From contig NZ_LMDM01000014.1 of the NCBI RefSeq assembly GCF_001425825.1, positions 1 through 64,000 of the forward strand: 64,000 bases of DNA, in the 5' to 3' direction. The notes under the pieces are model-generated. The model was given only the letters and a program-made list of their open reading frames with translations. It made no database searches and was not told the DNA's origin. Of the stretch, positions 1 through 64,000 are shown piece after piece (within the stretch, counting starts at the first letter, position 1; the number at the start of each line of letters is the position of its first letter). This DNA comes from Rhizobacter sp. Root1238 (lineage in GTDB: Bacteria; Pseudomonadota; Gammaproteobacteria; Burkholderiales; Burkholderiaceae_C). The position numbers were made by a program, and so were the translations under genes.

Positions 1-7
1 GACGGAG

Positions 8-166
8 AAGATCGGCTTTGGGGATGGCGGGCGCAGCCCGCTTCGTGGACTGACTCATCGGCACTGTTTGACCACAGCGAACGAAGTGAGCGGAGGGAGT
101 TTGCCGATGCATCCCCAAAGCCGATCTTTGCAGTGGAGTCGACGGGCCCCCGGGGGGCCCGTCGAC
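8..166. repeat. Nested palindromic element, copy 1
   Basis: Outer arms at 8-26 and 110-128 are perfect 19-bp inverted repeats. Inner arms CATCGGCA (56-63) and TGCCGATG (102-109) enclose a core at 63-102 that runs from ACTGTTTGACC to GGAGGGAGTTT. Between the left outer and inner arms lies a small hairpin, GCGGGC-GCA-GCCCGC, followed by CTTCGTGGACTGACT. Just outside the right arm, 138-166 is a near-perfect palindrome centred on CCCCCGGGGGG with GTCGAC ends. The core returns in inverse orientation at 16500-16539. No coding capacity is evident. The element type is not one I recognise; it could be a large intergenic cruciform or hairpin repeat. Confidence 0.75.
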
Positions 167-228
167 CGCCCCGGCATGAGTCCCCAGCCCATCCCCTCAC
201 CCGTCGCGACGAGCAGAAGCAGCAGCAG

Positions 229-561
229 CTAGGCCTGCCACACCCCGAACCCAGCTTCACGCAGAGCGATGCCCAGCTCCACTTCCATGTCGCGTGCCCC
301 GTCGTACGGCATAGGGTTGTAGACCTCGTACAGCTTCGGCAGCAACCTCAGCCCGTACGCCGTGACGAAGCGGTTCGCCTGGATGCCGGCCTTGTGCTTG
401 TCGAAGCGGACGTCCGGGTCCAGCCCCGTCATCCCGACGTAGACGAAGGGCTTGCCGAGCTGGTAGTCGGGGTTGGCCTTGCGGAAGCTCGGCTCGTTCC
501 ACACCTGATCGGCCAGCTCCACCACGTAGACGCTGTAGTGATGCTTCGGCCGCCGCGCCAC
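229..561 (-). CDS. Small GIY-YIG-like protein
   Basis: This is a 110-residue basic protein. The N-terminal YSVYVVEL segment followed by FVYVGMTGLDPDVRFDKHK resembles the GIY and YIG strands and following helix of the GIY-YIG nuclease fold, in which the tyrosines and the arginine after YIG contribute to the active site. A glutamate-rich ending (DMEVELGIALREAG) could supply the metal-binding Glu. The length fits stand-alone GIY-YIG domain proteins, which are often of unknown substrate. It lies 6 bp downstream of the dehydratase gene on the same strand, so the two may be cotranscribed. The family is inferred from motif order only and no specific function is assigned. Confidence 0.6.
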   Translation of the reverse strand: MARRPKHHYSVYVVELADQVWNEPSFRKANPDYQLGKPFVYVGMTGLDPDVRFDKHKAGIQANRFVTAYGLRLLPKLYEVYNPMPYDGARDMEVELGIALREAGFGVWQA

Positions 562-567
562 GGTCGC

Positions 568-1578
568 TCAGGCCGGCTTGCCGCGTGCCACCAGTTCGGC
601 GTGGCGCGCCGCGTCGATGTTGCTGCCGCACATGACCAGGCCGACGCGCTTTCCGTCGAGCCGGTCCTTCAGCGGACCGAACAGCGCCGCCACCGCCGCG
701 GCCGGCGCCGGCTCGACCGCGAGCTTCATGTCGATGAACAGGTCGTGCATGCCGCGGCACAGGTCGTCGTCGGAGACGCGCACGATCTCGTCGACGAAAC
801 GACGGCACAGGCCAAAGCTGTAGGCCAGCGCATAAGGCGCCCCCAGGCTGTCGGCGATGGTGTCGACCGCGTCGAGCTTCACCGGCTCGCCGGCCCGGAA
901 GCTGCGGTACATCGCATCGGCGCCGAAGGGCTCGACGCCGTAGACGCGGCAGTCCGGATTGAGCTGCTTGACCGCCGCTGCGATGCCCGAGATCAAGCCG
1001 CCACCACCGACCGGCACGACCACCGCGTCGAGCTGCGGCACCTGCTGCATGAACTCCAGCCCGACCGTCGCGGTGCCGAGCGAGGTCAGCGGCCCGTCGA
1101 ACGGATGGATCATCGTGCGGCCCTCGTCGGCCACCAGCGCCTGCGCCTGGGCGAAGGCCTCGTGCACGTTCTTCACCAGCACGACCTTCGCACCGAAGCC
1201 CTCGCAGGTGGCGATGCGCAGCGGGCTCGCGTGCTGCGGCATCACGACCGTCGCGCGGGTGCCGGCGATCCGCGCCGCATAGGCAGCCGCGATCGCGTGG
1301 TTGCCGGCACTCGCGGCGACGATGCCGCGCCGCTTCGCGTCGGCATCCAGCGCCTCCACGCAGTTCAGCGCGCCGCGCAGCTTGAAGCTGCCGGTGGTCT
1401 GCCAGAGCTCCAGCTTCAGCCAGACCTCGGTCGACGGCGACAGGCGCGTCGCGGCGGCGCCGGTCTGCCAGCGCCACGCCGGCGTCGCGAGCACCTTGCC
1501 GGCCAGGCGGTCGGCGGTGGCGCGGATGTCGGCCAGGGAGGGGAAGGGCGTTTCGGAAACTTCGGTGGCGTGCGTCAT
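568..1578 (-). CDS. PLP-dependent threonine/serine dehydratase-like enzyme
   Basis: A 336-residue fold-type II PLP enzyme. The Schiff-base lysine lies in GSFKLRG, the substrate loop is SAGNHA and the phosphate-binding glycine loop is VPVGGGGL, all as in threonine dehydratase or serine racemase. It lacks the C-terminal ACT-like regulatory domain of biosynthetic IlvA, so it belongs to the short catabolic or racemase-like group. The likely reaction is deamination of L-threonine or L-serine to a 2-oxo acid and ammonia in the cytoplasm. The start is the ATG at 1578, with GGAGA-type bases just upstream. It is divergent from the methyltransferase gene that begins near 1648. The exact substrate cannot be read from sequence. 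Confidence 0.85.
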   Translation of the reverse strand: MTHATEVSETPFPSLADIRATADRLAGKVLATPAWRWQTGAAATRLSPSTEVWLKLELWQTTGSFKLRGALNCVEALDADAKRRGIVAASAGNHAIAAAYAARIAGTRATVVMPQHASPLRIATCEGFGAKVVLVKNVHEAFAQAQALVADEGRTMIHPFDGPLTSLGTATVGLEFMQQVPQLDAVVVPVGGGGLISGIAAAVKQLNPDCRVYGVEPFGADAMYRSFRAGEPVKLDAVDTIADSLGAPYALAYSFGLCRRFVDEIVRVSDDDLCRGMHDLFIDMKLAVEPAPAAAVAALFGPLKDRLDGKRVGLVMCGSNIDAARHAELVARGKPA

Positions 1579-1647
1579 GGGGTTCTCCGGGGCCGGATTG
1601 TCCGTGCAAGCGACGCGGCCTGCAGAGGCCCCGGGATAATGCGCCGG

Positions 1648-2832
1648 ATGACAAGCAGCACGAGCGACGGCGACAAGTTATTCAAGCGGCTGGCCGACAG
1701 CCTGGACGAGCACACGTTCGTCAAGCTGGTGCTGGCCAAGTACCGCGGGCCCGAACCCGACCTGCTGCGCGCCACGGTGCGCCGCATCCAGGTGCGCGAT
1801 GCCGACACGCTCAGCTTCGTCTACACCCACCGCACGCGCGACGTGACCAAGAACATGCCGCTCGCCGAGGGCCTGCAAAGCCTGCGCGAACGGGCCACCG
1901 AGCTGTTCGGCCACCTGCACCTGATGACGCGTGGCGAGGACGTGCAGCTGATGGTCAGCAAGAAGGGGCAGCAGACGCTGCGCGTGGCCGCTGTCGAGCA
2001 TGAAGCCGACGACGCGGCCGCCGGCCACGACCGCGAGAAGCACCGCTTCGTCGACCTGACGCGGCCCTTCCTGGCCGACCTCGGTGTCACGACGGCGCAG
2101 CACCAGCTGGTGCCCGCGATGGCGCGCAAGTGGAAGCAGATCAACAAGTTCGTCGAGGTGCTCGACAGCGCGCTGAAGGCCTCGCCGCTGCGCGACGCGA
2201 AGGACGTGCGGGTGCTCGACTTCGGCGCCGGCAAGGGCTACCTGACGTTTGCGATGCACGACTACCTGCACGGCACGCGCGGCATGAACGCGCAGGTCAC
2301 CGGCGTCGAGCTGCGCGAGGACATGGTGCGGCTGTGCAACGCCGCCGCGCAGCGCAACGGCATGGCCGGCCTCGCGTTCCGCCACGGCGACGTGCGCACG
2401 CATGCGCGCGAACCGGTCGACGTGATGATCGCGCTGCACGCCTGCGACATCGCCACCGACTACGCGATCGACATGGGCATCCGCGCCGGCGCGTCCATCA
2501 TCATGTGCTCGCCGTGCTGCCACAAGCAGATCCGCCCGCAGCTGCTGAGCCCGCACCCGCTGCGGCCGATCCTGCAGCACGGCATCCACCTCGGCCAGGA
2601 AGCCGAGATGCTGACCGACGGCCTGCGCGCGCTGCTGCTCGACTCGCAGGGCTACGACACGCAGGTGTTCGAGTTCGTCGCGCTCGAGCACACCAGCAAG
2701 AACAAGATGATCCTGGCGGTGAAGCGCGGCCAGCCGAAGCCGGCCGACGAGGTGCTGGCGCAGATCCGCGAGATCAAGGCCTTCTATGGCATCCGCGAGC
2801 ACTGTCTGGAGACGCTGCTGGCCGCGGCCTGA
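1648..2832 (+). CDS. SAM-dependent methyltransferase, PF13679-like
   Basis: About 394 residues. The Rossmann motif [14 protein letters not shown], a downstream GVELREDMV acidic loop and the later [15 protein letters not shown] segment match class I methyltransferases of the methyltransf_32 type (related to human METTL25/GSTCD). The two cysteines in CSPCCHK are typical of that family. The N-terminal ~170 residues show no recognised domain. An in-frame ATG at 1639 is an alternative start; neither has a strong ribosome site. A much longer open frame continues upstream antisense to the dehydratase, but it is only a G+C-driven extension. The substrate is unknown. The gene converges with the GMC oxidoreductase gene, separated by a hairpin. 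Confidence 0.8.
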
Positions 2833-2848
2833 ACGCTGCGTTCAGGCC
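2826..2848. terminator. Hairpin between convergent genes
   Basis: GGCCTGAACG-CTG-CGTTCAGGCC is a perfect 10-bp stem with a 3-nt loop, spanning the stop codons of the methyltransferase and the GMC oxidoreductase genes. The symmetry suits a bidirectional terminator, although there is no clear T tract, so Rho-independent function is uncertain. Confidence 0.45.
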
Positions 2849-4440
2849 GCCAGGATCAGGTCGGCCGCCTTCTCGGCAATCATGATCGTCGGTGCGTTCG
2901 TGTTGCCACCGATCAGCGTCGGCATCACCGACGCGTCGACGACGCGCAGGCCCTGCAGCCCGTGCACCCGCAGCGTCGCGTCGACCACCGCCATCGCATC
3001 GGCGCCCATCCTGCAGGTGCCGCTCGGGTGGTAGATGGTGTCGGCGCGGTTGCGGATCACCTCGCGGATCTCGTGGTCGCTCGACACGCCGGCGGTGAAC
3101 AGGTCGCGCCTGACGCGCGACGCGATGGCCGGCGCCTGCAGCAGCCGCTGCGTCAGCTTCCAGCCTTCGACCAGCACCTCCAGGTCGTCCGGATCGTCGA
3201 AGTACTTCGGATCGATCAGCGGCACATCGCGGATGTCGCCGCTTTGCACCAGCACCGTGCCGCGGCTGCGCGGGCGCAGCAGGCAGACGTGGCACGACAG
3301 CCCGTGCCGCAGGTGCAGCTTGCGCGCATGGTCGTCGACCAGCGCGACGACGAAGTGCAGCTGCACGTCCGGCGCCGTCGATTCGGGCGACACCCGCAGG
3401 AAGCCGCCGCCCTCGGCGAAGTTGCTGGTCAGCGGCCCGCTGCGCTCGCGCCGGTAGCGGCCGAACGCGCGCAACGCGCTGAGGCTGCCGGCCGGCGAGA
3501 AGCCGAACAGCGCCGTGTCGGGCACGCGGTAGCCGAACGTGAAATCGATGTGGTCCTGCAGGTTGCGGCCGACGCCCGGCAGGTGGTGCTTCAGGTGGAT
3601 GCCGGTGCGCTGCAGGAAGGCGCCGTCGCCGACGCCCGACACCTGCAGCAGCTGCGGCGTCTGCAATGCGCCGGCGCACAGGATCACCTCGCGGCGCGCC
3701 ATCAGCCGCTCGACGTGGCCGCCACGCGCCATCTCGATGCCGACCGCACGCTTGCCGTCGAACAGCACGCGCAGCGTCTGCGCCTTCGTCAGCACGTGCA
3801 GGTTGTCGCGGCGGTCCATCACCGGGTGCAGGTACGCGCGCGCGGCGCTCCAGCGCTCTCCGCGGTGCTGCGTGACCTGGTAGAGGCCGATGCCGTCCTG
3901 GCTTGCGCCGTTGAAGTCGTCGTTCAGCGCGAAGCCGGCCTCGCGCGCCGCCTGCAGCCAGACCTGCTGCCACGGGTTCGCGCTGCGCAGCTCGCCGACG
4001 TGCAGCGGGCCGCTGCTCCCGTGGAACTCGTCGTGCAGCCGCTCGTTGTTCTCGGCCTTCTTGAAGTACGGCAGCACCTCGTCGTAGGACCAGCCGGGGT
4101 TGCCGAGCGCGGCCCAGTGGTCGTAGTCGCTGCGGTGGCCGCGGATGTAGATCATCGCGTTGATCGCCGACGAGCCGCCCAGCGCCTTGCCGCGCGGCTG
4201 GTAGCCGCGGCGGCCGTTCAGGCCGGTCTGCGGCACGGTCTCGAAGGCCCAGTTGTTCAGCCGCGTCGGCAGCATCGTGACCGCGCCGACCGGCATGTCG
4301 ATCAACGCGCCGCGGCCGTCGCCGCCGGCCTCGATCAACGCGACCGTGTTCGCCGGGTCGGCGCTGAGCCGGTTCGCGAGCACGCAGCCGGCCGAGCCGC
4401 CACCGACGATCAGGAAATCGACTTCGTTCGTCTCTGTCAT
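2842..4440 (-). CDS. GMC-family FAD oxidoreductase (choline/alcohol dehydrogenase type)
   Basis: A 532-residue glucose-methanol-choline oxidoreductase. The N-terminal FAD-binding motif is [19 protein letters not shown]. The GMC signature region [19 protein letters not shown] follows, and the C-terminal segments [10 protein letters not shown] and [26 protein letters not shown] contain the catalytic His and Asn region. The length fits the BetA/AlkJ group. These enzymes oxidise alcohols and pass electrons to an acceptor. There is no betaine aldehyde dehydrogenase next door, so choline should not be assumed as the substrate. The gene stands alone: the next gene on this strand is the EAL protein gene, transcribed toward 4511. 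Confidence 0.88.
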
Positions 4441-4510
4441 GGAGGCGCATGCTCGCGGCGCGGCCGCAGCGGTGTCAATCGGCAGCGTCCCGCGGCCAGA
4501 CCCACCGGGC

Positions 4511-6829
4511 CTAGATGAGGCTGTGGCCGAACTGCGGCGGGCCGGGCAGCATCAGGTCCTCGATCGACGGCAGCCCGCCGAGCAGCATCGGCGTCCAGTG
4601 CTCGGCCGGCGCCGGCGCATGGAACAGGAAGCCCTGGTAGGCGTCGACGCCCAGCATCTGCAGGAAGCGCAGTTGCGCGCCGCGCTCGACGCCTTCGGCC
4701 ACCACCTGCAGGTGCAGGTTGTTGGCCAGCGTGACGATCGAGCGCACGATGCGCTCGCGCCGCGCATTGCCCGGCAGGTCGAGCAGGAAGCTGCGGTCGA
4801 TCTTCAGCACGTCGATCGGCAGGTCGGCCAGCTTCGACAGCGACGAATAGCCGGTGCCGAAATCGTCGATCGAGATCTTGAACGACCATTCGCGCAGCAG
4901 CTTCAGCTGCGCGAGCGCGCGCTCCGGCCGCTCGGCGAGGAAGGTCTCGGTGACCTCCAGGTCGAGCGCGCCGACCGGCACGTCGTAGCGGCCGACCGCG
5001 GCGAGCACCGTCTCGAACAGGTTGTCGCGGTCGAGGTCGCGCGCCGACAGGTTCACAGCGACGCGCGGCGCCGGCGCGCCGGCCGCCATCCACAGCGCGA
5101 GCTGCCGGCACACCTCGTCGAGGATGTAGTCGGTGATGCGCGACACGCAGCCCATCTGCTCGGCCACCGGCACGAACTCGGCCGGCGACACCGCGCCGAG
5201 CGCCGGGCTGTTCCAGCGCACCAGCGCCTCGAAGCCGAGCAACTGGCCGTTCGAACGCACCTGCGGCTGGTAGACGACGTGCAGCTCGCGGTCGTCGATC
5301 GCGCGCTCGAGCGCCGACTCGATCGCGATGCGGCGGCTGACCGCGCGCTCGCTGATCGGCGTGCCGACGTCGTCGGCGTTGGCGCCTTCGCGCGCCAGCT
5401 CCATCGCGACGCCGCTGCGGTGCATCACCTCGGCGGCCTGCGCGCTGTCGTTCGGGAACAGCGCGGCGCCGAGCGCGAGCTCCACCTGCACTTGGCCGCT
5501 GCCGACCTGCAACTGGTGCGGCAGCGCCCGGCGCAGCCGCGTCACCGCCATCATGGCCTGCACTGCCGGCACCGGCGGGAGCGCGATGCTCAGCATCGAG
5601 CCGCGGGTGCGGGCGATGTAGCTGTCCTTGCCGCCGGCCTCGCGCAGCGCGTTCGCGAACGCGACGATGAACTGGTTGCCCTGCGCCATGCCGAAGCGCG
5701 CGTTGACCTGGCGCAGCGAGCCGAGCCCGCACGACACCACCGGGATCACCATGCCGGGCAGCAGCATCGCGCGCTGGCGCTCCAGCCACTGCGCCATGCC
5801 TTCGGGGCGCGGCAGGCCGGTGACGACGTCGTGCGAGGCCAGGTACTCGGCCTCGGCCTGGCTGCGCACCAGGTTGCGCTGCAGCTCGCGCAGCTCGGTC
5901 ACGTCCTGGAAGCTGACCGCGAAGTGGCGATCGCCGCAGGCGAAGCGGTTGCGCACCACCAGCCGGCGCTGCGCACGGCCTTCGCCGACCAGCCATTCGG
6001 TGCCGGCGTCGAAGCTCGGGACAGCGCTACCTTCCGGGGCGGGCGAACGCAGCCAGCGGGACAGCGGCTGGTCGTCGACGACGCTGCCGGCGAGCTGCGC
6101 GAACAGCCGGTTGCCGCGGCGCACGCGGCCGTCGTCGCGGCACACCACGACGGCGGTGCCCTGGTTCTCGAACAGGTCCTCGTACAGGTCCTGCATGCGC
6201 TGGGCATGCTGCTGCGAATGCTTGACCGCGCTCAGGATGCGGAACACCGCGAGCGGCAGGCAGAAGTTGAAGAAGGTGAACAGCAGGCCGTGGATGTACA
6301 GCGGCGAGGTGTCGATGGTGACGTCGATGCCGAACAGGTTGGGCATCACGAAGCCGCTGGCCGCGAACCAGAACGGCACGATGTTGAACGCCATCAGCGC
6401 GAGCGCGAGCCGGTAGCCGCGCAGCAGGCCCGCCAGCAGCGGCGCCGAATAGCAGAACACATAGCCCAGGCGCTGCACCTCGGGAATGCGCACGCAGGTG
6501 GCAATCACCACGCCGGCGGCGTAGACGGCGACGATCAGGCCGTTGGCGCTCAGACGCTGGTGCTGCGTCGACCAGCGGATCGCCGCCAGCAGCGCGACGT
6601 AGAACGCGATGACGATGAACAGGATGTAGTAGACGCCGCGCTGCAGCCCGAGCCACGAGCTGTGCAATGCGATCGCGGCCTCGAGCGTGATGCCGCTGAG
6701 CAGGACGATGCGCAGCGCGCTCAGCTGAACGCGGCTGTCGGTGTCCTGGGACGGGCGGCCCGGCAATTGCAGGAAGGCGTGCAAGGACGCCCAGAGGCGC
6801 TCACCCGTCGAGATCAAGCGGCGGAACAT
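4511..6829 (-). CDS. Membrane EAL-domain c-di-GMP phosphodiesterase with degenerate GGDEF
   Basis: About 772 residues from the ATG at 6829; an ATG at 6922 would add 31 residues. The N-terminal third has several hydrophobic segments, likely six membrane helices. A PAS-like region follows (DLFENQGTAVVVCRDDGRVRRGN), then a GGDEF fold whose signature has decayed to TRGSMLSIAL, so cyclase activity is not expected. The C-terminal EAL domain is intact: FEALVRW, DLEVTETFL, IDDFGTGYSS with LKIDRSFL, and VVAEGVE, which carry the metal and catalytic residues. It most likely hydrolyses c-di-GMP at the membrane in response to a sensed signal. A diguanylate cyclase is encoded separately at 30293-32320. Confidence 0.9.
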   Translation of the reverse strand: MFRRLISTGERLWASLHAFLQLPGRPSQDTDSRVQLSALRIVLLSGITLEAAIALHSSWLGLQRGVYYILFIVIAFYVALLAAIRWSTQHQRLSANGLIVAVYAAGVVIATCVRIPEVQRLGYVFCYSAPLLAGLLRGYRLALALMAFNIVPFWFAASGFVMPNLFGIDVTIDTSPLYIHGLLFTFFNFCLPLAVFRILSAVKHSQQHAQRMQDLYEDLFENQGTAVVVCRDDGRVRRGNRLFAQLAGSVVDDQPLSRWLRSPAPEGSAVPSFDAGTEWLVGEGRAQRRLVVRNRFACGDRHFAVSFQDVTELRELQRNLVRSQAEAEYLASHDVVTGLPRPEGMAQWLERQRAMLLPGMVIPVVSCGLGSLRQVNARFGMAQGNQFIVAFANALREAGGKDSYIARTRGSMLSIALPPVPAVQAMMAVTRLRRALPHQLQVGSGQVQVELALGAALFPNDSAQAAEVMHRSGVAMELAREGANADDVGTPISERAVSRRIAIESALERAIDDRELHVVYQPQVRSNGQLLGFEALVRWNSPALGAVSPAEFVPVAEQMGCVSRITDYILDEVCRQLALWMAAGAPAPRVAVNLSARDLDRDNLFETVLAAVGRYDVPVGALDLEVTETFLAERPERALAQLKLLREWSFKISIDDFGTGYSSLSKLADLPIDVLKIDRSFLLDLPGNARRERIVRSIVTLANNLHLQVVAEGVERGAQLRFLQMLGVDAYQGFLFHAPAPAEHWTPMLLGGLPSIEDLMLPGPPQFGHSLI

Positions 6830-7009
6830 CGGATCAGGCTGACGTGGCTGCTGACTGGCAAAGCTGCTGAGTGTGCCCGTCGCTGGTGCACACACGACGG
6901 CGGCGAGCGTGAACGACTTCACGGCAGGAGGGCAGCCCCTGGGGGAAACCCGTGCATCCAGTGCTGGGCGCGATCGACGGTGATGCCCGCATGCGATGGG
7001 TCCGCCGGC

Positions 7010-8249
<1,240 letters not shown>

Positions 8250-8266
8250 AACCTTCAGGGCTTGCC

Positions 8267-8491
8267 ATGCACACGCTGAAACTCACGCAGATCGGCAATT
8301 CGGTCGGCGTCATCCTGCCCAAAGAGGTTTTGGTGCGGCTGAAAGTCGAGAAAGGTGATGTCGTCTATCTCACCGATAGCCCCGATGGCGTCAGGATCAC
8401 GCCGCATGATCCGGCCTTCGAGACGCAGATGGAGCTTGCTCGCCAGATCATGAAGAAGCGTCGTGCGGCTTTGCGCGAACTGGCGAAGTGA
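8267..8491 (+). CDS. AbrB/MazE-family antitoxin
   Basis: A 74-residue protein with the swapped-hairpin AbrB signature LKLTQIGNSVGVILPKEVL, followed by LKVEKGDVVYL. The C-terminal tail (FETQMELARQIMKKRRAALRELAK) is helical and charged, as expected for the toxin-neutralising segment. It should bind its own promoter and hold the downstream Doc protein inactive. Its TGA stop overlaps the ATG of the doc gene, giving translational coupling, the usual antitoxin-first order. AbrB-Doc pairings are known alternatives to Phd-Doc. The pair sits between tgt and queA on the opposite strand and is probably acquired. Confidence 0.88.
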   Translation: MHTLKLTQIGNSVGVILPKEVLVRLKVEKGDVVYLTDSPDGVRITPHDPAFETQMELARQIMKKRRAALRELAK

Positions 8492-8877
8492 TGGCGGACT
8501 GGATCTGGCTCGACCGCGCCGCCATTCAGGCGATTCACGAAGAGCAGCTGGCCGAGCACGGTGGTGGTACCGGGGTGCGGGACGAGGGATTGATGGACTC
8601 GGCGTTGGCCCGGCCGCAGCAGCTGGCGTACTACGGCACACCGGATGCGGCTGCGGTTGCTGCCGCCTATGGGTTCGGACTGGCGCGCAACCATCCGTTT
8701 GTTGATGGGAACAAGCGGACAGCGTTCGTGGCGGCAGAACTGTTCCTCGCCTTGAACGGCTTCGACCTGATTGCGGACGACGAGGAATGCGTTCTGACCG
8801 TGCTGGCATTGGCGAGCGGCACGCTCACGGAGGAAGCGTTCGCGACCTGGATTCGGCAGAACACGGTGAAGCTTTGA
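8491..8877 (+). CDS. doc: Doc-type Fic toxin
   Basis: A 128-residue Fic-fold protein. The active-site motif NHPFVDGNKRTAF (residues 67-79) has the catalytic His68 and the NKR ending typical of Doc kinases, in place of the GNGR of AMPylating Fic enzymes. By family knowledge, Doc phosphorylates EF-Tu and stops translation; whether this protein does so is inference. Translation starts at the ATG overlapping the antitoxin stop; a GTG at 8488 is also in frame. Length matches P1 Doc (126 residues). No internal inhibitory helix (S/TxxxE(G/N)) is evident, consistent with inhibition by the separate antitoxin. Confidence 0.9.
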   Translation: MADWIWLDRAAIQAIHEEQLAEHGGGTGVRDEGLMDSALARPQQLAYYGTPDAAAVAAAYGFGLARNHPFVDGNKRTAFVAAELFLALNGFDLIADDEECVLTVLALASGTLTEEAFATWIRQNTVKL

Positions 8878-8929
8878 ATGCCTTGCGCGTCAATTCACGC
8901 TTCACTGCGCCAATGGGATTGCGGCCACG

Positions 8930-9994
8930 CTAGGTTTTGCGCTCCAGCAGCATCGCATCCCCATAGCTGAAGAAGCGGTAGCCCTGCGCGATCGCGTGCG
9001 CGTACAGCGCCGTCACGTGGCCGTACCCGGCGAACGCGCTGACCAGCATCAGCAGCGTGCTCTTCGGCAGGTGGAAGTTGGTGACCAGCACGTCGACGAC
9101 ACGAAACGTGAAACCGGGCGTGATGAAGATGTCGGTGTCGCGGCTGCCGGCCTGCAGGCTGCCGCCACGCGCGGCCGATTCGAGCGCGCGCAGCGTGGTC
9201 GTGCCGACCGACACCACCCGGCCGCCGGCCGCGTGCGTGCGCGCGATCGCGTCGACCGTGGCCTGCGGCACCTCGAACCATTCGCTGTGCATCGTGTGCT
9301 CGGCGATGTTCTCGCTGCGCACCGGCTGGAAGGTGCCGGCGCCGACGTGCAGCGTGACGCTCGCCGTGCCGACGCCGCGCTCGCGCAGCGCGGCCAGCAC
9401 GCCTTCGTCGAAATGCAGCGCCGCCGTCGGCGCGGCGGCCGCGCCCGGCCGTGCGGCGAACACCGTCTGGTAGCGCCGCTCGTCGTCGGCCTCGTCGGCA
9501 TGCGTGATGTACGGCGGCAACGGCACATGGCCGTGCCGCTCCAGCAGCGCGAGCGGATCGGACGGGAAGCGCAGGTGGAACAGGCTGCCGTCCGGCCCGC
9601 CGCGGCCCAGCACCTCGGCATCGAACGCGTCGGCGAAGCGCACCGTCTGGCCCGGCTTCGGCGACTTGCTGGCGCGCAGGTGCATCAGCAGTTCGTTGCC
9701 CGGCAGCAGCCGCTCGACCAGCGCCTCGACCGCACCGCCGCTGGCCTTCGCGCCGAACAGCCGCGCCTTGATCACGCGCGTGTCGTTGAAGACCAGCAGG
9801 TCGCCCGGCTGCAGCAGCGCCGGCAGGTCGCGGAAGATGCGGTCGGTGGGCGGAAGCTTGCGGCCGTCGAGCAGGCGTGACGCACTGCGTTCGGCGGCCG
9901 GGTGCTGCGCGATCAGCTCGGGCGGCAGCGCGAAGTCGAAATCGCTCAGCGTGAAGTGGCGAGGGGAGGGGGACGGAACGGAATCGGACGACAT
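8930..9994 (-). CDS. queA: S-adenosylmethionine:tRNA ribosyltransferase-isomerase
   Basis: A 354-residue QueA, which converts preQ1-34 in tRNA to epoxyqueuosine using the ribosyl part of SAM. The start is the ATG at 9994 ([21 protein letters not shown]). Conserved segments include [60 protein letters not shown] and the C-terminal [11 protein letters not shown]-like ending. The open frame extends far upstream antisense to recG, but that is spurious. It forms a divergent pair with recG (82 bp between starts). It acts just after Tgt, encoded at 7010-8167. Confidence 0.97.
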
Positions 9995-10075
9995 GGCATG
10001 CAGGCTGGACCGGCCTGACGAAGATCTGCAGGGCCGGATTGTTTCACGCGGCGGATCGCACGGCAGAATCAGCGC

Positions 10076-12154
10076 ATGCCCGGTCGCGCCGTCTCGTCTG
10101 CTGTCGAAACCCCTGTCGCAGCGCCCGTGCGCGAAAAATCCGCCCCGCAGAAGGCGATGGAGAAGCTGGGCCTGGTGCGCGACATCGACCTTGCGCTGCA
10201 CCTGCCGCTGCGCTACGAGGACGAGACCCGCATCGTGCCGATCGCCACGCTGCGCGACGGCGACACCGCGCAGGTCGAAGGCATCGTGCGCGAGTGCGAG
10301 ATCCAGTTCCGCCCGCGCCGCCAGCTGGTCGTGAAGATCGACGACGGCACCGAGGAACTCTGGCTGCGCTTCCTGAACTTCTATCCGAACCACCAGAAGA
10401 CGCTCGGCGTCGGCAAGCGGGTGCGGGTGCGCGGCGAGGCGCGCGGCGGCTTCTTCGGGCGCGAGATGGTGCACCCGAACTTCAAGGGCGTCGACGACGA
10501 CACGCCGCTGGCCGAGGCGCTGACGCCCGTCTACCCGACCAGCGCGACGCTGCCGCAGGCCTACCTGCGCAAGGCGGTGGCCTCGGGGCTGCAGCGTGCC
10601 GACCTGTCGGAGATCGTGCCGGCGGCCCTGCTGCCGCCCGGGCTGGTGAGCCTGCGCGACGCGCTGCGCTTCCTGCACCATCCGACCCCGGACGTCAGCC
10701 TGGCCACGCTCGAAGACCACAGCCACCCGGCCTGGCAGCGGCTGAAGTTCGAGGAGCTGCTCGCGCAGCAGCTGTCGCAGCTGCAGGCCAAGCAGGAGCG
10801 GGCGCTGCAGCAGGCGCCGGCCTTCACGGTGCAGGCGGGCGGCCTGCAGGAGAAGCTGCTCGCGGCGCTGCCGTTCTCGCTGACACCGGCGCAGCGCCGC
10901 GTCGTCGAGGAGATCGCGCTCGACCTGCAGCGCCCGGTGCCGATGCACCGGCTGCTGCAGGGCGACGTCGGTTCGGGCAAGACGGTGGTGGCGGCGCTGT
11001 CGGCCGCGATTGCGATGAACGAAGGCTGGCAGTGCGCGCTGATGGCGCCGACCGAGATCCTCGCCGAGCAGCATTTCCGCAAGCTGGTCGGCTGGCTCGA
11101 GCCGCTGGGCGTGCAGGTGGCCTGGCTGACCGGCAGCCGCAAGGGCAAGGCGCGGCGCGAGATGCTGGCGCGCGTGGCCTCGGGCGAGGCCGGGCTGGTG
11201 GTCGGCACGCATGCGGTGATCCAGGGCGAGGTCGAGTTCGCGCGGCTGGGGCTGGCCATCATCGACGAGCAGCACCGCTTCGGCGTCGCGCAGCGGCTCG
11301 CGCTGCGCGCCAAGCTGCAACAGGGCGCGCTGGAGCCGCACCTGCTGATGATGAGCGCGACGCCGATCCCGCGCACCCTCGCGATGACGGTGTTCGGCGA
11401 CCTCGACGTCAGCACCATCGACGAACTGCCGCCGGGTCGCACGCCGATCGTCACCAAGGTGTTCAGCGATGCGCGCCGCGACAACGTGATCCTGACCATC
11501 GCCGACGAGGTGGCGCGCGGCCGGCAGGTCTACTGGGTGTGCCCGCTGATCGAGGAATCGGAGACGCTGGACCTGCAGAACGCCACCGCGACGCACCAGC
11601 AGCTGTGCGAGGCGCTGCCCGACGAGATGGTCGGCCTGCTGCACGGCCGCATGCCGTCGGCCGAGAAGGCGGCGGTGATGGCGCTGTTCACCGCCGGCCG
11701 GATGAAGGTGCTGGTGAGCACCACGGTGATCGAGGTCGGCGTCGACGTGCCGAACGCCTCGCTGATGGTGATCGAGCACGCCGAGCGCTTCGGGCTGAGC
11801 CAGCTGCACCAGCTGCGCGGGCGGGTCGGGCGCGGCTCGGTCGCGAGCGTCTGCGTGCTGGTCTACACCGCGCCGTTGTCGCCCACCGGCAAGGACCGGC
11901 TGCGCGCGATGGCCGAGACCAACGACGGGTTCGAGATCGCGCGGCGCGACCTGGAGATCCGCGGGCCAGGCGAGTTCCTCGGTGCGCGGCAGTCGGGCGC
12001 GCCGCTGCTGCGCTTTGCCGACCTCGCGCTCGACGAGGCGCTGGTGCACCGGGCACGGGCGGTCGCGACGACGCTGCTGGCGCAGCACCCGCGCATCGCC
12101 GAGCAGCACGTGCTGCGCTGGCTGGGTGGCAAGGCCGAGTACCTGAAGGCCTGA
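10076..12154 (+). CDS. recG: ATP-dependent DNA helicase RecG
   Basis: A 692-residue RecG, which remodels stalled forks and branched DNA. An N-terminal wedge/OB domain ([20 protein letters not shown]) comes first. The helicase core follows with Walker [19 protein letters not shown], the DEAH-like box [10 protein letters not shown], motif [16 protein letters not shown], and motif [14 protein letters not shown]. The C-terminal TRG-type region contains [12 protein letters not shown]. Length is typical (E. coli RecG has 693). It is divergent from queA; the next gene downstream on the same strand is the Yip1-like gene after 88 bp. Confidence 0.97.
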
Positions 12155-12242
12155 CGGGCAACCCCCTAGTTTCTGGCGTCCTTTCGACGCGAGGGGCGGG
12201 ATAGCATCCGCGGCGACACCGTCAACCCCGGAGGGCGTGCCC

Positions 12243-13463
12243 ATGAACCTGATCCAGCGTGTTCAAGACATCCTGCTGAAGCCGAAGGCCACCTGGCCGG
12301 TCATCGATGGCGAGGTCGAGACCACCGCGTCGCTCTACCAGCGTTACGTGATGATTCTCGCGGCCATCCCGGCGGTGGCGAGCTTCATCGGGTTGTCGGT
12401 GGTCGGCTTCGGCGGGTACGGCATGGCGTTACGCGTGCCGATCCTGTCGGGCCTCGCGCACATGGTGGTCGGCTACGTGCTCGGGCTGGTGATGGTGTTC
12501 GTGCTGGCGCTGGTCGTCGACGCGCTCGCGCCGACCTTCGGGGGCCGCAAGGACCCGATCAGCGCGCTGAAGGTGGTCGCCTATTCGATGACTGCGGCCT
12601 GGGTCGGCGGGATCTTCGCGCTGTTGCCGTCGATCGGCGTGCTCGGGCTGCTGGCGTCGCTGTATTCGATCTACCTGCTCTTCACCGGCCTGCCGGTGCT
12701 GATGAAGGCGCCCGAGGCGAAGGCGGCGGCGTACACCGCGGTGGTGATCCTGTGCGCCGTCGTGCTGATGCTGGTGCTGGCGGCGCTCTCCGGCCTGGCG
12801 CTGCCCACGCGCAGCATGTTCGGCACCACGACGGCCGGCGGCCCTGCCGTGACGATCAAGACGCCCGACGGCGAGGTCAAGATCGACACCGCGAAGATGG
12901 ATGCGCTCGCGAAGAAGATGGAAGAGGCTGGCAAGCGGATGGAAGAAGCGCAGAAGTCCGGCGACGCGGCTGCCACCGGCAAGGCGATGGGCGCGCTGAC
13001 CGGCGGCAACGGCCAGCCGATCGCGCCGGCCGACCTGAAGGCCGCGCTGCCCGAGGCGCTGGGCGATCTGAAGCGCGAATCGATCGAATCGCAGGGCGGC
13101 CAGGCGATCGGCATCGCCAGCTCGATGGCCAAGGCCTCGTATGCCGCTGCCGACAAGCGGGTGCAACTGAGCATCACCGACCTGGGCGGCACCGCCGGCC
13201 TGGCGGCATTGGCCGGCTGGGCCAACATGACGATGGACAAGGAGACGGCCGAGCAGGTCGAGAAGGCCTACAAGCAGGGCGAGCGCACGGTGCGCGAGGA
13301 ATACCGCAAGGACGGCAGCCATGGCGAGGTGACGGTGCTGCTGACCAATGGCGTGATCGTCGAGGCCAAGGGGCAGCAGGTCGACCTGGCGGCGTTGAAG
13401 AAGGCGCTCGATGCCGTCGGGCTCGACAAGCTCGAGGCGATCAAGCGCCCTGCGAAGGCCTGA
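12243..13463 (+). CDS. Yip1-domain-like membrane protein with extracytoplasmic C-terminal domain
   Basis: 406 residues. The first ~200 residues begin [21 protein letters not shown] and hold about five hydrophobic segments in the Yip1 pattern, a start seen in many proteobacterial YIP1 proteins. The remaining ~200 residues are soluble, rich in Ala, Lys and Glu, with a coiled-coil-prone stretch ([19 protein letters not shown]), and end in a region on growth of a variable such as [16 protein letters not shown]. The start at 12243 has a GGAGG site eight bases upstream. Function is not known; the C-terminal half does not resemble a family I recognise. It converges on a lipoprotein gene. Confidence 0.7.
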
Positions 13464-13469
13464 ACCCGG

Positions 13470-14033
13470 TCAACTGCCGAAGTGGATCTGGTAGCGGGCG
13501 CCGTCGGAGAACTGGCAGGCGCCGGTGCCGATGCCCGGCCCGGTGATCAGGTACTCGCATTGCGCGTTGACGCCCTTGCCGCCATACGCGTTCGCGATGC
13601 CGCGGCGGCCGCTGAAGCTGCGCTGGTTCAGCCCCAGCACCTCGTTGTAGAGGCGGCCGAACGCGGCGTAGCTGCCGTCGACGCGGGTGCTCTCGCCCTG
13701 CATCGTGTCGCCCAGGTACGACAGCGTGAAGCTGCCGCGGCCGGTGTTGTTGTCGACGACGACGGCGGTCAGCAGCCCGCCCTTGTTGGCCTGCGTGTTC
13801 AGCGGATACAGCCGGGCGTTCATCACGGTGGGGGCGGGCGGTGCCGCGGGCGCGGGAGGCGTCACGACGGTCACCTGGGTGGGCGCCGTGCCGTCGCTGC
13901 GCGCGTCGGCGCGCTGGATCGGGTAGCCCTGGCCGGTGCGCGGGTCGATCGGCACGACGTAGCAGGCAGACAGCGAGGCCGCGACCGCCAGCAGCGAGGC
14001 GGCATTCAGGGCACGTGAAGGGGGCTTGCTCAT
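13470..14033 (-). CDS. Hypothetical lipoprotein
   Basis: 187 residues with a lipoprotein signal peptide (MSKPPSRALNAASLLAVAASLSAC) and lipobox LSAC, so it is probably anchored to the outer membrane. A proline/alanine-rich linker (VVTPPAPAAPPAP) leads to a globular domain with the pattern MNARLYPLNTQANKGG, DTMQGESTRVDGSYAAFG and GKGVNAQCEYLITGPG. The two later cysteines (in AQCEY and GACQF) may form a disulfide. Similar small lipoproteins occur in Burkholderiales without a known role. The upstream region is shared with the divergent oxyR gene. Confidence 0.65.
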   Translation of the reverse strand: MSKPPSRALNAASLLAVAASLSACYVVPIDPRTGQGYPIQRADARSDGTAPTQVTVVTPPAPAAPPAPTVMNARLYPLNTQANKGGLLTAVVVDNNTGRGSFTLSYLGDTMQGESTRVDGSYAAFGRLYNEVLGLNQRSFSGRRGIANAYGGKGVNAQCEYLITGPGIGTGACQFSDGARYQIHFGS

Positions 14034-14208
14034 TCGAGGTCTTTCGGTAGGCGGCAGATGCCGCGGGCCGGAGAATCCGTCGGCGCCCCGGCCTCGGCAA
14101 GCAGCACGACCCGGGGTATCGCAAGGCGATGCCGGCAGGCGCATGACGCGCGCCCGGGTGTCGGATATTCTTCCGCTTCCTCCGTGCTGGAGGCTTGAGC
14201 GGGATGCC

Positions 14209-15129
14209 ATGACACTGACGGAGTTGAGATACATCGTTGCGGTCGCCAGGGAGAAGCACTTCGGCCGTGCCGCCGAGGCCTGCTTCGTCTCGCAGCCGAC
14301 CCTCAGCGTCGCGATCAAGAAGCTCGAGGAGGAGCTCGACGTCAAGCTGTTCGAGCGCGGCTCCAACGAGGTCAGCGCGACCCCGCTCGGCGAGGAGATC
14401 GTGCGCCAGGCCCAGTCGGTGATCGACCAGGCGGCCGGCATCAAGGAGATCGCCAAGCGCGGCAAGGACCCGGTGTCGGGGCCGCTGCGCGTCGGCGTGA
14501 TCTACACGATCGGCCCCTACCTGCTGCCCGACCTGGTGAAGCAGGCGATCGAGCGCGTGCCGCAGATGCCGCTGGTGCTGCAGGAGAACTTCACCGCCCG
14601 GCTGCTCGACATGCTGCGCACCGGCGAGCTCGACTGCGCGATCATGGCCGAGCCCTTCCCCGACACCGGCCTCGCGATGGCGCCGCTGTACGACGAGCCC
14701 TTCGTCGTCGCGCTGCCGAAGGACCACCCGCTGGCCAGGCGCAAGCGCATCACCGCCGAAGAGCTGAAGCAGGAGACGATGCTGCTGCTGGGCACCGGCC
14801 ACTGCTTCCGCGACCACGTGCTCGAGGTCTGTCCCGAGTACGCCCGCTTCTCGAGCGATGCCGAGGGCATCCGCAAGAGCTTCGAAGGCTCGTCGCTCGA
14901 GACCATCAAGTACATGGTGGCCTCGGGCATGGGCGTCACCGTGGTGCCGCAGCTGAGCGTGCCGAAGGACCAGCAGCCGCATGTGCGCTACGTGCCGTTC
15001 GCGACGCCGGTGCCGACGCGGCGCGTGGTGCTGGCGTGGCGCCGCACCTTCACGCGCTACGAGGCGATCGCCGCGCTGCGCAATGCGATCTACGCCTGTC
15101 CGCTCGAAGGCGTCAGCAGAGTGTCGTGA
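14209..15129 (+). CDS. oxyR: Hydrogen-peroxide sensor, LysR-type regulator OxyR
   Basis: 306 residues. The N-terminal winged helix (MTLTELRYIVAVAREKHFGRAA) is followed by a LysR effector domain. In GTGHCFRDHVLEVC the cysteines fall at positions 199 and 208, exactly the redox pair of E. coli OxyR, so peroxide sensing by disulfide formation is well supported. The gene is followed 61 bp later by dps on the same strand, a classic OxyR target, which suggests a peroxide-defence unit. A TGGAGG stretch upstream of the ATG at 14209 serves as ribosome site. Confidence 0.96.
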   Translation: MTLTELRYIVAVAREKHFGRAAEACFVSQPTLSVAIKKLEEELDVKLFERGSNEVSATPLGEEIVRQAQSVIDQAAGIKEIAKRGKDPVSGPLRVGVIYTIGPYLLPDLVKQAIERVPQMPLVLQENFTARLLDMLRTGELDCAIMAEPFPDTGLAMAPLYDEPFVVALPKDHPLARRKRITAEELKQETMLLLGTGHCFRDHVLEVCPEYARFSSDAEGIRKSFEGSSLETIKYMVASGMGVTVVPQLSVPKDQQPHVRYVPFATPVPTRRVVLAWRRTFTRYEAIAALRNAIYACPLEGVSRVS

Positions 15130-15190
15130 GGGGCCTTTGAAGGCTGACTAGACTCGACCCGATTCACCCTTGTTTCCCGGAGATTCCCAG

Positions 15191-15724
15191 ATGGCGAAGA
15201 AAACCAAGACCGCTTCCGTTCCCGCAGCCTCGACCGCCCCGAGCGGCGGCATGGGCATCCACATCGGCATCAGCGACAAGGACCGCGCGGCCATCGCCGG
15301 TGGCCTGAGCAAGCTGCTGGCCGACACCTACACGCTGTACCTGACGACGCACAACTTCCACTGGAACGTCACCGGGCCGATGTTCAACACGCTGCACCTG
15401 ATGTTCATGACGCAGTACACCGAGCTGTGGGCTGCGGTCGACCCGGTCGCCGAGCGCATCCGCTCGCTGGGCCACCCGGCGCCCGGTTCGTACGCACAGT
15501 TCGGCGCGCTGGCCTCGATCCAGGACGCACCGGCGGTGCCGCCGAAGGCGCTCGAGATGGTGCGCATCCTGGTGCAGGGCCACGAGGCGGTCGCGCGCAC
15601 CGCGCGCAGCCTGTTCCCGCTGGCCGACAAGGCCGGCGACGAGCCGACCGCCGACCTGCTGACCCAGCGCCTGACGGTGCACGAACAGACTGCGTGGATG
15701 TTGCGCAGCCTGCTCGAAGAGTGA
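15191..15724 (+). CDS. dps: Dps-like ferritin
   Basis: 177 residues. The N-terminal tail is Lys/Ala/Ser-rich ([14 protein letters not shown]), as in Dps proteins that bind DNA through the tail. The ferroxidase-site pattern is [12 protein letters not shown] (first helix) and [24 protein letters not shown] (second helix), which provides His, Asp and Glu ligands across subunits. It forms a 12-subunit cage that oxidises Fe(II) with peroxide and protects DNA. It lies directly downstream of oxyR and is followed 13 bp later by the DJ-1-like gene, so the three may be coregulated under oxidative stress. Confidence 0.95.
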
Positions 15725-15737
15725 ACGGGCGGGCACG

Positions 15738-16373
15738 ATGAACGGCCCCACCGCAGTGCGCGCGGCGATCGTCACCTTCGACGGCTTCAACGAGCTGGAT
15801 TCGTTCATCGCGCTCGGCCTGATGAACCGGCTGCGGCCGTCCGGCTGGACGGTCGACATCGCCGGCCCGAGCCAGCGGCTCACGTCGATGAACGGCGTGA
15901 CGATCGAGACGCAGCAGCCGCTCGAGTTCGCGAACGAGGCCGACATCGTGCTGTTCGGCAGCGGCATCTACACCCGGGCGATCGCCGAGAACAGCGCGTT
16001 GCTCGACCGGCTGCAGCTCGACCCGTTGCGCCAGCTGATCGGCGCGCAATGCTCCGGCACGCTGCTGCTGGCGCGGCTGGGCCTGCTGGCCGACATCCCG
16101 GCGTGCACCGACCTGACGACCAAGCCGTGGGTGGTCGAGGCCGGCGTGCGGGTGGTCGATGCGCCGTTCCATGCGCGCGGCCCGATCGCGACGGCCGGGG
16201 GCTGCATGGCCTCGCAGTACCTCGCCACGTGGGCGATGCTGCGGCGCGCCGGCGTCGATGCGACGTCGAAGGCTTTGCATTACGTGGCACCGGTGGGCGA
16301 GAAAGAAGCCTACGTCGACAAGCTGATCGGCACCGTGCGGGCCTTCATTCCGCCCGACGAATTGCTGCTGTAG
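15738..16373 (+). CDS. DJ-1/PfpI-family protein
   Basis: 211 residues of the class I glutamine amidotransferase-like fold. The nucleophile elbow is GAQCSGTLLLA with Cys105, and an early acidic segment (DGFNELDSF) supplies the conserved Glu. These proteins are variously glyoxalases, isonitrile hydratases or oxidative-stress proteins. It resembles the ThiJ/PfpI subgroup rather than an AraC-fused form. The start follows dps by 13 bp. The downstream 460 bp is non-coding and holds a large palindromic repeat, so transcription probably ends there. Confidence 0.8.
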   Translation: MNGPTAVRAAIVTFDGFNELDSFIALGLMNRLRPSGWTVDIAGPSQRLTSMNGVTIETQQPLEFANEADIVLFGSGIYTRAIAENSALLDRLQLDPLRQLIGAQCSGTLLLARLGLLADIPACTDLTTKPWVVEAGVRVVDAPFHARGPIATAGGCMASQYLATWAMLRRAGVDATSKALHYVAPVGEKEAYVDKLIGTVRAFIPPDELLL

Positions 16374-16399
16374 ATTTTCGTTCGAGCGTTGGCGCGGAA

Positions 16400-16643
16400 G
16401 GCGCGTGCGGGGAGGCTGTGGCGCGCCGTCGGGGGCGGTCCTCGGCCCCCGGGGGGCCGAGGACTTCCCTCCGCTGGCTGGCTTCGTGGCCCGTCGCCGA
16501 AACTCCCTCCGCTCACTTCGTTCGCTGTGGTCAAACAGTCGGCGACAGTCAGTTCACGAAGCGTGCTGCGCACGCGGGCCACGAAGCCAGCCAGCTCCGG
16601 CGCCCCCTCCTGATTGGCGCGCCACAGCCTCCCCGCACGCGCC
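16400..16643. repeat. Nested palindromic element, copy 2
   Basis: The outer arms (16400-16427 and 16616-16643) are perfect 28-bp inverted repeats. A second arm pair (16473-16493 and 16575-16595) is a perfect 21-bp inverted repeat. A third pair, GTCGCCGA (16493-16500) and TCGGCGAC (16539-16546), encloses the 40-nt core at 16500-16539, which is the reverse complement of the core at 63-102. The left side also carries a GTCCTCGG-type palindrome (16438-16464) centred on CCCCCGGGGGG. There is no open frame with coding character. The whole 16374-16837 stretch holds only this and the smaller repeat after it. Confidence 0.8.
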
Positions 16644-16696
16644 TTCTGCCGCCGCCCTGCCTTGGGAAGGTGACAAGCGAACAAGTGAAGGTTGAT

Positions 16697-16836
16697 CCCG
16701 GGTTGTCACCCGGGCTGCCAGCGACGAACGCACGAGCGTAGCGAAGTGCCCATCAAGCAACGCCCGCGGAACCGGCTTTGCCGGGCCGCAGGGTGGCTCC
16801 CCTCGGGGGCAGGAGCGAAGCGACTGGGGGGCCCCA
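16697..16836. repeat. G+C-rich intergenic repeat-like stretch
   Basis: It contains the hairpin CCCGGG-TTGTCA-CCCGGG (16697-16714), then a segment with GAACCGGCTTTGCCGGGCC and CTCCCCTCGGGGGCAGGAGC, which resemble short dispersed intergenic repeats common in Comamonadaceae-like genomes. It ends against the spoVR stop codon and might serve as its terminator. The assignment as a dispersed repeat is from memory of related genomes and needs a genome-wide count. Confidence 0.45.
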
Positions 16837-16837
16837 T

Positions 16838-18445
16838 TCAATTCGGCGCCGGCACCGACCAGCGCTTCTGCACCTCGCCGGCACCGTTGACGCTTTCCAG
16901 GTGCACGCCGAAGCCCCACAGCCGGGCGGCGTGCTTCAGCACCTCCTGCGCGTTGTCGTGCAGCGGCCGGTCGTTGTGCTGCGCATGGCGCAGCGTCAGC
17001 GAGCGGTCGCCGCGCAGGTTCACGCTCCAGACCTGGATGTTCGGTTCGCGGCTGCCCAGGTCGTACTGGTGCGACAAGGCCTCGCGCACGCGGCGGTAGC
17101 CGCTCTCGTCGTGGATGGCCGAGACCTCCAGCTCCTTGTCCTTCTCGTCGTCGACGATCGCGAACAGACGGAACTCGCGCATCAGGTTGGGCGACAGGTA
17201 CTGGCCGATGAAGCTCTCGTCCTTGAAGTTGCGCATCGCATGGTCGATCGATTCGAGCCAGTCGGTGCCGGCGAGCTGCGGGAACCAGTGGCGGTCTTCG
17301 TCGGTCGGGTTCTGGCAGATGCGCTTGATGTCGGTGTACATCGCGAAGCCGAGCGCATACGGGTTGATGCCGTTGTAGCCGCGGTCGCCGACACGCGGCT
17401 GGTACACCACGTTGGTGTGCGACTTCAGCCACTCGATCATCATGCCGTCGCTCAGGTGGCCGTCGTCGTACATGGTGTTCAGCAGCGAGTGGTGCCAGAA
17501 CGTGGCCCAGCCCTCGTTCATGACCTGCGTCTGGCGCTGCGGGTAGAAGTACTGCGCGACCTTGCGCACGATGCGCACGATTTCGCGCTGCCACGGCTCC
17601 AGCAGCGGCGCGTGCTTCTCGATGAAATACAGCAGGTTCTCCTGCGGCTCTTCCGGGAAACGCCGCGACTCGGCTTCTTCGAGCGCCGCCTTGTCGGCCT
17701 TGCGCGGCAGCGTGCGCCACATCTCGTTGATCTGGCGCTGCGCATAGGCCTCGCGGTCCTTCGCGTCGGCCAGCTCCTGCGCGAGCGACTTGCGGCTCGG
17801 CCGGCGGTAGCGGTCGACACCGTGGTTCATCAGCGCATGGCAGCTGTCGAGGAAGTTCTCGACCGCGTCCAGCCCGTGGCGCTCCTCGCATTCGGTGACG
17901 TAGTTCTTCGCGTAGACCAGGTAGTCGATGATCGACGACGCATCGGTCCACATGCGGAACAGGTAGTTGCCCTTGAAGAAGCTGTTGTGCCCGTAGGCCG
18001 CATGCGCGATGACCAGCGCCTGCATCGCCATCGTGTTCTCCTCCATCAGGTAGCTGATGCAGGGGTCGGAGTTGATGACGATCTCGTAGGCCAGGCCCAT
18101 GTGGCCGCGGCGGTAGTTCTTCTCGGTCGAGATGAACTCCTTGCCGTAGCTCCAGTGGCGGTAGTTCACCGGCATGCCGACCGACGCGTACGCGTCCATC
18201 ATCTGCTCGGCGGTGATGATCTCGAGCTGGTTCGGATAGGTGTCCAGGCCGTAGCGTTCGGCAGTGGCCTTGATCACCTCGTGGTAGCGCTCGACCAGCT
18301 CGAACGACCAGTCGGTGGGCGACGGCAGCGGCTCGTGCGCACGTTTGGGCGCCGCGACGTCGGAGGCGCGGCGTTTCGGGGAAGCGGTGAGCATCTGTTT
18401 CTTGCGCCTCTCGGCGCCCCACGGTGGAGTGACTTGGAGGTTCAT
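16838..18445 (-). CDS. ycgB: SpoVR-family protein (YcgB)
   Basis: 535 residues, a SpoVR/YcgB homologue of unknown biochemical role, linked to stress and stationary phase in enterobacteria and cortex formation in Bacillus. Conserved stretches include QLEIITAEQMMDAYASVGMP, HWSYGKEF, AHAAYGHNSFFKGNYLF and MNEGWATFWHH, the last containing histidine and glutamate residues that look metal-binding. The start MNLQVTPP at 18445 is chosen because its ATG overlaps the yeaH stop and has an AAGGAGGG site; MLTASPKRR further in is an alternative. It is the last gene of the prkA-yeaH-ycgB operon. Confidence 0.93.
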   Translation of the reverse strand: MNLQVTPPWGAERRKKQMLTASPKRRASDVAAPKRAHEPLPSPTDWSFELVERYHEVIKATAERYGLDTYPNQLEIITAEQMMDAYASVGMPVNYRHWSYGKEFISTEKNYRRGHMGLAYEIVINSDPCISYLMEENTMAMQALVIAHAAYGHNSFFKGNYLFRMWTDASSIIDYLVYAKNYVTECEERHGLDAVENFLDSCHALMNHGVDRYRRPSRKSLAQELADAKDREAYAQRQINEMWRTLPRKADKAALEEAESRRFPEEPQENLLYFIEKHAPLLEPWQREIVRIVRKVAQYFYPQRQTQVMNEGWATFWHHSLLNTMYDDGHLSDGMMIEWLKSHTNVVYQPRVGDRGYNGINPYALGFAMYTDIKRICQNPTDEDRHWFPQLAGTDWLESIDHAMRNFKDESFIGQYLSPNLMREFRLFAIVDDEKDKELEVSAIHDESGYRRVREALSHQYDLGSREPNIQVWSVNLRGDRSLTLRHAQHNDRPLHDNAQEVLKHAARLWGFGVHLESVNGAGEVQKRWSVPAPN

Positions 18446-19719
18446 GTCGGTGCACCCTCCTTCTTGAACAGCTCGCGGAACACCGGGTAGATCTGCGACG
18501 CCTCGGTCACCTTGCGGATCGCGAAGGCCTTCGCGTCGGCGGCCAGCGCCGAGTACTCGTCCCACAGGTTCTGCTCTTCCTCGGCCACCTGCACATAGGC
18601 GAAATAGCGGCACAGCGGCAGGATGTTGTTGGCCAGCAGCTCGCGGCAGCGTCCGCTGTCGTGGTGCCAGTTGTCGCCATCGCTCGCCTGCGCGCCGTAG
18701 ATGTTCCACTCGCTGGTCGGGTAGCGGGCCCGCGCGATCTCTTCCATCAGCACCAGCGCGCTCGACACCACGGTGCCGCCGGTCTCGGTCGAGTGGAAGA
18801 AGTTCTGCTCGTCGACCTCTTGCGCCTGCGTGTGGTGGCGGATGAAGACGATGTCGATCTTCTCGTAGTGCCGCGTCAGGAACAGGTACAGCAGGATGAA
18901 GAAGCGCTTCGCGAGGTCCTTGCGCGCCTCGTCCATCGAGCCCGACACGTCCATCAGGCAGAACATCACCGCCTTCGAGGTGGGCACCGGCACGCGCACG
19001 CGGCTTCGGTAGCGCAGGTCGATCGGGTCGAGGTAGGGGATGCGCTTCAGGCGGGCGCGCAGCGCTTCGATCTGCAGCTCGAGCGGCGGGATCTCGTGCG
19101 CGAACGGGTTCGGGTGCGGATGGCGCTTCAGCTGCACCAGCTGCGCTTCGAGCTCGGCCAGTTCGTGCCGCGATTCGGCGCCGAGCGCGATGCGCCGGCC
19201 GATCGCGCCGCGCATCGAGCGCACCACGTGCAGGTTGTTCGGGGTGCCGTCGCTGCTGTAGCCGGCACGGTGGGTCTTGAACTCGGGCGTCTCGGCGAGC
19301 GTCGTGCGCGCAAGGTTGGGCAGCGCGAGGTCGTCGAAGAAGACCTGCATGAACTCTTCCTTGCTGAGGTGGAAGACGAAGTCGTCGTCCCCCTCGCCGG
19401 AATCGCTCGCCTGCCCGCCACCGCCACCGCCCGCGCCGCCCTTCGGCCGCTCGATGCGGTCGCCGCGCACGTAGTCCTGGTTGCCTGGGTGGACCATCTC
19501 GCGCTTGCCGCCCTGCCCATGGCCGAACACCGGCTCGGCGATGTCGCGCTTCGGGATGTGGATGTCCTCGCCCTGCGCGATATCGCGGATGCCGCGTCCA
19601 TCGACCGCGCGCTTCACCGCCTCGCGGATCTGGTCCTTGTGGCGGCGCAGGAAGCGCTCGCGGTTGCCGATGGACTTGTTCTTGCCCGCCAGCCGTCGAT
19701 CGATGATCTGCTGAAGCAT
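18442..19719 (-). CDS. yeaH: YeaH/YhbH-family protein (DUF444)
   Basis: 425 residues of the DUF444 family. The N-terminal half is basic and begins MLQQIIDRRLAGKNKSIGNRERFLRRH; a Gly-rich patch GGAGGGGGGQ sits near residue 100. The C-terminal half has a von Willebrand A-like MIDAS signature, CLMDVSGSMDEARKDLAKRFF, with a later TGGTVVSSAL segment. It is the middle gene of the prkA-yeaH-ycgB operon, which is conserved across proteobacteria; the vWA-like protein probably works with the PrkA kinase. The intergenic gap to prkA is 23 bp, and its stop overlaps ycgB. Confidence 0.93.
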   Translation of the reverse strand: MLQQIIDRRLAGKNKSIGNRERFLRRHKDQIREAVKRAVDGRGIRDIAQGEDIHIPKRDIAEPVFGHGQGGKREMVHPGNQDYVRGDRIERPKGGAGGGGGGQASDSGEGDDDFVFHLSKEEFMQVFFDDLALPNLARTTLAETPEFKTHRAGYSSDGTPNNLHVVRSMRGAIGRRIALGAESRHELAELEAQLVQLKRHPHPNPFAHEIPPLELQIEALRARLKRIPYLDPIDLRYRSRVRVPVPTSKAVMFCLMDVSGSMDEARKDLAKRFFILLYLFLTRHYEKIDIVFIRHHTQAQEVDEQNFFHSTETGGTVVSSALVLMEEIARARYPTSEWNIYGAQASDGDNWHHDSGRCRELLANNILPLCRYFAYVQVAEEEQNLWDEYSALAADAKAFAIRKVTEASQIYPVFRELFKKEGAPT

Positions 19720-19742
19720 GAGGGCCTTTCGTCAGGCGTCGA

Positions 19743-21665
19743 TCAGGAACTCTTTCTGACGCGCAGGTACCACTCGCACAGCAGGCGGACCTGCTTCGAC
19801 GTGTAGCCCTTGGCGACCATCCGGGTCACGAAGTCCTCGTGCTTCTTCGCCTCGTCGGCGCTCGCCTTCGCGTTGAAGCTGATCACCGGCAGCAGCTCCT
19901 CGGTGTTCGAGAACATCTTCTTCTCGATCACCGTGCGCAGCTTCTCGTAGCTGGTCCAGACCGGGTTGTTGCCGGCGTTGTTGGCGCGTGCACGCAGCAC
20001 GAAGTTGACGATCTCGTTGCGGAAATCCTTCGGGTTCGCGATGCCGGCCGGCTTCTCGATCTTCTCGAGCTCGGCGTTCAGCGAGCCGCGGTCGAACACC
20101 TCGCCGGTGTCGGTGTCGCGGTACTCGTGGTCCTGGATCCAGTAGTCGGCATAGGTGACGTAGCGGTCGAAGATGTTCTGGCCGTACTCGCTGTAGCTCT
20201 CGAGGTAGGCGGTCTGGATCTCCTTGCCGATGAACTCGGCGTAGCGCACCGCCAGGTGCTCCTTGATGAACGCGAGGTACTTCTGCTCGGTCTCGGCCGG
20301 GAACTGCTCGCGCTCGATCTGCTGCTCGAGCACGTACATCAGGTGCACCGGGTTCGCGGCCACCTCGGTGCTGTCGAAGTTGAAGACCTTCGACAGGATC
20401 TTGAACGCGAAGCGCGTCGAGACGCCGCTCATGCCTTCGTCGACGCCGGCGTAGTCGCGGTACTCCTGGAAGCTCTTCGCGCGCGGGTCGGTGTCCTTCA
20501 GGTTCTCGCCGTCATACACCAGCATCTTCGAATAGAGGCTGCTGTTCTCCGGTTCCTTCAGCCGGGTCAGGGTCGCGAACTGCGACATCATCTTCAGCGT
20601 GCCTGGCGCGCAGGTGGCCGCGGCCAGCGACGAGCCGCGCAGCAGCTTCTCGTAGATCTTGACCTCTTCGCTGACGCGCAGGCAGTACGGCACCTTGACG
20701 ATGTAGATCCGGTCGAGGAAGGCCTCGTTGTTCTTGTTGTTGCGGAACGCCTTCCACTCGCTCTCGTTGCTGTGCGCGAGCACGATGCCGTCGAACGGGA
20801 TCGCGCCGAAGCCTTCGGTGCCCTTGTAGTTGCCTTCCTGCGTCGCGGTCAGCAGCGGGTGCAGCACCTTGATCGGCGCCTTGAACATCTCGACGAACTC
20901 GAGCAGGCCCTGGTTCGACAGGCACAGGCCGCCGGAGTAGCTGTACGCATCGGGGTCGTCCTGCGCATAGGTCTCGAGCTTGCGGATGTCGACCTTGCCG
21001 ACCAGCGACGAGATGTCCTGGTTGTTCTCGTCGCCCGGTTCGGTCTTCGCGATGCCCACCTGCTTCAGCACCGACGGGAAGCGCTTGACGATGCGGAACT
21101 TGCGGATGTCGCCGCCGAATTCTTCGAGCCGCTTGACGGCCCACGGCGACAGGATGCGCTGCAGGTAGCGGCGCGGGATGCCGTATTCCTTCTCGAGGAT
21201 GGGCCCGTCCTCGATCGCATCGAACAGCCCGAGCGGCGATTCGTTCACCGGCGAGCCCTTGATCGCGTAGAACGGCACCTCCTGCATCAGCGCCTTCAGC
21301 CGCTCGGCGATCGACGACTTGCCGCCGCCGACCGGGCCGAGCAGATACAGGATCTGCTTCTTTTCCTCCAGCCCCTGCGCGGCATGCCGGAAATACGACA
21401 CCACCTGCTCGATGGAGTCTTCCATGCCGTAGAACTCGGCGAAGGCCGGGTAGATCTTGATGACCTTGTTCGCGAACAGACGGGACAGCCGCGGGTCGTT
21501 GCGCGTGTCGATGGTCTGTGGATCCCCGATCGCCTTGAGCATGCGCTCGGCGGCGGTGGCGTAGGCCACGGGGTTGCGCTTGCATTCGGCGAGGTACTCT
21601 TCCAGCGAGAGTTCCTCTTCACGCGTGCGCTCGAAGCGTGCTGCGAAATGGCTGATCACGTCCAT
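19743..21665 (-). CDS. prkA: PrkA-family serine protein kinase (YeaG)
   Basis: 640 residues, an AAA-like PrkA/YeaG protein. The N-terminal domain has the Walker A segment YLLGPVGGGKSSIAERLK; the C-terminal PrkA domain resembles a protein-kinase fold. In E. coli YeaG acts in nitrogen and stationary-phase stress. The start at 21665 has a TAGGAGGTCAGC ribosome site. It is the first gene of the operon with yeaH and ycgB; the promoter should lie in the 373-bp gap upstream, where I find no recognisable sigma-54 or heat-shock element. Confidence 0.95.
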   Translation of the reverse strand: MDVISHFAARFERTREEELSLEEYLAECKRNPVAYATAAERMLKAIGDPQTIDTRNDPRLSRLFANKVIKIYPAFAEFYGMEDSIEQVVSYFRHAAQGLEEKKQILYLLGPVGGGKSSIAERLKALMQEVPFYAIKGSPVNESPLGLFDAIEDGPILEKEYGIPRRYLQRILSPWAVKRLEEFGGDIRKFRIVKRFPSVLKQVGIAKTEPGDENNQDISSLVGKVDIRKLETYAQDDPDAYSYSGGLCLSNQGLLEFVEMFKAPIKVLHPLLTATQEGNYKGTEGFGAIPFDGIVLAHSNESEWKAFRNNKNNEAFLDRIYIVKVPYCLRVSEEVKIYEKLLRGSSLAAATCAPGTLKMMSQFATLTRLKEPENSSLYSKMLVYDGENLKDTDPRAKSFQEYRDYAGVDEGMSGVSTRFAFKILSKVFNFDSTEVAANPVHLMYVLEQQIEREQFPAETEQKYLAFIKEHLAVRYAEFIGKEIQTAYLESYSEYGQNIFDRYVTYADYWIQDHEYRDTDTGEVFDRGSLNAELEKIEKPAGIANPKDFRNEIVNFVLRARANNAGNNPVWTSYEKLRTVIEKKMFSNTEELLPVISFNAKASADEAKKHEDFVTRMVAKGYTSKQVRLLCEWYLRVRKSS

Positions 21666-22038
21666 GCTGACCTCCTAAGACATCGGGATGGCGACAGCGA
21701 AGGGGCCACCTTCGCTGCCGTCTGGGGAAGTTCTGATGAAGTCCCGGGTCGAGGGCTCCATCAGAGCTTTCCTTTGAAAGGTCAGCGCGTCACGTGATTC
21801 AAGCTTGCGTCATTTCGAGGTGTCGTGTGTGTGGAGATGTGGAGGAAAACGACCGCTGTTCAACGCTTCGATCAGGTGAAGGTGTACAGCAATTAGTGTG
21901 CCCCCGTCTGTTGCCGCATGTCACCCACCTGAGTGGATGATGCATGCAATGAGCCGTTTGCGGCGGGGGAAGTTCCTGATGCGCGCCTCAGGGATTGTGA
22001 GGACAACGGAATGTCGATCGGCATGTCGGGGGCTGGTC
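21666..22038. other. Intergenic region between prkA and parB
   Basis: This 373-bp gap lies upstream of prkA and downstream of parB, both on the minus strand. It is somewhat lower in G+C than its surroundings. Apart from the prkA ribosome site, I recognise no gene, tRNA or strong terminator. A short palindromic patch, CTTTC-AAAG-GAAAG (minus strand, near 21770), could be part of the promoter region. Confidence 0.4.
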
Positions 22039-22932
22039 TCAGGTGTTGGTCAATCCGAGCTTGTCGAGCAACCCATTCAACTCCTCCAGCGAGCCGAAGG
22101 CAATGGCGACTTCGCCTTGTTCGCCGCGCTTGGTGCGTTTCTTGACGCGAATCTCGACCTGCGCCGTCAGTGCATCGGAGAGTTCTTCCTCGATGCGCGC
22201 GATGTCGCGCGGCTTTTCTTTCGGCACGCGCAGCAGCGGTTGCTGGCGCGACGAGCCCATCTTCGTCACGAGCTTCTCGGCCTCGCGCACGCTGAGTTTC
22301 TTCGCGACGATCTCGCCGGCACCGAGGATCTGGTGCGCGCCATCGAGCGGCAGCAGCGCGCGCGCATGGCCCATGTCGAGGTCGCCGGCCATCAGCATCT
22401 GCTGCACCGGCTCGGCCAGGTTCAGCAGGCGCAGCAGGTTGCTCGCCGCACTGCGCGAGCGGCCGACGGCCTGGGCCGCCTGCTCGTGCGTCAGGTGGAA
22501 TTCGTTGACCAGGCGCGCGATGCCTTGCGCCTCTTCGAGCGGGTTCAGGTCTTCGCGCTGGATGTTCTCGATCAGCGCCATCGCCGCGGCGGCTTCGTCC
22601 GGCACCTCGCGCACCAGCACCGGTACCTCGTCGAGGCCGGCCAGCTTCGCGGCGCGGGTGCGGCGTTCGCCGGCGATGATCTCGTAGCGGTTCGGCGCGA
22701 CCGGGCGCACCAGCACCGGCTGCATGATGCCCTGCGCCTTGATGCTTTCGGCGAGCTCGTACAGCGAGCCCTCGTCCATGCGCGTGCGCGGCTGGTACTT
22801 GCCCGGCTGCAGCTGCGTCAGCTTCAGCGTGCGCGGCGTGCCGTCGTTGACCGGAACGGGGGTGTCGCTGACCGTGGGGCCGAGCAGTGCTTCGAGGCCG
22901 AGGCCGAGGCCTTTGGGTTTCTTGGTTGCCAT
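22039..22932 (-). CDS. parB: Chromosome partitioning protein ParB
   Basis: 297 residues. It begins [18 protein letters not shown], the usual ParB start. The CTP-binding ParB/Srx domain contains [20 protein letters not shown] and [17 protein letters not shown]. The HTH parS-binding region follows ([24 protein letters not shown]), then a C-terminal dimerisation segment. It spreads from parS and loads the condensin. Three parS-like sites lie nearby at 26048-28782. Unlike the usual parAB order, parA (24561-25340) is separated from parB by a hydrolase gene and an oppositely oriented argC. Confidence 0.97.
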
Positions 22933-22949
22933 CGTGGCATTTTCCCCGA

Positions 22950-23549
22950 TCAACCGGCACGGGCCGTCGGCGGCGGTTGCAGGGATTGCAGCGATTGCAG
23001 CAGCGCGCGTCCGTCGGGCCACGCGCCCAGCCCCGAGTCGCCGTTGATGTGGCCGCGCGGACCGATGTCGACCTGCCGGCTGCCCCACGCGCGGGTCATC
23101 TGGGCCGCGCGTTCGGGGGCGCAGTACGGGTCGTCGCTGCTGACCACCGCGATGCTTGCGAAGGGCAGGGCCTGGCGCGCGATCGGGCGCCACGGCGTCA
23201 GCTGGGGCGGCATGTCCGCGCGCTCGATGTCGGGCGGCGCCACCAGCAGTGCGCCGCGCACGCGGTGCGTGTGGCGAGAGTGCGCGGCCCAGGCCGCCAC
23301 CAGCTGGCAGCCCAGGCTGTGCGCGGCCAGCAGCGCGGGGCGCTCGTCCTGCAGCAGCACCTCTTCGAGGCGGGTCATCCAGTCGCCGCGCTTCGGCCAC
23401 AGCCAGTCGGCCTGCTCGACGCGGAGGTCGCCGTGTTCGCGTTCCCAGAGGGTCTGCCAATGGCCGGGGCCGGAGTTCTCCCAGCCGGGGAGCAGCAGCA
23501 CCCGCACGTCGTGCAGGGCCAGCGATTCTTGCGAATGGGCGTTTGTCAT
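22950..23549 (-). CDS. RBBP9/YdeN-type alpha/beta hydrolase
   Basis: 199 residues. The start pattern [20 protein letters not shown] is characteristic of RBBP9-like serine hydrolases. The nucleophile is in [11 protein letters not shown], the acidic residue in VSSDDPYC, and the histidine in [13 protein letters not shown]. Physiological substrates of the bacterial members are unknown. It lies 17 bp upstream of parB on the same strand, so it is probably cotranscribed with it. It is divergent from argC. Confidence 0.87.
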
Positions 23550-23604
23550 GCAGGTGGCTTATCCTCGCGGTCCGAATTCTCTTTTTGGGCAGGTGGACGA
23601 TTCA

Positions 23605-24546
23605 ATGAAGCATCGCGTGTTTGTCGACGGCCAGGAAGGCACGACCGGTCTGCGCATCAACGAATACCTGGCGGCGCGCAGCGACGTCGAAGTGTTGCGC
23701 ATTGATGCCGATCGACGCAAGGATGCCGCCGAACGCGCCCGCCTGCTGAACGCCGCCGACGTGGCTTTCCTGTGCCTGCCGGATGCGGCCTCGCGCGAGG
23801 CCGCGGCGATGGTGACGAACCCGGACACCTGCCTGATCGATGCCAGCACGGCCCACCGCACGGTGCCGGGCTGGGTGTTCGGCCTGCCGGAGCTGGCAGC
23901 AGACCAACGCGAGCGGCTGCGCGGCAGCAAGCGGATCGCCAACCCGGGCTGCCATGCCAGCGCCTTCATCCTGCTGATGCGGCCGCTGGTGGATGCCGGT
24001 CTCGTGCCCGCCTCGCTGGGCGTCAGTGCGACGTCGATCACCGGTTACTCCGGCGGCGGCAAGAAGATGATCGAGCAGTACGAAGCGGGCGGCGATGCCC
24101 GTCTCGATGCGCCGCGGCCCTATGGCCTGACGCTGGCGCACAAGCACCTGCCCGAGATGATGGCGCACACCGGGCTGACGACCAAGCCGGTATTCATGCC
24201 GATCGTGGGCAGCTTCTACAAGGGCTTGGCAGTGAGTGTGCCCTTGCACTTGTCGACCTTGTCGGCGGGCGCGAGCGCCGAATCCGTGCATGCGGCGCTG
24301 AGCCGGCGCTATGCCGGCGAGCGTTTCATTCGCGTGATGCCGCTGCGCGATGCGCCGACGCTCGAAGACGGCTTCTTCGATGTGCAGGCCTGCAACGACA
24401 GCAACCGTGTCGACCTGTTCGTGTTCGCGAATGACGACCAGGTGCTGCTGATGTCGCGCCTCGACAACCTCGGCAAGGGCGCCAGCGGCGCGGCGGTGCA
24501 GTCGATGAACGTGCACCTCGGCCTCGACGAAGGCCTGGGGCTGTAA
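23605..24546 (+). CDS. argC: N-acetyl-gamma-glutamyl-phosphate reductase, short type
   Basis: A 313-residue ArgC of the short AGPR2 type, which catalyses NADPH-dependent reduction in arginine biosynthesis. The N-terminal [14 protein letters not shown] is the type-2 nucleotide-binding loop. The catalytic cysteine is Cys116 in [10 protein letters not shown], and [13 protein letters not shown] is conserved downstream. No other arg gene is in the window. It runs opposite to, and between, the hydrolase-parB and parA genes, ending 14 bp from the parA stop. Burkholderiales often carry two argC types; the other would be elsewhere. Confidence 0.95.
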
Positions 24547-24560
24547 GGCCCCGGAGCGTT

Positions 24561-25340
24561 TCAGGCCGCGACGGCCTCGTTGGCCCGCGCGACCATCTCG
24601 GTCGCGAATTCAACGAAGGCCTGCGCACCCCGCGAGGCCGGATCGAACACCACGCCCGGCAGGCCGTAGCTCGGCGCCTCGGCCAGGCGGACGTTGCGCG
24701 GGATCACGCTGTTGAAGACCTTGTCGCCGAAGTGCACCTTCAGCTGGTCGCTGACCTGCTGCTGCAGCGTGATGCGCGGATCGAACATCACGCGCAGCAG
24801 GCCGATCAGCTGCAGGTCGGGGTTCAGGTTGGCATGCACCTGCTTGATGGTGTTGACCAGGTCCGACAGGCCTTCGAGCGCGAAGTACTCGCACTGCATC
24901 GGCACCACCACCCCGTGCGCGCTGCACAGCCCGTTCAGCGTCAGCAGGCTCAGCGACGGCGGGCAGTCGATCAGCACGAAGTCGTAGTCGGACGCCACCG
25001 CCTCGAGGGCCAGCTTCAGCCGCTTGTCGCGCCGCTCCAGGCTGACCAGTTCGACCTCGGCGCCAGCGAGTTCGCGGTTCGCGCCCAGCACGTCGTAGCC
25101 GACCTTCTCGCTGCGCTGGCGGGCTTCGGCGATCGTCGCCGATTCCAGCAGCACGTCGTAGACGCTCAGTGACATGGCCCGCTTGTCGATGCCCGATCCC
25201 ATGGTCGCGTTGCCCTGGGGGTCGAGGTCGACGACCAGCACACGCTGGCCGATCTGCGCCAGGCCGGCAGCCAGGTTGACGGTGGTCGTCGTCTTGCCGA
25301 CGCCGCCCTTTTGGTTCGCGATGCAGAAGATGCGGGTCAT
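24561..25340 (-). CDS. parA: Chromosome partitioning ATPase ParA
   Basis: A 259-residue deviant Walker-A ATPase. The P-loop is ANQKGGVGKTTTTVNLA with the signature lysine; Walker B is VLVVDLDPQGN and DFVLIDCPPSLSLLTLN follows. It forms the gradient on the nucleoid that moves ParB-parS complexes. The start is the ATG at 25340. It is preceded on the same strand by mnmG-rsmG-LysE family genes, the typical chromosomal neighbourhood, but is split from parB by argC and a hydrolase gene. Confidence 0.97.
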   Translation of the reverse strand: MTRIFCIANQKGGVGKTTTTVNLAAGLAQIGQRVLVVDLDPQGNATMGSGIDKRAMSLSVYDVLLESATIAEARQRSEKVGYDVLGANRELAGAEVELVSLERRDKRLKLALEAVASDYDFVLIDCPPSLSLLTLNGLCSAHGVVVPMQCEYFALEGLSDLVNTIKQVHANLNPDLQLIGLLRVMFDPRITLQQQVSDQLKVHFGDKVFNSVIPRNVRLAEAPSYGLPGVVFDPASRGAQAFVEFATEMVARANEAVAA

Positions 25341-25366
25341 GGAGGAGGGCGCTGCTGGAAGAGGGA

Positions 25367-25984
25367 TCAGTTGCTGCCGAGGCGGATGCCGAAGCCGATC
25401 AGGAAGATACCAGCCGCCTTCTGCAACCACGCTGCCAATCGCCGGTGCCGGCGCACTTTGTTCGACACCGACTGCGCGAACGCGCACAGCGTCAGGCAGT
25501 AGGCGAGGGTGATCAACGCGATCGTCGCGGCCATCGCGGCGAAGGTGGTCGCACCGCGGTGAGTGGCCGGGTTGATGAACAACGGGAAGAAGGCCATGTA
25601 GAACACGATGGCCTTCGGGTTCAGCAAGGTGATCAGGAAGGCTTGGCGCGCATAGCCGCGCGGCTCGATGCGGACCGGCGAGGCGTCGCCGGGCCTGGCG
25701 AGCAGCAGGCGCAGGCCGATCCAGACCAGGTAGGCGGCGCCGCCGTACTGCACCAGCCGGAACGCGGTCGGGTGCGACGCCAGCAGCGCGGCCACGCCCC
25801 CGACGGCACACCACAGCAGCACCTGGTCGCCGGCGATCACGCCGAAGGTGGCGGCCGCACCGGCTCGGAATCCGCCTTTCGCGGTGGACGTGAGCAAGGC
25901 CAGCGTGCCAGGACCGGGCAGTGCCAGGAACAGCACGATGGCCAGGCAGAACGACCCGTAGTCGGAGATGCCGAGGACGGTCAT
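25367..25984 (-). CDS. LysE/RhtB-family amino-acid exporter
   Basis: A 205-residue membrane protein with six hydrophobic segments. The N-terminal LFLALPGPGTLALLTSTAKGGFRAGAAATFG matches the LysE/RhtB signature. Members export amino acids such as homoserine, threonine or lysine; the substrate here is unknown. Its ATG overlaps the rsmG stop codon by ATGA, so it is translated with rsmG, and parA follows 26 bp downstream. Confidence 0.92.
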   Translation of the reverse strand: MTVLGISDYGSFCLAIVLFLALPGPGTLALLTSTAKGGFRAGAAATFGVIAGDQVLLWCAVGGVAALLASHPTAFRLVQYGGAAYLVWIGLRLLLARPGDASPVRIEPRGYARQAFLITLLNPKAIVFYMAFFPLFINPATHRGATTFAAMAATIALITLAYCLTLCAFAQSVSNKVRRHRRLAAWLQKAAGIFLIGFGIRLGSN

Positions 25985-26643
25985 TCGGCAGCCCGGGGTC
26001 GGATCCAGACCAGGCAGCGCTCGGCGTTCAGGTCGGGCACTTGCAACGGTTCCACGTGAAACACATCGAGATCGGCCGGCAGGTCAGCGATTTCCGTGGA
26101 GGGCGGCTTGCCCTTCATCGCCATCCAGGTGCTGCCTGCAGGAGCGAGGTGCTTCGCGGTCAACCGCGTGAAATCGCCCAGCGACGCGAAGGCGCGGGAG
26201 GTGACCACATCGGCCCCGGCGGGCGGCAGTTCTTCGACGCGGGCATGCTGCGACCGCAGCTGGCGCAGCCCCAGCTCGGCCGCGGCCTGCTGGATGAAGC
26301 TGGCCTTCTTGCCGACGGTGTCGACGCAGGTGATCTGCCAGCCGGGTTCGGCGATGGCGATCACCACCCCCGGCAGGCCGGCGCCACTGCCGACATCGAG
26401 CAAGCGCAGCGGCTGACCGGCCGCATGCCGGCGCAGCGGCACCACGACCGACAGGCTGTCGAGCAGGTGGTGGGTCAGCATCTCGGCCGGATCGCGGACC
26501 GCCGTCAGGTTGTAGACGCGGTTCCACTTCGCGATCAGGTCCTGGTAGGCGAGCAGGCGCGCCTGCTGGTCGGCGTCGAGCGTCAGCCCGAGCCGCTCCA
26601 GCCCGCGGGCGAGGACGAACTCGCGGGCCTCAGGCGGCTGCAT
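25981..26643 (-). CDS. rsmG: 16S rRNA m7G527 methyltransferase
   Basis: A 220-residue RsmG (GidB), which methylates N7 of G527 in 16S rRNA. The SAM motif is [17 protein letters not shown], and the family segments [22 protein letters not shown] and [12 protein letters not shown] are present. The start at 26643 (MQPPEAREF) overlaps the mnmG coding end by 14 bp. One parS-like site (26048-26063) lies within its 3' coding part. It belongs to the mnmG-rsmG-lysE-parA cluster. Confidence 0.96.
26048..26063. promoter_or_regulatory. parS-like site 1 (inside rsmG)
   Basis: GGTTCCACGTGAAACA matches the parS consensus TGTTTCACGTGAAACA at 14 of 16 positions, with differences at positions 1 and 5. It is close to parA and parB and is likely a ParB-binding site. 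Confidence 0.8.
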
Positions 26644-28612
26644 CGTTCGGGGCGGTGTCGTTGCCTGCACGGTCCGTCGTCATGAATTCCTTGAAGCGGC
26701 CTTTCTTCAGGTGAATCAGCAACAGCGAAATGGCGGCCGGGGTGATGCCGGAGATGCGAGAAGCCTGGCCCAAGGTCTCGGGCCGGTGCTTCGCCAGCTT
26801 TTGCCGCGCTTCGAAACTGAGTGCGGTGACCTGGGCGTAGTCGAGCTCGGCCGGCAGGCGCAGGTTTTCGAAATGGGCGGCGCGCTCGACTTCGTCGTTC
26901 TGCTTGGTGATGTAGCCGGCGTACTTGATGCTGATTTCGGCCTGCTCGATCACCGTGTCCGCGAGCGTCAGGCCCAGTTCGGCCTGCAATGCGGCGCGTG
27001 AGAGACCCAGCTCGGGTTTGGCGATGGCGGCGACTTCGGCAATGGCATCGAAGCCAACCCCCGGTCGCCGAAGCAGGTCGGCCAGGCTGTATTCATGCTC
27101 GATGGCCTTGCCGAGCAGTCGTTCGGCGTCGGCCGCGGGCAGCAGGGTGGGGTGGACCCAGGTCGAGCGCAGCCGCTCGGTTTCACGTGAAACAGCATCG
27201 CGCTTGCGGTTGAAGGCATCCCAGCGCGCGTCGTCCACCAGGCCCATCTCGCGACCGACCTCGGTGAGCCGCAGGTCGGCATTGTCTTCACGCAGCTGCA
27301 GCCGGAATTCGGCACGGCTGGTGAACATCCGGTAGGGCTCGGTCACGCCCTTGGTGATCAGGTCATCGACGAGAACGCCGAGGTAGGCTTGGTCGCGGCG
27401 GGGCGTCCAAGCCCCGTGTCCCTGGACCTGGCGAGCGGCGTTGATGCCGGCGAACAGGCCTTGGGCCGCAGCCTCTTCATAGCCGGTCGTGCCATTGATC
27501 TGGCCGGCGAAGAACAGGCCGCCGATCGACTTGGTCTCGAAGCTGGCCTTCAGGCCCCGCGGATCGAAGTAGTCGTACTCGATCGCATAGCCGGGTCGAA
27601 GGATGTGGGCATTCTCCAGTCCCGGCATCGAGCGCACGGCAGCGAGCTGGATGTCGAAGGGCAGGCTGGTGCTGATGCCGTTCGGGTAGAACTCGTGCGT
27701 CGTCAGGCCTTCGGGCTCGAGGAAGATCTGGTGCGAGTCCTTGTCGGCGAAGCGGTTGATCTTGTCTTCGATGCTCGGGCAGTAGCGCGGGCCGACGCCT
27801 TCGATCACGCCGGTGAACATCGGGCTGCGGTCGAAGCCGCCGCGGATGATCTCGTGCGTGCGCTCGTTGGTGTGGGTGATCCAGCAGGGCAGCTGGCGCG
27901 GGTGCTGGGACGCCTGGCCCATGAAGCTGAACACCGGCACCGGATCGAGGTCGCCGGGCTGCTCGGTGAGCTTCGAGAAGTCGATCGTGCGGCCGTCCAG
28001 GCGCGGTGGGGTGCCGGTTTTCAGCCGGCCTTGCGGCAGCTTCAGTTCCTTCAGCCGCGCGGACAGCGACACGGCGGGCGGATCGCCGGCCCGGCCGCCC
28101 GCGTGGTTCTGCAGCCCGACGTGGATGCGGCCGTCGAGGAAGGTGCCAGCCGTCAGCACGACGGCCCGGGCGCGGAAGCGGATGCCGACCTGCGTGACGG
28201 CACCGACGACGCGATCACCTTCGACGATCAGATCGTCGACCGCTTGCTGGAACAGCGTCAGGTTCGGTTGGTTCTCCAGCCGGTGGCGGATGGCCGCCTT
28301 GTAGAGAATGCGATCCGCCTGAGCGCGGGTGGCACGAACGGCCGGGCCCTTCGAGCCGTTGAGGATGCGGAACTGGATGCCCGATTCATCGGTGGCGGCG
28401 GCCATCGCGCCCCCGAGCGCATCGACCTCCTTGACCAGGTGCCCCTTGCCGATGCCGCCGATCGACGGATTGCAGCTCATCTGGCCCAGCGTTTCGATGT
28501 TGTGCGTCAGCAGCAAGGTGCTGCAGCCCATGCGGGCGGCGGCGAGTGCGGCCTCGGTGCCGGCATGGCCGCCGCCGACGACAATCACGTCGAAATCTTG
28601 GGGGAACAACAT
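26630..28612 (-). CDS. mnmG: tRNA uridine 5-carboxymethylaminomethyl modification enzyme
   Basis: A 660-residue MnmG (GidA), which with MnmE modifies the wobble uridine of several tRNAs. The FAD motif is [38 protein letters not shown] and the later [16 protein letters not shown] are family hallmarks. A parS-like site at 27179-27194 lies within the coding sequence, as is common for parS in this region of proteobacterial chromosomes. It starts the mnmG-rsmG-lysE-parA cluster. Confidence 0.97.
27179..27194. promoter_or_regulatory. parS-like site 2 (inside mnmG)
   Basis: GGTTTCACGTGAAACA matches the parS consensus at 15 of 16 positions; only the first base differs. It is the best match in the window and lies inside mnmG. 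Confidence 0.88.
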
Positions 28613-28766
28613 GGGGGCTCCGGTTGGGGTCGCAGCAGCGGCTTTCCGCGCTGCAATCGCAGGGCGCGAGGGGCGCCGGCGAGGGCTGAATTTTAGGCGG
28701 GGCCCGCGTTCCCGTCACCCGTTGTCACGGCCTGCCGCGCCTGCAGCGTGGTTTCGTCGACACCTT

Positions 28767-28782
28767 GGTTTCACGTGGAACA
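28767..28782. promoter_or_regulatory. parS-like site 3 (upstream of mnmG)
   Basis: GGTTTCACGTGGAACA matches the parS consensus at 14 of 16 positions. It lies in the divergent region between mnmG and the YkgJ-like gene, five bases before the latter's ATG, so ParB binding might influence that gene. Confidence 0.75.
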
Positions 28783-28786
28783 ACCC

Positions 28787-29062
28787 ATGAACACCGCTTT
28801 GGCCTGCCGACCCGGCTGTGGCGCCTGCTGCACCGCGCCGTCGATCAGCACGCCGATTCCCGGCATGCCCGATGGCAAGCCGGCGGGCGTGCCGTGCGTG
28901 CAACTCGATGCTGAGCAGCGTTGCAAGATCTTCGGCCAGGTGGATCGGCCCGCGGTCTGTGGTTCGTTGCAACCAGGCGCCGAAATGTGCGGCACCAGTG
29001 CCGAGCACGCGATCCGTTGGCTGACCCGGCTTGAGCGCCAGACCTGCCCGGCACCGCGCTGA
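28787..29062 (+). CDS. YkgJ-family cysteine-cluster protein
   Basis: A 91-residue protein with cysteines arranged as C-x3-C-x2-CC near the N terminus (RPGCGACC), then [20 protein letters not shown] and MCGTS. This is the pattern of the YkgJ/CxxCxxCC zinc or iron-chelating family. It is small enough to be a single metal-binding module. Its role is unknown. The ATG at 28787 follows the parS-like site directly. It is divergent from mnmG. Confidence 0.85.
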
Positions 29063-29149
29063 CACCGCGCTGACACCGCTGCGGCTACCCCCAATGCCGA
29101 ACGCAGGGCGGCTCTCTAGACTGGTCCATCCTGACTGAGCGGAGACGCC

Positions 29150-30133
29150 ATGCCATTCGATTCCATCACCCGCCGCACGTGGCTCGCTGCCGTCGCGGCC
29201 GGCAGCATTCCGTCGATCGGCTGGGGGCAGGGCGCTGCCTGGCCGACGAAGCCGATCCGCTTCGTCGTGCCGTTCGCGCCGGGCGGCAGCTCGGAGATCG
29301 TCGCCCGCTCCACCGCCGTCGAGCTGGGTAAAGGCCTGGGCCAGACGGTCTATGTCGAGAACAAGCCCGGTGGCAGCGGCAACATTGCGATGGCCGATGT
29401 CGCGCACGCCGACGATCAGCACACGCTGATCCTCGGCCACATCGGCACGCTGGCCGTGAACCCGTTCATGTACGACAAGCTGCCGTATGACCCGATCAAG
29501 GATTTCCGCCCGATCACCTTGCTGGCGAAGGTGCCGAGCCTCTATGTCGTCCATCCGGACGTGCCGGCGAAGAACCTGAAGGAGTTCATCGCGCTGGTGC
29601 GCAGCAAGCCGGGACAGTTGAACTTCGGTTCCGCCGGCAACGGCAGTGCGGGGCATCTGGCGATGGAATACCTGAAAGCCGTCGCCAACTTGTTCATCGT
29701 TCATGTGCCGTACCGTGGCACCGGGCCGCAGCTGACGGACCTGTTGGCGGGCCGCCTCGATGCGGCGTCGGTCGGGGCGCCGGCCATCCTGCAGTTCATC
29801 AAGGCCGGCAAGCTGCGCTGTCTGGCCACCGGGTCGAAGCAGCGCCTGGCGCAACTGCCCGACGTGCCGACGGTCGCCGAGCAGGGCTTTCCGAATTTCG
29901 AGATGACGCAGTGGTACGGGTTGATGGCCCCGTCCAGCCTCGCGCAAACGTCTGCGGACCGCCTCGCGGTGGAGGCGGCGAAGGCCATCCGCTCCCAGGC
30001 CGCCAGGGAGCGGCTGGAAGGCGATGCGGCCGAGGCGATCGGCAACACGCCGGCGCAGTTCGCGCAGTTCATCGCGCAGGAGCAGGCGCGCTGGAAACCG
30101 GTGATCACGCGGGCGCGCATCAAGCCGGACTGA
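29150..30133 (+). CDS. Bug-family tripartite tricarboxylate transport substrate-binding protein
   Basis: 327 residues. The signal peptide has a twin-arginine-like TRRTWLAAVAAG pattern. The mature part opens WPTKPIRFVVPFAPGGSSEIVAR, a Bug/TctC signature, and NKPGGSGNIAM and NFGSAGNGSAGHLAMEYLK follow. Bug proteins bind carboxylates or other metabolites in the periplasm for TctA-TctB membrane subunits. No tctA or tctB is in this window, so it is an orphan binding protein, as is frequent in Burkholderiales. It is followed 159 bp later by a diguanylate cyclase gene. Confidence 0.93.
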   Translation: MPFDSITRRTWLAAVAAGSIPSIGWGQGAAWPTKPIRFVVPFAPGGSSEIVARSTAVELGKGLGQTVYVENKPGGSGNIAMADVAHADDQHTLILGHIGTLAVNPFMYDKLPYDPIKDFRPITLLAKVPSLYVVHPDVPAKNLKEFIALVRSKPGQLNFGSAGNGSAGHLAMEYLKAVANLFIVHVPYRGTGPQLTDLLAGRLDAASVGAPAILQFIKAGKLRCLATGSKQRLAQLPDVPTVAEQGFPNFEMTQWYGLMAPSSLAQTSADRLAVEAAKAIRSQAARERLEGDAAEAIGNTPAQFAQFIAQEQARWKPVITRARIKPD

Positions 30134-30292
30134 GCTTCCGAGCTTCCGCCTTCCATCTGGCAACGGCGGAACTGAACCACGATCGACTCGCTTCCCGGTG
30201 TTTTGCAGGCGCCGGGCCCGTGGGAGCATCCCCGGACACGGTCTGTCGGGCGGCGCTGGGTTGCCGCCGACACCGTGGCTGGATCGTCGTCC

Positions 30293-32320
30293 ATGGTGTT
30301 GAAGTTTCGTCAACTGCTGCGTCGGGTTGCCTCTTCGGTCAAGTTCAAGATCGTTGCGGCTGGCGTGGTCACGGCCGTCGGTGCGACCGCGGTCACGACG
30401 CTCTTCATCCTGTCGATCACGCAGAGCCGATCGCGGCAGCAGTTGCTGCTGCAGAGCGCGAACGATGTGGAGCGCACCGCCAGCCTGCTGTCCAGCAAGC
30501 TCGAGCTGCTGCAGACGGCGCTGCAGGGTGTCGCCAGCCAAGTCCGGCCCGAGATGCTGCGCGACAGGCCGGCGCTGACGCAGTTCCTGATCGACAAGCC
30601 GTCCGCCGGTCTGCTGTTCGATTCCGTCTTCATCATGGGCCCGAACGGCGATCTGCTGGTACGCCTCGAGAAGGGCGTGCCAGGTTCGAACCTTCCGAAC
30701 CTCGCCGATCGCGAGTACTTCCAGCGGGTGATGCGCGAGAAGCTGCCGGTGGTGTCGCGGCCGCTGGTCAGCGCGATCAGCCATGCGGCTGTCCTGATCT
30801 TCGCGGTGCCGGTGCGGCAGGTCGATGGCCAGGTGACGGCTGTCGTCGGCGGAGCGCTGCGCCTGGACAAGACCGGGCTGCTGTCGTTCCTGCGCGATTC
30901 GTCCGGTCGCGACAACTCGCGCGATCTCGTGATCGACAAGAGCGGGCAAATCCTGGCGCATGCCGATCCCCAGCGCATCCTGCGCCATGCGCGCGAGGAA
31001 ACGGGCCTGAGCGCCGAGTTCGAACGCTGGGTGCTTGATGGCAGCACGATCCACGTGGAAGGCACGGCCTCGGTGGGCCACGGCTACCTCGTGGCGCTGG
31101 CCGGCGTGCCGGCTGCGGAATGGATGCTGGTCCACGTCACCCCTGAAACCGATGCGATGCAATCGCTGGCCGCCGCGCGCGACACGGCCTGGCGCGTCGG
31201 CGCGCTGGTGGGCCTGGCGGCGGCGTTGCTGGCGGGCTTGCTGGCGTGGTTCATCACGCGGCCCATCTCGCGCCTGCATGCGAGGGCGATGAGCCTGCTC
31301 GATGACGAGGCGCCGCTGCGCGGCGACTGGCCGCGGGGTGGTGGCGAGATCGGCGCGCTGTCGCGGGCCTTCCAGCATGTCGTCGAACAGCGTGCACTGC
31401 GAGGCCGCGAGACCCATCGCCTGCTGATGCAGCTGCAGGCCGTTCTGGATGCGGCCCATGCCGGCATCGCGCTCACGCGCGAAGGCCGGTTCGAACTGGT
31501 GAGCCGGCATTTCTGCGAACTCTTCGGACGCGACAAGGCCGAGCTGCTCGGCCACGACACACGGCAGGTCTTCACGAGCGAACTGCAGCACCAGCAACTG
31601 AGTCAGCAGTCACGCGACGCGTTGGGCGAGACGGGTGTGTTTGAGGCCGAAAGCCAGCTCGCGCGGCGCGATGGCAGTACGTTCTGGGGCCACATCCGCG
31701 GCAGCCTGTTGCCCGACAGCGATCGGCGCGCCGGCATCATCTGGATCGTCGAGGACGTGACCGAAGCGCATGAACGCAACGCGCGGCTGTCGTGGTCGGC
31801 GACGCATGACGCGATGACGCGCCTGGCCAACAGGGTGCAGTTCGAGAAGGTTCTCGACGAGGCGACGCTGGGAGCGGCCGAGCAGCCGTTCTGTGCGCTG
31901 TTCATCGACCTCGATCGCTTCAAGGCGGTCAACGACAGTGCAGGGCACGCGGCTGGCGACGCGCTGCTGCGCGACATCGCCGCACAACTGCAGGATCGCG
32001 TGCGCCCATCGGACACGGTGGCACGGCTGGGCGGCGACGAGTTCGCGGTGCTGCTGCCGCACTGCCCGGTCAAACGCGCGGTGGACCTGGCCGACACGTT
32101 GCGGGTGGCGATCAACGGCTATCGCCTGGCCTGGGAGGGTCGCAGCTTCAGCGTGGGGGCGAGCATCGGGCTCGTGCATGTCGGTGCCGGCTTCGCGAAT
32201 GCGACCGAGGTGCTGCGGGCCGCCGACATGGCCTGCTACGCCGCGAAGCGCGACGGACGCAACCAGGTGGTGGTCTATACCACTGCGATGACAGCGACTC
32301 GGAATCTGGTGGGAGTTTGA
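30293..32320 (+). CDS. Diguanylate cyclase with periplasmic sensor, HAMP, PAS and GGDEF domains
   Basis: 675 residues. A membrane helix lies near residues 20-42, then a dCache-like periplasmic domain to about 290, then a second helix (LVGLAAALLAGLLAWFIT) and a HAMP-like linker, a PAS/PAC domain around 385-500 and a C-terminal GGDEF domain. The active-site motif RLGGDEFAVLLPHC is intact, so it should make c-di-GMP from GTP. A retained RxxD inhibitory site just before it was not seen. Its start at 30293 is the first good ATG after the Bug gene. It is followed by the low-G+C island. Confidence 0.93.
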   Translation: MVLKFRQLLRRVASSVKFKIVAAGVVTAVGATAVTTLFILSITQSRSRQQLLLQSANDVERTASLLSSKLELLQTALQGVASQVRPEMLRDRPALTQFLIDKPSAGLLFDSVFIMGPNGDLLVRLEKGVPGSNLPNLADREYFQRVMREKLPVVSRPLVSAISHAAVLIFAVPVRQVDGQVTAVVGGALRLDKTGLLSFLRDSSGRDNSRDLVIDKSGQILAHADPQRILRHAREETGLSAEFERWVLDGSTIHVEGTASVGHGYLVALAGVPAAEWMLVHVTPETDAMQSLAAARDTAWRVGALVGLAAALLAGLLAWFITRPISRLHARAMSLLDDEAPLRGDWPRGGGEIGALSRAFQHVVEQRALRGRETHRLLMQLQAVLDAAHAGIALTREGRFELVSRHFCELFGRDKAELLGHDTRQVFTSELQHQQLSQQSRDALGETGVFEAESQLARRDGSTFWGHIRGSLLPDSDRRAGIIWIVEDVTEAHERNARLSWSATHDAMTRLANRVQFEKVLDEATLGAAEQPFCALFIDLDRFKAVNDSAGHAAGDALLRDIAAQLQDRVRPSDTVARLGGDEFAVLLPHCPVKRAVDLADTLRVAINGYRLAWEGRSFSVGASIGLVHVGAGFANATEVLRAADMACYAAKRDGRNQVVVYTTAMTATRNLVGV

Positions 32321-32419
32321 CGGGCCGGCCTCGCGGGAGCTGAGGCGGCCGGGCCAAGCCTGTTGGCACTTCGACAGTTCGAAACGCAACAGACCTGGCT
32401 TGGCACGACTGACATTGAC

Positions 32420-32607
32420 GAGATCAGGGACATCCCTGTCTCTTCGAGGGAACCTCGCTGCGGTGACAGCCGCTCACGGGTTCCTCTTCGATTTACTACT
32501 TCCTCCGCTGAGTTCGTTGCAGTGATCCCGGGAATCTGGAGCGCCCGATCACTGCTCGATCAACTTTTACTACGGTCTGACACTCTCACGACTGGACTTG
32601 CGTCCAG
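32420..32607 (-). ncRNA. Four-hairpin structured segment, candidate RNA element
   Basis: Read on the minus strand, four stems follow the small peptide gene. They are CTGGAC-GCAA-GTCCAG (32607-32592) with a GNRA-type loop, starting five bases after the peptide stop. Next is a 9-bp stem with GCAGTGATC/GATCACTGC (32555-32519). Then comes GAGGAACC/GGTTCCCTC around an inner GCGG-CTGTCA-CCGC (32486-32446), and last GAGA-CAGGGA/TCCCTG-TCTC (32442-32420). A short motif TAGTAAA near ATCGA occurs twice between stems. There is no T tract. The GNRA loop favours minus-strand transcription. It may be a 3' UTR structure or an ncRNA; the class is unknown. Confidence 0.5.
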
Positions 32608-32612
32608 GAATC

Positions 32613-32771
32613 TCACCAAGTCTTGTTCGGCGTATCCGTACCGCCGCTGATCAGGCGCAGCAACTTGCTGTCGAGAACGACGGGCTCATTGCGAACGATC
32701 TTCGACTCGCTTTCGAAGCGGACCTTGTCGCTCGATTGCGTCGAAGGGATCAGTGCGATTGCTTGTTGCAT
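32613..32771 (-). CDS. 52-residue peptide with C-terminal Gly-Gly motif
   Basis: Too small for most gene finders. An AGGAG site lies six bases before the ATG at 32771; an ATG at 32798 lacks such a site. The product MQQAIALIPSTQSSDKVRFE begins a charged, non-membrane N-terminal part. The end is LLRLISGG (Gly43-Gly44) followed by the eight residues TDTPNKTW. The hydrophobic heptad before GG plus a short tail resembles the leader-core layout of peptides cut by C39-type transporters. No transporter or modifying enzyme is in this window. A lux-box dyad lies 78 bp upstream, and a LuxR regulator gene is adjacent on the same strand. Function unknown; a signal peptide or RiPP-like precursor is inference. 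Confidence 0.55.
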   Translation of the reverse strand: MQQAIALIPSTQSSDKVRFESESKIVRNEPVVLDSKLLRLISGGTDTPNKTW

Positions 32772-32848
32772 GAGGAGCTCCTGGCTTGCTGCGTGCACGC
32801 CAACTCGTGCACTGGCTCTATTGCAGCAGCCCCCCTCGTTTGCGGTAA

Positions 32849-32864
32849 CTGTCAGCTCTTACAG
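32849..32864. promoter_or_regulatory. lux-box-like dyad
   Basis: CTGTCAGCTCTTACAG is a 16-bp dyad of the form CTGT-N-AG-NN-CT-N-ACAG. Read from the other strand it is CTGTAAGAGCTGACAG, close to Burkholderia cep boxes. It lies between the luxR stop and the peptide gene, 78 bp before the peptide ATG, the expected place for activation by a LuxR-type regulator. Confidence 0.65.
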
Positions 32865-32899
32865 GTATCGCTGTCTGCCAAGTTCGGGCAGTGCGAAAG

Positions 32900-33595
32900 T
32901 CAACGAATCAGCCCCATGCGCAAGGCCTTCAGAACGGCCTGATGCTTGTTGACGCAACCCAGTTTGTGCATCGCGTTGTTCACATGCAGTACAGCAGTTC
33001 GCTCACTGATTCCGAGGATGTTGCCGACCTCCCACGCGGTCTTGCCGTCCATCGTCCAGCGCAGCGTTTCGACCTCGCGGGGCGTCAGCGGCGACGCGCC
33101 TGGCTCCTGCGCGGCGGGGATGAGAATGCGCGCAGCGCCCTCATAGGCGTGCACCGCGAACAGCTGCAAGTCGGCCACCATCCGCGTCAGTTCCTGGCGG
33201 TCATGTGGCAAGGCTTGGTCGCGTTCCACGCCCAGCACGAAGTGTTTCCCATCGGGCAGGTGAAGCGCCAGGCTGATGCCGTGGCTGTAGCCGAAGCGGG
33301 CCTGATGTTCCCACTTCTCGCCCTGGCCGCAGGCGGTGTACGTGTTCTGGTCCCAGATGATGGGAACGCTCTGCCGCTTGCAGTGCTGCATCACCGGATC
33401 CTTGCTGCCATTTCCCACGGCTTCGAAGGAATCGCGGTACGCGTCGGGGGCATTGTCGACCGCGATGAACTCCGGCTCGCCAAGGAAGTGATCGATGACG
33501 GTGATTGCGCTGACCCGTTCGAAGCCCAATTCCTGCGTAAACCGAACGATCTCACCGCGAAACTCGTCACGGCTTTGTGCCTGCAGCACCGACAT
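32900..33595 (-). CDS. LuxR-family regulator with autoinducer-binding domain (solo)
   Basis: 231 residues from the ATG at 33595, chosen for its AAGGTGG site; an ATG at 33637 would add 14. The N-terminal autoinducer-binding domain is followed by a GerE-type HTH (LTPREVETLRWTMDGKTAWEVGNILGISERTAVLHV). Mapping to TraR, D66, P67, W81 and G106 match conserved pocket residues D70, P71, W85 and G113, but W57 and Y61 are replaced by Y53 and F57. No luxI synthase is in the window, so it is a LuxR solo that may sense a non-canonical AHL or other ligand. It sits in the low-G+C island with a lux-box dyad, a peptide gene and a triple repeat upstream. Confidence 0.88.
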   Translation of the reverse strand: MSVLQAQSRDEFRGEIVRFTQELGFERVSAITVIDHFLGEPEFIAVDNAPDAYRDSFEAVGNGSKDPVMQHCKRQSVPIIWDQNTYTACGQGEKWEHQARFGYSHGISLALHLPDGKHFVLGVERDQALPHDRQELTRMVADLQLFAVHAYEGAARILIPAAQEPGASPLTPREVETLRWTMDGKTAWEVGNILGISERTAVLHVNNAMHKLGCVNKHQAVLKALRMGLIR

Positions 33596-33675
33596 GTACC
33601 CACCTTGCAGCATGGTCCTTCTTTCACTGGCAAGCATCTGTGCCCGGCGTCCGACCTTGCAAAACCTGAAAGGTC

Positions 33676-33716
33676 TTACAGCTGACAGAGATTACAGCTG
33701 GCAAGGTTTACAGCTA
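33676..33716. repeat. Three TTACAGCT repeats at exact 16-bp spacing
   Basis: TTACAGCTG starts at 33676 and 33692, and TTACAGCTA at 33708. They lie 81-121 bp upstream of the luxR start and 69-109 bp upstream of the divergent gene at 33785. A stretch CTTACAGCTGACAG here shares the AGCTGACAG half with the lux-box dyad at 32849-32864. The array may be a LuxR-binding region controlling one or both divergent genes. Confidence 0.55.
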
Positions 33717-33784
33717 GGCGCGACCGTGACTTGACCACATTATTGGCCAATCACAAAACTCAGGGATCAACACGATCAACCGCT

Positions 33785-34156
33785 ATGACGCCTGCATGGA
33801 CCATCTACGCCTGGCCACCCGTCAAGTGGCACGCGGACAGCACCCCGGATCTTCACTTCGTTCACCTGGGCACCCGGGTGCTGAATCCCGGCGATGAGGA
33901 CGGACCGAGCACCGGCCAGACGCTGTGGGGCGGCCCGCTCTCCGAAGGCGCGGCAGGCGTGGCGTGGGACTGGGTGCAGCTGGAGCAAGGCATCGTCGCG
34001 ATGGCCGACCCGCTCGGTCTGATCACCAACCTGCAGCTGCTGGGTGCCGGCGGCGAGAAGCTCACCGGCATGGAAGTGGCACTGCGGCTCAACGAGATCG
34101 TGCACACGCTGCCGTGGCAATCGGAAGTTCAACGCGCGCTGGACCGCGCGGCCTGA
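33785..34156 (+). CDS. Hypothetical protein
   Basis: 123 residues, start MTPAWTIYAWPPVKW. The composition is soluble and acidic with no signal peptide or recognisable catalytic motif. The middle part, LSEGAAGVAWDWVQLEQGIVAMADPLGLITNLQLL, suggests a small beta-rich cytoplasmic domain. Codon use returns to the G+C-rich neighbours' pattern, in contrast to the adjoining luxR island. It is divergent from luxR and shares the TTACAGCT repeat region upstream. Homology is not recognised; function unknown. Confidence 0.6.
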   Translation: MTPAWTIYAWPPVKWHADSTPDLHFVHLGTRVLNPGDEDGPSTGQTLWGGPLSEGAAGVAWDWVQLEQGIVAMADPLGLITNLQLLGAGGEKLTGMEVALRLNEIVHTLPWQSEVQRALDRAA

Positions 34157-34186
34157 GCACCACGGGGCACAGCGCCCGCTCCGCGT

Positions 34187-34669
34187 TCACCCCGCCGCGA
34201 GCACCATCTCGGTGTGCGGGATCCCGTCTTCCATGTAGCGCTCGCCGACCACCTCGAACCCGAAGCCCGCGTAGAACGCCTCCAGCCGCGACTGCGCCGA
34301 GATGCGGATGCCATGGCCGGGCAACACGTCGCGCGCATGCGCGATCGCACGCCGCACCAGCTCGCGGCCCATGCCCAGTCCGCGCGCCGCCTCGCTGGTG
34401 ATCACCCGGCCGATCGACGGCTCGACATACTTGGCGCCTGGCGGCAGCAAGCGCGCATAGGCGAACGGTTGGCGCTGCGACGGCAGCCATGCAGCCAGGT
34501 GCCATGCCGCTTCGTCATGGCCGTCGACATCGAGGTACACGCAGTTCTGTTCGACGCAGAAAACCTGCTGGCGCGTCATGTAGATGTCGTGCAGCTCGCG
34601 CAGCGACAGCTCGTCGAAGCGGCAGAAGCGCCATTGCAGCGCATCGAGGGAGAGAGGAGGAGTGCTCAT
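34187..34669 (-). CDS. elaA: ElaA-type GNAT acetyltransferase
   Basis: 160 residues from the ATG at 34669. The sequence matches the ElaA pattern: YMTRQQVFCVEQNCVYLDVDG, then YARLLPPG, IGRVITSEAARGLGMGRELV (the acetyl-CoA loop), and ending FYAGFGFEVVGERYMEDGIP. ElaA substrate is unknown. An open extension of 21 residues upstream looks like non-coding repeat. It lies downstream of the ABC permease gene on the same strand, with a 100-bp G+C-rich gap. Confidence 0.9.
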   Translation of the reverse strand: MSTPPLSLDALQWRFCRFDELSLRELHDIYMTRQQVFCVEQNCVYLDVDGHDEAAWHLAAWLPSQRQPFAYARLLPPGAKYVEPSIGRVITSEAARGLGMGRELVRRAIAHARDVLPGHGIRISAQSRLEAFYAGFGFEVVGERYMEDGIPHTEMVLAAG

Positions 34670-34680
34670 CCCGACATGAT

Positions 34681-34739
34681 GCCCGCTGGCGGGCCGAGCG
34701 CCGGGCCGCCCCAAGCCGGCCCGCGTCCCCACGGGGGAC
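34681..34739. repeat. G+C-rich hairpin-bearing intergenic stretch
   Basis: It contains GCCCGC-TG-GCGGGC (34681-34694) and GTCCCC-ACG-GGGGAC (34725-34739). It lies between the permease gene end and elaA start and may terminate the four-gene operon; the sequence resembles dispersed intergenic repeats of this bacterial group. Confidence 0.4.
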
Positions 34740-34769
34740 CGCCCGGTGTACCCGCCGAACGAGGGGTCG

Positions 34770-35938
34770 TCATCTAACCGCCGCGGCGCGCAGGTGCCGT
34801 GCGACGAACACGATGCTCACCACCGTCAGCACGGTGCAGACGCCCAGCGAGATCGCGATCGGCTGCATCGCCAGCGCCTCGCCCTTCAGCACGCGCGTCA
34901 TCAGCGTGAACTGCGCGAGGCCCGGCACCCACGCATGCCACCACGCCTCGCCGCCCTGGTTGAACAGGGTCATCAGCGGCAGCAGCGAAGCGGCCAGCAC
35001 CACCACCGTGCTGTTCGCCTGCGCTTCCTTGAAGGTCTTGCAGCGGATCGCCACCGCCATCAGCAGCGCCGACAGCGCCGCGGCCAGCGGCAGCAGCAGC
35101 GCGACGAACCGCAGCGCCTCGACCCAGCCGAACTGGAACATCGCCTGCAGCGTGTCGCTGCGCAGCAGCCACTGTGCCGGCAGGAAGCTCAGGCAGCACA
35201 GCACCGCGATCAGCATCGCGAGCGCGAACACCGCGCCCCATTTGCCGCCGACCACCGCCCAGCGCGGCGCCGGGTTGGCCAGCAGCGGCTCCAGCGACCC
35301 GCGCTCGCGCTCGCCGGCCGTGGTGTCCAGCGCGGCATTCAGCGCGCCGTAGACCACGGCCATGATCACGAAGAACGGCAGCATGCCGGTCAGCTGGGCG
35401 GCGCGGCCTTGCGCACTCGCGAGGTCGTGCTCTTCCACCTGCATCGGCTCCAGCAACTGCGGCGACACGCCGCGCAGCGCCAGGCTCAGCGCACCGCGCT
35501 CGCGCGCGTACGCCGCCAGCAGCCGTTGCACCCGGCCGGCGCCGGCCTCCGCCGCCTTGTTGCCGGTGTCGGAGATGACCTGCAGCACCGGCTGCTCGCC
35601 GCGCACGAGTGCGGCCTCGAAGCCGGCGGGGATCACCAGCACCGGGTCGCCGAGCTTCTGTGCCCGCAGCTTCGCTTCGTAGTCGGCCGGTGCGGGGGTC
35701 ACGACATAGCTCTGCCGCTCGATGAAGTTGCGCAGCGCCGGCGCATGCTCGATGCCCGCGACGACGACCTCGCGCTTCTCGGCCTGGGCCTCCAAGGTCG
35801 CGATCAGGCCCGACAGCGCGACCAGCACCAGTGGCCCCAGCAGCACGCTGGAGATCAGCACGACGATCAGCGTGCGCCGGTCGCGCAACGCGTCGGCCAG
35901 CTCCTTGCGCAGCACGATCGACAGCAACGAGAGGCCGC

Positions 35939-35942
<4 letters not shown>
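34770..35942 (-). CDS. ABC-2-type transporter permease (NatB-like)
   Basis: 390 residues. The N-terminal helix (LIVVLISSVLLGPLVLVALSG) is followed by a large extracytoplasmic loop and five hydrophobic segments in the C-terminal half, as in NatB-type permeases. The segment DTTAGERERGSLEPLLANPAPR is the conserved cytoplasmic coupling motif of this family. The ATG at 35942 overlaps the ATPase stop codon. It should form the membrane part of an export system with the ATPase at 35939-36718. The substrate is unknown. Confidence 0.9.
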
Positions 35943-36714
<772 letters not shown>

Positions 36715-36718
<4 letters not shown>

Positions 36719-38220
36719 GTCGGCGCTCCGGGTTGCAGCGGCACGAAGGCCGGCGGGCGCGGCACCGCGACCAGGCAGGTCGTGTCGAGCGCCAGCGCCG
36801 CGGCATCGTCGGCCGCATCGATGAAGCGCTGGATCAGGTCGCGCGCGCAGCCGACGCCCATCACGCCATGCCCCGCGTTCGGCACCACCACCGAGCGCGC
36901 CAGCGCCCCGAGCGCACGCGCGACGCGGTCGGCATGGCGCGGCGGCGTGATCGGGTCCAGCCCGCCGCTCAACAGCAGCACCGGTGTCGTGCTGGTCGAC
37001 AGGCGATAGAAAGCGTCGGGCACTGCGCCGCGCGGCCAGTCGGTGCAGACGCGTGCGTACAGCGCGCCCAGCGAGCGGCCGAAATCGGCCCCCGGCGGGT
37101 CGGTCGCCTGCGCCATCCGCGGTGCGTCTTCCGCGCAGACGACGCTGAAGTGCATGCCCATCGCGAGCCCCATGCCCTTGCGCGCGCCCAGCAATCCGCC
37201 GAGCCCGACGAGGCCCTCGAAACGGCCCTGCGCCGCATCGTGCAGCGCGGTCGGCAGCGCGGCGGCGATCCACGGCGCGTACAGCGTGCCGCGCACCGCG
37301 CCCAGCACCGTCTCGCGCGTCAGCGTGAAACGCTCGATGCGCCCGCTCAGCGGGTGCGCGGTGCTGACCTCACGCGGCAGGCCGGCGAGCAGCGCCTTCC
37401 AGTCGGCGCGCAGCGTCGGGTGCGCGCGCGTGCAGGCGGCCTCGGCTTCGCAGGCGGCCAGCAGCGCGTCGAACGCCTGCTGGCCGTCGGTCGAGAAGCT
37501 GACCGGCAGCACCATGTCCGGCGGCGCGACACCGTCGAGCACGCTGCGCCGCACGCGATCCGGGAACTGCCGCTGGTACTCCAGCGCGGCCCGCGTGCCG
37601 TACGACGCGCCGACCAGGTCGATGCGTGGAGCGCCCAGGCGCGCCCGCACCGCGTCGAGGTCCTGCATCGCGAGCGTCGTCGTGAAGAAGCCGAGGTCGG
37701 CCGGCACGGCGAGCGGGGCGCGTGCGGCCAGGCGGTTGCGGCAGGCGGCCATGCGGGCGAACTGCCGGGCTGGGTCGGCCTCGTCGGCCAGCGTCTCGCG
37801 GCCGCCGTCGGGCGCGTTCTCCGGTCCGTCGTCGCAGGCGAGCGGCGCCGAGCGGCCGGTGCCGCGCTGGTCGACGAACACGATGTCGCGCCGGTTGTTC
37901 AGGCGCTGGAACAGCGGCATCACGCTGCCGGCCAGCGAGATCGCGCTCTGGCCCGGCCCGCCGGCCAGCAGGAACACCGGGTCGGGCAGCTTGCGGCGAG
38001 CCATTGCCGGCACGACGACATAGTGCACGTCGATCTGCGGCCCCGCCGGCCGGGCCGGGTCGAGCGGGCGTCGCAGCTGGCCGCACAGCACCTCGTTGCG
38101 CAGGCCGGCGACGCGGCAGGGCGTGGGCGCATCGTCGGCGGCGCGTGCCGGCACGGCCATGCCACCGAGCCCCGCGGCCAGCACGGCGCCCATCATCGCG
38201 GCGAGCGGCCCGCGCGTCAT
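36715..38220 (-). CDS. Secreted TAP-like alpha/beta hydrolase (peptidase)
   Basis: 501 residues from the ATG at 38220. It has a signal peptide (MMGAVLAAGLGGMAVPARA). The oxyanion region is FLLAGGPGQSA, the nucleophile is in VGASYGTRAALEY, the acid in GGLDPITPP and the histidine in NAGHGVMG. This matches the tripeptidyl aminopeptidase/proline iminopeptidase-like S33 family, which cleaves residues from peptides. It is exported and probably periplasmic. It is the second gene of an ATGA-coupled operon with a glutaredoxin-like protein and an ABC exporter. Confidence 0.88.
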
Positions 38221-38585
38221 TCGCCCAGCAACCGCTTCAGTTCGCCGCTGGCGACCAGCCGCCGCACGTCGTCGTTGCCGCCGACCAGCGTGCCCTTGAC
38301 GAAGACCATCGGGAACGTCGGCCAGCCGGTCCACATCTTCAGCGCCGCGCGCGGGCGCCACTGGCTCAGGTAGCTGCCGAACTTGAGGTAGTGGTGCGCG
38401 ACGCCGGCACCCTCTAGCGCCCGGCGGACGCGGCGGCAGTGCGGGTTCTGCGCCATGCCGACCACCAGCACCGGGTTCGACGCGGCCGCGGCCTGCACGT
38501 TGTGGACGATGTCCGCATGCAGCGTGGCGACCTTGTCGCGGATCGCCGGGTGCAATCGGGATTCTTCAAGGACTTGGCGCGGCAT
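38217..38585 (-). CDS. Glutaredoxin-like protein lacking the first active-site Cys
   Basis: 122 residues from the ATG at 38585. The fold segments are VLVVGMAQNPHCRRVRRALEG and WPTFPMVFVKGTLVGGNDDV, equivalent to the CPYC/CGFS loop and the cis-Pro/GG motif of glutaredoxins. The usual first cysteine is Asn47 and only Cys50 remains (N-P-H-C). Since the N-terminal cysteine is normally the nucleophile, ordinary glutaredoxin activity is unlikely; it could bind glutathione or Fe-S, or act differently. It is the first gene of the four-gene operon ending at 34770. Confidence 0.8.
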   Translation of the reverse strand: MPRQVLEESRLHPAIRDKVATLHADIVHNVQAAAASNPVLVVGMAQNPHCRRVRRALEGAGVAHHYLKFGSYLSQWRPRAALKMWTGWPTFPMVFVKGTLVGGNDDVRRLVASGELKRLLGE

Positions 38586-38704
38586 GCGGGCTCCAATGCA
38601 AAGGCGGGAGATTAGCCGACACGCAGGCCGCCTTCGCACCCGATGGCGCCGGCCCGGCGGCCGCTGTGTAATACCGGGTCCGCCACTCCCGACGAAGGCT
38701 CACC

Positions 38705-39310
38705 ATGAAGCTCTACTACAGCCCCGGTACCTGCTCGCTGTCGCCCCACATCGTGCTGCGCGAGGCCGGCCTCGCCTTCGAGCCGGTGCTGGCCAGCACC
38801 AAGACGCACCAGCTCGCCGACGGCACCGACTACTACACGATCAACCCGAAGGGCTACGTGCCGCTGCTCGAACTCGACACCGGCGAGCGGCTGACCGAGG
38901 GCCCGGCGATCGTGCAGTACATCGCCGACCAGGTGCCGACGAAGAACCTGGTGCCCGCCAACGGCACGATGCTGCGCTACCGGGTGCAGGAGTGGCTGAA
39001 CTTCATCACCAGCGAACTGCACAAGGGTTTCGGCGTGCTGTTCAACCCCGGGATGCCGGAAGAGGCCAAGGCGGTGATGCGGACCAAGGTGCAGGGGCGC
39101 TTCGCGTGGCTCGACGGCCAGCTGAGCGGCAAGGCCTACCTGATGGGCGAGCACTTCAGCATCGCCGACGCCTACCTCTTCACCGTGAGCCGCTGGGCGC
39201 CGCGTGTCGGTGTCGAGCTCGCGGGGCTGGCGAACGTGTCGGCGTACGTCGAGCGGGTCGGCGCCCGCCCGGCGGTGCAGGACGCCATGAAAGCCGAAGG
39301 ATTGACATGA
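38705..39310 (+). CDS. gstA: Glutathione S-transferase, GstA type
   Basis: A 201-residue beta-class GST. The N-terminal MKLYYSPGTCSLSPHIVLREAG carries the Tyr and Cys10 of bacterial beta GSTs; GPAIVQYIADQ provides the Glu-Ser-like glutathione-binding loop, and the C-terminal helical domain contains FSIADAYLF. It conjugates glutathione or acts in oxidative stress. The start has a GGCTCACC region upstream at 38705. The last codon overlaps the ATG of the small periplasmic protein gene. Confidence 0.95.
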   Translation: MKLYYSPGTCSLSPHIVLREAGLAFEPVLASTKTHQLADGTDYYTINPKGYVPLLELDTGERLTEGPAIVQYIADQVPTKNLVPANGTMLRYRVQEWLNFITSELHKGFGVLFNPGMPEEAKAVMRTKVQGRFAWLDGQLSGKAYLMGEHFSIADAYLFTVSRWAPRVGVELAGLANVSAYVERVGARPAVQDAMKAEGLT

Positions 39311-39675
39311 CCCCTTTTCGACGCGGCGCTGCCGCGTGCGCTGTGCTGGCAGCGCTGTCGGTGGCGAATGCGAACGCCGCCCCGGCGGTCGGGCGCTACG
39401 ACGCGCAGCTGTGCGTCGCCACGTCCGACGCTGCGCCCAGTTGCGGCCCGGCCCGGGTCGACTGGCGCAGCGGCCAGCGCGTGCAGGTGCAGATCAGCGA
39501 TGTCGTCTACCGGCTGAAGCTGCGCAGCAGCCAGCTCGACGTGGTGCTGATGCAAGGCAGCATGCAGCTCGACGAGTTCAGCGCCGACTACGCCTGGCAG
39601 GGCGACACGCTGCAGTTCGCCGACCGCGACAAGGGCGCGCGCTACGAACTGCAGCTCGGCGCCCGCAAGCGCTGA
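39307..39675 (+). CDS. Hypothetical small exported protein
   Basis: 122 residues with a cleavable signal peptide (AACAVLAALSVANANA). The mature part is beta-rich (RYDAQLCVATSDAAPSCGPARVDWRSG) with two cysteines that could form a disulfide, followed by QVQISDVVYRLKLRSSQLDVVLMQG. No known domain. It is coupled to gstA by an ATGA overlap, so coexpression is likely. Probably periplasmic. Confidence 0.72.
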   Translation: MTPFRRGAAACAVLAALSVANANAAPAVGRYDAQLCVATSDAAPSCGPARVDWRSGQRVQVQISDVVYRLKLRSSQLDVVLMQGSMQLDEFSADYAWQGDTLQFADRDKGARYELQLGARKR

Positions 39676-39676
39676 G

Positions 39677-41314
39677 TCAGGCGGTCTTCTTCGCCGCCGG
39701 CTTCAGCAGCGCGTCGCAGGTCGCGCGCTGGCTGTCTCCGTCGGGGAGTTGCCGGCAGGCGGCGTCGAGTTGCGCCTGCAGCCGCTTCACCGCCGCGCGC
39801 TGGCCGGGCGTGCGCTGCCAGGCCAGCAGCTTGTCGCTGGCGCGCTGCAGCGAACGGCCGCTGCGCTCGTAGAAGGCGCCCGGCTGGCCGGCCGCTTCGG
39901 TGAAGAGCTGCTGCGCGGCGCGCTCGATGCGCGCATCGTCCTGCGGCGACAGGTCGACCAGCGCTGCCAGGTAGCGCGCGCCCCATTGCAGCCGCGTCGC
40001 CGGGCCTTCGCTCTTGTCGAACGAGGCCTCGTACCACGTCAGCGCGCCGGCCTTGTCCCCGCGCTTCTTCGCGTTGGCGGCCAGCCCGAGCATCAGGTAG
40101 TACGGCGAATGGCTCTTCGCGAGGTTGGCCTTCAGCAGCGTGTCCGATTCGTCCAGCAGGCCGGCCATCTCCAGCAGGTCGGCCGCGCTGGTGATCACCG
40201 CCTGGCGCTCGTAGCCGTCGGTGATCTCGCGGTCGGCCCGCGCCGCCTGCTCGCGCACTTCGGCCAGCAGCGCGTCGGGCAGCGCCGGTGCGGCGTCCTT
40301 CGCGAGATCGATGCGGGCCAGGTCGACGCGCGCGGTCAACGCGGCCAACCGGTCGGCGCGCGACAGCGTGGCATCGGCCTGCAGGCCCTTCAGCGCGCCG
40401 TCGAAGGCGGCCAGCAGCTGCGGGCGCGCCGGCGTCTTCGGGGCCGACAGCACCCGCACCAGGTCGGCCGCGCTGACGGTCAGCACGTCCATCTGCGCGC
40501 GGGCGGCGGCCGGGTCGGCCAGCAGCGCGAGCACGCGTTCGCGGTCGGCCGGCATCGCCTTCACCTGCGCCGCGTCGCCGGCGGTCAGCGCCTTCAGCAG
40601 CAGCCGCTGCGAGGTCTCCGGCGCGTCGGCCGGGCAGGCTTGCGCGATCTGGCGCAATACCGCGACCGACTGCGCCTTCGGCAGCACCTGCTGCTCGTCG
40701 GTCTCCCACGAATAGAACGCCAGCAGCTTCCAGTCGTTGGCCGACAGGCCCGCGTTGCCGGCGCGCGCATCGGCGAGCACCGCCTTCACCGGGCGCTGCG
40801 CGCTGATACCGAGCGTCAGCACCTGCGTGTACTGCGCGGCATCGACCTCGCCGGGCAGGCGGGTCACCTCGGCGCCCGCCGGGTTGAACAGCACCATCGT
40901 CGGGTAGCCGCGCACCGCGAAGCGCGTGCCGAGCTTCTGCGCGCCGGGGCTGTCGCCGTCGATGTAGACCGGCACGAAGGCACGCGAGCGCTCGATGAAA
41001 TCCTGCCGGTTGAAGAGGGTGGCCTTGACCTGGTTGCAGGGCGGGCACCACTTGGCGCCCCAGTAGACGAAGACCGGCTTGTTCGCGGCCTTCGCGTCGG
41101 CGAAGGCGGCATCGACGTCCGCGTCGCTCGCGGCCTGGCGCCAGGCGATCCCGGGGGTGTCTTGCTGCGCATTGGCGGCGTTGACGGCGGCGGCCTTCGC
41201 GACAGCGGCAGCGGCGGCGGCACCAGGATCAGCGGGCGGCGGCGTTTCCTGCCGGGAGCAGGCGGCCAGCAGGGCCAGCAAGCTCAGGATCGCGAAGGGC
41301 GGTTGGATTCTCAT
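39677..41314 (-). CDS. Thioredoxin-domain lipoprotein
   Basis: 545 residues. A lipoprotein signal peptide with lipobox LAAC (MRIQPPFAILSLLALLAAC) starts it. The thioredoxin domain follows with active site YWGAKWCPPCNQVKATLF and the cis-Pro segment VRGYPTMVLFN. The remaining ~350 residues are alpha-helical and repetitive, likely TPR-like. This looks like a DsbD-gamma or YbbN-like periplasmic thiol protein. The start at 41314 is preferred over longer frames antisense to the next gene. Confidence 0.82.
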   Translation of the reverse strand: MRIQPPFAILSLLALLAACSRQETPPPADPGAAAAAAVAKAAAVNAANAQQDTPGIAWRQAASDADVDAAFADAKAANKPVFVYWGAKWCPPCNQVKATLFNRQDFIERSRAFVPVYIDGDSPGAQKLGTRFAVRGYPTMVLFNPAGAEVTRLPGEVDAAQYTQVLTLGISAQRPVKAVLADARAGNAGLSANDWKLLAFYSWETDEQQVLPKAQSVAVLRQIAQACPADAPETSQRLLLKALTAGDAAQVKAMPADRERVLALLADPAAARAQMDVLTVSAADLVRVLSAPKTPARPQLLAAFDGALKGLQADATLSRADRLAALTARVDLARIDLAKDAAPALPDALLAEVREQAARADREITDGYERQAVITSAADLLEMAGLLDESDTLLKANLAKSHSPYYLMLGLAANAKKRGDKAGALTWYEASFDKSEGPATRLQWGARYLAALVDLSPQDDARIERAAQQLFTEAAGQPGAFYERSGRSLQRASDKLLAWQRTPGQRAAVKRLQAQLDAACRQLPDGDSQRATCDALLKPAAKKTA

Positions 41315-41384
41315 GGGGATCTCCCGGGCAAGGCGTCCAGTGTGGCGCAATCGCGATGGATCGATCCTCGAAATCCGATCGACC

Positions 41385-42104
41385 TTATTCGCCTGGCAAC
41401 GAAGGCTGCGCGCCCAGGTGCGCCTGCGCGTCCTCGTCGCGCCAGCCTTCGAGCGGCGTCGCACGCGCGAGCGCCATCCACAGGTGGAAGGGCATGCGCA
41501 TCGGCCGCCGCGGCGCCGCCCGTTCGACGTCGAGCGTGCCGCCGCGCGCCACCAGCACGCCGCATTCGGGCGGGATCTCGTCGGCGCGCGCAATGCCCTC
41601 GGCGAGCACGTACCAGCACTCGCTGCTCAGCTGCAGGTAGGCCGCGCGCTTGGCGGCGCGGCGCAGGTCCGACAGCAGGTCGCTTCGCTGCACCTTGATC
41701 TCGTGGACGATCGGTTCGAGGTAGGCCTCGACGGTGGTGTGGCGGATCGAGAACACATCGGGCATTGCCATCACCCAGCCCTCGTCGACCCTGGCGCGCA
41801 CCGACAGTCCGCGCCACGCCAGGCGGCCGGCCCGCGTCATCTCGCGGGCCACGCGCTCCACCAGTTGCTCGTGCGCGTCGCGGCGGGCGCGGTTGCGCTG
41901 CAGCGTCTCGGCCAGCACCGCGATGCCGGCCTCGGTGACGCGCAAGGTCTCGTGGCCCGAGGCCTGCAGCACCCGTTCGAGCAGGCCGAGGAACAGCAGC
42001 TCGACCTCGACCAGGTCCTGGCACGGCCAGCCGGCCGAGCGCCAGACCTCGCGCAGGCGGCGGCGGTGCACGGCGGTCAGCAGGTGGGTGGCTTGGCTCG
42101 TCAT
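41385..42104 (-). CDS. Hypothetical protein, possible restriction-fold nuclease
   Basis: 239 residues. The N-terminal third is helical (HRRRLREVWRSAGWPCQDLVEVELLFLGLLE). A central segment, MPDVFSIRHTTVEAYLEPIVHEIKVQRSDLL, with D...EIKV spacing, looks like the D-ExK motif of PD-(D/E)XK nucleases, followed by a cysteine-bearing beta segment. The restriction-like fold is inferred from that motif only. Its ATG overlaps the pabB stop codon, so it is coupled to pabB. No role in folate synthesis is implied. Confidence 0.65.
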   Translation of the reverse strand: MTSQATHLLTAVHRRRLREVWRSAGWPCQDLVEVELLFLGLLERVLQASGHETLRVTEAGIAVLAETLQRNRARRDAHEQLVERVAREMTRAGRLAWRGLSVRARVDEGWVMAMPDVFSIRHTTVEAYLEPIVHEIKVQRSDLLSDLRRAAKRAAYLQLSSECWYVLAEGIARADEIPPECGVLVARGGTLDVERAAPRRPMRMPFHLWMALARATPLEGWRDEDAQAHLGAQPSLPGE

Positions 42105-43510
42105 CGAAGCGGGAGTTTCGATCCCTCGCGCAAGGCATGCAACAGCAGCCGGCCCTTGGCCAGCGTCTCGTCGAGTTCCTCGCGCGGCTCGGAGTCGGCG
42201 ACGATCGCGCCACCGACCTGCACCATCACCCGCTCGCCGTGCACGACCGCGGTGCGGATCACCACCGACAGGTCCATGCCGCCGGCCGCGTCGAAGTAGC
42301 CGATGGCGCCGGCGTAGGGTCCGCGCCGCACCGGCTCGATCGCCTCGATGACCTCCATCGCGCGCACCTTCGGCGCACCGGTCATCGAGCCCGGCGGCCA
42401 GCAGGCGCGCAGCAGCTCGGCGATGCCGGCACCGTCGCGCAGCCGCGCGCGCACCGTCGACACCATCTGGAACACGCTCGGGTGCGCCTCGATCTCGAAC
42501 AGGCCGTCGACGCGCACGCTGCCGACCTGCGCGACACGGCCCAGGTCGTTGCGCATCAGGTCGACGATCATCAGGTTCTCGGCCCGGTCCTTCACGCTCG
42601 CGGCCAGCGCCGCGCGCTGCTGCGCATCGGCCGGCGCATCGGCACCGCGGGGGCGCGTGCCCTTGATCGGCCGCGCGCTGACGTCGCGGCCGTCCAGCCG
42701 CAGGAATCGCTCCGGCGACACGCTCGCGATCGCGCCCTGCGGCAATGGCAGGTAGGCGGCGAACGGGGCCGGGTTCAGGGCGGTCAGCGTGCGGTACAGC
42801 GCGAAGGGGTCGCCTTCGAAGCGGCCTTCGAGGCGGTGCGACAGGTTGGCCTGGAAGAGGTCGCCCTGCGCGATCAGCTCGAGCACCTCGCGCACCTGCT
42901 GCAGGTAGCGCGGGGCCGGCGTGCGCGAGCGCATCTCGCCGGCGCGGAACTGCGTCGCCGGCGGCGCCGGCCCGGCGGCCGCGTCGAGCAAGGCCTGCCA
43001 GGCGTCGTCGCGCGCGTCGGTGAGACCCGGCCAGTGGCTGCGGCAGGCGTACCAGCGCTGCGTCGCGTGCTCGTGGGCCAGCACCTGGTCGCACAGCAGC
43101 AGGCGCATCATCGGCAGCGCGGGGTCGATCGCGGCCTGCACCGGCAGGCGCTCAACGTGGCGTGCCAGGTCGTAGCCGAGCCAGCCCAGCCAGCCGCCGG
43201 CGAAGTCGAGGCCCGCGGGCCGCTCGCCGGCCGGCAGCGCGGTGCGGGCCAGCAGGTCGCGCAGCGCGTCGAACGGGTCGCTCCACCGCGACAGCACCGT
43301 GCCTCCCGGGTCGCGCAGCCAGGTGCCCTGCGCATCGGTCTCCAGCACCGCGGCCGGTGGCCCGGCCAGGTACGACCAGCCCGCCAGTCCCGGCATCGGC
43401 TTGCTGCTCTCCAGCAGCGCGGCCGGTCCGCGGGCCAGCAGTCGGCCGCAGAGGGCTTGCGGGGTGGCTGCCAGCGGCAGGGGTAGGATGCTCGAACCGG
43501 AATCAGCCAC
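42101..43510 (-). CDS. pabB: Aminodeoxychorismate synthase component I
   Basis: About 469 residues, starting at a GTG at 43510 (VADSGSSILPLP); longer open frames run into the divergent gene. It is a chorismate-binding TrpE/PabB family enzyme. Key segments are PIKGTRPRG, NLMIVDLMRNDLGRVAQVGSV, HPSVFQMVSTV and PPGSMTGAPKVRAMEVIE, which is the PabB/TrpE active-site signature. It makes 4-amino-4-deoxychorismate for folate. It is divergent from the chorismate-lyase-like gene (43538), both consuming chorismate. No pabA or pabC is seen. Confidence 0.92.
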   Translation of the reverse strand: MADSGSSILPLPLAATPQALCGRLLARGPAALLESSKPMPGLAGWSYLAGPPAAVLETDAQGTWLRDPGGTVLSRWSDPFDALRDLLARTALPAGERPAGLDFAGGWLGWLGYDLARHVERLPVQAAIDPALPMMRLLLCDQVLAHEHATQRWYACRSHWPGLTDARDDAWQALLDAAAGPAPPATQFRAGEMRSRTPAPRYLQQVREVLELIAQGDLFQANLSHRLEGRFEGDPFALYRTLTALNPAPFAAYLPLPQGAIASVSPERFLRLDGRDVSARPIKGTRPRGADAPADAQQRAALAASVKDRAENLMIVDLMRNDLGRVAQVGSVRVDGLFEIEAHPSVFQMVSTVRARLRDGAGIAELLRACWPPGSMTGAPKVRAMEVIEAIEPVRRGPYAGAIGYFDAAGGMDLSVVIRTAVVHGERVMVQVGGAIVADSEPREELDETLAKGRLLLHALREGSKLPLR

Positions 43511-43537
43511 GCAGTACACGCACAGGACACAGGGCGC

Positions 43538-44065
43538 ATGAGTGTAGAGCGGCAACTTTTCCCCCCGACGGCGCGGCACGAGTCGCTGCGCCGCCTGCTG
43601 CTGGCGCAGGACGGCTCCACCACCCGCACCTGCTCGGCGATGTGCGGCCTGCCGGTGCAGGTGCTGCTGCACCACCAGCACCGCACGACCGAGGTGCCGC
43701 GCACCGTGGCCGAGCAGCTCGGCGGCACGTCGTGGCTGGAGCGGGTGACGAGCCTGGTTGCCGATGGCCAGGTGCTGATGGACAACCTGTCGTACACCCG
43801 CCTCGACGCGGTGCCCGACTGGTTCCTGCGCGGCCTCGACGAAGGCGCTGCGCCAATCGGCCACCTGCTGGCCCGGCTGTTCGTGCAGCGCCAGGCGATC
43901 GAGAGCGAACCGGCGCTCGAAGCCGGGCTGTGGAAGGTGGTCGGGCTGCCGGACTCGCGGGCGAGCCGGGCCTACCGCATCGTCACGCCCGAGGGGCCGC
44001 TGATGCTGATCTTCGAGGTGTTCCGCGGCGGACTGGTGCCGCAGCCCGAGCCGGTCCTCGGCTGA
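43538..44065 (+). CDS. Chorismate-lyase-like protein (DUF98/UbiC-like)
   Basis: 175 residues. The sequence resembles the DUF98 group typified by mycobacterial Rv2949c: LLLAQDGSTTRTCSAMCGLPVQ near the start, then a LVADGQVLMDNLSYTRLDAVP segment and a C-terminal SRAYRIVTPEGPLMLIFE, which correspond to the chorismate-lyase fold. If active it would convert chorismate to 4-hydroxybenzoate and pyruvate, for ubiquinone. Its divergent neighbour pabB also consumes chorismate. It is more DUF98-like than canonical UbiC. Confidence 0.7.
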   Translation: MSVERQLFPPTARHESLRRLLLAQDGSTTRTCSAMCGLPVQVLLHHQHRTTEVPRTVAEQLGGTSWLERVTSLVADGQVLMDNLSYTRLDAVPDWFLRGLDEGAAPIGHLLARLFVQRQAIESEPALEAGLWKVVGLPDSRASRAYRIVTPEGPLMLIFEVFRGGLVPQPEPVLG

Positions 44066-44077
44066 TCGCCCCCAGCG

Positions 44078-44712
44078 TCAGAGGCTGGCGAACGGCCGCT
44101 CGCGCATCCACTTGGTCGCGACCCACTTCTCGCCGACGGCTGCAGGAAGTCGAAGTGTGGCGCGCTGCCGGCGCCCACCGGGTAGTGCAGCAGCTGCAGG
44201 CCTTCGCCGTGTGACACCGGCAGCCCCATCAGCTCGGCCAGCCGCCGGTCGAGCCGCGCGATCAGCGGCGTCTCGGCCGGCCGGAAGAACATGCCGAGGC
44301 TGCCGCGCAAGCCGTTCGCCACGTCGCGGCCGGTCATCGGGTCGACCAGCGTCGATGGCTTCAGCCGCGGGCGCGCCAGCGCGATCAACGCCTCGCACTC
44401 GTCGACGTCCAGCACGTCCTGCAGCACCGCGAGCACCGGCTCGTCTGCCCGCATCGCGACGCGGATGCGGCGGTCGTTCGTCTCGATCACCGGCCCGTCG
44501 GCCAGGCACGCACCGAGTGCGACGGTGTCGACCGGCAAGGGCGTTCCACGCTCGCGCGCCCGCACGAAGGCGTCGACGAGGGCTTGCGCCGCCGCCGGTG
44601 CCACCTGCCGCTCGCGCAGCGCGTCGACCAGTGCGGCCGGCGGTTGCCCTTGCGCCAGGTGCTGCGCGACCCATTCGCCGAGCGCCGGCGCAAAGCGCAG
44701 CCGGGCCGTCAT
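44078..44712 (-). pseudogene. Prolyl-4-hydroxylase-like 2OG oxygenase, internal deletion
   Basis: The start at 44712 gives MTARLRFAPALGEW, a good match to bacterial prolyl-4-hydroxylase-like Fe(II)/2-oxoglutarate oxygenases, including AEXXI-like segments and the first metal-binding HFD (SAPHFDFLQP). Right after this, the frame shifts; the family C terminus EKWVATKWMRERPFASL appears in another frame ending at 44078. The region normally between them (roughly 60-80 residues, holding the distal His and 2OG-binding Lys) is missing. Read in frame 0, it continues as a meaningless tail antisense to the chorismate-lyase-like gene. It is therefore a broken gene, unless a base-calling or assembly error explains it. 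Confidence 0.75.
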
Positions 44713-45326
44713 GTGCCCAGCAGGTCGACCGCGACCCAGCCCTGCTCGGTGCGCACGAAGTTCTCTTCGAGCTGCGCCGTGCCGGCGCCGCGCACCACGC
44801 CAGCGACGACCGGGAACACCTTCTGGATCTCGCCGTCGCGCGTCCACGGCGCTGCGTCGACCCGGTAGGTGTAGGTCACGCGGGCGTGCGTGTCCGGCCC
44901 GCGCTCGCCCCGGTCGAGCTTCCAGCCGACGACGCGGTCCAGCGACAGGTGCGCGGCGCAGAAGTCGCGCGTCTTCGCATCGCGCTGCACCAGGTAGCGC
45001 TGGCCGGCCTCGGTGAGGTCGAAGCGGCGCACCTTCATCGCGTGCTTCGTGCCTTCGTCGTCGACCACGACTTCGGCCACGCCGGAGCGGACCAGCCCGA
45101 GCCGTTCCAGCACCGGCATCTGCAGCGCGTTGCGGCCGCCGACGTCGACCTCGTGCTGCGTCACGTCGATCGGCCAGGCGGACTTGCCCAGGCACAGGTC
45201 GCCGCGCTGGGCCAGGTAGGTGGTCATCGCGGCGGTGAACGTGGCCTGGTCGGGCGCCGGGTGGCAGCCGGCGATGGCGAGCATGGCGCCCATCAGCGCG
45301 ATCAGTCGACAGGTGAGCGGGTTCAT
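44709..45326 (-). CDS. Hypothetical lipoprotein
   Basis: 205 residues. Signal peptide and lipobox (MNPLTCRLIALMGAMLAIAGC) start it. The mature part contains YLAQRGDLCLGKSAWPIDVT and a later DFCAAHLSLDRVVGWK, then VTYTYRVDAAPWTRD, a pattern of many Burkholderiales lipoproteins with two cysteines that may form a disulfide. The function is not known. Its ATG overlaps the stop of the truncated MauG gene, and its own stop overlaps the oxygenase start (44712), so the three were once tightly spaced. Confidence 0.7.
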   Translation of the reverse strand: MNPLTCRLIALMGAMLAIAGCHPAPDQATFTAAMTTYLAQRGDLCLGKSAWPIDVTQHEVDVGGRNALQMPVLERLGLVRSGVAEVVVDDEGTKHAMKVRRFDLTEAGQRYLVQRDAKTRDFCAAHLSLDRVVGWKLDRGERGPDTHARVTYTYRVDAAPWTRDGEIQKVFPVVAGVVRGAGTAQLEENFVRTEQGWVAVDLLGT

Positions 45327-45850
45327 GGCGTGCAGGGTCCGGTTGAAGCGGGCGCCGCCGGCGGCTGGTCGCCGTCGGTCAGCGTGTTCAGGAAGCAGAT
45401 CAGGTCGGCGATGTTCTGCTCGCTCATCGGCGGTGCGCTGTGGGCCTTGCGGCCGTCCAGCGGCATCTGGGTGTCGATGTTGGCGACGAACTGCGGCGGC
45501 AGGTCGTCGTACTTCTTCACCTGGCCGCCGACGTACTGCGTCTTCACGAGGCCGTAGCCCGGGAAGCCGGCATCCGGCACGGCCTTCGGCTGGCCGCCGA
45601 CGGTCGGGTACCAGATCTCCGGCAGCGTGTCGCGCGTGTTGTAGAAGCGGATCACCTGCTCCAGCGAATGCATCACGCCGTTGTGGAAGAAGGCCTGGCG
45701 CGTCGCCACGTTGCGCAGCGTCGGCGCTTTCACCATGCCGCAGAAGGTGTTGCCGGCGGCCGGCGGATGGTCGGTGCGCAGCGCCACCCCGGCACGCGCC
45801 AGCCCGCATGGCGGCTCGCTGTGGGGGCCTTCGTAAAGTACTGTCGTCAG
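45323..45850 (-). pseudogene. C-terminal fragment of MauG/diheme cytochrome-c peroxidase
   Basis: The frame encodes only the C-terminal part of a MauG/CcpA-like protein: NTFCGMVKAPTLRNVATRQAFFHNGVMHSLEQVIRFYNTRD, then MSEQNIADLICFLNTLTDG. No CxxCH heme motif precedes it. The same frame stays homologous-looking upstream (LYEGPHSEPPCGLARAGVALRTDHPP) to about 45850, without a convincing start, and then runs into the end of the hybrid kinase gene. So the heme-bearing N-terminal two thirds have been lost, probably in the rearrangement that brought in the kinase gene. An internal ATG at 45787 is unlikely to make a functional protein. Confidence 0.7.
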
Positions 45851-45859
45851 CCCATGTCG

Positions 45860-48652
45860 TCACATGTCGCGCAGCACCGATTGCAGAGGCTGCAACTGGG
45901 CTTCGATGTCGGTCAGCATCGAGGCGTCCGCGGCCGCGCCACGGCGCAGCGCAGCCTCGAGCCGCTCTGCGGCGGCCGCAAGGCCGGTGGCGCCGAGCGT
46001 CGCGCCGGTCGACTTCAGGTCATGCGCCAGCCGCAGCGCCTGCGCCGCGTCGCCGGCCGCCTGCGCCGCCGCGAAACGGCCGCTCCACGCACCGATCGCG
46101 TCGCGCGCGGCGTGCAGCACGCGCAGGTAGAGGCCGACCTGGCCCTCCATGCGCGCGAGCGCCGTCGCGAGGTCGAAGCCGGGCAGCGCGGCCAGCGCCG
46201 GCAACGGCGGCGGCGCGTCCGCAAAGGCGGCGACCTCGGGGCGTTCGCCGGCACCCGCCTGCGGGTCCGCGCCGGTCAGCCGGGCGATCACGCGGCGCAG
46301 TTGCGCGCGCGAGAACGGCTTCGTCAGGTGCGCCTGGCAGCCGGCCTGCAGGCTGCGCCGCTCGTCGTCGGGCAGCGCGTTCGCGGTCAGCGCCACCACC
46401 GGCACCGGGGCGCTGCCGCGCCGGCGCTCCAGCGCGCGCAGCGCGGCCGTGGCCTGGTAGCCGTCCATGCCGGGCATCTGCACGTCCATCAGCACCAGGT
46501 CGTAGGGTTGCGACGCGAAGCGCTCGACCGCCGCCGCGCCGTCGTGCACCACGTCCATCCGGTGGCCTTCGCCTTCGAGGTAGGCCTGCACCAGCAGCAC
46601 GTTCTGCGGGTTGTCGTCGGCCAGCAGGATGCGCAGCGAGCTCTGCATCGCGCCGTGGGGCTCGGGCGTGCTCGGCGCCCACACCGCGACCGGCGCGTCG
46701 GTGCTGACCGGCAGCGCCAGCTCGACATGGAAGCACGAGCCCTCGCCCTCGCGGCTCTCGACGCCGAAGCGCCCGCCCATCAGCGCCACCAGCCGGCTGC
46801 TGATGGTCAGGCCCAGCCCGGTGCCGCCGTAGGCCCGCGCGACGCCGCTGTCGGCCTGCGTGAAGGCCTCGAAGATCGTGCGCTGCCGGTCGGCCGGGAT
46901 GCCGATGCCGGTGTCGCGCACCTCGAATCGCAGCAGTCCGGGCGCGTCGGCCACGCGGTGCACCGCCAGCGTCACGCTGCCGCGGTGCGTGAACTTCACC
47001 GCGTTGCCCAGCAGGTTGCGCAGCACCTGCGCGAGGCGCGGTGCGTCGCCGTTGACGACCGCCGGCAGCTCCGGGTCGAACTGCGTGACGAGCCGCAAGC
47101 CCTTCTGCGACGCACGCGCCTCGAACAGCACCGTCTGGCTCGCGACCAGCTCGACCAGCGAGAACGGCTGGCGGTGCAGCTCCAGCAGGCCGGCCTCGAT
47201 CTTCGACAGGTCGAGCAGGTCGTTCAGGATCTCCATCAGGCTCGCGCCGGCCGACTGGAACAGCGCGACGTGGCGGCCCTGGCGCTCGTCGAGCCGCGTC
47301 TGCGCGAGCAGCTCGGCCGAGCCGAGCAAGGCGTTCATCGGCGTGCGGATCTCGTGGCTCATGTGCGCGAGGAACTCGCTCTTCATGCGGCTGGCCGCCT
47401 CGGCGCCGGCGCGCTCGCGCTCCAGCTGCAGCCGCTCGGCGCGCAGCACGCGGCGGCCATGGCCGTGCGACAGCGCGGCCAGGCAGGCGGGCAGCACCAG
47501 CACCGGCAGCAGGTTCGACAGCTGCGCGCGCCACAGCACGCCGGCGGCATCGAGCAGCACCAGCGCGAGCACGGTGGCGGCGCACCACGCCAGGTCGGCG
47601 TGCGGACGCAGCATGCCGCGCCACAGCGCGACGGCACCGGGCAGCAGCGCGAGCAGCCACCACATCGCATCGAGTGCCGGACGCGGCGGCGCGAACAATG
47701 CGCCGGTCGCCAGCGCCGATTGCATCTGCGCGAGTGCCGCCGGGCCCCAGCGCGGACCGAGCGGCGTCTGCACGCGGTCGCTCAGCACCGCGCTCGCGCC
47801 GATCACGATGCTGCGGCCCTGCACCTGGCGGCGCAGCTCGTCGTCGCGCAGCTCGCCGCGCGCGGCCTGCACCACCGACAGGTAGGAGCGCAGCGCGACG
47901 CTGTCGCCGCGCGCCGGCCAGCGTGGCCGCACGCGGCTGGCCGCGTCGACCGGCCAGCGGTGATCGCCGGCCCGCGCCTGGCCCTCGGCGCAGGCGAGGG
48001 CGCCGGGCGCGAGTCCCTCGGCTGCCAGCAGCGAGGCCAGCGACAGGGCCGGCACGCCCCGCACGGTAGACGCATGCCACAGCGACAGCGCGCGCAACTG
48101 GCCGTCGTCGTCGGTCGGCATCGACACCATGCCGAGCACCGGCGAGGCGGCCATCAGCGCCGGGGACGGCATCAGCAGCCCCGGCCAGGCCTGCGCGCCG
48201 CAGCCGCCGGTGCCGGACTGCGGCGGCAACCACTCGCCATCGCCGGGCGGCTGCGGCGCCACGCTGACCGCCAGCACGATGCGGCCCCGGTGGCGCGCGA
48301 GCGTGGCGGCGAGCGCCGCATCGCCGTCGCGCGGGTCGGCCAGCAACACGTCGATCGCGACGCTGCGCGCGCCGATGTCCAGCAGGTACTCGGCGACCAG
48401 CGCGAGCAGGCTGCGGTCGGGCGGCCAGCCGCCGAACTGCGGTCGCAGCGCCTCGACCGACGCCTCGTCGATGTCGACCACCAGCACGCCGGGCGCGCCA
48501 TCGCGCGATGCGAGCACGCGCGCCTGCTGGTCGTGCCACGCGGTCTGCGCCGGCGCCAGCGTGCCGCTGGCGGCGATCAACCCGGCGAGCAGCGCGCTCG
48601 CCAGCAGCGCGAGGAGCACCGCGCGGCGGCCGGTCGGCGCGGGCCACTTCAC
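45860..48652 (-). CDS. CHASE2-domain hybrid sensor histidine kinase with receiver and HPt
   Basis: About 930 residues, start GTG at 48652 next to the FecR stop. The N-terminal signal anchor is followed by a CHASE2 extracytoplasmic domain (VVDIDEASVEALRPQFGGWPPD, IVIGASAVLSDRVQTPLG), three membrane segments, the dimerisation box MSHEIRTPMNALLG, the HATPase region (NLLGNAVKFTHRG, DTGIGIP, GTGLGLTIS), a receiver (DLVLMDVQMPGMDGYQA) and a C-terminal HPt (LRLAHDLKSTGATLGATG). So a full His-Asp-His relay is present. It is preceded by a LysM-FecR gene; CHASE2 and FecR proteins are often paired. Confidence 0.93.
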   Translation of the reverse strand: MKWPAPTGRRAVLLALLASALLAGLIAASGTLAPAQTAWHDQQARVLASRDGAPGVLVVDIDEASVEALRPQFGGWPPDRSLLALVAEYLLDIGARSVAIDVLLADPRDGDAALAATLARHRGRIVLAVSVAPQPPGDGEWLPPQSGTGGCGAQAWPGLLMPSPALMAASPVLGMVSMPTDDDGQLRALSLWHASTVRGVPALSLASLLAAEGLAPGALACAEGQARAGDHRWPVDAASRVRPRWPARGDSVALRSYLSVVQAARGELRDDELRRQVQGRSIVIGASAVLSDRVQTPLGPRWGPAALAQMQSALATGALFAPPRPALDAMWWLLALLPGAVALWRGMLRPHADLAWCAATVLALVLLDAAGVLWRAQLSNLLPVLVLPACLAALSHGHGRRVLRAERLQLERERAGAEAASRMKSEFLAHMSHEIRTPMNALLGSAELLAQTRLDERQGRHVALFQSAGASLMEILNDLLDLSKIEAGLLELHRQPFSLVELVASQTVLFEARASQKGLRLVTQFDPELPAVVNGDAPRLAQVLRNLLGNAVKFTHRGSVTLAVHRVADAPGLLRFEVRDTGIGIPADRQRTIFEAFTQADSGVARAYGGTGLGLTISSRLVALMGGRFGVESREGEGSCFHVELALPVSTDAPVAVWAPSTPEPHGAMQSSLRILLADDNPQNVLLVQAYLEGEGHRMDVVHDGAAAVERFASQPYDLVLMDVQMPGMDGYQATAALRALERRRGSAPVPVVALTANALPDDERRSLQAGCQAHLTKPFSRAQLRRVIARLTGADPQAGAGERPEVAAFADAPPPLPALAALPGFDLATALARMEGQVGLYLRVLHAARDAIGAWSGRFAAAQAAGDAAQALRLAHDLKSTGATLGATGLAAAAERLEAALRRGAAADASMLTDIEAQLQPLQSVLRDM

Positions 48653-48662
48653 CGCACGGCTC

Positions 48663-54099
<5,437 letters not shown>

Positions 54100-54225
54100 A
54101 CACGGGAATCCGCGGCCGCATTTCACGCTGATTTCACGCCCCCATCACCGATCCCGCTTGCGGCACTGAGATGATGCCGCCCGTGCGCCGTCGACAGCAT
54201 GGCGCGGATGGGGGAGGGGGAACCC

Positions 54226-55848
54226 GTGGGATTGAATCGAAAGCAGTGGGCCGGCATTGCCGTCGCAGCGGTGCTGGTGGCCGGCGGGATCGTCGTCGCG
54301 ACGATCGGCTGGGGACGCTACGGCGGCAGCATCAATGCGCTGGACGTGGACCTGGAGCATCCGCAGGCCTATGTGTCGACGCCGGCGCTGTCGAAGCTGC
54401 CGCGCGACCTGATCAAGGCGCCGGTGCTGCGCGACGTGCTGACCGAAGACTTCGCGTTCTACTACGAGGAGCATGAAAGCCGGCTCGGCCTGCAGGGCGC
54501 GCTGAAGCGCATCGCGTTCGAGCACGACACCACGCTCAGCGACAAGCTGATCGCGCTGGCGCTCGACGAACCGGCCGAGATGGCGTTCTGGACCGATGCC
54601 AAGGGCGCGCCGCGCCATTGGGTGATGGCGATGACGCGCGGCGTGCTGGCCCGCACGCTGCAGGGCGCCGCTGCGCTCGCCACCAACGACCGCCAGTTCA
54701 GCGTGATCGACCCGATCCGCGTCAACGGCGACACGCTGCCGGTCTACGCGTTGACGCTGTCGTCGCGCCGCACGCTGGCGCTGGTCGCGCAGGGCAACCG
54801 CGTCGTCGTGCTGAGCGACCCCGGCCTGCTGTTCGACGCCGAGCGCAAGGCCGATGCGCATTCGCGCGACATCGTCGCCGCGCTGCTGTCGGCCGATGCG
54901 AAGGCGCAGGCTGTGTACCGCCGCGGCTTCGGCCTCGGTGACGTGGACAAGAGCGGCAACGGGCACACCCTCGTCGCCGACGCGCGGCTGATGTCGTTCG
55001 GCTACCAGCATTTCTTCCCCGGCCTGCGGGCCTTGCGCTTCGACATCGCGCCCGGCGGCGCGGTGCTGGCGACCCAGCTGCGCGTCGACGGCCTCGCGGC
55101 GCTGCCGGCCGCACCGGCCGACCGCGGGCTGTGGTCCGCGCTGCCGGCCAACCCGGCGGCCTGCACGCTGCTGCCGGCCGACTGGACGCGCGCCCGCGGG
55201 GTCGCCGGCGCCCCCGGCTGGCCCGCGCTCGCCGACCAGCTCGACGGGCCGGCGGCGATCTGCTGGTACCCGCGTTCGCACTTCCACACGCCGCTCGTCG
55301 TCGCGCAGCTGCGCGAAGGCGCCGCCGACCCGTCGGCCTCGCTCGACGCACTGAGCGGCTGGCTGCTGCCGGCCAAGTCGACCGCACTGACACCGGCCGC
55401 GCGCACCGGCGCCCAGCGCTGGCAGCGCGAGGTGCGTGCACCGTGGGGCCCGCATGGCGACGCGACGGCCACCACCTACCGGCCGACGCTCGCCCGCCAG
55501 GGCCGCTGGCTGACGTTCTCGCCCGACGATGCGCTGGTCGACCAGGCGCTCGATGCCCAGGCGCGCCGCTTCCCGAGCGTGGCCGACAGCCTGCCGGCCG
55601 GGCCGGCGACGCTGGCGGTGATCGCGCCACGCCAGGCGGCCGAGCTGGCCCGGCGCGAGGCCTTCGAGGTGCTGCCCCAGGAGCAGGAACTGTTCCGGCG
55701 CGCCGCCGAGCGCCAGCTGGTGCCGCGCCTCGATGCGCTCGGCAAGCTGCCGACGGCACGCGCGGTGGCGGCCGGCAAGCCGGACGCCGAAGGCTGGGTT
55801 GCGCTCGACTGGCAGCCGTTCCCGTTGGCCGGCGCGAAGACCCGCTGA
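54226..55848 (+). CDS. yfaA: YfaA-like protein (DUF2138)
   Basis: 540 residues from a GTG at 54226 that has a strong GGGGGAGGGGG ribosome site; an ATG at 54199 would add nine residues. A single N-terminal membrane helix (WAGIAVAAVLVAGGIVVATIGW) leads to a large periplasmic domain of the DUF2138 family, including FYYEEHESRLGLQGALKRIAFEHD and GLGDVDKSGNGHTLVADARLMSFGYQHFFPGLRALRFD. In the E. coli yfa and Pseudomonas mag clusters this protein anchors the alpha-2-macroglobulin complex at the inner membrane. It is the first gene of the operon; the next gene overlaps its stop. Confidence 0.88.
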   Translation: MGLNRKQWAGIAVAAVLVAGGIVVATIGWGRYGGSINALDVDLEHPQAYVSTPALSKLPRDLIKAPVLRDVLTEDFAFYYEEHESRLGLQGALKRIAFEHDTTLSDKLIALALDEPAEMAFWTDAKGAPRHWVMAMTRGVLARTLQGAAALATNDRQFSVIDPIRVNGDTLPVYALTLSSRRTLALVAQGNRVVVLSDPGLLFDAERKADAHSRDIVAALLSADAKAQAVYRRGFGLGDVDKSGNGHTLVADARLMSFGYQHFFPGLRALRFDIAPGGAVLATQLRVDGLAALPAAPADRGLWSALPANPAACTLLPADWTRARGVAGAPGWPALADQLDGPAAICWYPRSHFHTPLVVAQLREGAADPSASLDALSGWLLPAKSTALTPAARTGAQRWQREVRAPWGPHGDATATTYRPTLARQGRWLTFSPDDALVDQALDAQARRFPSVADSLPAGPATLAVIAPRQAAELARREAFEVLPQEQELFRRAAERQLVPRLDALGKLPTARAVAAGKPDAEGWVALDWQPFPLAGAKTR

Positions 55849-56486
55849 TGTCGCGCGCTCCCTTCACGCGGCGCACGCTGCTGCTGGCCGGTGCGCTGCT
55901 GGCGACCGGCAGCCAGGCGGCGCCGGCGCGCCTCGACCGCGCGCAGTCGCAGCGCTTTCGCGACTGGATGACGCTGCTGATCCATGCGCAGATCGAGCGC
56001 GGCCCGACGCCGCGCTGGACGCACCGCGACTGCGCCGGCCTGGTGCGCTTCGCGGTCGCCGAATCGCTGCGCGAGCACGACCTGGCCTGGCGGCGCGCCA
56101 ACGGCCTGCTCGGCATGCGGCTGCCGGCCGACCTCGACACCGGCAGCACCCAGCCGCTGCGCCATGCGTGGCGGCGGGCCGACGGTACGCGCGATGCCTT
56201 CGTCGGCGCGCTCGAGCTGGTGCAGGAGAACACCCGCCCGGTCGCGCGCCAGCTGACGCAGGCGGTGGCCGGCGACCTGCTGTTCTACGACTTCGGCGAC
56301 GAGCAGCACCTGATGGTCTGGATGGGACGCTACATCGCGTACCACACCGGCCGCATCGAAGCCCACGACAACGGCCTGCGCGCGGTGCGCGCCGACCAGC
56401 TCCTCGGATGGAAGGACACGCGCTGGCGGCCTTCCGACGACAACCCCAACTTCTCGGGCGTCCATCGACTGGCGTTCCTCGCATGA
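55848..56486 (+). CDS. yfaT: YfaT-like protein (DUF1175)
   Basis: 212 residues. The signal peptide has an RR pair (FTRRTLLLAGALLATGSQA). The mature part has RWTHRDCAGLVRFAVAES with Cys62 and later HLMVWMGRYIAYHTG, which resemble the Cys-His dyad of NlpC/P60 peptidoglycan hydrolases (DCSG...H), although this family is only known as DUF1175. Its ATG overlaps the yfaA stop as TGATG, and its end overlaps yfaS. It is the second member of the alpha-2-macroglobulin operon. Confidence 0.87.
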   Translation: MSRAPFTRRTLLLAGALLATGSQAAPARLDRAQSQRFRDWMTLLIHAQIERGPTPRWTHRDCAGLVRFAVAESLREHDLAWRRANGLLGMRLPADLDTGSTQPLRHAWRRADGTRDAFVGALELVQENTRPVARQLTQAVAGDLLFYDFGDEQHLMVWMGRYIAYHTGRIEAHDNGLRAVRADQLLGWKDTRWRPSDDNPNFSGVHRLAFLA

Positions 56487-59400
56487 AGACCTTGACCAAG
56501 ATTTCCTGGCCCGCCCTCGCTCTGGCCGCGTTGCTCGCCCTGCCGCCGGTGGCGCCCGCCGCGCCGCCCGCGGGCCCGGTGCCGCTGCCGAATGCCTGGG
56601 CACCGTTCTCCGGCGAACCGTTCTTCCTGCTGTCGGACGCGACCTTCGGCAGTGCCGACATCGCGAAGGTGCGGCTCGAGGTCAACGCGCCGCAGATGCT
56701 CGAGCAGGCCGGCGGCGTCGACGTGCTGGTCTACCGCATCCCGCAGCCGCTCGATTTCCTGCAGCGGCAGAAGAACCTGCACCGCGTGCAGGTCGATGCG
56801 CGGCCGGCCGAGCCGGGGCTGTCGAACACGCTGACCCACCTGTGGGACAACTGGGCCGTCAAGTCGCGCCTCGCGTGGCAGAAGCTGTTCTCCAGCGAGG
56901 CTCGCCAGGCCGTCACCGCGCAGGCGCCGGCGCTGAAGACGCCGCAGGGGCTGACGAAGCCGTCGAGCTTCGAGGAGCCGCCGCAGTTCAAGCCGATTGC
57001 CGGCCTCGCGGTGATCGAGCGCTTCCGCTACCCGGTGGAGGCCGCCAGGCCGATCGAGCCGCCGAAGGACCTGAAGCTCGCCGGCAGCAGCAGCGAGTTC
57101 ATCAACCCGTCGCAGGGCAACGTCTGGGTGCCGATCGGCAAGCGCGCGCCGGGGCTGTACCTGGTCGAGGCGATCGCCGGCCAGCACCGCGCGACGACGC
57201 TGCTGTTCGTCAGCGACACCGTCGCGCTGACCAAGGTGTCGGGCGAGCAGATGCTGGTGTGGGCCGCGCAGCGCGGCAATGGCGCCGCGGTGCCGAAGAC
57301 CCGCGTGGTGTGGACCGACGGCATCGGCGTGCTGAAGAGCGGCGCGGCCGACGCCCAGGGCCTGGTGCGGCTCGACCGCAAGGCGCCCGAGCAGACCTAC
57401 GTGTTCGGCGAAGACCCGGCCGGCGGCGTCTTCGTCTCCGAGAACTTCTATTACGACAGCGAGATCTACGCGGCCAAGGTCTATGCCGTGACCGACCGCC
57501 CGCTGTACCGCCCCGGCGACTGGGTGCAGGTGAAGGTGAGCGGCCGCGAGTTCCGCAGCGCGCGCGAATCGGTGAGCCTGAAGGACGGGCCGCTCGCACT
57601 GCAGGCCCTCGACCCGGCCGGCCAGGTGATCGCGACCCAATCGCTGCGCTTCAGCGGCACGCAAGGCGCGGACACCCGCTTCGCGCTGCCCGACAACGCG
57701 GCGGCCGGCGGCTACGAGCTGCGCCTCGCGATGGGCGACGATGTCTACACCGCGGCCTTCCGCGTCGCCGACTACCAGAAGCCGCATTTCGAGATCACGC
57801 TGCTGGCCGACAAGCCCGGCTTCGCGACCGGCGAGCGCGTCAGCGGCAAGCTGCAGCTGAACTACCCGGACGGCAAACCGGTCGCCCATGCCCGCGTCAG
57901 CCTGACGGCCCGCGCGCAGAAGCTGACGATGGTCGAAGGCGAGCTCGACTACGGCGGCCAGTTCCCGCTGAAGCTGACGCAGGACGAGCTGCAGACCGAT
58001 GGCAGCGGCGTCGCGAGCTTCTCGCTGCCGCCGGCCGACCAGCCGAGCCGCTACATCCTGACGGCACTCGCGACCGATGGCGCGGCCTGGCGCGTGCGCA
58101 CGTCGAAGGAGATCCTGGTCGAGCGCGGCAGCGGTTCGTACAAGCTGACGCCGGACCGCCAGTTCTCGAAGCCGGACGAGCCGGTCGCGTTCACCGTCAG
58201 CGCCGGCGCGCAGTCGTCGGCCGACGCGGCGCGCCCGGCGCGCTGGGAATGGCTGCGGCTGGAGAACCGCGCGAAGGAATCGGGCGCCATGCCGGCGGCC
58301 GGCGACGCGCTGACCCTGCGCTTCCCGCAGCCCGGCGCCTACACCGTGTCGCTGCGCGATGACAAGGGCCGCCTCGTCGGCGCCGCCAGCCACTGGGTCA
58401 GCGGCGACGGCCTGAAGGCGCCGGCCGGCAGCGTCACGATGGTGTTCAACCGCGCCGCCTACCGCGCCGGCGACACCGCCGAGCTGCTGCTGAGCTTTCC
58501 GGAGCCGATCGACCACGCGCTGCTGACGCTGGAGCGCGACCGCGTCGAAGCGACCGCGGTGCTCGGCGAATCGGTCGACTGGGTGAAGAGCGAGCGCCTC
58601 GGCCCGACGCAATGGAAGCTGACGCTGCCGGTGCGCGAGGAGATGAGCCCGAACATGACGGTGTCGGTCGCCTACGTGAAGAACGGCGACTACGTGTTCC
58701 AGAACCAGGGCCTGCTGGTCGAGCAGCCGCGCGTCGCGCTCGCGCTGCGCACCGACAAGCCGGTCTACGCGCCGGGCGAGCTGGTCACGGTCGACATCGA
58801 CACGCGGCTCGGCGGCAAGCCGGTGCCGGCCGAGGTCGCGGTCGGCGTCGTCGACGAGATGATCTACGTGCTGCAGCCGGAGATCGCGCCGTCGATCGAG
58901 GACTTCTTCTACCACCCGCGCCGCAACAACGTGCGCACCAGCGCCAGCCTGTCCTTCATCGGCTACGACCTCGCGACCAGCAAGCTCGGCGTGCTGCCGT
59001 CGTCGCGCCAGGTGAACGAGCGCGCGGTGAAGGTGCTGGAGCGGCCGCGCCGCGACAACGTCGACACGGCGGCCTGGGAGCCGAAGCTGACGACCGATGC
59101 GAGCGGCCATGCGCGCTTCACGTTCCGCATGCCCGATTCGCTGACGCGCTGGCGCATCACCGCACGCGCGATGCAGGCCGGCGGCGCGGTCGGCCAGCAG
59201 GTCGGCTGGGTGCGCTCGGACAAGCCGTTCTACGCCAAGTGGACCAGCCCCGACTGGCAGCGCGAGGGCGACCGCGCGCAGGCGTCGATCGCGCTGTTCA
59301 ACCAGACCGGCCAGCCGGCGCGCGTCGAATGGGAAGCGCGCGGTGCCGGCGTCGAGCGCAAGGACACGCTGAGCGTGCAGCCGGGCATCAACTTCATCGC

Positions 59401-61093
59401 GCTGCCGATCGCGGCCGACCGCATCGGTGCCGCCGGCGTCAGCCTGGTGCTGCGCCAGGACGGCCGCGTCGTCGACCAGCTCGACACCACGCTGCAGCGC
59501 CTGCCGGTGGCCTGGCGCGCGCCGCGCGAGCAGGTGCTGGACATCAGCACCGGCAGTGCCGCGTTGAAGCTGCCGGCGGACGCGACCCGCGTGCGCGTGG
59601 CCTTCGCGCAGGACCTGGCGGCCGGTGCCTTCAACCGCTGGATGGAGGAGCTGATCGACTTCCCGTACGGCTGCGTCGAGCAGACGGCGAGCCGCATGCT
59701 GCCGCTGTCGATCGCGCTGCAGTCGCTGTCGCCGGCCCAGCAGCCGCTGGCGCCTCAGCTGACGCAGCGGCTGTCGACGGCGCGGCTGTCGCTCGCGCAG
59801 ATGGCCGGCCCGCAGGCGCGCTTCGGCTGGTGGGGCCGCGGCATGAGCGACGACGCGTTCATGACCGCGTATGCCTACTACGCCGATTGGCGCGCGACGC
59901 AGGCGCTGCGCACCAGCCTGCCGGACGAGCACTGGCAGCGCCTGCTCGACGTGTATGCGAAGGAGGGCAGCGCGCTGCCGCGGATCCAGCGGGCACTGGT
60001 GCTGTCGTGGATGCAGGAGATGGGGTTGTCGGTGGGCGCGATGAATGCGAGCCTGATCGAGGAACTGGGCGCCCAGGCGGCCGCGCCGGTGCCGGTCTCG
60101 ATGCGGGATGGCAGCTGGGTGATGACGGAGGGGGCCGCCGCCGGTTCGCGCGACATCGCGCTGGTGCTGGCGCTCGACACCGCGCTGCGGGCGAAAGGCT
60201 CGGTCACGGTCGACCAGCGCGCGGCCGGCGATGCGGCCGCCGCGCGACTCGGCGACTCGCCGTCTCCGTTCGTGCAGTCGCTGCTGATGGCGACGCGCCG
60301 CAGTGGCACCGAGAAGGCCGGTGAGCTGCTGGGCCAGGTGGGTGCCGGCATGCCGACCTTCGACCGCTCGCAGACGCTGCTGTGGTTGCAGCGCGCGCTC
60401 GGCCGCAAGCCGGACGCCGCCGTCTCCGATGTGGCGCTGGCCGCACCGTGGCAGCGCAGCGTGGGCAGCAGCGGCGACGTGGTGTGGACCTTGCCCGCGG
60501 GTGAGGCGCTGCCGGCCACGCTGGCCGTGCCGGCCGGCGGCAAGGCGGCCTGGGCCTACGTCAGCTACGACAGCAGCGAGGCGCAGGCGCCGGTGCTGCC
60601 GGTGACGATCGAGCGCACGCTGTGGCGCGTGGTGACGGCGCCGAAGCCGGCCGCCGCGTCGCAGCCGGCGGGGCAACAGGCGTCTCCCGACAGCGCACGC
60701 ATGAACGTCACGCTGGAGCGGGTCTCGCCCGGCACGGCACTGGACACCAACACGCTGTACCTGGACCAGATCAAGCTCGGTGCGCCGAAGGCGATGCGCT
60801 GGGCGCTGGTCGAGGCGGCTCTGCCGCCCGGCGCGGCAGTGGAGGCCAGCACCTGGGGCCTGGACCTGAACGGCCAGCCGCTGGAGCGCGCGCAGCACGA
60901 GCCGACGCCGCAGGGCTATGCGGTACCGGTCGAGAAGCTGGAGGCCGGCGGCACGGTCACGCTGCGCCACCTGGTGCGCTTCGCGCAGCGCGGCCAGTTC
61001 AAGCTGCCGCCGACGCGGGTGCACCGCATGTACCAGCCGGAGGCCAAGGGCGTCGACGGCAGCGGTGCCTGGTCCACGGTCGAGGTCCGCTGA
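56483..61093 (+). CDS. yfaS: Bacterial alpha-2-macroglobulin, YfaS/MagD type
   Basis: 1536 residues, very close to the 1534 of E. coli YfaS. It has a signal peptide (ALALAALLALPPVAPA) without a lipobox. Repeated macroglobulin domains lead to VTDRPLYRPGDWVQVKVSGRE (MG3-like), the bait-containing middle, ALRTDKPVYAPGELVTVDIDTR, the alpha-2-macroglobulin domain PDSLTRWRITARAMQAGG, and FPYGCVEQTASRMLP. C1064-V-E-Q1067 is the CxEQ thioester pattern, not expected of every YfaS-type protein. It traps proteases in the periplasm. It is the third gene of yfaATSQP. Confidence 0.94.
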   Translation: MKTLTKISWPALALAALLALPPVAPAAPPAGPVPLPNAWAPFSGEPFFLLSDATFGSADIAKVRLEVNAPQMLEQAGGVDVLVYRIPQPLDFLQRQKNLHRVQVDARPAEPGLSNTLTHLWDNWAVKSRLAWQKLFSSEARQAVTAQAPALKTPQGLTKPSSFEEPPQFKPIAGLAVIERFRYPVEAARPIEPPKDLKLAGSSSEFINPSQGNVWVPIGKRAPGLYLVEAIAGQHRATTLLFVSDTVALTKVSGEQMLVWAAQRGNGAAVPKTRVVWTDGIGVLKSGAADAQGLVRLDRKAPEQTYVFGEDPAGGVFVSENFYYDSEIYAAKVYAVTDRPLYRPGDWVQVKVSGREFRSARESVSLKDGPLALQALDPAGQVIATQSLRFSGTQGADTRFALPDNAAAGGYELRLAMGDDVYTAAFRVADYQKPHFEITLLADKPGFATGERVSGKLQLNYPDGKPVAHARVSLTARAQKLTMVEGELDYGGQFPLKLTQDELQTDGSGVASFSLPPADQPSRYILTALATDGAAWRVRTSKEILVERGSGSYKLTPDRQFSKPDEPVAFTVSAGAQSSADAARPARWEWLRLENRAKESGAMPAAGDALTLRFPQPGAYTVSLRDDKGRLVGAASHWVSGDGLKAPAGSVTMVFNRAAYRAGDTAELLLSFPEPIDHALLTLERDRVEATAVLGESVDWVKSERLGPTQWKLTLPVREEMSPNMTVSVAYVKNGDYVFQNQGLLVEQPRVALALRTDKPVYAPGELVTVDIDTRLGGKPVPAEVAVGVVDEMIYVLQPEIAPSIEDFFYHPRRNNVRTSASLSFIGYDLATSKLGVLPSSRQVNERAVKVLERPRRDNVDTAAWEPKLTTDASGHARFTFRMPDSLTRWRITARAMQAGGAVGQQVGWVRSDKPFYAKWTSPDWQREGDRAQASIALFNQTGQPARVEWEARGAGVERKDTLSVQPGINFIALPIAADRIGAAGVSLVLRQDGRVVDQLDTTLQRLPVAWRAPREQVLDISTGSAALKLPADATRVRVAFAQDLAAGAFNRWMEELIDFPYGCVEQTASRMLPLSIALQSLSPAQQPLAPQLTQRLSTARLSLAQMAGPQARFGWWGRGMSDDAFMTAYAYYADWRATQALRTSLPDEHWQRLLDVYAKEGSALPRIQRALVLSWMQEMGLSVGAMNASLIEELGAQAAAPVPVSMRDGSWVMTEGAAAGSRDIALVLALDTALRAKGSVTVDQRAAGDAAAARLGDSPSPFVQSLLMATRRSGTEKAGELLGQVGAGMPTFDRSQTLLWLQRALGRKPDAAVSDVALAAPWQRSVGSSGDVVWTLPAGEALPATLAVPAGGKAAWAYVSYDSSEAQAPVLPVTIERTLWRVVTAPKPAAASQPAGQQASPDSARMNVTLERVSPGTALDTNTLYLDQIKLGAPKAMRWALVEAALPPGAAVEASTWGLDLNGQPLERAQHEPTPQGYAVPVEKLEAGGTVTLRHLVRFAQRGQFKLPPTRVHRMYQPEAKGVDGSGAWSTVEVR

Positions 61094-61100
61094 AGCACCC

Positions 61101-62759
61101 ATGGTCGCCCGCTTCGCCGCCGCCGTCGCGCTGTTCGCGGCCTGCACCGTGCAGGCCGCGCCGGCCACGCGCCTGGCCTGGCTGCAGGGCGACGAGGTGA
61201 TCGCGCTGCAGCGCAGCGGCGAGGGCGCGCAAGCGCTCGCGTCGGTGCCGCGCACGCCGCTCGGCAGCACCTGGAAGCTGTTCGTCCACGGCTACCTGGA
61301 GGCGCGCGGCGTGCAGGAGCCGGCCTACCGCTGCGAGGCGATGCAGCGCCTGCCGGACGACGACTACTGCTGCGACCCGGGAGCCTCCATCGGCCGCGAC
61401 GAGGCGCTCGCGCGCTCCTGCGGCCCGTACTTCGAGCCGAAGCGGCTGGCGCTGCCGGCCGACGACTGGGCGCGCTTCTGGCGCGACCGCGGCGCGCCGG
61501 CCTGGCTGCAGCGGCTGGACGCGATGCAGCCCGGCACCGAGCTCTCGGTGCCCGAGCTGCTGCAGGCGCTGCGCCAGGTGCCGGCGCCGTCGCGGCTGGC
61601 GGCGCGGCAGGCGCTGCTGCCGCTGGCCACGCGCGATGCTGCGGTGCTGGCCGCGCTCGGCAGCGGGCCGCGCTTCAAGACCTGGTCGTGGCGCGTCGAC
61701 GGCGAGCGCAGCGGCGGCATGGCCGGCTGGCTGGCCGACGGCACGCCGTTCTGGTTCGGCGCGGCCGGCACCAGCCGGACTGCGCTCCAGGCCCAGGCGC
61801 CGTGGATTGCGCGGCAATGGTCGGCGCACGGGCTCGCCGCCGTGCGCGGCGATGCCGACGCGCTGGCGGCCCAGCCCTGCATCGACGTGCGCTTCTTCCA
61901 GCGCTACCCGATCCAGGCGGTGCTGCGCGCCGATGGCAGCGCGGCACCGGCCGGCGCGTTGAACGGCCGCCACCGCGTCGTGTTCCGCAACGGCACGCAG
62001 CTGCCGATCGACGCGCTGCCGGCGCTGCAACTGCGGCTGGAACGCGACGGCCCGGTGATCGATGCACGGCTGCCGCTCGAAGACTATGTGGCCCGCGTCG
62101 TCGACCGCGAAGGCCGCGCGACCGAGCTCGAGGCGGCCCGTGCGCTGGCCATCGCCGCACGCAGCTACGTGCTGCAGAACGCGCCGCAGGCCGAGGCCTG
62201 CCGGCAGATCGCCGACGACAGCCGCACGCAGCGCGTCAGCCCGAACCCGCCCAGCGAGGCGGCGCGCGCCGCGGCCGCCTTCACCGACGGCCTGGTGATC
62301 AGCGGTGCCGAAGTGCGCTACCACCTCGACCAGGCCTCGCCGGGCGTGCTGTCGTGGCAGGCCGCGGTGGCGGCGAGCCGGCGCGGCGACGGCTTCGAGA
62401 CCATCCTGCGCGCCACCTGGCCCGGCATGACGCTCACCGGCGCGCAGGCCGGCGCCGACTGCGAAGCGCTGCCGCAGGCGCACGCCTGGCTGCTGCAGCG
62501 CCAGCAGCGCTGGCGCGAGCTGCTGCGCCGCGAGGCCGGCTACCAGGCGCTCGGCGCCGAACTGCGCGTGTGCCGGCTCGCGATGGGCACGCCGCACTCC
62601 GACCAGCGGCGGCTCGAGATCCGCGTGCGCGAATGGCTGAGCCGCGAAGGCCGCGTGACCCTGATCCACGAATACCTGCACCTCGCCTTCCGCGACCATC
62701 CGCGCGGACAGGACGAGGCCTACATCGAACAACTCGCACAGCGATTGGCCGACTCATGA
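61101..62759 (+). CDS. yfaQ: YfaQ-like multidomain protein (DUF2300)
   Basis: 552 residues with a signal peptide (MVARFAAAVALFAACTVQAA). The N-terminal part has a SxxK motif (PLGSTWKLFV, Ser56-x-x-Lys59), as in penicillin-binding-like enzymes. A SpoIID-like segment follows (LPLEDYVARVVDREG then ALAIAARSYVL). The C terminus has LIHEYLHLAF (H523-E524-x-x-H527), a zinc-metallopeptidase-like HExxH motif. All three are sequence-level resemblances. It is the fourth gene of the alpha-2-macroglobulin operon, 7 bp after yfaS, and its end overlaps yfaP. Confidence 0.85.
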   Translation: MVARFAAAVALFAACTVQAAPATRLAWLQGDEVIALQRSGEGAQALASVPRTPLGSTWKLFVHGYLEARGVQEPAYRCEAMQRLPDDDYCCDPGASIGRDEALARSCGPYFEPKRLALPADDWARFWRDRGAPAWLQRLDAMQPGTELSVPELLQALRQVPAPSRLAARQALLPLATRDAAVLAALGSGPRFKTWSWRVDGERSGGMAGWLADGTPFWFGAAGTSRTALQAQAPWIARQWSAHGLAAVRGDADALAAQPCIDVRFFQRYPIQAVLRADGSAAPAGALNGRHRVVFRNGTQLPIDALPALQLRLERDGPVIDARLPLEDYVARVVDREGRATELEAARALAIAARSYVLQNAPQAEACRQIADDSRTQRVSPNPPSEAARAAAAFTDGLVISGAEVRYHLDQASPGVLSWQAAVAASRRGDGFETILRATWPGMTLTGAQAGADCEALPQAHAWLLQRQQRWRELLRREAGYQALGAELRVCRLAMGTPHSDQRRLEIRVREWLSREGRVTLIHEYLHLAFRDHPRGQDEAYIEQLAQRLADS

Positions 62760-63526
62760 AGAAGCTCCTTCCCCTGCTCATGGCCGCGGCCGCCACCGGC
62801 GCCGCGGCGCAGTCCGCGATCGACACACCGACCTCCGGCTGGCGCAGCGCGCCGCCGCGCCAGCGCGATTTCGTGCAGGAGGTGCACTACCCGGCCGCGA
62901 GCGTCAACGTGAACGGCCGCTCGGCCACGGCGCTGATCCGCGGCCACATCGGTGCTGCCGCGAAGACCGGTGCCGACGGTGCACGCCAGCCGGCGCGGCT
63001 GGTGGTGGACGGCGTCGCGATGCCCTTGTCGACCGACGAAGACGGCGGCTTCGCGCGACCCTGGTCGTTCGGCAGCGGCAGCCACGGCGTTGAGGTGCGC
63101 TCGCCCGGCGGCGGCGCCGGCAAGCGCACCCAGTTCTACGAAGCGCAGGCCGGCCGCGTGCCGACGCGGCTGCGCGTGGTGCTGAGCTGGGACAGCGACA
63201 ACACCGACCTCGACCTGCACGTCGTCTCGCCCGACGGCGAGCATGTGTTCTACGGCGCGCGGGTGGCCGGCAACGGCGGCGCGCTCGACGTCGACGTGAC
63301 GACCGGCTTCGGCCCCGAGATCTTCGCGACGCCCAGCCCGGTGCGCGGCGCGTACCACGTGTTCGTCAACTACTACGGGGCCGGCGAGCGGCGCGACGTG
63401 ATCACCACCGCGCAGGTCGCGATCGTCGAGGACGAAGGCACGCCGCGCGAGAAGCAGCAGGTGTTCCGCGTGCCGCTGCGCAAGCCGGGCGAGCTGACGC
63501 TGGTGCGGTCGTTCCTGGTGCCGTGA
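62756..63526 (+). CDS. yfaP: YfaP-like protein (DUF2135)
   Basis: 256 residues. A signal peptide (LLPLLMAAAATGAAAQ) starts it. The mature part has a beta-sandwich DUF2135 signature: RVVLSWDSDNTDLDLHVVSPDGEHVFYG, then GPEIFATPSPVRGAYHVFVNYYG. It completes the yfaA-T-S-Q-P order also seen in enterobacteria, with an ATGA overlap to yfaQ. It is periplasmic and probably a structural partner of the macroglobulin complex. Confidence 0.9.
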   Translation: MKKLLPLLMAAAATGAAAQSAIDTPTSGWRSAPPRQRDFVQEVHYPAASVNVNGRSATALIRGHIGAAAKTGADGARQPARLVVDGVAMPLSTDEDGGFARPWSFGSGSHGVEVRSPGGGAGKRTQFYEAQAGRVPTRLRVVLSWDSDNTDLDLHVVSPDGEHVFYGARVAGNGGALDVDVTTGFGPEIFATPSPVRGAYHVFVNYYGAGERRDVITTAQVAIVEDEGTPREKQQVFRVPLRKPGELTLVRSFLVP

Positions 63527-63562
63527 CGCGCTGGCCGGGCATGCGGTGATACTGCCGGCGCC

Positions 63563-64000
63563 ATGCGCATCAAGCACGTCGAAGTCTTCAACGCGATCAT
63601 GCTGACCGGCACCGTCAGCGGCGCCGCACGGCTGCTGCACGTGACGCAGCCGGCGGTCACGCAGACACTGCAGCATGCCGAGCTGCAACTCGGCTACGCG
63701 CTCTTCACCCGCCAGCGCAACCGGCTGGTGCCGACGCGCGAGGCGCAGGCGCTGTACCCCGAGGTGCAGCGGCTGGTCTCGCAGCTCGAATCGGTGCGGC
63801 GGCTGGCCGGGGCGCTGCGCGGCGGCCAGCAGGCTGCGCTGCGCATCCTGGTCGTGCCGTCGCTCGCGGTGCATGCGCTGCCGCAGGCGCTCACGTTGTT
63901 CCGCCGGCGCCATCCGGCGGTGCCGGTCGCGATCCGCACGCTGCATTCGCCGGAGATCGCGCAGGCCATCGCGCTGCAGGAGGGCGATGTCGGCATCGTG
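63563..64000 (+). CDS. LysR-type regulator (partial, runs off the window)
   Basis: The first 146 codons of a LysR-type regulator. The winged-helix domain is MRIKHVEVFNAIMLTGTVSGAARLLHVTQPAVTQTLQHAELQLG, followed by the start of the effector-binding domain (AALRILVVPSLAVHALPQALTLFRRRHP). The C-terminal part lies outside. It is 36 bp downstream of yfaP on the same strand, and could be a separate unit; whether it regulates the yfa operon cannot be told. The target is unknown. Confidence 0.9.
   Translation, partial: MRIKHVEVFNAIMLTGTVSGAARLLHVTQPAVTQTLQHAELQLGYALFTRQRNRLVPTREAQALYPEVQRLVSQLESVRRLAGALRGGQQAALRILVVPSLAVHALPQALTLFRRRHPAVPVAIRTLHSPEIAQAIALQEGDVGIV

Follow-up and report, generated by a model that had tools for sequence, protein, structure and literature searches.

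The luxR Locus and Its Small Downstream Gene

The window, a stretch of 64,000 nucleotides from Rhizobacter sp. Root1238, carries on its reverse strand a gene for a LuxR-type regulator, followed by a short reading frame with the translation MQQAIALIPSTQSSDKVRFESESKIVRNEPVVLDSKLLRLISGGTDTPNKTW (Table 1). A sequence-only reading of the window had described this 52-codon gene and its AGGAG site, both of which are present as claimed, and had seen a leader-core layout in the product, LLRLISGG followed by TDTPNKTW, which can be read in the translation and recurs as a Gly-Gly leader in 73 of the 79 related loci of the best-80-of-220 set described below. Most relatives likewise have a GGAG-type site ahead of the peptide gene. 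The luxR start is more likely at 33613, since orthologues mostly begin with MLQ. The sequence-only reading had overlooked the three contiguous boxes ahead of luxR and the conserved divergent gene.

Table 1. Features of the luxR-peptide locus, with positions in the window.
Feature	Position	Strand	Remarks
dCache-PAS-GGDEF diguanylate cyclase	30203..32320	+	Convergent; outside the conserved unit
Peptide precursor gene	32613..32771	-	52 codons plus stop; Gly-Gly leader and core
Core TDTPNKTW	32616-32639	-	Follows the leader end LLRLISGG
Gly-Gly leader	32640-32771	-	Residues 1-44 of the precursor
Ribosome-binding site AGGAG	32778..32782	-	6 nt ahead of the peptide ATG
GTGCAC...GTGCAC inverted repeat, 5' untranslated region	32793..32812	-	Between the -10-like element and the ribosome-binding site
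-10-like element CTGCTGCAAT	32820..32829	-	19 nt past the box
LuxR box CTGTAAGAGCTGACAG before the peptide gene	32849..32864	-	77 nt ahead of the ATG
LuxR-type receptor/regulator	32900..33637	-	Autoind_bind 7.5e-20, GerE 1.9e-15
Three contiguous 16-bp boxes, interval between luxR and the divergent gene	33666-33681, 33682-33697, 33698-33713	-	
Divergent gene, distant RsaM-like (DUF4902)	33785..34156	+	Homologue upstream of luxR on the opposite strand in 80/80 loci (best of 220)

A BLAST search with the peptide alone found it in only three of 100 genomes, our own included, with the two relatives at 94% and 67% identity, so that counterparts elsewhere had to be sought through LuxR synteny. No match was returned for the peptide in a Pfam search, and the peptides of 19 relatives gave only chance-level matches (one Pfam and nine NCBIfam). 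Among the three closest genomes, the three pairwise dN/dS values are about 0.18, 0.26, and 0.37, indicating purifying selection on the peptide; absence of frame conservation, which had been named in advance as refuting the peptide gene, is thus not what is seen. The locus had also been placed in a low-G+C island. The G+C content does dip to 61-63% in a window that is mostly near 70%, but other stretches of the window are equally low, and because LuxR was found in every one of the 11 genus genomes that were searched, the dip is no evidence of foreign DNA.

The regulator had been taken for a LuxR without a LuxI partner, and this holds: both LuxR domains are matched, and a profile search of the whole genome for LuxI (PF00765) gave no match. 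Among the matches listed, the closest LuxR on a named contig is that of Rhizobacter sp. OV335 (91% identity). PF00765 scores above the cut-off in one of the 11 genus genomes and is absent from 14 of the 16 genomes that carry a close LuxR; G007 and G023 have both a close LuxR and LuxI. In two assemblies (L019 and L109) a stop lies inside the LuxR frame, through either error or decay.

The divergent gene belongs to a family in which six of seven members match PF16245 (best 4.9e-5), the protein encoded here doing so only weakly (14.5 bits, cut-off 25), and its best solved relative is BCAM1869 (4o2h, E 0.016). An AlphaFold model of this RsaM-like protein was too poor to use (pLDDT 45) and was set aside. 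An arrangement of rsaM divergent from a luxR solo has been described as "type 6" in Pelomonas, Kinneretia, Albitalea, Xenophilus, and Thauera (PMC10710839); the word "peptide" does not occur in the portion of that review available to us. Further upstream of the locus, on the reverse strand, lie an ABC-2 permease and a TAP-like alpha/beta hydrolase, possibly an aminopeptidase (34770-38226), with homologues in 59 and 52, respectively, of the best 80 of 220 LuxR loci. These could process or move peptides, or could reflect mere synteny. No proline iminopeptidase flanks luxR: luxR lies between the RsaM-like gene and the peptide gene, and the TAP-like hydrolase is about 3 kb away.

LuxR Boxes and Promoter Geometry

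The 16-bp dyad that had been noted before the peptide gene is indeed there. The pattern CTGTMANNNNTGNCAG has six matches at five places in the 6.5-Mb genome, three of them at the locus, compared with two for the reversed control pattern; together with the purifying selection on the peptide, these counts argue that neither the boxes nor the small reading frame arose by chance. Of the best 80 of 220 LuxR loci, 79 have a box downstream of LuxR that differs from CTGTAAGAGYTGACAG at no more than three positions, and in 44 the box is exact; only 2 of 2534 control slices have one. The sole locus without a box (L048) has only 137 nt of downstream sequence. Upstream of LuxR, within up to 470 nt, 77 of these 80 loci contain a box with at most four mismatches; among control slices, which were 250 nt long, 34 of 2534 do.

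The spacing is also conserved. In the 78 loci of the best-80-of-220 set for which it was determined, the distance from the end of the box to the start codon is 66-93 nt (median 77.5), and in 51 of the 78 the element CTG[CA]TN[CA]AAT stands exactly 19 nt past the box. On sequence alone, we take this spacing to reflect a fixed activator-promoter geometry. A hairpin with exact arms of at least 6 nt occurs in the 5' leader of 36 of the 78 loci in the same set, vs. 45 of 390 mononucleotide shuffles, and perhaps the inverted repeat serves RNA-level control.

Outside the locus, there is little sign of a wider regulon. At up to two mismatches, six box-like sites are found in the genome, including the three in the locus, compared with 11 for the reversed control. 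A site common to three genomes (C45:220504 in ours) was dropped, as by eye it seems to fall within type VI secretion genes. In our genome and two closely related ones (G005 and G008), CTGCAAGAGTTGTCAG or a near variant lies about 102-103 nt ahead of a gene for a secreted S8 subtilase, which is a possible quorum-regulated protease, although only a lead, given that box-like sites outside the locus do not exceed the control. The subtilase gene (L169:4178-6129; about 254177-256128 on our contig C1) has a weak PPC-domain match.

Conservation of the LuxR-Peptide Pair

Relatives were compared at the best 80 of 220 LuxR places, all on named contigs and 79 of them with downstream sequence, which span Rhizobacter, Piscinibacter, Methylibium, Rubrivivax, Roseateles, Mitsuaria, Paucibacter, Ideonella, Leptothrix, and others. 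A short reading frame ending in tryptophan lies downstream of LuxR in all 21 close orthologues (L002-L022), and in the best-80-of-220 set a short peptide gene follows LuxR at all 79 loci with sequence there. The luxR-peptide pair that was to be sought in other Burkholderiales is therefore present throughout this set, although the count is not blind, as the choice of reading frame scored a tryptophan end and a Gly-Gly leader, and the starts of 13 precursors were set by hand. An automated reading-frame pattern test was positive at 74 of the 79 close loci and 17 of 20 more distant ones; among the controls, dinucleotide shuffles were positive in 45 of 990 cases and other real windows in 75 of 3284. 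Since the pattern was derived from the same data, the test sets these loci apart from controls but is not independent.

The precursors in the best-80-of-220 set share a recognizable core. A P-x3-4-W core, typically xPxxxW and in our genome TPNKTW, is found in 74 of 79, and the other five (L060, L075, L095, L108, and L110) have LPRVS-like cores instead. LPRVS occurs twice per precursor in L060, L095, and L110, at the protein end without a tryptophan, and the variants in L075 and L108 are LPRVG and LPRAG. Repeats of the core occur in 35 of the 79 precursors, and in 29 of these 35 every copy is the same, as in L050 (GPNGGW five times) and L085 (LPRGTW four times), and such repeated identical cores suggest proteolytic release. 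In four genomes (G001, G002, G003, and G009; L011-L014 and L029-L031), two to four diverged luxR paralogues form tandem arrays, with a single peptide gene seen after the last paralogue, a possible multi-receptor or decoy arrangement.

Linkage of the Gly-Gly Leader to a C39 Exporter

The genes past the peptide gene point to secretion. Of the 73 loci in the best-80-of-220 set whose precursor has a Gly-Gly leader, 70 have an HlyD-like adaptor after the peptide gene, and none of the six leaderless loci has one there (Fisher p = 3e-7). A C39-peptidase ABC transporter follows the peptide gene at 69 of 79 loci; the contig end is too near to judge the exporter at L078. Because adaptor and exporter track the Gly-Gly leader, secretion is implied in most close members. 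Leaderless loci fall in three places on a FastTree tree (L057; L081; L087/L091/L093/L113), so that the joint absence of leader and exporter is probably not one inherited event, although the nodes that part L081 from the last group have supports of only 0.898 and 0.704. The adaptor and exporter are the only conserved genes that we recognized past the peptide gene, and no modification enzyme was recognized there in a search that was not exhaustive and that clustered reading frames among which many were spurious. As this neighbor clustering mixed in spurious antisense frames, only separately checked genes are used here.

The exporter is not always local. Among the 16 genomes with a close LuxR, 12 have C39 genes about 1.7 kb past LuxR, and those without one nearby are our own genome, G005, G008, and G021, the last having a leaderless peptide and no C39 match anywhere in the genome. 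In our genome and the two closest to it, the Gly-Gly leader is retained, but a diguanylate cyclase occupies the usual place of the exporter, and at L103 a leader is likewise present and an adjacent exporter absent. Within the best 80 of 220 loci, a dCache-PAS-GGDEF cyclase at the exporter place is seen only at L034 and L035. Our genome has four C39 matches, all away from the locus, with C39 exporters on contigs C12 and C45, and two distant adaptor/C39 pairs that are 43%/55% and 36%/52% identical to the pair at L074. By inference from this similarity, these pairs could act in trans for the peptide.

The Receptor Pocket and Its Co-variation with the Core

The profile of the LuxR family aligns end to end with LasR (2.5e-33), and a predicted model of the protein encoded here (pLDDT 86) matches QscR, SdiA, RhlR, and LasR. 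Within the best 80 of 220 LuxR proteins, the equivalents of LasR D73, P74, W88, and Y93 are invariant (80/80), 76 of the 80 have Y or F in the place of W60, and the Y64 equivalent is in most cases F, Y, M, L, I, or A. The lactone-contact set W60, Y64, D73, and W88 (LasR numbering) is thus not kept entire, the W60 and Y64 equivalents being changed or variable.

Co-variation between core and receptor was tested on 73 rows, our own genome included, after L048 (contig end), L109 (stop in LuxR), and six loci whose cores are not 6-mers ending in tryptophan (L060, L075, L081, L095, L108, and L110) had been dropped; 64 loci remain when the RsaM-like gene and the adaptor are also required. At these 64 loci, core distance is correlated with ligand-domain distance (r = 0.354, permutation p = 0.001) once the distances of the DNA-binding domain, the RsaM-like gene, and the adaptor are accounted for. 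The corresponding values for the DNA-binding domain, the RsaM-like gene, and the adaptor, each given the others, reveal no association (0.03, -0.03, and -0.09).

The ligand domain has 108 variable positions, 15 of which align with LasR pocket residues at an offset of LasR + 7, taken from the alignment of the family profile with LasR. The pocket residues come from the available parts of PMC8472786 and PMC12061423, and many of them are docking contacts. Pocket positions make up six of the ten sites most associated with the core (122, 134, 108, 77, 71, and 45; p = 4e-4, 64 loci), and none of 60 pseudo-trait sets from neighboring genes reaches six pocket sites (mean 1.55, maximum 5). In a first ranking on the 73 rows, seven of the later pocket list were in the top ten, and the list was compiled only after that ranking had been seen. 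Phylogeny was controlled by distances and pseudo-traits, without a full phylogenetic model. With these reservations, the peptide gene and the binding pocket of the receptor appear, as far as alignments can indicate, to have evolved together.

Distant LuxR Paralogues

At E <= 1e-70, the LuxR profile has matches in 102 of the 399 genomes of the family, from 38 of its 141 genera. From the weaker part of the profile list, we hand-picked 20 distant paralogues (38.6-46.8% identity), several of which are close kin. Inspection by eye finds a reading frame of 9-28 residues beginning 92-208 nt downstream of LuxR at 19 of these 20 loci, and no visible peptide gene at the other (L229). The cores resemble LPRxGG, FPRVGF, or LPRxGW, and examples of precursors are MICLPRVGW, MSLFDLLLEALGLPRNGG, and MTQSHSIAPAFPRVGF. 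Several of the loci carry other dyads, such as CTAGAAGACTTGCTAG and CTACAAGGTTTTGTAG. The differing 16-bp dyads and short peptide genes of L214-L233 suggest that there may be several separate LuxR-peptide systems.

No adaptor or exporter homologue was found within 1.0-1.5 kb downstream of the 20 distant LuxR genes. The tree analysis coded these loci as lacking an exporter, which is supported only for that distance; on this basis it would seem, by inference, that the leader and exporter were gained in one clade and then lost several times. Three LuxR proteins of 28-30% identity (L025-L027) have no tryptophan-terminal peptide under the short-ORF filter, a plasmid collection gave no match at E 1e-25, and a phage collection yielded only LuxR proteins that are 27-28% identical.

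Precursors range from nine residues (MICLPRVGW) to five-core repeat arrays. We lean, without being firmly committed, toward a deep Gram-negative quorum-sensing family in which LuxR-fold receptors read ribosomal peptides of the xPxxxW or [LF]PRxG type in the lactone pocket, each lineage having its own cores and the leader and exporter being dispensable.

A Proposed Peptide-Signal Circuit and Its Alternatives

We propose that the locus is a LuxR quorum-sensing circuit with a dedicated peptide-pheromone gene in place of LuxI, a reading to which we give a probability of roughly 0.75 and in which binding, secretion, and uptake are inferred. The linked C39 exporter would cut off the leader and export the core; in Rhizobacter sp. 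Root1238 this exporter is presumed to be encoded elsewhere in the genome, since none adjoins the peptide gene. Either the whole core or a shorter part, for instance PNKTW, might then re-enter cells and bind the LuxR pocket, and peptide-bound LuxR would turn on the peptide gene, giving positive feedback, as well as luxR and probably other genes. By analogy with RsaM in acyl-homoserine-lactone systems, the RsaM-like protein would probably restrain the loop. Against this circuit, there are no data on expression, secretion, or binding, and a cytoplasmic LuxR would need the peptide inside the cell. Also counting against it are the lack of an exporter beside the peptide gene in our genome and its two closest relatives, the LuxI that G007 and G023 carry along with this LuxR, the five of 79 precursors whose core lacks tryptophan, the absence of a visible peptide at L229 and, under the short-ORF filter, at L025-L027, and the box-like sites outside the locus, which are no commoner than the control. 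The sequence-only reading had suggested a LuxR-controlled peptide, possibly a signal or a RiPP-like precursor. Its control by LuxR and its nature as a signal or leader/core precursor are supported by the conserved pairing, box, spacing, exporter linkage, repeated cores, and co-variation, while the RiPP part of the suggestion is unnecessary, our non-exhaustive search having recognized no modification enzyme nearby.

It is possible that the regulator is an ordinary LuxR solo that senses acyl-homoserine lactones or another small molecule, and that the peptide, bacteriocin-like or a RiPP, is merely its output. The fold shared with QscR, SdiA, RhlR, and LasR and the four residues invariant in all of the best 80 of 220 proteins would fit such a regulator, and Gly-Gly leaders with C39 exporters are common among bacteriocins. 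We nevertheless consider this unlikely, because the residues in place of W60 and Y64 have changed or vary, LuxI is missing from most genomes with a close LuxR (14/16), and the core co-varies with the ligand domain and its pocket positions, which is not expected of a mere output; precursors without a leader and as short as the nine-residue MICLPRVGW are also unlike bacteriocins.

We give only slight credence to another possibility, that the peptide binds LuxR within the producer cell as a non-secreted co-activator or anti-activator, without any cell-to-cell signaling. Adaptor and exporter track the Gly-Gly leader, implying secretion in most close members (the leaderless ones excepted), and the repeated identical cores suggest proteolytic release, both at odds with a peptide that stays inside; in its favor are the six of 79 close loci (best-80-of-220 set) that lack leader and adjacent exporter, the 20 distant loci with no adaptor or exporter homologue within 1.0-1.5 kb downstream, and the missing local exporter in our own genome. 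That the small gene is a chance reading frame might be supposed from its shortness and from the three genomes in 100, our own included, in which BLAST finds the peptide. This idea can be given virtually no weight, as sequence comparisons already contradict it: the frame is under purifying selection, has a ribosome-binding site ahead of its ATG, and has syntenic counterparts at 79 of 79 loci (best-80-of-220 set, not blind), with the shuffle controls pointing the same way.

Relation to Known Systems and Implications

The proposed peptide-signal circuit shares features with several known systems. As in acyl-homoserine-lactone LuxI/LuxR systems, there is a LuxR with Autoind_bind and GerE domains, a 16-bp dyad box, and a divergent RsaM-like gene, but LuxI is absent, a peptide gene follows luxR, and the lactone-contact positions are changed. 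The Gly-Gly leader and, in most loci, the linked adaptor and C39 transporter resemble double-glycine/C39 peptide systems. The usual partner of double-glycine peptides is a membrane histidine kinase, which the receptor proposed here is not; the cores here are short (xPxxxW), and some loci have neither leader nor exporter. Receptors of the RRNPP type are TPR-fold proteins, whereas the receptor here has a LuxR fold and its host is Gram-negative. As far as the accessible part of the source goes, RRNPP systems of Gram-positive bacteria are alike in having a small propeptide gene adjoining the gene of an intracellular receptor (PMC10075063).

Among LuxR solos, OryR and PipR, which lack a lactone response, resemble what is proposed for the receptor here. 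In the available portions of the sources, PipR is reported to answer peptide-like inducers (PMC4981722), and its inducer is given as the ethanolamine derivative HEHEAA (PMC10134790). PipR thus answers outside compounds, and it lies beside peptidase genes without a paired peptide gene being described in those portions, whereas here the peptide gene is paired with luxR. A 2023 review of LuxR solos and a 2026 review of quorum sensing, in the parts available, contain no LuxR with its own peptide gene. Nor did searches of an open-licence library yield any LuxR paired in this way; subscription journals and preprints were outside the scope, and a prior description is not excluded.

Textbooks assign acyl-homoserine lactones to the LuxR receptors of Gram-negative bacteria and peptides to Gram-positive bacteria, and a gene-encoded peptide partner for LuxR would break this division. 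In these Burkholderiales the signal is probably a peptide with a gene of its own, whereas their relatives rely on one derived from fatty acids. If true, this would supply a ligand for a common group of luxR solos (that of the 102 genomes and 38 genera with a profile match), would explain the RsaM-like gene beside a luxR without luxI, and would offer a receptor-signal pair for which sequence reveals the specificity. Should the deep LuxR-peptide family also prove real, receptor-signal pairs would be predictable from sequence across dozens of genera.
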